Source of the DNA: an uncultured Bacteroidales bacterium
GTDB lineage: Bacteria; Bacteroidota; Bacteroidia; Bacteroidales; UBA4417
Length of the DNA: 37,859 bases
NCBI GenBank assembly: GCA_903879715.1
Contig: CAIRMR010000188.1
Location: forward strand, 1 to 37,859
Reading direction: 5' to 3'
The translations under genes were made by a program, and so were the position numbers. The first letter of the stretch is position 1, and the number at the start of each line of letters is the position of its first letter. Below, one piece after another: positions 1 to 37,859 of this stretch. The notes beneath the pieces were generated by a model that saw only the letters and a list, made by a program, of their open reading frames with translations, was not told where the DNA came from and made no database searches.

Positions 1-488
1 GGTTTAGTTGATGGTTTAGATTTCACTGAACTCTTCTGGGCTTGTCTGGCAACCTCACCAAATAATTTGCTTGAGTACAGGTTTATCTGTATTTTTGGAT
101 CGCTTGTAGAGTCGCATATTTTTTGTTTTGTTTTGCGACTACTAATTTATGCGATTCTCAAGCACCTTTTTATTTCAAACTTTCGGATAGTTGTGTAGAA
201 TGATTAATAAAATAGCCATGATTGACAAATCACCCATTAAAATAATTATTGTGTTCAATTATGGCAAACCTTTAGCTTACTGCCAGCCCCGCCAGACGCG
301 GGGAACACCTATAAAAATAAGCAAGATGTGAGTAACCTGGCGAAACCTTGCCTGCAGCAAGCGGGGATTTCATTAACACCTTTGAAATCAATTAAGACGC
401 TAATAACTAGCGAAGCGTTCTCATTAACACCCGTAAAAATAAGCAAGCTGTTAATAATTCCATCTTACCAAAATAAAACAACTCGACT
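1..488. other. Gene-poor left edge
   Basis: No convincing gene was found. Frame +1 is open from the window edge to a TAG at 196-198 (65 codons, rich in hydrophobic residues) and could be the 3' end of a truncated gene, but I recognise no family in it. The stretch 290-450 carries degenerate direct repeats, annotated separately. I could not identify a promoter for the gene starting at 489. Confidence 0.4.
304..451. repeat. Degenerate direct repeat
   Basis: A 26-base segment at 304-329 recurs at 426-451 with three mismatches (core taaaaataagcaag). A more degenerate third copy starts near 372 (cattaacacc...). The copies lie in the leader region of the large secreted-protein gene. Function is unknown. 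Confidence 0.5.
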
Positions 489-3400
489 ATGAAAACGAAC
501 AGACGATTTATGAATTTGAAGGCAATGTTATTTATAGCATTGGTTGTTGCTCTATCTGCTTCAGCAATGGCTCAGATACCTGACTACAATCTCCCGCAGA
601 ACTGGATGTGTCATCCTGTTTTGAAAACTACGGATGTGGCCCGACAATTTGATTTAAAACTATCAGTTCTGTCTTCGGATACTTCACATTTATTTGATAC
701 AATTTATCCCGGCTATACCGATACTTTAGTAGATATATTTTATATATATCCTACCATTAACATGGACAAACTCCCGGGTAATACAGCAATAGATAAAATT
801 GACACGGCTGTTGCGCAGTTTGTGTATCGTGAGCAGGCGGGTATTTATGCACAGTATGGCCGGGTTTTTGTCCCATACTACAAACAAGCGACAATCGGCG
901 TTTTTTTGATGCACGATCTGACGGAACCGAAAAAATTGGAACTGGCTGATTATTTTGAAACAGCTTACAAGGATGTTGAAGCCGCCTTTGATAATTACCT
1001 TCAAAATTATAACAAGGGGCATAAAATTATTCTGATAGGGCATTCACAAGGATCGGATATGATGCGGTTTTTGTTACACCGAAGATTTGATAACAACCCC
1101 GTCCTTAAGTCACAGTTAGTAGTTGCTCTTTCGGGAGGTGAACCAAATTATGCTGCAACTGACGGAAGCAGAACCGGTGGCTCACTGGAACATATTAAAA
1201 CTCTTGATTCCAGCCTCCCGCTTGAAAGTGGTTGCATAATAAGCTGGCGCTCATGGAAAAATGGATACAATGTAACGCCAATTGATGCAGCTTCTATTTT
1301 TTATAACCAGAATTTAGTAGATAAAGGCTTACTTTATCAAACCTACGATACGGTAAATAACAGGCATAGAGATTCTAATTATGATTTTGGTTATACTTCG
1401 AATAAGCTGGTTACCCGTTACATTTCGATGTCACCGGATAGCACCCAGTACTGGGGTTTTGATGATATGTTCGGAGCACGGTTTATATCGGCAGTAAACA
1501 AACCCGGTTGCACCTATTTAATGATTGATATTATGCCTGTTCCTATGGATTTGAGAGTAATACCGAATCCATTTTCAATTTCAAATGATCTTTCAAATCC
1601 TTTATATTCCTTGTTTCCTTCAATACCTATACCTGACAGCAGTTCTTTTTCCAGTACTATAAAATATGCTAACACCAATTATCATTGTTGGGATATGCAA
1701 TTCGTTCAGGGTGATTTGTTGAATCTTTTGCCGGAATTGATTGCAATTACTTATCCTGGGATTCTTTGCGTTAATCCTGCCTCCGGAGGCACCATCATGG
1801 CAAACCAAAGTGATTGTATCCCTTTCGACGCGGCAGAAATCACTGGTTTAACCCAACCCGACGGATACTCCGGCAAACTTGAATATAAATGGCAGATTTC
1901 GACCGATAGCATTGCTTTCGTTACCATTGATGGAGTATCATCCGAAAGTTATGATCCTGGCCTTATTTCAGGTTCAACCTGGTACAAACGACTGGTAAGG
2001 GTAAGTTGTAAAACCGACTGGAACGATGCAGCAGAATCCAATGTGGTCAAAATGGCAATAGTTCCTCCCGCTGTCGAAGTTACTGCTACCGCAGGAAATA
2101 CAACGCCAACCCAATATGCTACCCTTAAGTCAGCGTTTGATAATATAAACAATGGCATACATCGCGGGGCAATTACCGTAAAAATCATTGGCAATACGTT
2201 TGAACCGGCAACCGCAGTGCTTTACCAGAGCGGTCACAGCCCGTATTTAAAATTTCCTAAAGGTTCTGATTATTTCTCGGTAAATATCTATCCTGTTGTT
2301 ACCGGTCTGACTATCAGCGGCAACCTCAATGCCCCGCTTATTGATCTGAACGGAGCCGATAATGTAACCTTTAATGGCAGCCTTAACGGGTTAAACGCCG
2401 AAAAAGACCTTACTATCATTAACACAAGTTTTTCGGATGTTGCCGGCACTTCAACCATCAGGTTTATTAATGACGCTGTTGCCGATACTGTGAAATATTG
2501 CACATTGAAAGGCTCATCCAACAACGCAAATACCGGTGTTGTATTTTTTAGTACCACCAACGGAACAAGAGGGAATGACAGTATTGTTATTTTAAATAAC
2601 GACATTACCTCTCCCGATCCTTTGAACAGACCCGTGAATGCAATATATTCACTGGGAATTCAGGCAGTTGATATGGATAACAGTGCTAACATCATATCTC
2701 ATAACAATATTTTTGACTTTGCAAATAAGAGTGTTGTTACTGTTCAACACTACACTAACGGAATACTACTTGAAGGCAGCAATATGGATTGGAAAATCTC
2801 CGATAACAGCTTCTACGAAACAGGACCCTATAATACCTTTGAGGAAACTACCGTTACCTGTATTAATGTTGCCAGCAAGTCGGGGAATACTGTTTCTATC
2901 TCAGGGAACTTTATTGGCGGGAGTGGAAGCGAATGCAGTGGCAGGTGGTGGGATAATGCTGACGGGAATATCAGTTTCAGGGGAATTGCTTTAATAACAG
3001 GCTCTTCAAAGGCTTCATCCATACAGGGAAATACAATCCGGAATTTTTACAACAGAAGCAGTAACGAGGTTCCATGGTCCGGGATACTCATCGGCAATGG
3101 CGACGCAAATATCGGAACCATAGCAGGAAATATGATCGGGGACACCACAGGAACAGGATCTATTATTATTGAGTCAGTTCTTGGCGGGGATTCGTATGCA
3201 ATTTTTGCCATTGAATCTGAAAATGTGCGTATTGAAAACAACACTATCGGATCATTTATGATTTTATCTGATAAGGAGAAAACTCTCAATTTTACAGGTA
3301 TTTTTTCAACGAGTAATGGTAATACGAATACCCTTATCCGGAACAACCAGGTTGGAAGCCTGAGTGATGCACGCAACATACAATACTTTAATCCTGAAAG

Positions 3401-5327
3401 TTATGAGAATCAACAGCTTATTGGGATTTTTTGCGAGGGAAGTTTGTCGGATAGCATTTCCGGGAATATTGTATCCGGATTAAATAGCATAACCAGTGAT
3501 ACAAGCGCAAATAATGAATCTTTGCTATATGGCATAGTCGATTTCTCTTATGACGCTTCCGTTATTTCAGAGAATCGCGTTAGCAATTTAACAACAAATT
3601 CAAGCCTTCCCGGCGATGCATTCTTTCCTTCAGTGTCAGGGATCATTGCGTTTGCAAACAGAACTCAGACCGTTTCAAACAACACGATTACCAACCTATC
3701 GAATACCAATCCTGATCAACTGGTATCGGTAAAGGGTTTGTTGCTTTTAAAGATTGCTGCTTCTGAAGATACTATTTCCGGTAATTATGTCGGTGGTCTC
3801 AGCATTGTTTCATCCAATGGAGCATCAGAAGTAACAGGTTTGTCAATAGAAGCTACTATGTTTAACAAAAAGAAAAGTCCGCTCAGTAACAAGCTGTTCG
3901 CTGATTTCCAGGTAAACAAGTTGAGCAAAGGAAGCAAATCAGCAAACGGTGCTTCCACGTTTACTACGGTTACAAATAACATTATCAATGTTGGAGACGA
4001 TTTTGCCTATACGTATAGAATAGCGGGTATATATGACAGTACACCTGAGTATGGCAGCCGCTACTACTTTAACACTGTAAATATAGGAGGCTATCCATCA
4101 GTGGGAAATTCGGATTCGTATGCTTTTTACCTGGCTGATCACTCATCTGAGCGCGATATCAGAAACAATATACTTGTCAACAGCCGCAGTAATGAAGATG
4201 GTTTCGTTAAAAACTATGGTTTATACTTCGGGGAAAGTGTTCCTTCAACTGGCAACCTGGCATTAGATTATAACGATTATTATGCTCCGGGCACCGGCGG
4301 CGTATTGGCCTATATCAACGGAACAGCCCAGGACACCCTGCCCCTGGTAGCCGGCCAGGATGCCAATAGTTTAAATATAGATCCTGCTTTTGCAAATGCT
4401 GCAGGTATAACCGCAGCCAGTTTACTGCCATCAACCAAAACCCTGGTTGCCGTAACCGGAACAGGCATAACTACCGACTACGCAGGATTAAACCGCAGCC
4501 TGCTTTACCCTGCTATGGGCGCCTGGGAATATGATGTGTCTCCATGCAGCAATCCAACCAAAGGCGGAATAATTTCCGGTAGCCAAAGCGGGTGCTCGCC
4601 ATTCTATCCCATTGTAATTACTAGTTCAGAATTGCCATCCGAGAACTCCGGTAGCCTCGAATATCAATGGCAAAGTTCGGCCGACAGTTTACTGTTTACC
4701 AATTTAGTTGAAGCAACATCGGAAACGTATGAACCGGCATCACTTGAGAGTACAACCTGGTACAAACGCCTGTCGAGAGTAGATTGTATGAGCAACTGGA
4801 CCGGAGCCGCCGGATCAAATGTGGTAAAGATAAAAGTCAATTCTGTTCCAGGCAAACCTGCTATTACACTACTTGGCAATACACTTACCAGCGATTCGGA
4901 AACCGGTAATCAATGGTACCTCGAAGGCGTGGCAATTGAAGTAGCCACAGGTTCAGAATATACAGCGGTAGCAGATGGAAACTATACAGTTGTCGTAACA
5001 CATAACGGTTGCAGTTCTGAAGCTTCCAATACTATCCTGTTTCTTCCTGCTTCTGTCACTGATTTCGAAGTTAGTCATTCATTTGATGTATATCCAAATC
5101 CAGGCAAAGGACTGTTTACCATTAAAATAACCTCAGAAGAACCGATAGAACTTAACATTGAAATATACAATAGTACTGGTATCCTGGTCTGGAATCAGGA
5201 AAAAGTTAGCATCTGCGATAGAATGACAATACCTGTTGCTCTTAATGATGCTGCAAATGGCATCTACATGGTTGCTCTTCGCAACTCAACAACCAATATG
5301 TTCCGGAAGGTTGTTATTATGAAGTAG
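489..5327 (+). CDS. Secreted DUF3089 lipase-like / beta-helix protein with T9SS sorting domain
   Basis: A 1612-aa exported protein. Residues 1-28 form a signal peptide ending in SAMA-Q. Residues ~30-425 resemble DUF3089 alpha/beta hydrolases: the nucleophile elbow GHSQGS places the probable catalytic serine at S186, and H399 (NYHCWD) is a candidate catalytic histidine. Two related Ig-like modules follow the hydrolase and precede the C-terminus (about 425-525 and 1355-1455); both contain a GG.I...QS.C start, an LEY.WQ strand and a TWYKRL.RV.C strand. Between them lies a long Asn-rich stretch (NNxI, SGNxI) typical of a right-handed parallel beta-helix. The last ~80 residues (YPNPGKGLFTI ... GIYMVAL ... 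RKVVIMK) are a type A T9SS sorting domain, so the protein should be exported and anchored to or released from the outer surface. Substrate is unknown. The ATG at 489 is chosen because the signal peptide begins there. A strong terminator follows. Confidence 0.85.
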   Translation: MKTNRRFMNLKAMLFIALVVALSASAMAQIPDYNLPQNWMCHPVLKTTDVARQFDLKLSVLSSDTSHLFDTIYPGYTDTLVDIFYIYPTINMDKLPGNTAIDKIDTAVAQFVYREQAGIYAQYGRVFVPYYKQATIGVFLMHDLTEPKKLELADYFETAYKDVEAAFDNYLQNYNKGHKIILIGHSQGSDMMRFLLHRRFDNNPVLKSQLVVALSGGEPNYAATDGSRTGGSLEHIKTLDSSLPLESGCIISWRSWKNGYNVTPIDAASIFYNQNLVDKGLLYQTYDTVNNRHRDSNYDFGYTSNKLVTRYISMSPDSTQYWGFDDMFGARFISAVNKPGCTYLMIDIMPVPMDLRVIPNPFSISNDLSNPLYSLFPSIPIPDSSSFSSTIKYANTNYHCWDMQFVQGDLLNLLPELIAITYPGILCVNPASGGTIMANQSDCIPFDAAEITGLTQPDGYSGKLEYKWQISTDSIAFVTIDGVSSESYDPGLISGSTWYKRLVRVSCKTDWNDAAESNVVKMAIVPPAVEVTATAGNTTPTQYATLKSAFDNINNGIHRGAITVKIIGNTFEPATAVLYQSGHSPYLKFPKGSDYFSVNIYPVVTGLTISGNLNAPLIDLNGADNVTFNGSLNGLNAEKDLTIINTSFSDVAGTSTIRFINDAVADTVKYCTLKGSSNNANTGVVFFSTTNGTRGNDSIVILNNDITSPDPLNRPVNAIYSLGIQAVDMDNSANIISHNNIFDFANKSVVTVQHYTNGILLEGSNMDWKISDNSFYETGPYNTFEETTVTCINVASKSGNTVSISGNFIGGSGSECSGRWWDNADGNISFRGIALITGSSKASSIQGNTIRNFYNRSSNEVPWSGILIGNGDANIGTIAGNMIGDTTGTGSIIIESVLGGDSYAIFAIESENVRIENNTIGSFMILSDKEKTLNFTGIFSTSNGNTNTLIRNNQVGSLSDARNIQYFNPESYENQQLIGIFCEGSLSDSISGNIVSGLNSITSDTSANNESLLYGIVDFSYDASVISENRVSNLTTNSSLPGDAFFPSVSGIIAFANRTQTVSNNTITNLSNTNPDQLVSVKGLLLLKIAASEDTISGNYVGGLSIVSSNGASEVTGLSIEATMFNKKKSPLSNKLFADFQVNKLSKGSKSANGASTFTTVTNNIINVGDDFAYTYRIAGIYDSTPEYGSRYYFNTVNIGGYPSVGNSDSYAFYLADHSSERDIRNNILVNSRSNEDGFVKNYGLYFGESVPSTGNLALDYNDYYAPGTGGVLAYINGTAQDTLPLVAGQDANSLNIDPAFANAAGITAASLLPSTKTLVAVTGTGITTDYAGLNRSLLYPAMGAWEYDVSPCSNPTKGGIISGSQSGCSPFYPIVITSSELPSENSGSLEYQWQSSADSLLFTNLVEATSETYEPASLESTTWYKRLSRVDCMSNWTGAAGSNVVKIKVNSVPGKPAITLLGNTLTSDSETGNQWYLEGVAIEVATGSEYTAVADGNYTVVVTHNGCSSEASNTILFLPASVTDFEVSHSFDVYPNPGKGLFTIKITSEEPIELNIEIYNSTGILVWNQEKVSICDRMTIPVALNDAANGIYMVALRNSTTNMFRKVVIMK

Positions 5328-5350
5328 ACATTTTTTTGAATCATGTTTTT

Positions 5351-5390
5351 ACAGGAAAAGCCGGCCGAATCCGGCTTTTCCTGTTTTTTA
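5351..5390 (+). terminator. Rho-independent terminator
   Basis: A 14-bp perfect stem (acaggaaaagccgg / ccggcttttcctgt) with a 6-base loop is followed by a run of T. It lies 23 bases after the stop of the DUF3089/beta-helix gene and should end its transcript. Confidence 0.9.
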
Positions 5391-5404
5391 AATTCAATGT
5401 TAAA

Positions 5405-5555
5405 ACCACTGAGTCAGGGAGCGCAAAGAAAAACACAGAGAAAATAATTCAGATTTTATGCTTTTCAGAAAAAATAAATAATCCAGCTGAACTCCATGTT
5501 CACCAAAAAACATCAGCAAAAAAATATCCTCAGTGAACCTTAGTGCCTTAGTGGT
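5405..5555. repeat. Inverted repeat of the CTTAGTGCCTTAGTGG type
   Basis: The right arm at 5528-5555 reads cctcagtgaaccttagtgcc and ends in ttagtggt. The left arm from 5405 (accactgagtcaggga...) is a degenerate reverse complement. The rest of the gap between the terminator and the response-regulator gene is AT-rich and I see no gene in it. The motif resembles dispersed intergenic repeats of Bacteroidetes and Chlorobi genomes; that link is from memory. Confidence 0.5.
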
Positions 5556-5702
5556 AAAAATTCTTCAGGAAGAACTATTTCTAATTTATTCAATAAAAAT
5601 AATTTTCAGCCAATATTTTTGACTAGTATTTATGATACTATTTTCTTTTTTTATTTTGACTCTATTCTATTGATATGATAATTAGTTATTTACAATTTCC
5701 TT

Positions 5703-5718
5703 GTAGGATATATCCTAC
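5703..5718. promoter_or_regulatory. 16-bp perfect palindrome, candidate operator
   Basis: gtaggatatatcctac is a perfect dyad about 77 bases upstream of the response-regulator ATG. A half-like element (ttttccctac) follows at ~5732-5741. Length and position suit a dimeric transcription factor site. No regulator can be assigned from the sequence. Confidence 0.45.
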
Positions 5719-5794
5719 ACGAGAATCAGTCTTTTCCCTACAGACAAACTGAATTATATAGTCTTCATTTGTAGTGCAGAAAATACCTAAATAT

Positions 5795-6163
5795 ATGAAA
5801 GTACTAATAGCAGATGATTCAGGTTTAATTCGTGACAGATTGCAGCAAATGCTCCGACAGTTTGGGCAGGTGGAGATTGTAGGTTCGTATGATAATGGTT
5901 CACAAACGCTTGAAGGCTTGTTGCTTTTAAAACCCGATCTTGCCATAGTGGATTATAAAATGCCGGGATTAAGCGGCCTCGAAGTATTAAAAGGAATACG
6001 AAAAGAATCCACAGCTATCAAAATCATCATTCTTACTTTTTACTCATCTGAGTATTACCGGCGATTGGCCATGCAGTACGGTGCCGACTATTTCTTTTCG
6101 AAAGCGGATGAATTTGAAAAAATTTCACTGGTAGTAGAAGAAATGACGGTGAATGCTTCTTAG
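5795..6163 (+). CDS. Single-domain response regulator (receiver only)
   Basis: A 122-aa CheY-like receiver domain with no output domain. The start MKVLIADDSG at 5795 is preferred over the in-frame GTG at 5774, because the core beta-1 strand begins there. Visible key residues are the acidic pair D7-D8, phosphoacceptor D53 (AIVDYKMPG), T81 (IIILTF) and K103 (YFFSKAD), all as expected for a working receiver. It should accept phosphate from a histidine kinase and act through protein contacts, but no kinase is encoded nearby. The next gene (a phosphoesterase) starts 117 bases downstream on the same strand, so co-transcription is possible. A perfect palindrome lies upstream. Confidence 0.85.
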   Translation: MKVLIADDSGLIRDRLQQMLRQFGQVEIVGSYDNGSQTLEGLLLLKPDLAIVDYKMPGLSGLEVLKGIRKESTAIKIIILTFYSSEYYRRLAMQYGADYFFSKADEFEKISLVVEEMTVNAS

Positions 6164-6280
6164 CAAACAAACTTGAAGTGAAAAAATATAAATAACAGAA
6201 ATAAGAGTGGAGTCCAGAACCCATTAAAAAACGGAAGTCCTGTAATAGACTTAATAGAATGGCAATGTAAAACTAAAAAC

Positions 6281-7621
6281 ATGAAAAAATTAATGAGAAT
6301 TTTTTACCCGCTGCTTATTGCGATATTTTTAATTATATCTGCATCATGCCGAAAAACGGAGTCTGATCCGACTCCGGCGATTAATCCGTTCGCCAATGGT
6401 ACCAATGTACGAAATATGATCGTTGTGGTAAGCGATATGCATATGGGCGCGGATGAGGCTTATACCGAATGTAATAAGAATCGGGCGCCTCTCGCGAACT
6501 TGCTCGGGCAGATGAGGGTGAGCCCGAATGTTAAAGAACTTGTAATTGCCGGCGACCTGATCGATGAATGGTTCGTACCGGCGGATGTTGACACCTATGC
6601 CGGCAAGGACCAGGCTGATTTTGTACAGCGTCTGGCAGCAACCAACATAATAGTGTTTGATGCTATAAACCAGATCATAAAGGAAGGCAAAATTAAGGTT
6701 ACTTATGTCCCCGGCAATCACGATCTGGCCATAACTGCCGCAAATGTCAACCTTATTCTTCCCGGCATAAACCAGGCACGCGATAATCAGCAGGGCTTAG
6801 GGACTTACACTCCCGCCGATTTGCCGATATTGGCTATTGAGCATGGGCATCGTTATAATTTTGCCTGTGCACCTGACCCGATTTCCAACAAGGATATCGC
6901 GCCTGGCAGCATCATGCCTCCGGGATATTTTTTCACAAGAATAGCAGCACTTGCATCTAAACAAAACGTCGCAATACACGGCGATACCTTACCTGATCCA
7001 GCACTAAATAATACCGGTGATGAAAGTCAGTTTTTAGCTTATCAATACTGGAAGAGCTGGATAGGTTTAGTGGAAATGTTTCCTATAAGAAACAGATTCA
7101 ACGTTCCGTTAATTATAACAAAAATTAATGGATTTACTCAGACTTATTCGGTGGATGACATAGTACCTTACCAGTTAACTGACGGTGGATTTATTAATAT
7201 GAATCTTTTTAAAGGGATTTATGACACTGCCAACTGGAACCAAAGAGAAGTTTTAAATCAAGTGGCAGTCAAATTTCCGGTTACGCAGGCGATGGCAGAT
7301 GCCGATGATAACAGTAAAACAGATGACCAGGCAAAGACCCAGTACTTTATGAACCCGGATTCGGATAAGAGAATCGTTGTTTTCGGACATACCCACCAGC
7401 CGGAAATAATTGCGTCGAACAACACTAACGGAGAATACTGTATCTACGCGAACTCAGGAACATGGATTGATTATAATCCGCATCAGACAACGATGAATTT
7501 TGTCGTCATAACACCGGAAAATACAACTGATACTCATTCTCAAACCTATGTGAAGCTTTACAACTTCATGAATGATATTGTATCACTGATGGCTGTTGAC
7601 GAATTACGTTATACAAAATAG
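6281..7621 (+). CDS. Metallophosphoesterase lipoprotein
   Basis: A 446-aa calcineurin-like phosphoesterase. The N-terminus is a lipoprotein signal (hydrophobic segment, lipobox SAS-C with C23), so it should be membrane-anchored outside the cytoplasm. The five metal-binding blocks are visible in order: D52/H54 (SDMHMG), D92 (GDLIDEW), N146-H147 (PGNHD), H188/H190 (EHGHRYN) and H370/H372 (FGHTHQ). The SDxHxG and GDLIDEW blocks resemble the LpxH/UDP-diacylglucosamine-hydrolase-like branch, but the long insertions between blocks (190-360) and the lipoprotein location do not fit LpxH itself, so the substrate is unassigned. It is followed by an unrelated-looking second phosphoesterase lipoprotein on the same strand. 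Confidence 0.85.
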   Translation: MKKLMRIFYPLLIAIFLIISASCRKTESDPTPAINPFANGTNVRNMIVVVSDMHMGADEAYTECNKNRAPLANLLGQMRVSPNVKELVIAGDLIDEWFVPADVDTYAGKDQADFVQRLAATNIIVFDAINQIIKEGKIKVTYVPGNHDLAITAANVNLILPGINQARDNQQGLGTYTPADLPILAIEHGHRYNFACAPDPISNKDIAPGSIMPPGYFFTRIAALASKQNVAIHGDTLPDPALNNTGDESQFLAYQYWKSWIGLVEMFPIRNRFNVPLIITKINGFTQTYSVDDIVPYQLTDGGFINMNLFKGIYDTANWNQREVLNQVAVKFPVTQAMADADDNSKTDDQAKTQYFMNPDSDKRIVVFGHTHQPEIIASNNTNGEYCIYANSGTWIDYNPHQTTMNFVVITPENTTDTHSQTYVKLYNFMNDIVSLMAVDELRYTK

Positions 7622-7722
7622 CATGTTTTGTATTTAGGGTGAACTTTACAATTTAACTCGTTTTAATGAGATGGGTATAATTCACACAATCGGTCAATAA
7701 TTGAGGCGAGTTGCTTTTAGCA

Positions 7723-7751
7723 AAGGATTCCGGCTGTAAGCCGGAGTCCTT
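7723..7751 (+). terminator. Possible terminator hairpin
   Basis: A 13-bp stem (aaggattccggct / agccggagtcctt, one G-T pair) with a 3-base loop lies about 100 bases after the first phosphoesterase gene. The following bases (tcttcgcg) are only weakly T-rich, so termination is plausible but not certain. No gene is seen in the 222-base gap. Confidence 0.55.
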
Positions 7752-7843
7752 CTTCGCGTTTCGAAGCACATTCATTTAAACAATAAAACCAGTCCTGCAT
7801 TTCCCGTTTTTATTGAGAAGTCACTATACCAATCAAAAAGAGT

Positions 7844-9559
7844 ATGAAATACACAAAACGCATTTTAATCAGCATTCCTTTTTTTATCGCTTCTGCAATT
7901 ATTATTTTCAACAGCTGCAGCAAAGACAACCACCTGGTAAATCCATTAGCAACCAGGGTTTACACAACGCTCGACAGAACTATTATCCCGGCAAACGTTT
8001 CATCCTGGCCGGTTATGTATCCATACGAAGTTTCCAAATTTCCAGGGTTCCCTCAATACGGTTCATGGTCTTACGGCCCGGGGCTTGATTACCAGAAAAG
8101 GCTCGATCTTATGCCTGCCGGATACACCGGAGCCTCGGTTACAAAATCTGCCCGGCTGTTAAACTTTTTTGCCATCACCGATGCCCATATGACCGATGAG
8201 GAAACCCCTGCTTCGGCTATGTATTTTGGATATAAAGGCGGTTTTATTGGCGGGTATTCGCCGGTTTTACTGTTTACAACCCAGGTTTTCGATGCTGCAA
8301 TCCGAACGATAAATTTACTTCACAAAGAAAAGCCTTTTGACTTCGGGATTTCAATGGGCGATGCCTGCAACAACACGCAGTACAACGAACTACGGTGGTA
8401 CATTGATATTCTCGACGGCAAGAAAATTATTCCCGATTCCGGCATAAAGGATGATCCCAAACCAGGCGAGGGGAATGATTACCAGGACGAATTCCAGGCA
8501 GAAGGACTTGATAAATCTATCCCCTGGTACCAGACGATGGGCAATCATGATCATTTCTGGACAGGTTTACTTCCTCCTGACGATGCCGCAAGGGCAGTGT
8601 ATGTAAGTGACGAAATACTTAACGTCGGCAATGTACTGCAGCACCCTTATGATCCTAAGCCTTTTGAGACCCGTGGGATTTATATGGGTTCCATCGATGG
8701 CACTACTCCTCTTGGCGAAATAACAGGAATCGGAGCCGAGAGTAATTTCGCAACGCCACCGAAAGTTCATGCCGCCGATCCAAACCGCCGCTCGCTGCTG
8801 AAAGAACAATGGATGAGCGAATTTTTCAATACTTCCTCAAACCCGGTTGGTCATGGATTCAGCCAGGCTAATGTTGATTCGAAATTCACCAGCTATTCAT
8901 TCGAACCCAAATCTGAAATACCGATAAAGGTGATCGTGCTCGACGATACCCAGGATAATGACGATCCCCACCTGAACTTTTACGCACACAGTTCGATCAA
9001 CGCGGCAGGATATAACTGGCTGATAAATGAATTGGAAAAAGGCCAGTCCGAAGGCAAGCTTATGATAATTTCTTCGCATATCCCTATAGGTGTTTTGCCT
9101 GCGGATAATGGCATGGGCTGGAGCGAAAGCGCCGCTGTTTCCGGGAGTGATTTCATAGCCAAACTTCATACCTATCCGAATCTGATTTTGTGGATTGCGG
9201 GTCACCGGCATGTAAACCAGGTTACCCCAATGCCATCAACCGACCCGGCACATCCCGAAAATGGTTTCTGGCAGGTTGAAACTACTTCACTTAGGGATTT
9301 CCCCCAGCAGTTTCGCATGTTCGATATTACGCGCAACAGCGACAATACAGTTTCAATATTCGCCACCGACGTTGATCCGGTTATGCAGCAGGGTTCGTTG
9401 CCTGCATTGTCACGTTATTATGCCGTTGCAGCCCAGCAGATTTTTGATGTTCAGAAGCCTTACGCGCCGTCCTTTTCGTACAATGCGGAGCTTGTAAAAC
9501 AACTGACTCCCGCGATGCAGCTGAAGATTCAAAATTCCGGGACAGCGATTCACAAATAG
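7844..9559 (+). CDS. Metallophosphoesterase lipoprotein, RPA4764-like family
   Basis: A 571-aa secreted calcineurin-like phosphoesterase. A lipoprotein signal with lipobox FNS-C (C25) implies membrane anchoring. Metal-site blocks are visible: D113/H115 (TDAHMT), D173 (MGDACN), N234-H235 (GNHDHFW), H412 (SSHIPIG) and H454/H456 (AGHRHVN). The block spacing and the MGNHDHFW and AGHRHVNQVTP motifs resemble the TIGR03768 (RPA4764) group, an assignment from memory. The substrate is unknown. The C-terminal ~75 residues (ATDVDPVMQQGSLPALSRYY...) recur in a decayed copy at 14873-15095, after the next gene, so this gene was once duplicated. Confidence 0.85.
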   Translation: MKYTKRILISIPFFIASAIIIFNSCSKDNHLVNPLATRVYTTLDRTIIPANVSSWPVMYPYEVSKFPGFPQYGSWSYGPGLDYQKRLDLMPAGYTGASVTKSARLLNFFAITDAHMTDEETPASAMYFGYKGGFIGGYSPVLLFTTQVFDAAIRTINLLHKEKPFDFGISMGDACNNTQYNELRWYIDILDGKKIIPDSGIKDDPKPGEGNDYQDEFQAEGLDKSIPWYQTMGNHDHFWTGLLPPDDAARAVYVSDEILNVGNVLQHPYDPKPFETRGIYMGSIDGTTPLGEITGIGAESNFATPPKVHAADPNRRSLLKEQWMSEFFNTSSNPVGHGFSQANVDSKFTSYSFEPKSEIPIKVIVLDDTQDNDDPHLNFYAHSSINAAGYNWLINELEKGQSEGKLMIISSHIPIGVLPADNGMGWSESAAVSGSDFIAKLHTYPNLILWIAGHRHVNQVTPMPSTDPAHPENGFWQVETTSLRDFPQQFRMFDITRNSDNTVSIFATDVDPVMQQGSLPALSRYYAVAAQQIFDVQKPYAPSFSYNAELVKQLTPAMQLKIQNSGTAIHK

Positions 9560-9781
9560 TGTTTTTCTCCTTATCCAACATTGGATAACCAGAAGATACA
9601 AAACAAACGTCTGCTGCTTCAGTGTTCCTTGTAAATGAAATGTACTTATGAATAATGCTTCCCGATGCAAATTCCTGATATACGGTATGCAAATCCCAGT
9701 TAAAAACCATTGAATGCTGAGAACCCACTCAATAAAAATTCAGTAAATAAAAATCAAACAGATCATTAGCATGAGTCTATT

Positions 9782-12700
9782 ATGAAAAAATCATTCTTCT
9801 TTTTAAGTTTTATATTGTTAACTCTGGTTAATTACAATAGCTTAACCGCACAAACGCTCAATAGCGATATGTGGGTGACTAATGGTACTGTTCGTACTGT
9901 TGTCTCTGATGTCGTCTACACTTACATTGGCGGCGATTTTACTCTTGTTGGACCCAATACCGGCAATGGCGCTAAATTGACCACTGCTTCTTCTGCACCC
10001 GATATGTCATTTCCCAAAGTGACCGGAGAAATAAGGACATGTGTTTCAGATGGCAGTGGAGGATGGTATATAGGCGGAAGTTTTACCAAAGTAGGAAATT
10101 ATACGCGCAACAGGCTGGCTCAGATTAATTCAAGCGGAGAAGTTACAGCATGGGATCCAAATGCAGGTGGTCCCATAATGTCTATTGCTATCAGTGGCAG
10201 TGATATATATGTTGGAGGATATTTTACCACTATTAACGGCTCAACGACAAGAAACAACCTGGCAAAATTAAATAATACCACCGGCGTTGCCGATGCTGCA
10301 TGGGATCCAAACGTGAGTAGTATCGTTTATTCTATTGCTATCAGCGGCAGTGATATATATGTTGGAGGACTTTTTACCACTATTAACGGCTCAACGGCAA
10401 GAAACAACCTGGCAAAATTAAATAATACCACCGGCGCTGCCGATGGCACATGGAATCCAAACGCAAATACTACCGTTTATACTATTGCTGTTAGCGACAG
10501 TGATATCTATGTAGGAGGAGATTTTACCACTATTAACGGCACAACGGCAAGAAACCGCCTGGCAAAATTAAATAATACCACCGGTAATGCCGATGCTACA
10601 TGGAATCCAAACGCAAATGTTACTGTTATGTCTATTGCTATCAGTGGCAGTGATATCTATGTGGGAGGAGGTTTTACCATTATTAACGACGCAACGATAA
10701 GAAATCGCCTGGTAAAATTAAATAATACCACAGGTGCTGCGGATGCTTTGTGGGACCCAAACGCAGATGGTAGCATTGATGCAATTGCTTTTAGCGGCAG
10801 TGATATTTATGTGGGAGGTCCTTTTACCACTATTAACGGCACAACGGCAAGAAATCGCCTTGCAAAATTAAATAATACCACCGGCCTTGCCGATGCTACA
10901 TGGAATCCAAATTCAAGTAATACCATTTATTCTATTGCTGTTAGCGGCAGTGATATCTATGTGGGAGGGTCTTTTACCATAATTGGCGGACAGACGAGAA
11001 ATCGCATAGCGAGATTTAATAATACCAATGGCAGCCTGGATGGTACATGGAATCCAAACGCAAGTACAGCAGGTAGTAAGGTTCAATCTATCGCTTTAAG
11101 CGGCAGTGATATCTATGTGGGAGGAAGTTTTACTACTATTGGCGGACAGACAAGAAACCGCCTGGCAAAATTAAATAATACCGACGGCACTGCCGATGGT
11201 ACATGGAATCCAAACGCAAGTACTGCCAGTAGTACCGTTCAATCTATTGCTGTTAGCGGCAGTTATATTTATGTGGGAGGAAGTTTTACCAAAATAAATG
11301 GAACAACACTAACAAGAAACCGCCTGGCAAAATTAAATAATACCGACGGCACTGCCGATGGTACATGGAATCCAAACGCAAATCTTACCGTTAATTATAT
11401 TGCTTTAAGCGACAATGATATCTATGTGGGAGGAAGTTTTACCAAAATAAATGGAACAACACTAACAAGAAACCGCCTGGTAAAATTAAATAGTACCACA
11501 GGCGCTGCCGATGCTACCTGGGATCCAAACGCAAGTGCTGCCGTTAATTCTATAGCTATAAGCGGCAGTGATATCTATGTGGGAGGTGCTTTTACCACTA
11601 TTAACGGCTCGACGACAAGAAATTATTTAGCAAAATTAAATAATACCACCGGCGTTGCCGATGCTACCTGGGATCCAAACGCAAATGCTGCCGTTAATTC
11701 TATAGCTATGAGCGGCAGTGATATTTATGTGGGAGGTGCTTTTACCACTATTAACGGCTCGACGACAAGAAATTATTTAGCAAAATTAAATAATACCACC
11801 GGCGTTGCCGATGCTACATGGAATCCAAATGCAAGTGCTGCTGTTAATTCTATAGGTATGAGCGGCAGTGATTTTTATGTGGGAGGTGCTTTTACTACTA
11901 TTGGCGGAGGAGCTCAGCCTTATTTCGCAAAGTTTGTTATTTGCGCTTCCCCTGTTATAAGCAGCCAATCAACAGCCACACAAACGCGATGTAATGGTGG
12001 AGCTTTCGCAGCAATAACTGTAACAGCAACAGGAGATGGCTTAAGCTATCAATGGTTCAGCAACTTAAGCAACAGCAATAGCGGAGGCACATCGCTTGGT
12101 ACAGACAATGGAGCGCAAACAAATAGTTACACACCACAGTCAACAGCCACAGGAACTATCTATTATTATTGTGTGGTTACGGGAACATGTGGAATAGCTA
12201 CGACTGAGGTTTCGGGACAGTTTACGGTTAATGCTTTGCCAACCCCATCCATCAGCGGAACCCTGGCCTTTTGTGCAGGAAGTTCCACTACTCTGGACGC
12301 AGGTTCGTATTCAGGTTACCTTTGGTCAACAGGCGCAACCACCCAAACCATTTCGGTTAGTTCGGCAGGAAGTTATACAGTAACTGTAACCAATGCAAAC
12401 GCTTGTTCAGCAATATCTGCTGCGGTAACTACAGTAGTTAATGCTTTACCCACCCCATCCATCAGCGGAACCTTAGCCTTTTGTGCCGGAAGTTCCACTA
12501 CCCTGGATGCAGGTTCGTATTCAGGCTACCTTTGGTCAACAGGCGCAACCACCCAAACCATTTCGGTTAGTTCGGCAGGAAATTACACCGTAACTGTAAC
12601 CAATGCAAACGGTTGTTCAGCAACTTCTGCTGCGGTAACTACTGTGGTTAATGCTTTACCCACCCCATCCATCAGCGGAACCTTAGCCTTTTGTGCAGGA

Positions 12701-14842
12701 AGTTCCACTACCCTGGACGCAGGTTCGTATTCAGGTTACCTTTGGTCAACAGGCGCAACCACCCAAACCATTTCGGTGAGTTCGGCTGGAAGTTATACGG
12801 TAACTGTAACCAATGCAAACGGATGTTCAGCAGCATCTGCTCAGGTAGTTACAGTGGTTAAAGCTTTGCCAACGCCATCCATCAGCGGAACCCTGGCCTT
12901 TTACGCAGGAAGTTCCACTACGCTCGACGCAGGTTCGTATTCCAGTTACCTATGGTCGACAGGAGCAACAACCCAAACCATTTCGGTAAGTGTGGCAGGA
13001 AGTTATACGGTAACGGTAACCAATGCAAGCGGCTGTTCCGCAACATCTGCCGCTGTAACTACTGTGGTTAATGCTTTGCCAGCCCCAACTATCAGCTCAT
13101 TTACGCCAACCAGTGCAGCTACCGGAATCAGTGTGACGATAACCGGAGCCAACCTCAACGGCGCAACAGCGGTCAGCTTCGGCGGTACAGCCGCTACCTC
13201 GTTTACGGTGGATAACGCCACGCAAATCACAGCTCTTGTCGGGGACGGAGCTTCCGGCAGCGTCAGCGTTACCGCTCCCGGTGGCATAGCAGGCATGAGT
13301 GGGTTCACCTACTATGTGCCCGATGCTACCTGGACAGGAGCCACCTCCTCCGACTGGAATACTGCCGCCAACTGGAACCCCAATGCTGTCCCTGTCGCAT
13401 TGGCAAACGTAATTATTCCCGGCACAGGCAGCGGGCTTACAAACTGGCCTGTGGTATACGAAGAGCCATTAACACCGGCTGTATGCAACGGTCTTACTAT
13501 AAATGCCGGAGGCCTGCTAACCATAGCTTCCGGTAAAGCTCTTACTGTAAACGGAACCCTTACCAACAACGCGGGTAACAGCGGCCTGCTTATTGAATCG
13601 GGTGCTTCGCTGATAGAAACAACAACAGGCATCGCTGCTACCGTAAAACGCGCTATTCCAGCTAATAAATGGCACCTGATTTCGTCACCTGTAACAGATG
13701 CTACCTCATTGCTATTTAAAGATTATTACCTTCAGAATCATACGGAATCAACCAATGCATATACCGATATTCTGCTAACCAATATCCCGCTCAACGTCAT
13801 GCAGGGCTATGCGTTGTATGGCAATACCAGCTTCCCTACAGCTGTTTATGCAGGCCTACTGAATGCAGGGCATGAATATTTCAGTACTACAGCAAGCACT
13901 TACAGTTCACCTAACGGCGGCTGGAACCTGGTTGGCAATCCGTATCCTTCGAGTATTGACTGGAATGCTGCCGGTTGGACAAAAAACAATGTAAATGCTA
14001 CAACTTATTGCCATATTACAGGCGCTTCAAGTGATAGCTGGGCTACATTCGTTGCCGGTACGCCGGGTGTTGGCGTTAATGGCGGAACCCAATACATTGC
14101 ATCCGGGCAGGGTTTCTTTGTACAGGCAACAGCTGCCGGTACATTGGCTATGACTGATGCCGTTCGGGTACATAATGCCGGCACTTTCTTCAAAAATTCA
14201 GAGGAAGTGGTTCCCAACCTGGTTCGCCTCGAAGTATCGGGCAACAGTTATAAGGATGAAGCGGTTGTTCGGTTTATGCAGGAAGCAACTGCCGAATTTG
14301 ACGGGCAGTATGACGCGCATAAATTTTATGGTGATGCCGCCGAAGCAGCCCAGATTTATACAACGGGCAGCATACCGCTCTCCATCAACTCTCTTCCTGA
14401 AACCAGCATGGTACCGGTAGGCGTTAAAGCAGGAGTAAGCGGCAGCTATTCTCTTGCCGCCACCGAAATAAACGACCTGCAAATTGTAATGCTCGAAGAT
14501 ACCAAAACCGGCATTTTCACTGAACTGGCGAAAAATGCGTACACCTTTAATTTTGATACAAGCGAAAACGAACTTCGCTTTAAGCTTCATTTCAGCACCC
14601 TTGGAATTGCAGATAATGAGGCCGAAGCTGCAAAAATCTATAGCTACCGGAAGACTGTGTTTGTCAGCCTGAAAGCTCAGGTAAAGGGTGATATTTTCAT
14701 CTACAACATTTCGGGACAGGTAGTTGATTACAGGGAATCCGTTACCGGGCTGGTTAGCATCAGCCTGGATGCTACAGGGGTTTATATCGTAAAAGTAGTA
14801 ACGGAAAGAGGAAACATAATCACCAAAGTGTTTATTAATTAA
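9782..14842 (+). CDS. Giant repeat-rich secreted protein with T9SS sorting domain
   Basis: A 1686-aa exported protein. Residues 1-23 are a signal peptide (SLTAQ). Residues ~90-720 contain about a dozen 50-aa repeats with consensus W(D/N)PN...I(A/S)xSGSDIYVGGxFTTINGxTxRNxLAKLNNTTG, matching the delta-60/DUF5122 beta-propeller repeat type. Residues ~725-815 form an Ig-like segment. Four 70-aa repeats at ~818-1097 (SISGTLAFCAGSSTTLDAGS...) resemble PKD/Ig-like adhesion modules. An IPT/TIG domain follows (~1100-1178, ALPAPTISSFTP...), then a beta-rich region with WNLVGNPYPSSIDW, which is common in Bacteroidetes cargo proteins, and a C-terminal sorting domain (IFIYNISGQVVDY...GVYIVKVVTERG). Likely a surface adhesin or polymer-binding protein; the ligand is unknown. 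No enzymatic domain is seen. Confidence 0.85.
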   Translation: MKKSFFFLSFILLTLVNYNSLTAQTLNSDMWVTNGTVRTVVSDVVYTYIGGDFTLVGPNTGNGAKLTTASSAPDMSFPKVTGEIRTCVSDGSGGWYIGGSFTKVGNYTRNRLAQINSSGEVTAWDPNAGGPIMSIAISGSDIYVGGYFTTINGSTTRNNLAKLNNTTGVADAAWDPNVSSIVYSIAISGSDIYVGGLFTTINGSTARNNLAKLNNTTGAADGTWNPNANTTVYTIAVSDSDIYVGGDFTTINGTTARNRLAKLNNTTGNADATWNPNANVTVMSIAISGSDIYVGGGFTIINDATIRNRLVKLNNTTGAADALWDPNADGSIDAIAFSGSDIYVGGPFTTINGTTARNRLAKLNNTTGLADATWNPNSSNTIYSIAVSGSDIYVGGSFTIIGGQTRNRIARFNNTNGSLDGTWNPNASTAGSKVQSIALSGSDIYVGGSFTTIGGQTRNRLAKLNNTDGTADGTWNPNASTASSTVQSIAVSGSYIYVGGSFTKINGTTLTRNRLAKLNNTDGTADGTWNPNANLTVNYIALSDNDIYVGGSFTKINGTTLTRNRLVKLNSTTGAADATWDPNASAAVNSIAISGSDIYVGGAFTTINGSTTRNYLAKLNNTTGVADATWDPNANAAVNSIAMSGSDIYVGGAFTTINGSTTRNYLAKLNNTTGVADATWNPNASAAVNSIGMSGSDFYVGGAFTTIGGGAQPYFAKFVICASPVISSQSTATQTRCNGGAFAAITVTATGDGLSYQWFSNLSNSNSGGTSLGTDNGAQTNSYTPQSTATGTIYYYCVVTGTCGIATTEVSGQFTVNALPTPSISGTLAFCAGSSTTLDAGSYSGYLWSTGATTQTISVSSAGSYTVTVTNANACSAISAAVTTVVNALPTPSISGTLAFCAGSSTTLDAGSYSGYLWSTGATTQTISVSSAGNYTVTVTNANGCSATSAAVTTVVNALPTPSISGTLAFCAGSSTTLDAGSYSGYLWSTGATTQTISVSSAGSYTVTVTNANGCSAASAQVVTVVKALPTPSISGTLAFYAGSSTTLDAGSYSSYLWSTGATTQTISVSVAGSYTVTVTNASGCSATSAAVTTVVNALPAPTISSFTPTSAATGISVTITGANLNGATAVSFGGTAATSFTVDNATQITALVGDGASGSVSVTAPGGIAGMSGFTYYVPDATWTGATSSDWNTAANWNPNAVPVALANVIIPGTGSGLTNWPVVYEEPLTPAVCNGLTINAGGLLTIASGKALTVNGTLTNNAGNSGLLIESGASLIETTTGIAATVKRAIPANKWHLISSPVTDATSLLFKDYYLQNHTESTNAYTDILLTNIPLNVMQGYALYGNTSFPTAVYAGLLNAGHEYFSTTASTYSSPNGGWNLVGNPYPSSIDWNAAGWTKNNVNATTYCHITGASSDSWATFVAGTPGVGVNGGTQYIASGQGFFVQATAAGTLAMTDAVRVHNAGTFFKNSEEVVPNLVRLEVSGNSYKDEAVVRFMQEATAEFDGQYDAHKFYGDAAEAAQIYTTGSIPLSINSLPETSMVPVGVKAGVSGSYSLAATEINDLQIVMLEDTKTGIFTELAKNAYTFNFDTSENELRFKLHFSTLGIADNEAEAAKIYSYRKTVFVSLKAQVKGDIFIYNISGQVVDYRESVTGLVSISLDATGVYIVKVVTERGNIITKVFIN
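10151..11930 (+). repeat. About twelve 150-bp coding repeats (50-aa propeller units)
   Basis: The W(D/N)PN codon block recurs with a strict 150-bp period at 10151, 10301, 10451, 10601, 10751 and 10901. After a short deletion and insertions it recurs at ~11047, 11206, 11367, 11519, 11669 and 11819. Adjacent units at 11519-11818 are nearly identical in DNA, implying recent duplication or gene conversion. Confidence 0.9.
12233..13072 (+). repeat. Four tandem 210-bp coding repeats
   Basis: Units of exactly 210 bp begin at 12233, 12443, 12653 and 12863 (each starts gcttt[g/a]cc) and encode 70-aa modules. The first three are almost identical and keep two cysteines (FCAGS and the later N-x-CSA). 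The fourth has more changes, including FYAGS, which removes the first cysteine. Confidence 0.95.
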
Positions 14843-14872
14843 CTCTGCAAACCGAGGGTAAAACTCATATGA

Positions 14873-15095
14873 AACAGCGACAAAACGCTTTCTGTTTTCG
14901 CAACCGATGTTGATCCAATCATGAAAGAGGGTTCATTGCCTGCATTATCACGGTATTATGCCGTTGCGGCCCGGCAGATTTTCGACGTTCAGAAGCCTTA
15001 CCCACCTTCATTCTCGTACAATGCGGAACTTGTAAAGCAACTGACTACGGATGCAGGTTAAAATTGAGAAGTACGGAAAAGCAATACGAAAATAG
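14873..15095 (+). pseudogene. 3' remnant of a second RPA4764-like phosphoesterase
   Basis: Frame +2 from 14873 encodes NSDKTLSVFATDVDP... and is identical to the C-terminus of the phosphoesterase at 7844-9559 (from base 9335) at 50 of 58 residues. A 2-base deletion near 15049 then shifts the frame. In the shifted frame the homology resumes as QVKIEKYGKAIRK and ends at TAG 15093-15095, matching QLKIQNSGTAIHK-stop of the intact gene. No start and none of the metal-site blocks remain. The homology begins abruptly at ~14873, 31 bases after the stop of the giant repeat gene. Confidence 0.9.
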
Positions 15096-15159
15096 TCAGC
15101 ACTATTGCAAAGTTTTGATTTTCGATGAGAAGAAGGAATGCGAAATTACCTTTTCTATC

Positions 15160-15771
15160 TTACACAAAATCAGCTATCCCCGACCACAATTGGTAAACTC
15201 CGAAAGCAGCAAAAGCAATTACCGAAATCCCTATTGCAATCCGGCTTATCCTCGGCCCGAAATTACGTGCGGCAGCAAAAAGCCCGGTTAACCCGATCGA
15301 ATAAATAATCATGGAACCATAAAATCCGGTAAGTAGAACTATACCATTTACCGGAGCTTCGTTCCAGCTCTTTATCAGTAATGGCCCTAAAATAAGGCTC
15401 CATGCCAGGTATGGATTCGGATTCAGTAAGTTTACAAGTACGGCTTTGAATACGGTAAATTGTGGCTCACTTTTCTCCTCAACATTTGGTGTGAAGGTCC
15501 GCCATGCCTGGTATGCATTATAAGCGAGATAAAGCAAAAACAACCCGCCCGCAATCTGAAGTACCTGTAGCGCTTCATGCGGAACATTTGTTAAAACCAG
15601 CAATACTAAAACAATTACCGGCATATCACTCATCAGGGGCACAAAAACCAGAGGAATAGTTTTTCTCCAGCCGTTTTTTATGCTTTGCGAAAACAGGAAA
15701 GCCTGGAACGGTCCGGGTTGCACAACACAGGCAAAGGCGTAGGTTAAACCGAAAATAAGGTAATTGATCAT
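15160..15771 (-). CDS. LysE/RhtB-family amino-acid exporter
   Basis: A 203-aa membrane protein with about six hydrophobic segments. The N-terminal block GLTYAFACVVQPGPFQAFLFSQSIKNGWRK (residues ~8-37) matches the LysE-family signature PGP...S...G. A mid-protein GGLFLLYLAYNAYQAWR helix and a C-terminal helix pair are also typical. Family members export amino acids or related small solutes from the cytoplasm; the substrate here cannot be told. It lies 55 bases downstream of the small DUF6922-like gene on the same strand and might share its transcript. It is convergent with the phosphoesterase remnant. Confidence 0.85.
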   Translation of the reverse strand: MINYLIFGLTYAFACVVQPGPFQAFLFSQSIKNGWRKTIPLVFVPLMSDMPVIVLVLLVLTNVPHEALQVLQIAGGLFLLYLAYNAYQAWRTFTPNVEEKSEPQFTVFKAVLVNLLNPNPYLAWSLILGPLLIKSWNEAPVNGIVLLTGFYGSMIIYSIGLTGLFAAARNFGPRISRIAIGISVIAFAAFGVYQLWSGIADFV

Positions 15772-15826
15772 CGGTTATTTTGGTAATTCGCTTGTGTAGC
15801 TGGGGACATAAAGTCAATTAATTCTT

Positions 15827-16129
15827 TCAGTAAGGAAAAAGTTCCGGGTTCAACTGTCTCAATATGTAACATCTGAATTCGTTTAAAGGTTTACCTGTAA
15901 CGGCGCTGGCAAGATGTATCCTGTGTTCGGGTAAATATTTGACATTTAGTAAAGCTTCTGTCACTTTCTCATCACCGTAATACCGACGGCACTGGCGTAT
16001 ATCCTCCACATCGCCACGTTCAAAAACCCGTGTAATCACCCAGTTGGCCTTGGCGTCATAGTCAATCAGCTCAAAGTTTACATCCCAGAAAATACGCTTC
16101 TCAAATATGGGTTTCGGTTTCGTATCCAT
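15827..16129 (-). CDS. Small DUF6922-like protein
   Basis: A 100-aa soluble protein with no signal peptide. It begins with FEKRIFWDVNFELIDYDAKANWVITRVFERGD (residues ~9-40), then a YYGDEKVTEAL helix and a C-terminal CYILRQLNPELFPY. This pattern is common in small Bacteroidetes proteins annotated as DUF6922 (from memory). Such genes often neighbour nucleotidyltransferase-like toxins, but no such partner is present here, so a toxin-antitoxin role is not supported. The ATG at 16129 begins a well-spaced coding frame. Confidence 0.65.
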   Translation of the reverse strand: MDTKPKPIFEKRIFWDVNFELIDYDAKANWVITRVFERGDVEDIRQCRRYYGDEKVTEALLNVKYLPEHRIHLASAVTGKPLNEFRCYILRQLNPELFPY

Positions 16130-16186
16130 ACTGCGAAAATACTAAATGTGAATGGGATAGCAATGGAAGGGTTAGTGTTTTTGTGA

Positions 16187-16262
16187 TGTCAGATGTGGAA
16201 TGTGCAATGTCGGATGTGGAATTCGCCCTGTCGCCCCTCGCCCAGTCGCCCCTTCGCCCCTC
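16187..16262. repeat. Low-complexity repeats upstream of typA
   Basis: tgtcagatgtggaat (16187-16201) recurs at 16208-16222 with one mismatch. It is followed by four degenerate copies of tcgcccc(t/a)c to 16262, a C-rich stretch unlike the flanking AT-rich DNA. Confidence 0.5.
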
Positions 16263-16358
16263 ACTCATCGCTTCTCTAAAATTCTTCATTCCTTCTCACC
16301 ACAACTCACGCATTTCCAACTAAATTCTTACATATGTAAATCCCTTGCAAATAAACAG

Positions 16359-16366
16359 TACCTTTG
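16359..16366 (+). promoter_or_regulatory. Bacteroidetes -7 box for typA
   Basis: TACCTTTG fits the Bacteroidetes -7 consensus TAnnTTTG and lies 26 bases upstream of the typA ATG. A TTG lies upstream but at a shorter spacing than the usual -33 element. This predicts a leader of about 20 bases. Confidence 0.6.
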
Positions 16367-16392
16367 CACACTTTTTCACAAGCAAATATTAA

Positions 16393-18189
16393 ATGCAAAG
16401 CATCCGAAACATCGCAATTATTGCCCACGTCGACCACGGTAAAACAACACTGGTTGACAAGATATTACACAGCTGTAACCTCTTCCGCGACAACCAGGAA
16501 ACCGGCGAACTTATTCTCGACAACAACGACCTGGAACGTGAACGTGGCATCACAATCACCTCCAAGAACGTTTCTGTTGAATATAAAGGTGTAAAAATAA
16601 ATATTATTGATACTCCCGGTCACGCCGATTTCGGCGGTGAAGTGGAGCGCGTATTGAAAATGGCCGATGGCGTACTGCTTTTGGTTGATGCCTTCGAAGG
16701 ACCCATGCCACAAACACGGTTTGTAACCCAGAAAGCACTTGCACTTGGTTTGTTACCAATTGTTGTTATTAATAAGGTTGATAAGGAAAACTGCCGTCCC
16801 GACGAAGTTCAGGAGCAGGTATATGAGCTGTTTTTTAACCTGGAAGCAACCGATGAACAGCTTGATTTTCAGACGGTATATGGTTCGAGTAAGCAAGGTT
16901 GGATGAATACCACCTGGACTGAAGAAACTGACAATATTTTCCCGTTACTCGACGCCATCATAAAGTATATCCCTGAAGCCCCAATCCCTGAAGGACCTCT
17001 GCAAATGCAGATTACATCACTCGATTACAGTTCCTACGTAGGACGTATTGCAATCGGTCGTGTTTCGCGTGGTATAATTTCCGAAGGAATGAATGTTACT
17101 CTCCTGAAAAGAGATGGTGCGGTTACAAAATCAAAAATTAAAGAATTATATTCCTTTTCCGGTCTGGGCCGTGTTAAGGTAACCTCGGTTCACTCCGGCG
17201 ATATCTGCGCATTGGTTGGCCTCGAAGGTTTTGATATCGGCGACACCGTTACCGATCCTGATACGCCAGAGCGTCTTCCGGACATTCATATCGACGAACC
17301 AACCATGAGCATGCTATTTGCTATTAATAACTCACCATTCTTCGGGAAGGAAGGCAAATTTGTTACCTCACGGCATCTGAACGACAGGCTTCAAAAAGAG
17401 ATTGAGAAAAACCTGGCCCTTCGCGTGGAAGAAACAGGCTCCTCCGATCAGTTTATCGTTTACGGACGTGGTATTCTCCATCTTTCGATCTTGATCGAAA
17501 CCATGCGCCGCGAAGGTTACGAATTACAGGTTGGCCAGCCACAGGTAATTATCAAGGAAATTGACGGTGTTAAATGCGAACCTATCGAAACACTCATCGT
17601 TGATACACCACTCGAAGTTTCAGGAAAAGTAATTGACCTGGTTACCCAACGTCGTGGCGATATGCTTGCTATGACCCCGAAAGGCGACCTGATGCACCTC
17701 GAATTCGTTATACCATCACGTGGTATCATCGGACTTCGTAATGCTGTTCTGACAGCTACCGCCGGTGAAGCTATTATGGCTCACCGTTTCAAAGCATTCG
17801 AGCCCTGGAAAGGTACATTACCACAACGTCTTGCGGGTGTTCTGATCAGCATCGACACGGGTATGGCAACAGCCTACAGTATTGATAAGCTTACTGATCG
17901 TGGTCGTTTCTTTGTTGAGCCTTTCGACCAGATTTATGAAGGACAGATTGTTGGCGAAAACTCCCGCGATAACGACCTTGGTGTTAATATCTCGAAAGCC
18001 AAGCAGATGACCAACTTCCGTACAACGGCGAAGGACGAGGCCGTCCGCATGCCGCCGGCTGTTAAGTTTTCGCTAGAGGAAGCGCTTGAATATATCCAGA
18101 TCGACGAATTGGTTGAGATTACTCCGAAATCAATGCGTTTACGTAAGATTTACCTGAAGGAGCACGAGCGGAAGCGGATGTCGAAGTAG
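16393..18189 (+). CDS. typA: Translational GTPase TypA/BipA
   Basis: A 598-aa ribosome-associated GTPase of normal family length. The G-domain motifs are intact: G1 [10 protein letters not shown] (11-20), switch I RERGITI (49-55), G3 [11 protein letters not shown] (73-83) and G4 NKVD (127-130). These are followed by an EF-Tu-like domain 2 ([16 protein letters not shown]), an EF-G-like domain ([17 protein letters not shown] ... [21 protein letters not shown]) and the TypA-specific C-terminal domain ([17 protein letters not shown]...). TypA helps 50S ribosomal subunit assembly and stress or cold adaptation. It is transcribed alone from the upstream -7 box. Confidence 0.97.
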
Positions 18190-18224
18190 GGATGGGGATA
18201 GTTAATAGTTAATAGAGAAATAGA

Positions 18225-18495
18225 ATATAGTTTTGAAATTTACGATTTACGATTTACGAATGACGATTTACGATTGAGTATTTGAATTTATGATTTACGA
18301 ATGACGATTTACGATTGGGTAGGTCGTCATTTTTACTTAGGATTGAGGAATGACGATTTACGATTGGGTAGTTTGTCATTTTTAATTTACTGATCATTAT
18401 TTGCTGTAATTGTAATTTGTATCTTCACCCCATAAATTGTAAATCGTACCTCGTAATTCGTACCTCGTAAATTGTAATTCGTAAATCGTACCTCA
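18225..18495. repeat. TTACGATTTACGA repeat cluster upstream of the S46 peptidase
   Basis: The 19-mer gaatgacgatttacgattg occurs three times (18258-18276, 18299-18317, 18348-18366). The arm tacgatttacgaat (18248-18261) has an exact 14-base reverse complement at 18477-18490, five bases before the S46 ATG, and degenerate cgtacctcgtaa units fill 18440-18495. The peptidase leader is therefore composed almost wholly of these repeats, and no promoter could be picked out. Confidence 0.8.
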
Positions 18496-20649
18496 ATGAA
18501 ATCCCTCAAAATCTCTCTATTCCTTGTTTTTGTAACCATCTTCAGTCTTTTCGCCAAAGCCGACGAAGGCATGTGGTTACCCTTGCTGGTAAGCAAATAC
18601 AATATCAGCGCAATGCAGCATATTGGACTGAAGCTATCGGCAGATCAGATCTACAGCGTTAACCAGGCATGTTTGAAAGATGCTATCATTTCGCTGGATC
18701 ATGGCGGTTGCACGGGATCAATTATCTCAGAAAAAGGATTGCTGATCACAAACCACCATTGCGGGTACGAAGCTATTGCTGAACAAAGTTCTGTTGGTAC
18801 TGATTTTCTTACCGATGGCTTTTGGGCTATGCGTCCGGAGGAGGAATTGCCGATTCCCGGAAAAACGGTTTCCTTCCTCATCAGGATGGAAGATGTCACG
18901 GCCCGTATTCTGGCTAAAGTCACTTCCGAAATGGATGAAGGCGAAAGAGGCCAGGCAATTCAGAAAGAATCGGATCTGATTATCGAAGAAGCGGAGAAGG
19001 AGGCCGGTTCGGCATTTGAAGTTTCGGTTGAAAGTATGTTCGAAGGAAATGAATATTATATGTTTGTATATCAAACGTTTACTGATGTCCGCATGGTTGG
19101 TGCTCCGCCTTCGTCCATTGGTAAATTTGGTGGCGATACCGATAACTGGATGTGGCCGCGCCATACCGGGGATTTTTGCCTGTTGCGCGTATACTCCGGT
19201 GCCGATGGCAAACCTGCCGAATATTCAAAGACCAATCAACCCATGCAGCCTAAACACTTTCTTCCGGTTTCAATTGCCGGCGTTAAAGAAAGCGATTTTT
19301 CAATGATACTGGGTTATCCCGGTGCTACCGATCGTTACCTGACCTCCTACGGAATTCAGGAAAAACTTACCCAGACCAATCCTGCCGACATCAAAGCCAA
19401 ATGGGCCAAGATGGAAGTGATGAAAAAATATATGGACTCTGATGATGCTACCCGAATAGCCTATGCCGGTGATTATGCGTACCTGGGCAATTTCTGGAAA
19501 AAATCATTGCAGGAAAGCAAAGCGCTTTTGCGTTTAAAAGTATACGACGACAAAAAAAGAGTCGAAGACGATTTCCAGGCATGGGTAAACCAGGATGAAA
19601 GCCGGAAAACCAGGTACGGGAATGTAATCGATGATTTTAAAACTGTTTATAAAACAGCCTCCGACACGCGAGCCAACGAAGCAATAACCTATGCAGGTGA
19701 ATTGCTTATGGGTGCCCGAATCTTATATATTGCCTTTCAGACAGGTGAACTAAGCAGCAGGTTCGATTCAGCCGATTTTAACGAAATGGTAAACATCAAT
19801 AAAAACAGGGCAGCTAAGTTTTACAAAACCTTTAACCCGGCACTGGAAAAAGATATGCTCCTCAAAATGCTTGAAATTTATGCCAAAAATGTGGCTCCGG
19901 AATATATGCCTGATTGTTACACAACTATAGAAAAAAAATTCAAAGACGACTATAAAGAATATGTGGATCATATTTTTGAAAAGTCCATTTTTGCATCCAA
20001 AGCAAGTTTGATGGCATTTCTGAATAATCCGAAGAAGAAAACACTTCAAAAGGACCCGGCTTATATTGCGGCTAATTCATTTATTTCTTCGTATATGATT
20101 GCCCGTCTTTCGCAAATGACAGATGAGGATAAATTCTCAAAAGCCCGCCGCCTGTATATTGCCGGCTTACGTGAAATGAATCCCGGAACCACATTTTACC
20201 CGGACGCAAACAGCACTATGCGGTTAACCTACGGCACCGCTAAACCTTACAAGCCGGCTGACGCGCTGTTTGCCGATTACTATACCACTCTGCAAGGTGT
20301 TATGGAAAAGGAGGATTCGACCAATGCGGAATTTATCGTTTCGCCAAAGCTGAAGGATTTATATGCAAAAAAGGATTTTGGCCAGTATGCCGATAATGGA
20401 GTTATGCATGTGTGCTTCCTTACCACGCATGATATTACCGGCGGCAACTCCGGCAGCCCGGTTATAAATGGCAAAGGCGAACTGGTAGGACTTGCTTTTG
20501 ATGGCAACTCCGAAGCCATGAGCTCCGATATTAAATTTGATGTAAACCTGCAGCGGACTATCTGCGTGGATATACGGTATGTGCTATTTGTTGTAGATAA
20601 ATATGCCGGGGCCGGTTATCTGGTGGATGAGATGAAGGTTGTAAGATAG
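18496..20649 (+). CDS. S46 family dipeptidyl-peptidase, DPP7-like
   Basis: A 717-aa exported serine exopeptidase. Residues 1-22 are a signal peptide (SLFAKA-DEGMW), so it should act in the periplasm. The chymotrypsin-like triad is visible: H88 (TNHHCGYEAI), D226 (RHTGDFCLLRVY) and S652 (GGNSGSPV). The S1-pocket position following S652 is glycine (G670, LAFDGNSEAMSSD). In characterised S46 enzymes glycine here marks DPP7-type preference for hydrophobic P1 residues, whereas arginine marks Asp/Glu-specific DPP11. It releases dipeptides from oligopeptides, fitting with the two Xaa-Pro aminopeptidases downstream in the window. Start chosen by signal peptide and family length. It is followed by a terminator. 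Confidence 0.95.
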   Translation: MKSLKISLFLVFVTIFSLFAKADEGMWLPLLVSKYNISAMQHIGLKLSADQIYSVNQACLKDAIISLDHGGCTGSIISEKGLLITNHHCGYEAIAEQSSVGTDFLTDGFWAMRPEEELPIPGKTVSFLIRMEDVTARILAKVTSEMDEGERGQAIQKESDLIIEEAEKEAGSAFEVSVESMFEGNEYYMFVYQTFTDVRMVGAPPSSIGKFGGDTDNWMWPRHTGDFCLLRVYSGADGKPAEYSKTNQPMQPKHFLPVSIAGVKESDFSMILGYPGATDRYLTSYGIQEKLTQTNPADIKAKWAKMEVMKKYMDSDDATRIAYAGDYAYLGNFWKKSLQESKALLRLKVYDDKKRVEDDFQAWVNQDESRKTRYGNVIDDFKTVYKTASDTRANEAITYAGELLMGARILYIAFQTGELSSRFDSADFNEMVNINKNRAAKFYKTFNPALEKDMLLKMLEIYAKNVAPEYMPDCYTTIEKKFKDDYKEYVDHIFEKSIFASKASLMAFLNNPKKKTLQKDPAYIAANSFISSYMIARLSQMTDEDKFSKARRLYIAGLREMNPGTTFYPDANSTMRLTYGTAKPYKPADALFADYYTTLQGVMEKEDSTNAEFIVSPKLKDLYAKKDFGQYADNGVMHVCFLTTHDITGGNSGSPVINGKGELVGLAFDGNSEAMSSDIKFDVNLQRTICVDIRYVLFVVDKYAGAGYLVDEMKVVR

Positions 20650-20670
20650 TTTGGCTTATTATATCCATTT

Positions 20671-20708
20671 AAAAAAGGCAGAACTTTAGCGAGTACTGCC
20701 TTTTTTTT
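20671..20708 (+). terminator. Rho-independent terminator
   Basis: The stem ggcagaact / agtactgcc (one mismatch, loop ttagcg) is extended by an A6/T6 pair and a T8 run. It lies 22 bases after the S46 peptidase stop, and the A/T symmetry might let it work in both directions. Confidence 0.85.
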
Positions 20709-20795
20709 GCTTGTAAAGATCAGGTAAGTTAGTAAAACAGAAGATTTCTCAAGAATATTACCTGCTTATATCCTTCAGTCAAGTATAATTTATTT

Positions 20796-20955
20796 TGATT
20801 AAAGAACAAGGAATGCTGATTAACGATTTATAAAGTTCAGCATAATTTGTTGTTATTCAGAACACATCAAAGATTAAAAATCGCTAACAAAGCGAAGCGA
20901 TTTTATGAGCACATATTAAATCAATTTATTGTGAGTAATCCTTGTTCGTAAATCA
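20796..20955. repeat. 160-bp unit with imperfect terminal inverted repeats and internal hairpin
   Basis: The end sequences tgattaaagaacaaggaatgc (20796-20816, given here as one arm) and its partner at 20935-20955 are inverted repeats matching at 16 of 21 positions. A perfect 9-bp hairpin aaaatcgct / agcgatttt lies inside at 20877-20904. No coding frame is present. It could be a small non-autonomous (MITE-like) element, but no target duplication is evident. Nothing else is recognised in the gap 20709-21019. Confidence 0.4.
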
Positions 20956-21019
20956 TTAAGTAAAACTAATCTCCGAAAACCCCTCCAACTTAATTAAATG
21001 GGAAAAGCGTTTAGTATTA

Positions 21020-21523
21020 TTACTTCCTGACGAAATCCAATCTTTCCCTCAGACAGTCTTCCTTTTTAAGTGAAGCCGAAATTTCGGCCCTGAACGCTTC
21101 GGTTGAAGTAACTGCTTCCTTGCCTCCTACGAGCAAACCCACATCATAAATACTCAGTTTTTTGCCCGAAACCTGGTAATGGTAAGTGAAATAGGTGTCC
21201 ATCTCATTCCCCCTTGCATATAAAAACTTCTTCCCGTCTATTTCGGTAACATATCCACTGAACGTTACAGCATCTACCATGTAGTCTTCACCTTTTTCCT
21301 TAACTTCAATGGCGTATGTGTAATCATCTTCCTTTTCCACCAGCACAACCTGCAAATCGTTGCAGGTATCGTTAACGCAGTGCCAGGTTCCAAGTAAGGC
21401 TTCATCAATGTGCTTTGACCCTGGTTTATCCGGAGGGAAATTCATATCTAAAGGGCAGCCATAAATGAACATTAATCCAAGGAAAAGAGTAGGAAGAATC
21501 AGAAATTTCAAGGTTCGTGTCAT
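21020..21523 (-). CDS. Hypothetical lipoprotein
   Basis: A 167-aa protein with a lipoprotein signal (lipobox IYG-C, C23), followed by a soluble domain starting LLGTWHCVND (residues ~44-53). The GTW opening and alternating beta strands (YTYAIEVKEKG, FLYARGNEMDTYFTYHYQVSG, KLSIYDVGLLVGG) suggest a lipocalin-like or META-like small barrel, but I cannot name a family. It is on the same strand as the PBP1A gene upstream, 167 bases away, so it may be the last member of that unit or separate. It is convergent with the S46 gene. Confidence 0.7.
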   Translation of the reverse strand: MTRTLKFLILPTLFLGLMFIYGCPLDMNFPPDKPGSKHIDEALLGTWHCVNDTCNDLQVVLVEKEDDYTYAIEVKEKGEDYMVDAVTFSGYVTEIDGKKFLYARGNEMDTYFTYHYQVSGKKLSIYDVGLLVGGKEAVTSTEAFRAEISASLKKEDCLRERLDFVRK

Positions 21524-21689
21524 CGTTTTTTGGGGATTGCGTTAAGTACTGAATTGGTTTGAAAAGTAAGAAGCAAAAATTATTTATTAATTTTTTTGAA
21601 ATTAATTCAGGTGGGTGGAGTAATGCGAGCAAATTGATTGCCGGCAAGGAAATTGGATAATCCGGTGAATAAATGCTGAAGATTACATG

Positions 21690-24026
21690 TCAGTACTTAT
21701 CTTCCTCTTCAGTAGCGGAAGTTCCATCCGGGTTATTACTGTCGAAAGTAGAACAGTTGAAATAATCTTCTTTCATGCCTTCGGGGCGTTCAAAATCACC
21801 GCGGGTAAGCTGGAGCTGATTATCGCCATAGACTTTTTTCATATAAAGTGCCCATATCGGCAATGCCATATTTGCACCCTGGCCGAGTGAAGTGCTGCGG
21901 AAACGTATGGTACGATCGTCACCGCCAACCCAAACACCGGTAACCAGGTCGGGAGTAAGCCCCATAAACCAGCCATCGGAGTTACTTTGAGTTGTACCGG
22001 TTTTACCGGCAATCGGGTTAGTGAGGCCGTATTTCCCTCTCAACCTTGAACCTGTTCCGCTTTCCACAACACCCTTCATCAAACCTATCATCATATAAGC
22101 GGTTTCTTCGCTCAGGGCTTCATCCTGGTGAGGAACAAACTGTGCAATCACATTTCCATGTTTATCTTCGATACGCGTGATAAAAAGGGGCTGAACAAAA
22201 ATTCCTTTATTGGCAAAGGTGCTCATGGCGCCCGTCATTTCGTAAAGCGATATATCAGGTGTTCCAAGGCAGATGGAAGGAACGGCAGGCAGATAGCTGA
22301 AAATACCCATTTTCCGGGCAATCTTAATAACTGCCTGTGGCGAAAACCGCTTGATCAGGTAAACTGAAATCCAGTTGATGGAATTGGCAAGCGCTTCTTT
22401 AAGCGTGACCATTTCGCCTTCCTTGTAATCGCTGGAGTTTCCCGGAGCCCATAATTTTCCGTTGGCTTCGATTGAATATTGCACATTGGGAACTTTTGAG
22501 CAAGGATACATTTGTCCATCCTGCATGGCTACCGTATACACAAATGGTTTGAAAGTTGATCCAACCTGCCTGCGGGCAACAACTACGTGGTCGTATTTAA
22601 AATACCTGAAGTTTATACCGCCAACATAAGCTCTTACGTAACCGGTCTGTGGTTCCATCGACATCAGCCCTGCATGAAGAAACCATTTGTGATATTTAAT
22701 GGAATCCATCGGGCTCATGATAGTGTCAATTTCTCCTTTCCAGGAAAAAACCCGCATCGGGATAGCCGTTTTGAAGGCTAGTTCGATAGAGTCTTTCGAA
22801 ATGCCGGCTTTCTTCATACTGCGATACCGGTCCGAACGTCTTTTAGCGGAAGTAAGCAATTTCTGGATTTCACCTCTGTCCGAAAGATCATATGGCGCAT
22901 GCGAATTACCCTTCCAATGCTTGTAAAACGCGGGTTGTATGTCGAGCGATATATGTTCGGTAACGGCTTCTTCAGCATAGCGCTGCATATGCGAATTGAT
23001 GGTGGTGTAAATTTTCAGACCATCTTTATACAGATTATAATAGGTGCCATCCGCTTTTTTGTTTTTAGCAACCCAGCCAAAAGCAGGATCACGAAGCCAG
23101 CGCACAGAATCGGCCATATAATCATCCGGGCTGTCATAATTGTCTTTTTCGGGTTTTTCAGCCATCATCGACTCACGCAGGTATTCCCTGAAATACGTTC
23201 CGGGTCCGCTGTTGTGATCCTGAAGCGTATATTGCGACATGTCGAGTGGCAGAACACGAACCGAATCGTATTGATTTTCAGTGAGATAGCCATTTTCAAC
23301 CATCTGGCTGAGAACAACTTCACGTCGTTTCTTCGAACGTTCTTTATTTCTTACAGGGGAATAATAGGAGGGAGCCCTCAGCAAGCCAATCAGAACGGCA
23401 GATTCCTGTAAATTAAGCTGATCCGGAGTCTTGTCGAAATAGGTTTTTGCCGCTGATTTTACTCCGTAAGCCAGGCTTCCGAAATCTACCGTATTCAGGT
23501 ACAATGCAAGGATCTCTTCTTTGGTATAGTTACGTTCGAGTTTAATGGCCGTAATCCATTCTTTTAGTTTGGCAAAGCCTGTACCGATAACAGTATAATG
23601 CTGCTCACGGGGGAAAAGATTTTTAGCCAGCTGTTGTGTAATAGTACTTCCACCTCCTTTATTTTTACCGGTGATCATCCCCAGAGCAACCCTTACAAGT
23701 GCCCTGCCATCGATACCTGAATGCTGCTCAAACCGGAAATCCTCAGTAGCAATTAGTGCTTTTATGAGCCAGGGTGATAGCTCGGAATAATGAATGTTGG
23801 AGCGGTTTTCAAGGTAAAAGGATCCGAGAGCTTTCTGGTCGGCTGAAATTACTTCGGAGGCAAGTTTGCTTTTGGGGTTTTCGAGTTCTTCAAAGGATGG
23901 CATAAAACCTAGCCAACCTATTGTAAGAGCAGTAAAGAATAAGGCAATAAACAATAAGGAGATCAGGAACCATTTCCAGAACCATTTTACCCATTCGTCT
24001 TCATTCCGGCTTTTTTTCATTTTCAA
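21690..24026 (-). CDS. Penicillin-binding protein 1A (bifunctional)
   Basis: A 778-aa class A PBP that polymerises and cross-links peptidoglycan on the outer face of the inner membrane. One N-terminal membrane helix (residues ~17-40) is followed by the glycosyltransferase domain (GT51): catalytic E95 in ATEDFRFEQHSGID, GGSTITQQLAKNLF (125-138) and RKRREVVLSQM. The transpeptidase domain carries S490-TFK-493 (active-site serine), S549-I-N551 and K675-T-G677. The C-terminus is acidic (ATEEEDKY). The gene starts 25 bases after the gldH stop on the same strand, so the two are very likely co-transcribed. All key residues are intact. Confidence 0.95.
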   Translation of the reverse strand: MKMKKSRNEDEWVKWFWKWFLISLLFIALFFTALTIGWLGFMPSFEELENPKSKLASEVISADQKALGSFYLENRSNIHYSELSPWLIKALIATEDFRFEQHSGIDGRALVRVALGMITGKNKGGGSTITQQLAKNLFPREQHYTVIGTGFAKLKEWITAIKLERNYTKEEILALYLNTVDFGSLAYGVKSAAKTYFDKTPDQLNLQESAVLIGLLRAPSYYSPVRNKERSKKRREVVLSQMVENGYLTENQYDSVRVLPLDMSQYTLQDHNSGPGTYFREYLRESMMAEKPEKDNYDSPDDYMADSVRWLRDPAFGWVAKNKKADGTYYNLYKDGLKIYTTINSHMQRYAEEAVTEHISLDIQPAFYKHWKGNSHAPYDLSDRGEIQKLLTSAKRRSDRYRSMKKAGISKDSIELAFKTAIPMRVFSWKGEIDTIMSPMDSIKYHKWFLHAGLMSMEPQTGYVRAYVGGINFRYFKYDHVVVARRQVGSTFKPFVYTVAMQDGQMYPCSKVPNVQYSIEANGKLWAPGNSSDYKEGEMVTLKEALANSINWISVYLIKRFSPQAVIKIARKMGIFSYLPAVPSICLGTPDISLYEMTGAMSTFANKGIFVQPLFITRIEDKHGNVIAQFVPHQDEALSEETAYMMIGLMKGVVESGTGSRLRGKYGLTNPIAGKTGTTQSNSDGWFMGLTPDLVTGVWVGGDDRTIRFRSTSLGQGANMALPIWALYMKKVYGDNQLQLTRGDFERPEGMKEDYFNCSTFDSNNPDGTSATEEEDKY

Positions 24027-24051
24027 AATACTATTCGTCTGAGGTTTGACT

Positions 24052-24570
24052 TCAGTTTGCTTGTTTCTTAATCAGTATTCCCACATCCGAAATGCCATTC
24101 AGTGTATCTATACGCATCGCCTGGTTTACGGCAATACTATAATTTCCTGGTTTGCGGAAACGCACGCCTTTTCGGAAAAGGAACCTGTTGTCCTTGTGTT
24201 TGCCCATCCCTTTGCCAAACCATTTCCCGTCAGCCGCAGCCAGTATACATTCAGCTGTATCGCGCGAAAATGTATTTCCCGGGTAATATGCGGTGATAAA
24301 CAAATACAGGTTCTGCATATCGTAATCCGTGGTATTGCGGATTTCGAAATAAAAATCGTAAGTGGCCAGCGTATCTTTTGAGTTGAAATTATAAAAGAGG
24401 GTATCTTCAGCTTTCCACTTATCTTTCTTCAGATGCACGGATTCACTGTGAAATACATCATTGTTGCAGGCTGTTGCAGCAAGAGATATGACCATTGTCA
24501 GTACTGAAATCCGGAGCAATAAATGCCGGGATAAGATTTTTTTAAGCGCTATGAATATCGAATCTGTCAT
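24052..24570 (-). CDS. gldH: Gliding motility lipoprotein GldH
   Basis: A ~172-aa lipoprotein. The start MTDSIFIALKK at 24570 is preferred because it puts the lipobox (AATA-C35) after a normal-length signal; an upstream in-frame ATG at 24624 would add 18 residues. Family features include the post-lipobox FHSESVHLKKDKW..., the central FYFEIRNTTDYDMQNLYLFI (residues ~75-94) and the DGKWFGKGMGKHKDNRFLF block. GldH supports gliding and surface protein trafficking in Bacteroidetes, linked with the T9SS. Its presence fits the three T9SS cargos in the window. It lies directly upstream of the PBP1A gene. Confidence 0.85.
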   Translation of the reverse strand: MTDSIFIALKKILSRHLLLRISVLTMVISLAATACNNDVFHSESVHLKKDKWKAEDTLFYNFNSKDTLATYDFYFEIRNTTDYDMQNLYLFITAYYPGNTFSRDTAECILAAADGKWFGKGMGKHKDNRFLFRKGVRFRKPGNYSIAVNQAMRIDTLNGISDVGILIKKQAN

Positions 24571-24871
24571 CAATATTGTGTTTCTTAACTCAATCTTAAC
24601 TTTATTCACAGATATAAATATCAATGTGTTAAAGTTAGGTAAAGCTATAAGTTGTTTTTTCTAAGACTACATTTTTTAGGGGTAGTTATGTTTAATTATT
24701 AACATAAAACACATAATAAAAAATGTAAAAGTAAAGTCAATCCCATATAAAGGTAAATAACGCTATTGTCAGTTACTTTTCCATTTAATGTTAGTTGTTA
24801 TGTGTTTTTCATTCCTTTTTAATCTGGTAATAAAATCAGGCGTAAAGTATTGATATATCAGGTTTGGAGGA
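24571..24871. promoter_or_regulatory. AT-rich gap with nested inverted repeats upstream of gldH
   Basis: No gene is seen. An 11-bp perfect inverted repeat aaaacacataa (24706-24716) / ttatgtgtttt (24798-24808) is present. Its left arm overlaps a 7-bp hairpin ttatgtt / aacataa (24686-24707). The clustering of TTATGT/ACATAA arms suggests an operator or a leader structure for gldH-PBP1A, but no TAnnTTTG box was found on the minus strand. Confidence 0.4.
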
Positions 24872-25990
24872 TTACTTCTTTTTATCAAACCGGTACAGAT
24901 CTTCGCTTGCAACTACAAGCCCGATTGCTGGTTTTTTATCCTGTTTAATCGTAAAGTCCTCTATTTTCTCAGGAATTTTACCTGATTTGTTGAGTGCAAT
25001 TACTTCTTTGACGCGGCTTACGGTTAACGCGAACATTTCGTGTTCTTTGCCTTTATATCCAAACCACATGGTTCCGCCAAAGACATCGATTTTCTGTAAA
25101 AGAACATCGCCTTGTTTGGTTTTGAGTATGGCATTTTCGTCAGGGAAATCTTTCAATGCGTCGTTATAGGCTTCAACTTCATAGTTCAGGCAGCACTTCA
25201 GTTTTGAGCATTGCCCGGCAAGTTTCTGTGGGTTTGATGATAATTGCTGAACCCGTGCGGATGAAGTCGAAACAGAATGAAATCCGCTGATCCAGGTAGA
25301 GCAGCATAGCTCGCGTCCGCACGAACCGATTCCCCCTAACCTGCTGGCTTCCTGGCGCATTCCGATCTGGCGCATCTCTATCCTGATTTTCAGTTCTTCG
25401 GCAAGTATTTTTATCAGTTCCCTGAAATCAACCCTGTCCTCGGCAGTATAAAAGAAGATCGCTTTGGTGTCATCGCCCTGGTATTCAATGTCGTTAACCT
25501 TCATCTTAAGGCCAAGTTTCAGCGCTGCCACTCTTGTTTTATACAAGGCATCGTGTTCTTTCGAAATAGCGTGCAGCCATTTATCCACATCTGCCTGTTT
25601 GGCTTTACGATAGAGTTTACGAATGTCCTCTTTTGCAGGATTTACGTTTTTTCGTAGCATCTGCAACCTGGCAGTTTCACCGGTGAGGGTTACTATGCCA
25701 ATGTCGTGACCCGGCGATGCTTCTACGGCAACGATATCTCCATTATGAATGGAAAGTCCTGTAGGAATACGGAAGAAGTCCTTGTGGTTGTTTTTAAATC
25801 TTACTTCGGCGCAATCGAATTTACCGGTGCTTCCAGGCGTCGGAAGTTTGCTCAGCCAGTCGTAAGTTGACAGTTTGGCGCACTTTTGTTCAGCTCCCGC
25901 TCTGCCAATCAAAGGGTTGCTGTTCCCGCAACATCCTCTTGATCCGATATTATCCCTGCCTGATATATTTGGTTGTATGTTTTCGTCCAT
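24872..25990 (-). CDS. PSP1-domain protein, RicT/YaaT-like
   Basis: A 372-aa cytoplasmic protein with a PSP1 domain (residues ~95-240; core EYQGDDTKAIFFYTAEDRVDFRELIKILA..., SRLGGIGSCGRELCC). Cysteine pairs C20-C21, C229-C230 and C266-C267 plus C224 and C261 are candidate iron-sulfur ligands, as in the RicT subunit of the Bacillus RicAFT complex. That complex acts with RNase Y in mRNA processing, but the Bacteroidetes role is not established. The N-terminus (GSRGCCGNSNPLIGRAG) and the basic C-terminus lie outside the domain. It lies between holB and gldH on the same strand, with 128 bases to holB. Confidence 0.85.
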   Translation of the reverse strand: MDENIQPNISGRDNIGSRGCCGNSNPLIGRAGAEQKCAKLSTYDWLSKLPTPGSTGKFDCAEVRFKNNHKDFFRIPTGLSIHNGDIVAVEASPGHDIGIVTLTGETARLQMLRKNVNPAKEDIRKLYRKAKQADVDKWLHAISKEHDALYKTRVAALKLGLKMKVNDIEYQGDDTKAIFFYTAEDRVDFRELIKILAEELKIRIEMRQIGMRQEASRLGGIGSCGRELCCSTWISGFHSVSTSSARVQQLSSNPQKLAGQCSKLKCCLNYEVEAYNDALKDFPDENAILKTKQGDVLLQKIDVFGGTMWFGYKGKEHEMFALTVSRVKEVIALNKSGKIPEKIEDFTIKQDKKPAIGLVVASEDLYRFDKKK

Positions 25991-26118
25991 GTTGAGTTAA
26001 AGATATTCCTCCTGAAACTACAGCGTTAGAGTAACGAAGGTATTGCTGTTATAGTATATCCCGGAAGCTTACAATTGCTGGATTGAATTAACATCGGTTC
26101 CGGTACGAAGTGACAAAT

Positions 26119-27318
26119 TTACACATTTTTGACTTGGGGCGTGGCCGGAATTTTCAATATCCTGGCAATGAGGTGCGAAAGGTCAGTAAGAACGATGTTG
26201 GCATTGGCATTCCGCTCAATATGAAAGATTGCACGGTTTACTTCCTCATCGAATTTTTCGATATTTCGCGGATGGATGAAAGGGGAGAAGTTTTTTACAA
26301 ATGCAAGCTCTTCACCATCGAGTTTTACCAGGTGATGGTTACCCACATTGTATTGCAGGCAAATTCTGAACATATCCAGGGCATAAGCCAGCATCTCTTT
26401 TTGCTTTTCGCGGCTTCCGTCGCCGATTAAAAGCGGGATCGTTTCCTGCAGCTTGTCATAATCTTTCAGGTTGCCGGCAATGGTAAAACAGCGGCGCATC
26501 CATTCACGGAAAGTAATAAAGCGTTCACGCTCGGTGGCCAGAGAAACAGATCCGGAGCCGGTTTTGCCGGCAAGCATTAACGCGGCGGTAAAATTGCCGT
26601 CAGCCGAGCGGGCAATTTTTAACGCATCAGCGGTATTTATTTCATACTGTTGTTCCAGTGTTTGCTTAATATCCGCGTCATTTAACCGTGGGAATTTTAT
26701 CAGTTGTGCCCGCGAAAGAATAGTGGCGATTATTTGTTCCTGGTTTTCGGATATCAGCAGGAAAAGTGTTTTATCTGAGGGTTCTTCCAGGTTTTTAAGC
26801 AGTTTGTTGGCTGAAGTAATATTCATTTTCTCAACCATCCAGATAATCATCACTTTATACTCAGCCTCATAGGCTTTGTATGCTAGCGAACGGTTAATGC
26901 CATCGGCTTCTTCAGCATTGATCATGCCTTGTTTTTTCTCTATACCGATTTTCTCATACCAATCAGGCAGCGAAACATAGTAATTGTTCTGTTGCAGAAA
27001 TTCGCGCCAGGGGACGATAAAGTCTTTACTCAGCACATTTTTATCATCAACTTCCTTTGTTTTGTTGATAGGATAAATGAAGTGGAGGTCAGGGTGAATA
27101 AGCTTGCTGTATTTTTTGCACGACGGGCATTCGCCGCACGAATCTTCGGGTGTTCGTCTACGGCAATTGATGTATTGGGCATACGCTAAAGCCAGGGCCA
27201 GTTTCCCTGACCCTTCGGGTCCGAGGAAAAGCTGTGCATGGCTTACGCGGTTGTCGAGTACGGTACGTTTAAGGCGTTGTTTCAGCGGCTCCTGCCCAAC
27301 GATATCACTGAATTTCAT
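26119..27318 (-). CDS. holB: DNA polymerase III subunit delta prime
   Basis: A 399-aa clamp-loader AAA+ subunit. The start MKFSDIVGQEPLKQRL at 27318 is chosen because the family begins with this FSDIVGQ motif; the open frame runs 27 codons further upstream but that part is low-complexity. Visible features are the P-loop-like GPEGSGKLALA (residues ~33-43), a Zn-module C-x8-C-x2-C-x2-C (CRRRTPEDSCGECPSC), and ATILSRAQLIKFPRL, where the usual SRC motif reads SRA. It loads the sliding clamp during replication together with the tau and delta subunits. It is the first gene of the likely holB-ricT-gldH-PBP1A unit. Confidence 0.9.
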   Translation of the reverse strand: MKFSDIVGQEPLKQRLKRTVLDNRVSHAQLFLGPEGSGKLALALAYAQYINCRRRTPEDSCGECPSCKKYSKLIHPDLHFIYPINKTKEVDDKNVLSKDFIVPWREFLQQNNYYVSLPDWYEKIGIEKKQGMINAEEADGINRSLAYKAYEAEYKVMIIWMVEKMNITSANKLLKNLEEPSDKTLFLLISENQEQIIATILSRAQLIKFPRLNDADIKQTLEQQYEINTADALKIARSADGNFTAALMLAGKTGSGSVSLATERERFITFREWMRRCFTIAGNLKDYDKLQETIPLLIGDGSREKQKEMLAYALDMFRICLQYNVGNHHLVKLDGEELAFVKNFSPFIHPRNIEKFDEEVNRAIFHIERNANANIVLTDLSHLIARILKIPATPQVKNV

Positions 27319-27437
27319 AGGTTGTAAAGTGAAAAATCCAAGGGGTAAAGGTAAGGGAATTTTTTGAAGGTGGGAATGGGGAGAATAAGCTGGCTTCACT
27401 GCATTTTTAAAAGCAATTTTCTAGGCTCATCTTCCAT

Positions 27438-27474
27438 AAAAAAAACCTGAAAGCCCGTTAATGCATTTCAGGTT
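27438..27474 (-). terminator. Rho-independent terminator after sdhB
   Basis: On the minus strand the 9-bp stem aacctgaaa / tttcaggtt (13-base loop) is followed by a run of eight T. It lies about 30 bases after the sdhB stop codon and should end the sdh transcript. Confidence 0.85.
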
Positions 27475-27504
27475 AATATCATAAGTTTTAAAAATAAACC
27501 AGAG

Positions 27505-28278
27505 TTAAAATCCTCCTCCGCTGACCTTATCTTTCTGCGCCCCTATTTTTGCCCCCAGATATTCCCTGTTCATCCGCGCAATATTATCTATTGAAATCTC
27601 TTTCGGACATTCAGCTTCGCAGGCTCCTGTATTGGTGCAGTTTCCAAAACCAAGTTCATCCATTTTGGCAACCATAGCCTGAACCCTGCGGGTAGCTTCG
27701 GCTTTGCCTTGTGGTAACAATGCCAAATGCGATACTTTAGCAGCTACGAATAACATGGCAGATGCATTTTTACAGGCTGCAACACAAGCGCCACACCCAA
27801 TACATGCTGCCGCGTCCATGGATGAATCAGCATTTTCCTTTGGAATCAATATAGCATTCGCATCAGGAATTCCCCCGGTATTCACCGAGATAAATCCTCC
27901 TGCCTGTATAATTTTGTCAAAAGCCTGGCGATCGACCATCAGGTCGCGGATAACAGGGAATGCCTTGGAACGCCAGGGCTCAATAACGATGGTATCACCA
28001 TCTTTAAATTTACGCATATGCAACTGGCAGGTGGTAACCGCGTCATCGGGTCCATGCGGACGGCCGTTGATATACAGGCTGCAGGCACCACAAATACCTT
28101 CGCGGCAATCGTGATCGAATACAATAGGATCTTCTCCTTTAATTACTTGCTGTTCATTAACAACATCAAGCATTTCGAGGAATGAACTGCTGTCGCTGAT
28201 ACCGTTTATTTTATACGTGGCAAATTTGCCTTTGGCTTTGGCATTCTTCTGACGCCATATCTTTAGTGTAAAGTCCAT
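27505..28278 (-). CDS. sdhB: Succinate dehydrogenase/fumarate reductase iron-sulfur subunit
   Basis: A 257-aa cytoplasmic electron-transfer subunit. The N-terminal [2Fe-2S] ligands are C58, C63, C66 and C84 (CREGICGAC...C). The C-terminal ferredoxin domain has [11 protein letters not shown] (C159, C162, C165, C169) and [11 protein letters not shown] (C214, C220, C224), the ligand set expected for one [4Fe-4S] and one [3Fe-4S] cluster. It carries electrons between the SdhA flavin and the membrane subunit SdhC. It is the last gene of the operon, but an extra gene and repeats separate it from sdhA by 681 bases. A telomere-like repeat lies five bases upstream of its ATG. Confidence 0.95.
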
Positions 28279-28283
28279 AGTTG

Positions 28284-28319
28284 AAGGGATTAGGGTTTAG
28301 GGGTTAGGTTTTAGGGGTG
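28284..28319. repeat. TTAGGGG-like repeat arm upstream of sdhB
   Basis: The plus strand reads gggattagggtttagggg and continues ttaggttttagggg. On the coding (minus) strand it is C-rich and ends five bases before the sdhB ATG. The 15-mer ttaggttttaggggt here is an exact reverse complement of part of the arm at 28898-28958. Confidence 0.85.
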
Positions 28320-28370
28320 GTGCTATAAATTATTGCTTTCCTTAATTCGAAACCTCTGTTCCTTATTTAT

Positions 28371-28748
28371 TTACTTTTTTATATTTTCGAGCTTTGTAAT
28401 CATTGCATTTAGCATTCTTCCAATTTCATTTAATTTGTTTTCAATCTCATCACAAGTTTCCTTTTTGATGTATTCCTGATTATACGCTATGATAATCAGC
28501 GTATTAAGTTCAAAAAGTGATCCTCTTGATATTTCCAGAAACTGGATGTAGTTCTTTGTTGTGCCTCTTCCCCAGCCTTCAGCTATGTTCGCAGGAATCG
28601 AAATAGCTGCTCTTCTAATTTGACTTGTTAAACAATACAACTCCTCTTTTGGGAATTTTTTAGTCGCTTTATATATATCGTTTACAAGTTCAATTCCTTT
28701 TTGCCAAACAAATAGATCTTTAAATGATTCAATCTTTTTATTTTCCAT
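28371..28748 (-). CDS. Four-helix-bundle protein (S23 / 23S rRNA intervening-sequence family)
   Basis: A 125-aa protein with the whole family signature: SFKDLFVWQKGIELVNDIY (residues ~8-26), FPKEELYCLTSQIRRAAISIPANIAEGWGRG (~33-63), LEISRGSLFELNTLIIIA (~72-89) and a C-terminal helix. Homologues are encoded inside intervening sequences of some 23S rRNA genes and occur as many scattered copies in Bacteroidetes; related proteins serve diversity-generating retroelements as Avd. The biochemical role is poorly known. Here it lies within the sdh operon in the same direction, so it should be on the sdh transcript. Reverse transcriptase genes and template repeats of a retroelement are absent from the window. 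Confidence 0.9.
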   Translation of the reverse strand: MENKKIESFKDLFVWQKGIELVNDIYKATKKFPKEELYCLTSQIRRAAISIPANIAEGWGRGTTKNYIQFLEISRGSLFELNTLIIIAYNQEYIKKETCDEIENKLNEIGRMLNAMITKLENIKK

Positions 28749-28752
28749 TTAT

Positions 28753-28782
28753 TTAAGGTTTTAGGATTTGGGGTTTAGGGAT
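28753..28782. repeat. Internal TTTAGGG-like repeat
   Basis: ttaaggttttaggatttggg followed by gtttaggga has the same orientation as the arm at 28284. It lies directly upstream of the four-helix-bundle start codon, so that gene is bracketed by direct copies. Confidence 0.75.
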
Positions 28783-28897
28783 GGTACAGAGTAGGTTAAG
28801 CTATCTTTTAATGAAGACCTTATTTCCGGATTTAATATTATAATTACTTTCAAACTCATTGACAAACAGGGTCTTAATGTAATATTTTGTAAGTATG

Positions 28898-28958
28898 GCC
28901 CCTAACCCCTAAAACCTAAAACCCAACCCCTAAAACCCAACCCCTAAAACCCAACCCC
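28898..28958. repeat. 14-bp minisatellite, potential G-quadruplex, at the sdhA stop
   Basis: taaaacccaacccc is repeated three times without change (28917-28958), after degenerate cccctaaaacct units from ~28898. It ends one base before the sdhA stop codon. On the sdh sense strand the unit is GGGGTTGGGTTTTA, which gives six consecutive runs of three or four G, enough for a G-quadruplex in DNA or mRNA. Confidence 0.9.
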
Positions 28959-28959
28959 T

Positions 28960-30900
28960 TTATTTATAATTCCTCTGCTTAACCTCAATAGCTTCATATT
29001 CAAGAGATTCTTTATTGAGTATGGGTTCTTTGCTGTCACCATTATATTCCCATGCAGCCACATACATATAATCATCATCATTACGTAAAGCTTCTCCTTC
29101 AGGAGTCTGATATTCTTCACGGAAATGCCCGCCGCAGGATTCTTCCCGATTCAGGGCATCTATTGCCATCAGTTCACCTAATTCCAGGAAATCGGCAACA
29201 CGACCTGCTTTTTCCAACTCAGGATTTACCTCATTGAATTCTCCGGTTATCTTAACATCTTTCCAGAATTCGGCTCTCACTTCACGAATCATCGTTATCG
29301 CTTTCTGAAGTCCTTCCTTATTCCGTGCCATGCCAACATATTCCCACATTATCTTCCCTAGCTGGCGGTGGAAGTGATCAACAGTTTTGGTTCCTTTTAC
29401 ATCGAAAAGCTGCTGTAGACTGGCTTTTACCTGTTTTTCAGATTCAATAAATTCGGGTAAATCTGTTTTAAAGCGAGGAACATTAATCTGGTCAGCCAGG
29501 TAATTCTGAATGGTATAGGGTAAGACGAAATATCCGTCGGCTAGTCCCTGCATCAAAGCCGAAGCGCCCAAACGGTTTGCACCGTGATCGGAGAAATTGG
29601 CTTCGCCGGCAACAAATAATCCCTTTACAGTCGACATCAGGTCATAATCAACCCAGAGGCCACCCATAGTATAATGCACAGCGGGATAGATCATCATTGG
29701 GTTTTCGTATGGATTTTCATCAACGATCTTCTGATACATCTGGAACAGGTTTCCATAACGTTCTTCAATAACATTCCTGCCAAGACGTTTGATGGAATCC
29801 GCGAAATCAAGATAAACAGCCAGTCCTGTTTCGCCAACGCCAAATCCGGCATCGCAACGCTCTTTTGCGGCACGCGAAGCTACATCGCGCGGAACCAGGT
29901 TTCCGAATGCCGGGTAACGACGTTCAAGGTAATAATCGCGGTTTTCTTCGGCAATATCTTTAGGCTTCATTTTGTTATGACGAAGCGCTTCCACATCTTC
30001 CTTGCGTTTCGGAACCCAGATGCGGCCATCGTTACGCAAGCTCTCGCTCATCAACGTGAGTTTCGACTGGAAATCGCCATGAACCGGGATACAGGTCGGG
30101 TGAATTTGTGTAAAGCAGGGATTTCCGAAGAAAGCACCTTTTTTATATGCTTTCCAGATGGCAGTTGCATTGCTGCCCATAGCATTTGTCGAAAGGAAGA
30201 ATACATTTCCGTAACCACCTGTGGCAAGCACAACAGCATGAGCCGAATGTCGTTCAATTTCACCTGTAACCAGGTTGCGTGCTATGATACCGCGGGCACG
30301 ACCGTCGATAATAACGACATCGAGCATTTCGTGGCGGGTATAGGATTCCACGTTTCCAAGGCTAACCTGCCTGCTCATGGCACTGTAGGCGCCAAGCAAT
30401 AATTGCTGGCCGGTTTGTCCGCGGGCATAAAAAGTACGCGAGACCTGTGCTCCGCCAAACGAACGGTTGTCGAGCAATCCGCCATATTCACGGGCAAAAG
30501 GAACACCTAGTGCAACAGACTGGTCGATGATGCTGCCGCTTACTTCGGCAAGCCGGTAAACATTGCCTTCGCGGGCGCGGTAATCGCCGCCTTTAATGGT
30601 GTCGTAAAACAAACGGTAAACGCTGTCGCCATCATTCTGATAATTTTTTGAGGCATTAATACCGCCCTGTGCGGCAATACTATGCGCACGTCGCGGGCTG
30701 TCCTGGTAACAGAAAGCTTTTACCTTAAACCCCAAAGCACCTAAGGATGCCGCCGCCGACGCACCGGCAAGCCCGGTTCCAACGACAATAATATCGAGTT
30801 TCCTCTTATTCGAAGGGTTTACAAGGGCAATATGGTCCTTATAACTGCTCCATTTTGTGGCAACAGGCCCCTGTGGTATTTTTGAATTAAGTTTTGTCAT
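28960..30900 (-). CDS. sdhA: Succinate dehydrogenase/fumarate reductase flavoprotein subunit
   Basis: A 646-aa catalytic subunit carrying covalent FAD. The start [11 protein letters not shown] at 30900 is preferred over an in-frame ATG 27 bases upstream. Visible features are the dinucleotide-binding [16 protein letters not shown] (residues ~40-55), the [11 protein letters not shown] motif with the FAD-linking histidine, HPTCIPV near the active site, [12 protein letters not shown] and the [17 protein letters not shown] block. It interconverts succinate and fumarate on the cytoplasmic face. The gene begins 47 bases after the sdhC stop, so they are co-transcribed. Sequence alone does not decide the physiological direction. 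Confidence 0.95.
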
Positions 30901-30947
30901 ACAAATTATACTTTTATCAGCTGACAATCAGCAATTTGATGTGCCTG

Positions 30948-31613
30948 TTACTTTGTGAAAATAAAAAATAAAGGAATGCTTGCAAATCCCAGCGGAACCA
31001 CAACCGAATAGATAGTACCTGCGGCTTTAATAAAAGGTGTGTATTTGGTGTGATTCAGCCCCAATGTCTGAAATGCCGACTGGAAAGCGTGGTGAAGGTG
31101 AAATCCCAGGAAAATCATCAGCACCACATACAAAACGGCATAAAACCTGTCAGCGAAAAGTGAGTTAGCCATCTGGTAAAAATCTTCTTTCTCAACCCCG
31201 GCCGGAGGACTAACCAATCCAAGTTTCACAAAATAGAAATTGGTAAAATGAATGCATAGAAAAATAAAAATGATTGCACCTGTGTGGATCATATACTTTG
31301 AGAAAAACGAAAGGTGTGAGTACCCGGCAACTTTATATCGTACGGGTCGTGCCAGCCAGTTTTGAATCTGGATAAAGACTCCGATAACAATATGAATGGC
31401 AAAGCCGCCCATCAGGAATATCTCCATGATTTTTACCAGGGGATTGGTAGTCATAAATTCAACAGCGACCTTAAAGGCGGCTCCATCATCGTTACTCAGA
31501 AGCAGAAGGTTAATTGCCAGGTGAACAACCAGAAAAGTAATTAAAAAGAGGCCTGCAAGGGCCATTACCACTTTTTTTGTGATTGATGAGTAAAATAAAT
31601 ATTTATTGCCCAT
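30948..31613 (-). CDS. sdhC: Succinate dehydrogenase cytochrome b558-type membrane subunit
   Basis: A 221-aa integral membrane protein with five predicted helices, of the single-subunit diheme b-type family (as in Bacteroidetes and Bacillus) that replaces SdhC plus SdhD. Candidate heme-ligand histidines are in VVHLAINLLL (H31), FAIHIVIGVFIQIQNW, IHFTNFYF and FLGFHLHHAFQSAFQ. It anchors SdhAB and passes electrons to or from (mena)quinone. It is the first gene of the operon. A -7 box lies 85-92 bases upstream of its ATG, within a divergent control region shared with the aminopeptidase gene. Confidence 0.93.
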   Translation of the reverse strand: MGNKYLFYSSITKKVVMALAGLFLITFLVVHLAINLLLLSNDDGAAFKVAVEFMTTNPLVKIMEIFLMGGFAIHIVIGVFIQIQNWLARPVRYKVAGYSHLSFFSKYMIHTGAIIFIFLCIHFTNFYFVKLGLVSPPAGVEKEDFYQMANSLFADRFYAVLYVVLMIFLGFHLHHAFQSAFQTLGLNHTKYTPFIKAAGTIYSVVVPLGFASIPLFFIFTK

Positions 31614-31636
31614 ACGATTATTGATTTGATATATTT

Positions 31637-31689
31637 ACAGGCAACACTAAATTTTGCATTGAAAATAATTCATACTTTTGGTTGCCTGT
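31637..31689. promoter_or_regulatory. 9-bp inverted repeat in the sdhC/aminopeptidase divergent region
   Basis: acaggcaac (31637-31645) and gttgcctgt (31681-31689) are perfect inverted copies, 35 bases apart. They flank the -7 box of the rightward promoter and lie in the 5' leader of the leftward sdh transcript. They could be an operator pair or an mRNA hairpin. Confidence 0.5.
31653..31680 (+). promoter_or_regulatory. Promoter for the Xaa-Pro aminopeptidase gene
   Basis: TTTG at 31653-31656 and TACTTTTG at 31673-31680 fit the Bacteroidetes -33/-7 pattern with a 16-base gap. The predicted leader is about 115 bases. Confidence 0.5.
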
Positions 31690-31697
31690 GAGTGGAA

Positions 31698-31705
31698 CAA
31701 ATATA
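31698..31705 (-). promoter_or_regulatory. -7 box for the sdh operon
   Basis: The minus strand reads TATATTTG (plus strand caaatata), matching TAnnTTTG, about 85 bases upstream of the sdhC start. No clear -33 TTG at normal spacing was found. Confidence 0.5.
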
Positions 31706-31802
31706 GAAACAATACTATTTGAATTCCGAACATCAGGTATAAAAATTGGTTTTTTTTAAAAGAAAACGCCAATTACCTTTCAACTAATTAAATACCAGCA
31801 AA

Positions 31803-33089
31803 ATGCGATATCAACCTATCCGGAAAGAAATGTATATCAGTAACCGTGCAAAGCTTGTTGCTAAGCTGAAACCCGGTTCGCTGGCCATTGTCAACTCAAA
31901 CGATGAAATGCCGCGATCAGGCGACCAGACTCATCCTTTCAGGCAAAACTCGGATATGTTTTATCTTACCTGTCTCGACCAGGAGAAATGCATTCTGACA
32001 TTTTGCCCTGAGCATCCTGTTGAAAGTATGCGCGAATTGCTGTTCACGGTGAAAACTAACGATCTGATGGTGATCTGGAATGGTCACAAATACACATTGG
32101 AGCAAGTTAGCGAAGTTTCCGGGATAAAGAATGTAAAATGGCTGGATGAATTTGAAATTACATTACGCGATTTGATGTCGAGAGTGCAGGTTGTTTACCT
32201 GAACCAGAACGAATACCCGAAATTTATAACAGAAGTACCATCCCGTGATGTTCGGTTTGCAGCTAAAATGTTGCAGGACTTCCCTGTTCATACGTATGAG
32301 CGGCTTGCACCCATTATTACTGAAATGAGGCTTATAAAAGAACCGGAGGAAATTGTGCAGATTCAAAAAGCGTGCAACCTCACCAATGATGGTTTTCGCC
32401 GCGTGCTTCAGTTTGTTAAACCAGGCGTTCTGGAGTATGAAATTGAAGCCGAATATACCCATGAGTTTATCCGCAAAGGAGGCACCGGCCATGCATATCC
32501 TCCGATTATAGCCTCGGGTGCCAACGCATGCATTCTTCATTACAATACCAACTTCAATACGTGTAAGGACGGCGATCTGCTGCTTATGGATGTGGGAGCC
32601 GAATATGGAAACTATGCCGCAGATATGACACGGACAATTCCCGTCAACGGCAAATTCAGTCCACGGCAACGTCAGGTTTATAATTCTGTACTGCACATTT
32701 TGAAATCCGCTGCTGCAATGTTAAAACCGGGAACTTCCATTGAAAAATGGCATGGCGAAGTCTGTAAACTGATGGAAAAGGAATTGGTTGGATTGGGCTT
32801 GATAAATAAGCAGGAATTAAAAAGACAAACCGCTGATTCACCGGCGTATTTCAGGTATTATATGCACGGAACAGGCCATTTTCTTGGCCTTGATGTACAC
32901 GATGTAGGCTCACGCCAGGTCGTTTTCGAAAGCGGTATGGTTATGACCTGCGAGCCAGGGATTTATATCCCTGAAGAAGGTATCGGAATTCGTCTCGAAA
33001 ATGATATTATGGTTGCCGAAGAGCCGATAAATCTTATGGCCGCCATTCCGGTTGAGCCGGATGAAATTGAGGAATTGATGAGGGGATAG
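31803..33089 (+). CDS. Xaa-Pro aminopeptidase (M24B), copy 1
   Basis: A 428-aa cytoplasmic metallopeptidase that removes an N-terminal residue preceding proline. The N-terminal creatinase-like domain (residues ~1-165; RSGDQTHPFRQNSDMFYLTCLD) is followed by the pita-bread catalytic domain. The dinuclear metal ligands are D263 and D274 (MDVGAEYGNYAADMTR), H359 (GTGHFLGLDVHD), E384 (CEPGIY) and E399 (IRLEND), all present. The ATG at 31803 gives the family-normal start. A paralogue starts 578 bases downstream. The TAG stop lies inside a TTAGGGG-like repeat. Confidence 0.93.
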   Translation: MRYQPIRKEMYISNRAKLVAKLKPGSLAIVNSNDEMPRSGDQTHPFRQNSDMFYLTCLDQEKCILTFCPEHPVESMRELLFTVKTNDLMVIWNGHKYTLEQVSEVSGIKNVKWLDEFEITLRDLMSRVQVVYLNQNEYPKFITEVPSRDVRFAAKMLQDFPVHTYERLAPIITEMRLIKEPEEIVQIQKACNLTNDGFRRVLQFVKPGVLEYEIEAEYTHEFIRKGGTGHAYPPIIASGANACILHYNTNFNTCKDGDLLLMDVGAEYGNYAADMTRTIPVNGKFSPRQRQVYNSVLHILKSAAAMLKPGTSIEKWHGEVCKLMEKELVGLGLINKQELKRQTADSPAYFRYYMHGTGHFLGLDVHDVGSRQVVFESGMVMTCEPGIYIPEEGIGIRLENDIMVAEEPINLMAAIPVEPDEIEELMRG

Positions 33090-33113
33090 GATTTAGGGGT
33101 TAGGATTTAGGGA
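33083..33113. repeat. TTAGGGG-like repeat overlapping the aminopeptidase stop
   Basis: gggataggatttaggggtta followed by ggatttaggga is the same repeat class as in the sdhA-sdhB gap. Its first units contain the TAG stop codon (33087-33089) of the upstream gene. Confidence 0.75.
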
Positions 33114-33208
33114 TTGCAGAGTCAAAATATCCTTATAAGGATGCCTGACTTCCTGACTTCTTTCTTACAACCTACATCTTACACCTTACAACTCATAACA
33201 CCCATCTT

Positions 33209-33526
33209 CTACAAACACCCAAACTTCTTCATCACCTCATCCTTCACCTTATATCCCAATGATCTGGCTTTCTTGAGGTCGTCGCAGCCATCAATATTCG
33301 GAAAGGTATTGGCTGGCAATTCAAACCAGACTGTTGCGCGGTTATAATAGGCTTCGGCAAAATCAGCTTTGAGCTCAATTGCTTTTGTAAAACATTCATA
33401 GGCTTGTTTATATTCAAATTTCTTTGAATGATCAACACCCTGTTTATTCCATTCTGTTGCGGTTTGCGCGAACATCGCCATTGATAAAACCAGGAATAAT
33501 CCGGAAAGTAAAAGTATCTTTTTCAT
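33209..33526 (-). CDS. Small secreted TPR protein
   Basis: A 105-aa exported protein. Residues 1-20 are a signal peptide (LSMAMFA-QTATEW). At least one to two tetratricopeptide repeats follow (WNKQGVDHSKKFEYKQAYECFTKAIELKADFAEAYYNRATVWF, residues ~24-66), with a degenerate third helix pair ending KKFGCL. TPRs mediate protein-protein contacts; no partner is indicated. It lies between two aminopeptidase genes but points the opposite way, and it has its own -7 box. Confidence 0.8.
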   Translation of the reverse strand: MKKILLLSGLFLVLSMAMFAQTATEWNKQGVDHSKKFEYKQAYECFTKAIELKADFAEAYYNRATVWFELPANTFPNIDGCDDLKKARSLGYKVKDEVMKKFGCL

Positions 33527-33547
33527 TTGCTTCTGTTTTTAATACAA

Positions 33548-33555
33548 CAAATTTA
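33548..33555 (-). promoter_or_regulatory. -7 box for the TPR gene
   Basis: The minus strand reads TAAATTTG (plus strand caaattta), matching TAnnTTTG, 22 bases upstream of the TPR gene start. Confidence 0.5.
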
Positions 33556-33611
33556 GGGCAAAATTTAACATTGTATCCGGAATCTCTTTAATAATGGATA
33601 CATCAAAACCA

Positions 33612-33619
33612 TATATTTG
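33612..33619 (+). promoter_or_regulatory. -7 box for aminopeptidase copy 2
   Basis: TATATTTG matches TAnnTTTG, 47 bases upstream of the second Xaa-Pro aminopeptidase ATG. No -33 element at the usual spacing was seen. Confidence 0.5.
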
Positions 33620-33666
33620 CAATGTTTAAATCATCTTGTTTCTAAAACTAAAAAATATCCTCAACC

Positions 33667-35061
33667 ATGTTTAATCCTGAAATATACACCGAACGACGTA
33701 ACGCATTGCGAAACCTGATGCCATCAGGCCTTATCCTGTTACCGGGTAATTCCGAAGCTGCTTATAATTATCCTGCTAATACATACACCTTCAGGCAGGA
33801 CAGCAATTTCTCCTATTTCTTCGGGCTCGAAAATCCTGACTTCACTGGTATTATTGATATTGATAACGGTATCGATTATATTTTCGGTAACGACTTCGAG
33901 ATTGATGATATCATCTGGATGGGCCCGCAACCCAAAGTAGTTGACCTGGCTGTAAAAGTTGGCATCAAAAACACAGCTTCATTAAGCGAATTGACGGTAT
34001 TCATAAATAATGCTATACAGAAACGCCGGCCAATTCATTTTGCTCCGACTTACCGCGCTGAAACCACATTGCAGGTTTGCGGACTCTTAGGCCTTAATCC
34101 TTTACGTATCCGCGATTACGCTTCCTTACCCTTGATTGAAGCTGTAATTAAACTTCGTTCGGTTAAGTCAGAGCTGGAAATTGCTGAAATTGAAAAAGCA
34201 ATAGGCACTGCCTGGCATATGTTTACAACCGGAATGCGCATGGCTTATCCAGGCCGGAAAGAACAGGAAATCGTAGGCGCAATGGAAGGGATTTCAATCG
34301 CTCATGGAAGGCCTGTTTCATTTCCTATCATTTTAAGCACTAACGGGCAAATCCTGCATAATCATCACCACGAAAATATTCTCCAGGAAGGCCGAATGAT
34401 GGTAATGGATGCCGGAAGCGAAACTTCGCTGAATTATTGCAGTGATATTACACGTACCGTACCTGTCGGTGGAAAATTCAGCCAGAAACAGCGTGAAATT
34501 TATGAGATTGTGCTCAACGCTAATCTGAATGGAATAGCTGCCACCAAACCCGGTACTTTTTACCGCGATTGCCATACAGTTGCCTGCGAAACGATAGCCA
34601 CTGGTTTAAAGGACCTGGGACTGATGAAAGGCGATGTTAAAGAAGCTGTTGTTGCGGGTGCTCACGCGCTTTTCCTGCCTCACGGCCTCGGGCATATGCT
34701 TGGCCTTGATGTACACGATATGGAAGGACTCGGGCAGATACATGTGGGCTATGACAGTGAGATTCAGCCCAGCTCGCAGTTCGGTACCGCATACCTGCGC
34801 ATGGGCCGCCGTTTACAGCCCGGTTTTGTGATTACCAATGAGCCAGGAATCTATTTTATTCCCGAACTTATCGATATGTGGAAAGCCGAAAAGAAATACG
34901 CGGAATTCCTGAATTATGATAAAATTGAAGAATACCGCAATTTCGGGGGTATCCGTATTGAAGATGATATCCTCGTTACTGCTGACGGTCACCGCGTTTT
35001 GGGCAAACCAATTCCAAAAACCGTAGCCGAAGTTGAAGCTACCATGGCAGATAGGTTATAG
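33667..35061 (+). CDS. Xaa-Pro aminopeptidase (M24B), copy 2
   Basis: A 464-aa metallopeptidase of the aminopeptidase P group. The N-terminal domain (MFNPEIYTERRNALRNLMP..., TFRQDSNFSYFFGLENPD) is followed by the catalytic domain with ligands D248 and D260 (MDAGSETSLNYCSDITR, one residue longer than usual), H343 (HGLGHMLGLDVHD), E392 (NEPGIYF) and E432 (IRIEDD). All metal ligands are intact. It differs from copy 1 by an insert of about 35 residues before and within the EPGIY region, so the two genes are old paralogues rather than a fresh duplication. The TAG stop is embedded in the first unit of a 20-bp repeat. Confidence 0.93.
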   Translation: MFNPEIYTERRNALRNLMPSGLILLPGNSEAAYNYPANTYTFRQDSNFSYFFGLENPDFTGIIDIDNGIDYIFGNDFEIDDIIWMGPQPKVVDLAVKVGIKNTASLSELTVFINNAIQKRRPIHFAPTYRAETTLQVCGLLGLNPLRIRDYASLPLIEAVIKLRSVKSELEIAEIEKAIGTAWHMFTTGMRMAYPGRKEQEIVGAMEGISIAHGRPVSFPIILSTNGQILHNHHHENILQEGRMMVMDAGSETSLNYCSDITRTVPVGGKFSQKQREIYEIVLNANLNGIAATKPGTFYRDCHTVACETIATGLKDLGLMKGDVKEAVVAGAHALFLPHGLGHMLGLDVHDMEGLGQIHVGYDSEIQPSSQFGTAYLRMGRRLQPGFVITNEPGIYFIPELIDMWKAEKKYAEFLNYDKIEEYRNFGGIRIEDDILVTADGHRVLGKPIPKTVAEVEATMADRL

Positions 35062-35131
35062 TGTCTGCACACCCGCATTAGTGTCTGCACACCCGCATTA
35101 GTGTCTGCACACCCGCAGGGTGTCTGACACT
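35060..35131. repeat. 20-bp direct repeats ending in an inverted repeat
   Basis: agtgtctgcacacccgcatt occurs at 35060-35079 and 35080-35099. A third copy begins at 35100 and turns into a hairpin: agtgtctgcacaccc - gca - gggtgtctgacact (35100-35131). The first copy shares its AG with the aminopeptidase TAG stop codon. Confidence 0.9.
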
Positions 35132-35146
35132 ACTAACTGCAAAACT

Positions 35147-35180
35147 AAAGAGAGCTTGTATCTTTACAGCCTCTCTTTTT
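35147..35180 (+). terminator. Rho-independent terminator
   Basis: The 8-bp stem aaagagag / ctctcttt with a 16-base loop is followed by T's, 86 bases after the aminopeptidase stop. Confidence 0.7.
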
Positions 35181-35217
35181 AGTGTCTGCACACGCAACGC
35201 GTGTCTGACACTAAAAA
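35176..35217. terminator. Long AGTGTC/GACACT hairpin, possible bidirectional terminator
   Basis: Arms tttttagtgtc / gacactaaaaa pair over 11 bp. Inside them acacgc - aac - gcgtgt adds 6 bp, separated by a small internal loop. The A/T ends give a T run on either strand. It shares its core with the repeat at 35100-35131 and lies 35 bases upstream of the hydrolase ATG. Confidence 0.7.
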
Positions 35218-35252
35218 ATCTTTAGCACCCCGGCCATATAATTTTTTGAACT

Positions 35253-36053
35253 ATGAAAAAAACAGTCCATTACCAGAATAAAAATATAGCCTATAAAATC
35301 TCCGGCAACGGTCCCGCCTTGGTATTGCTTCATGGATTTCTCGAGTCAAAAGCGATATGGAATGATTTTACTGAAACCCTGCAAAATGATTTCACTGTCA
35401 TTTCTGTTGATTTGCCCGGTCACGGCGAAAGCGAACTTGTTGAAGGAACTTCTGGCATGAAGCTTATGGCCGCCACAGTAAAAACAGTGCTTGAAGCTGA
35501 AAAAATTACGAAAGCAGTTTTTGCCGGTCATTCCATGGGTGGTTATGTGGCACTGCAGTTTGCGGTCGATAACGAAGAAATGGTAAAAGGATTGGTACTT
35601 TTCCATTCAAATGCCGGCGCCGACAGTGAAGAAGCCAAAGAAAACCGCCGCCGGACTATCAATATTGTAACTCAGAACCGTGGCGGATTTATTAAGCAGT
35701 TTATCCCCGACTTATTTGATCAGAAACACCTTGAAAAATATACTGTGGAAATTCAAAAACTGCAGGATATTGCGGCTCTCATGACTCCAGATGCCATTAT
35801 TGCGGCACTTTCAGGAATGCGCGACCGCCCGAACCAGCTGCAATACCTGTTACTGACTGATATCCCGGTTTTGTTTATTATCGGAAAGCAGGACAGCCGC
35901 ATGCCTTACACTCAATTAATGGCACAGGCAGTTATTCCATCACACAGCGAAATACTGTTACTCGAAGATGTTGGTCATATGGGATATATCGAAGCTCCAA
36001 ATAAAACTTTGCAGGGGTTAAGACACTTTGCTATAAGGTGTTTTGAGATATAA
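35253..36053 (+). CDS. Alpha/beta-fold hydrolase
   Basis: A 266-aa cytoplasmic hydrolase with no signal peptide. The oxyanion-hole motif LLHGFLES (residues ~24-31) is followed by the nucleophile elbow GHSMGG (S94), the acid D214 (GKQDSRMP) and the histidine H242 (DVGHMGY), a complete Ser-Asp-His triad. The pattern fits the MenH/BioH-like esterase group, but no metabolic neighbours point to a substrate. The gene lies after two terminator-like hairpins, so it probably has its own promoter, which I did not identify. It is convergent with the T9SS cargo gene, whose stop is 17 bases away. Confidence 0.9.
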   Translation: MKKTVHYQNKNIAYKISGNGPALVLLHGFLESKAIWNDFTETLQNDFTVISVDLPGHGESELVEGTSGMKLMAATVKTVLEAEKITKAVFAGHSMGGYVALQFAVDNEEMVKGLVLFHSNAGADSEEAKENRRRTINIVTQNRGGFIKQFIPDLFDQKHLEKYTVEIQKLQDIAALMTPDAIIAALSGMRDRPNQLQYLLLTDIPVLFIIGKQDSRMPYTQLMAQAVIPSHSEILLLEDVGHMGYIEAPNKTLQGLRHFAIRCFEI

Positions 36054-36070
36054 AAACCTTAAGAAAGAAA

Positions 36071-37859
36071 TTATCTTATAATCACCAGTTTGCTAATTAC
36101 CAATTCTTTATCTGTCTTAATCTTCACAAAATAAGTTCCCTGTGCTGATTTACTCAGGTCGAAAAGATATTCAGACTCCCCTTTGCAGCTGCGGCTGATT
36201 ACAATAACTCCTTTTGCATCGCTTACAGTAACCAGCATTTCGGGATATCTCGATTTATCCAAAGCAATAATAAATTGTCCCGTAGCCGGGTTAGGATAAA
36301 TGATCAGACCTTTCAATCCATTTTCATGAATGGAAGCTGTTTCGTGCCCTTGTATAAGCTTAACCAACTGCGTGGCAATACCTGCGGCATTAACTGAAAT
36401 AGTTGAACTACGATCTGTGCTCAACGGATTCCATGGAAAAGCAACGTTAATAATTCCATTGCCTGATCCTGAAGCGGTAACAATACACCATGCTGAATCG
36501 GCTGAAACTGTCCAGTTGGTATTCGAAGCAACAGCAAAATCAACAGAAGCCGCGAACGCGTTTACAGTAATAACAGCGGGCGAAACTGCCAGCGTTGGCG
36601 CTGCTCCCGCCTGCGTTAACGTAACCTGAACCGGCGGTAAATCAGCGACTGTAATAGTGATAATTGCAGCCCGAACCGACGCTGTTGGGTTTGCTTCATA
36701 ATTTGCGGTAATTGCAAGGTTTCCTGTTCCCGAAGATGTAACACTACACCATGCCTGGTTACTCGAAACAATCCAGTCGGAATTTGAAGTTATATCTACT
36801 GTAGTACTTCCGGCTATGGACTGAACAAGGATATTCTGCGGATCTACCGTTAAAGTACGTTGGGCAAGAGTGGTTGCGCTCGCAGTAATGCCGCTTGAGT
36901 ATTTTAAAATGGCATCGTACGAAAACACCTTATAATAGTAGGTTGTTGATGGATTCAATCCTGTATGGCTGTAGGTTGAAGCACTGCCATTAACAAGTAT
37001 GATGCCTCCGCCGGGAATTTGTTCGTCTGCTGTATAAGAGTTGCCAAAAACCGGTATTCCGAATATGTCATCAGGCGACCAGGCCAGGATTACATTATTA
37101 TTAGCGGCATTTTTTCTCCAGTCTAAATTAATCTTTAAGCTCCCGGCTGTGTTTGCGGTAAGTGACGAAGGGTTTTCTACAGGAATATCAGTGCAGCTGA
37201 TGGTAGCTGCCCACCCTGCCTTGGTTGTCGAACTGTTACTATGAAAAACAAACAGCATTACCCCGGCAGCATTTGTAGCTGAAAATGTTCCCGGAGAAGT
37301 AGTTCCGCAGAAAGTTCCAAACGGGGGTGAAGTTTTATTGTCGCCGTTATATATTTGGAGGAAGTCATTGGTACAAGTAGTTTGTGATTCAAGTGAGAAA
37401 GAGGTGAAAACAAACTGCAGTTTATTGCCGGGAATTCCGGGTTTGAATAACATGATATAATCCTGGTTATTAGCATAATTGGCAGATTCACCACCCGGAT
37501 CATAGAACGTCCCATCACATATTGATAAAGTTGATGAGGACATATTAATGGCTGATCCGATAATATTAATATACCCGGTTTTTTTTTCGGTTGCAAGGCC
37601 GTTTGCCACCAGGATGATTGTTTTCAGTCCTGAAGTGCTGTATGATACAGTATGTGGCCCCTGCGAATTAGCTGTCGCGGGTATAGCGCCTTCACCAAAA
37701 TTCCAGGCCCAGGTATTGGCTCCGCAGGTTGAAGCATCAGTAAAAATTATAGCATTATTTACAACTGCTGATGTTACATTTGCTTTAAAATTGGCATTAA
37801 CCTCATTTACCTTGATGTAATCAGTCCTGGTTGTGGTTGTAGTGCCATAGGCTCCTGTA
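36071..37859 (-). CDS. T9SS cargo with PKD, CUB, FnIII and BACON domains (5' truncated)
   Basis: The frame stays open to the window edge, so the gene starts outside; 595 residues are visible. The internal GTG at 37609 is not the real start, because the upstream codons encode a PKD domain (IIFTDASTCGANTWAWNFG ... VSYSTSGLKTIILVA). Then come a CUB-like domain (YANNQDYIMLFKPG, CTNDFLQIYNGDN, FHSNSSTTKAGWAATISC), a fibronectin III-like domain (TYSHTGLNPSTTYYYKVFSYD), two BACON domains (SNSDWIVSSNQAWCSVT and SNTNWTVSADSAWCIVT) and a type A sorting domain (IYPNPATGQFIIAL ... GTYFVKIKTDKE). It is probably a surface or secreted glycan/protein-binding module set; a catalytic domain may lie in the missing N-terminus. 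Confidence 0.88.
   Translation of the reverse strand, partial: TGAYGTTTTTRTDYIKVNEVNANFKANVTSAVVNNAIIFTDASTCGANTWAWNFGEGAIPATANSQGPHTVSYSTSGLKTIILVANGLATEKKTGYINIIGSAINMSSSTLSICDGTFYDPGGESANYANNQDYIMLFKPGIPGNKLQFVFTSFSLESQTTCTNDFLQIYNGDNKTSPPFGTFCGTTSPGTFSATNAAGVMLFVFHSNSSTTKAGWAATISCTDIPVENPSSLTANTAGSLKINLDWRKNAANNNVILAWSPDDIFGIPVFGNSYTADEQIPGGGIILVNGSASTYSHTGLNPSTTYYYKVFSYDAILKYSSGITASATTLAQRTLTVDPQNILVQSIAGSTTVDITSNSDWIVSSNQAWCSVTSSGTGNLAITANYEANPTASVRAAIITITVADLPPVQVTLTQAGAAPTLAVSPAVITVNAFAASVDFAVASNTNWTVSADSAWCIVTASGSGNGIINVAFPWNPLSTDRSSTISVNAAGIATQLVKLIQGHETASIHENGLKGLIIYPNPATGQFIIALDKSRYPEMLVTVSDAKGVIVISRSCKGESEYLFDLSKSAQGTYFVKIKTDKELVISKLVIIR

Follow-up and report, generated by a model that had tools for sequence, protein, structure and literature searches.

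In the window (the whole stretch of 37,859 nucleotides analysed here, one contig of a 6.07-Mb genome), the gap between sdhA and sdhB contains an S23/IVP gene with TTAGGGG-type repeats on either side, in arrays inverted with respect to each other. Complementary arms of other sequence were found around most of the other S23 genes tested, as the preliminary description of this DNA had suggested should be checked. We hold it to be rather likely that the insert is a member of a widespread group of compact cassettes, probably mobile and selfish, and the operon counterpart of the intervening sequences (IVSs) of rRNA. Such a cassette would consist of an S23/IVP gene with an array of short repeats, mostly of 7 nt, at each end, the two in inverted orientation, would occupy the gaps between operon genes and would be expressed from the host transcript; because of this putative life in operon gaps and dependence on the host transcript it would correspond, in protein operons, to the S23-bearing IVS of 23S rRNA. 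The two arrays are predicted to fold together, most likely as single-stranded DNA during movement and possibly as RNA too, and the S23 protein probably recognises its own arrays.

The S23 gene and its repeat arrays in the sdh operon

The operon is read from the minus strand in the order sdhC, sdhA, S23, sdhB (Table 1). The preliminary description had reported an S23-type gene in a 681-base gap between sdhA and sdhB; this gap length equals that given by the ORF coordinates, and the gene was identified by its match to PF05635 (cut-off 33.8 bits) and by 140.6 bits to TIGR02436. Its protein has a relative of solved structure in the PDB, 2gsc_A (E 3.7e-37). The gap between sdhC and sdhA, given earlier as 47 bases, is 20 bases with the listed TTG start, and 47 bases would require a start nine codons further in, in keeping with the alignment of the family model from residue 10. 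The region 27400-31800 gave zero Rfam matches up to E 0.1, the insert lying between sdhA and sdhB and outside an rRNA gene. The GC content in 300-base windows was 31-35% over the insert and 41-55% over sdhA and sdhB. Elsewhere in the window, two adjacent genes (31803-33089 and 33667-35061) are of aminopeptidase P type, M24 with AMP_N.

Table 1. Positions of the sdh genes, the parts of the insert and a gene-less hairpin in the window
Feature	Position	Strand	Basis
sdhC, first gene of the operon	30948..31613	-	TIGR02046, 190 bits
sdhA, host gene upstream of the insert	28960..30927	-	PRK07573, 1195.9 bits
S23 / 23S rRNA-IVP four-helix-bundle gene, 125 aa	28371..28748	-	PF05635, 143 bits
sdhB, host gene downstream of the insert	27505..28278	-	PRK07570, 435.1 bits
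sdhA-side array, upstream arm in sense; GGGGTTGGGTTTTAGGGG-type 7/14-mers	28899..28958	-	direct and inverted repeats
AT-rich spacer, sdhA-side array to inner array	28781..28898	-	sequence
Third, inner array, same sense as the sdhB-side array	28757..28780	-	inverted pairs I5-I7, 87-88% complementary
Segment past the S23 stop, contains AAGGAACAGAGG	28340..28370	-	by-eye comparison of sense strands
sdhB-side array, downstream arm in sense; ACCCCTAAAACCTAACCCCTAAACCC	28284..28318	-	pairs with the sdhA-side array, score 50
Gene-less heptamer hairpin, TTTACGA units	18238..18486	.	inverted arms, score 43, period 7

The sdhA-side array, G-rich in sense, begins directly past the sdhA stop codon, and the sdhB-side array, C-rich in sense, stops a few bases short of the sdhB start codon. 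The inner array, C-rich in sense, abuts the S23 start codon from upstream and could alone pair with the sdhA-side array; the spacer between these two arrays varies in length among orthologous cassettes. By eye, the segment carrying AAGGAACAGAGG could be traced in other cassettes and also where the gap lacks a gene, in G009 and, less clearly, in G005.

The 15-mer TTAGGTTTTAGGGGT is present at 28304-28318 on the plus strand and its exact reverse complement at 28905-28919, as had been described; with one mismatch allowed it gave five matches in the window, all within the sdhA-sdhB gap, where 0.01 were expected. Longer inverted pairings in the gap extended over 51 nt at 78% and over 36 nt at 83% complementarity. 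The repeats, earlier termed telomere-like, are TTAGGGG-type 7-mers that often come in 14-nt pairs, and they are not true telomere repeats. The sequence GGTTTTAGGGGT occurs 15 times in the genome, four times in the sdhA-sdhB gap, and by coordinates none of the other 11 copies is near any of the genome's 12 other above-cut-off S23 genes. A search of the genome for further copies of the whole unit found none, the next S23 protein being 48% identical. The PF05635 match, the inverted arrays and the 15-mer support the earlier view of a gene of the rRNA IVS family in a loop closed by complementary ends. The observation of an S23 gene and complementary repeats in this gap is thus confirmed, while its interpretation as an IVS-like element in an mRNA is supported in part.

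Distribution of the gene at the sdhA-sdhB gap

Sixteen congeners were searched with sdhB and the gap was resolved in 15 (the sequence of G011 begins inside sdhB). The S23 gene was intact in five (G000, G003, G008, G007 and G002), the proteins of the last four being 76-94% identical to that of the window, and one further gap carried a decayed copy (G010). Two gaps (G012 and G014) harboured a PF13366 (GxxExxY) gene between CGCAAAGACGCAAAG-type complementary arms; in G012 the left array is almost identical to its counterpart in G002, so that one cassette appears to have taken the place of the other. The remaining seven had no gene in the gap, which measured 72-179 bases, stop codon included. By eye, stretches like the right end of the S23 cassette were found in the gene-less G009 and, more weakly, in G005 and G015, which suggests that a cassette was lost there. 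G001, G004 and G006 have a short, bare gap without a pre-existing hairpin, and that of G013 holds other low-complexity repeats.

Outside the genus, 43 genomes were searched and 40 had sdhB; of the 30 loci returned, 28 had a resolved gap, representing 28 families. The gap was only 1-94 bases in 24 of these, and longer without S23 in three (G031, G027 and G021), that of G031 looking by eye like a gene-less repeat hairpin. The gap of G027 (L373), a genome of another family, contains a different inverted repeat, CGTCATTGCGAGGAGG / GCAATGACG. The one remaining genome, G034, has an S23 gene in its sdh gap (L033), with a repeat-like stretch beginning about 9 bases past the sdhA stop and arms recognisable by eye only (arm score 18). 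In the tree, L033 does not join the clade formed by the five genus copies but branches in a poorly resolved region, and since the other 27 families had no S23 gene at this site, an independent insertion would be the simplest reading. The comparison among relatives which the preliminary description had called for thus revealed presence and absence in 15 congeners and 28 families, and the conservation across distant relatives which it had named as contrary evidence was not seen. Presence and absence at a site, as looked for in a mobile element, was found at the sdhA-sdhB gap and also at the biotin carboxylase and CoA-transferase gaps described below.

The S23 ORF at the sdh site is under purifying selection: dN/dS was 0.05-0.12 in the ten pairs formed by the five orthologues, rough values in that most dS exceeded 1. 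This constraint, together with the sense orientation and the position in the operon, is what would be expected of an ordinary operon gene serving succinate dehydrogenase. We regard such a role as most improbable on account of the distribution: the gene is intact in only five of 15 congeners and present in one of 28 other families, it has decayed in G010, another gene stands in its place in G012 and G014, and related S23 genes occupy other operons.

Complementary arms around S23 genes and other cargo

In the arm test, the 300 bases upstream of a gene were aligned to the reverse complement of the 300 bases downstream, and own pairs of flanks were compared with mismatched pairs. The order set comprised 76 S23 loci, seven from the genome itself, 29 returned by search and 40 hand-picked places in the same genus, for which hits at contig edges were mostly avoided; these loci represent 46 sites, so orthologues are counted repeatedly. 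One locus with a flank below 150 bases was left out of the arm test and one with a protein below 100 aa out of the tree, leaving 75 in each. The GTDB set, with loci from many phyla, was made up of the best 80 of 584 candidates listed and therefore leans towards close relatives of the query; 75 of its loci were used.

Own pairs of the order set scored 37.3 on average and mismatched pairs 19.5 (sd 5.3; n=75 of 76), and 23 of the 75 reached at least the 99th percentile of a mismatched pool that includes cassettes from the same site. The corresponding means in the GTDB set (best 80 of 584 listed) were 34.1 and 18.3 (n=75); there, 43/75 own pairs reached at least the 99th percentile, against 12/75 in direct orientation, and the own pair was the best of its row in 40/75. 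Scores of at least 30 were obtained for 51/75 inverted and 18/75 direct alignments in the order set (30 of 46 sites when one locus per site was taken) and for 45/75 and 13/75 in the GTDB set (best 80 of 584 listed), which leaves 24 and 30 S23 genes, respectively, under this score. Among control genes of other kinds, 2 of 215 scored at least 30.

Within the genome of the window, eight of the 13 above-cut-off S23 genes scored at least 30 and two more had arms by eye; none were seen at L348, L352 and L353, which may be domesticated copies. Autocorrelation of the flanks showed peaks at 7 (and 8), 14 and 21 that were absent from the S23 ORF. The arms, of period 7 or 8, differ between S23 lineages and match within a cassette, the repeats including GTCGGAAG, GTTGTCATTCAG, GGTTGAT, TTAGGCTG, GGGGAGACTGGGCGAG and others. 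The TTAGGGG arm was rejected as a fixed mark of S23 genes, being absent from the six others first checked; each lineage has its own repeat. No Rfam match indicating an rRNA context was found at the 20 loci scanned of the 80 in the GTDB set (best 80 of 584 listed). Orthologues nearly identical to L348 occur in G003 and G009, and L353 is flanked by tRNA-Pro and tRNA-Ser genes. Pairs of S23 genes with starts about 0.5 to 3 kb apart occur in G042:C67, G039:C4, G027:C596, G055:C86 and G013:C15, which suggests local duplication.

Arms follow the S23 lineage from site to site. Among different-site pairs, arm similarity rose with S23 protein identity (r 0.28; 0 of 2000 permutations), and both arms were alike (score at least 28) in 41% of the 17 pairs at 70% identity or more and in 0.2% of the 1656 pairs at 25-35%, sites being assigned by tblastx of the flanks, such that contig ends may hide some shared sites. 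One lineage, 70-79% identical across sites, occupies two types of gap with partly similar arms: that between biotin carboxylase and biotin carrier genes (G000, G008, G009 and G012) and that between CoA-transferase subunits (G003 and G015). The former measures 638 bases with S23 in G000 and 57 bases in G003, between neighbours that are 99% identical; the 57 bases have no visible sequence in common with the filled gap of G000, and this comparison therefore yields no clean insertion footprint. Near-identical dispersed copies were not seen among the loci compared, where the closest different-site pair was 79% identical in protein.

GxxExxY genes (PF13366) constitute a second cargo. From 34 loci, 32 were used; L072, missed by tblastn, was dropped though its arms were visible by eye. 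Own pairs averaged 33.3 and mismatched pairs 20.5, scores of at least 30 were reached by 22/32 inverted and 6/32 direct alignments, and the repeat units were about 10 nt long. Two gaps hold S23 at some loci and GxxExxY at others: sdhA-sdhB and a second one represented, for GxxExxY, by L153 and L157, whose neighbours are common to the S23 loci there (82-86% identity upstream, 84-85% downstream). Operon gaps would thus be a shared niche in which the two kinds of cassette replace each other. On a wider scale, and in a proposal that we hold tentatively and at slightly less than even confidence, S23 genes at large may ride one superfamily of mobile cassettes with lineage-specific heptamer ends, of which the rRNA IVS would be a special case; the S23 pentamer would recognise its own array, arrays and protein would co-evolve, and GxxExxY, with its units of about 10 nt, would use the same insertion niches. 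A rule combining an S23 gene, matched heptamer arms, sense orientation and an operon gap or rRNA loop would join operon cassettes and rRNA IVSs and, if true, would explain a class of telomere-like or low-complexity intergenic repeats as traces of cassettes.

Arrays were also found without S23. A scan of 338,638 bases of the genome revealed nine inverted clusters at a score of at least 36: the sdh cassette, six short low-complexity gene-less hairpins, one of which overlaps a called ORF, one cluster around small ORFs and one of another kind. The hairpin in the window separates two codirectional genes, one for a BipA/TypA GTPase (16393-18189) and one for an S46 peptidase (18496-20649). Period-filtered hairpins were sparse, with six in 339 kb of this genome, three in 306 kb of S23-bearing genomes and one in 305 kb of S23-free genomes, as counted by a filter that failed to pass the sdh cassette and two of the hairpins that can be seen in its list. 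Of the three from S23-bearing genomes, two enclose host genes, one of them panB (L293) and the other a gene for a methyladenine glycosylase (L306); in L293 (1822-3139) long complementary GTGAACC heptamer arrays flank panB, the right one entering the open frame of the next gene. L125 (16878-18197) carries GGGGCGATAGAGCG-type inverted arrays around small ORFs, one of them ParE-like. Since arrays also occur without S23, and some around host genes, complementary arrays are not exclusive to S23.

Some gene-less hairpins match motifs of gene-bearing cassettes in the same genome (GTAAGGTATAAG, AATAGAAAATGG and CACAGATT). S23 (or GxxExxY) might accordingly be the autonomous member of a REP/RAYT- or MITE-like system and hairpins of the same motif its non-autonomous offspring, which we consider somewhat unlikely. 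These shared motifs are what this reading would predict, REP/RAYT elements and the cassettes both have a small gene between inverted repeats as well as related intergenic hairpins that lack a gene, and Y1_Tnp genes in this genus are likewise flanked by repeats, of a different kind. However, the hairpin counts are too sparse to lend it weight, S23 is not known to have catalytic activity, and S23 is, unlike RAYT, no Y1 transposase, its arms being 7-mer arrays where the Y1_Tnp genes of the genus have REP-like palindromes.

The gene-less hairpins of this genome, such as that in the window and counted by the period filter at six in 338,638 bases, could also belong to an independent family into whose loops S23 and GxxExxY land as passengers, much as rRNA IVSs replace the loops at helix tips. 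In agreement with this, hairpins lacking a gene were seen by eye between the CoA-transferase genes of several congeners and, as it seems, between sdhA and sdhB of G031, but those in the CoA-transferase gap mostly have a motif other than that of the S23 cassettes there, the arm motif tracks the S23 lineage between sites, and no hairpin pre-exists in the bare sdh gaps of G001, G004 and G006. Such a passenger relationship appears quite unlikely, and we prefer the reading of a mobile cassette that carries its arrays with it, probably moving as hairpin DNA.

Many Y1 transposase genes of the genus (L311-L339) have GCCCCGTAGGGGC-type REP-like repeats on both sides and form a separate system; on account of these repeats (25 of the 30 returned loci were scored), the idea that Y1 transposases carry the arms seen around S23 genes was rejected.

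Orientation, pairing in the transcript and relation to known elements

S23 genes with codirectional neighbours lie mostly in sense, at 59:2 sense to antisense in the order set (33:2 by site, with seven mixed) and 51:3 in the GTDB set (best 80 of 584 listed), and GxxExxY genes at 25:0. The directions of the flanking genes disagreed at 7/68, 16/70 and 6/31 loci of the order, GTDB and GxxExxY sets, respectively; orientation was taken roughly, from the longest open frame in each flank, which classified 68/76, 70/80 and 31/33 loci and was inconsistent at two sites. This bias fits a gene depending on the host transcript; it would equally arise if antisense insertions were selected against.

IVSs of 23S rRNA are excised by RNase III without ligation, and a true IVS in an mRNA would behave likewise: the arms would pair in the sdh transcript, RNase III would cut the stem, the S23 piece would be removed or separated, and messages for sdhA and sdhB would remain. 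Several observations are consistent with this. The gene family and the loop geometry are those of rRNA IVSs, the sense bias just given (59:2, and 51:3 among the best 80 of 584 listed) is in agreement, and RNA duplexes of own flanks were on average stronger than those of mismatched flanks, with means of -77.5 and -57.7 kcal/mol in the order set and -91.0 and -70.8 kcal/mol in the GTDB set (best 80 of 584 listed). Yet few own duplexes lay beyond the 1st percentile of the mismatched ones, 16/75 in the order set and 9/75 in the GTDB set (best 80 of 584 listed). A G.U bias was sought as a sign of pairing in sense RNA and was not found: arm mismatches were G.U and A.C in a ratio of 93:150 at 30 loci (one per site), 61:73 at 45 loci and 36:49 at 22 loci. 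An excess of G.U is expected if arms are kept for pairing in the sense transcript, and the lean is the opposite; excision from the mRNA is therefore hypothetical, and we judge it unlikely.

PMC4990558 describes the Coxiella IVS as having complementary sequences at its borders, being excised by RNase III and carrying tandem GACAGAT heptamers, variable in number between strains, ahead of the S23 ORF. This excision and the heptamers are in keeping with the same mechanism here. Heptamers upstream of an S23 ORF in that IVS and the period of 7 in the flanks analysed here strengthen the link to rRNA IVSs which had been proposed for this gene. The Coxiella ORF is considered in the same paper to be unexpressed and decaying, unlike the ORF at the sdh site, which is under purifying selection; the paper also mentions a solved S23 relative that forms a homopentamer and gives no known function for S23/IVP proteins (PMC4990558). 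In CPR bacteria, according to PMC11270868, insertions in 16S and 23S rRNA carry IVP ORFs and are mostly located at the top or base of stem-loops.

The cassettes resemble the 23S rRNA IVSs of Leptospira and Coxiella in having an S23 ORF in a loop with complementary ends and a sporadic distribution, and differ from them in occupying the gap of a protein-coding operon and in having lineage-specific arrays as arms. The bAvd protein of diversity-generating retroelements belongs to a related four-helix-bundle family, and the S23 gene matched bAvd at 40.3 bits (cut-off 40), its only match otherwise being to PF05635. Unlike a retroelement Avd gene, it scored 46 against the DivGenRetAVD equivalog, whose cut-off is 80, and a scan of 16 ORFs of the window revealed no reverse transcriptase domain. 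Neither such an enzyme nor a transposase was linked to the cassette. STRR heptanucleotide repeats of cyanobacteria are intergenic 7-mer arrays, from which the cassette arrays differ in being inverted around an S23 gene, as also in the Phormidium locus L218. Among titles and abstract beginnings of the open-licence PMC literature, no prior description was recognised of S23 genes that are located outside rRNA and flanked by complementary heptamer arms.
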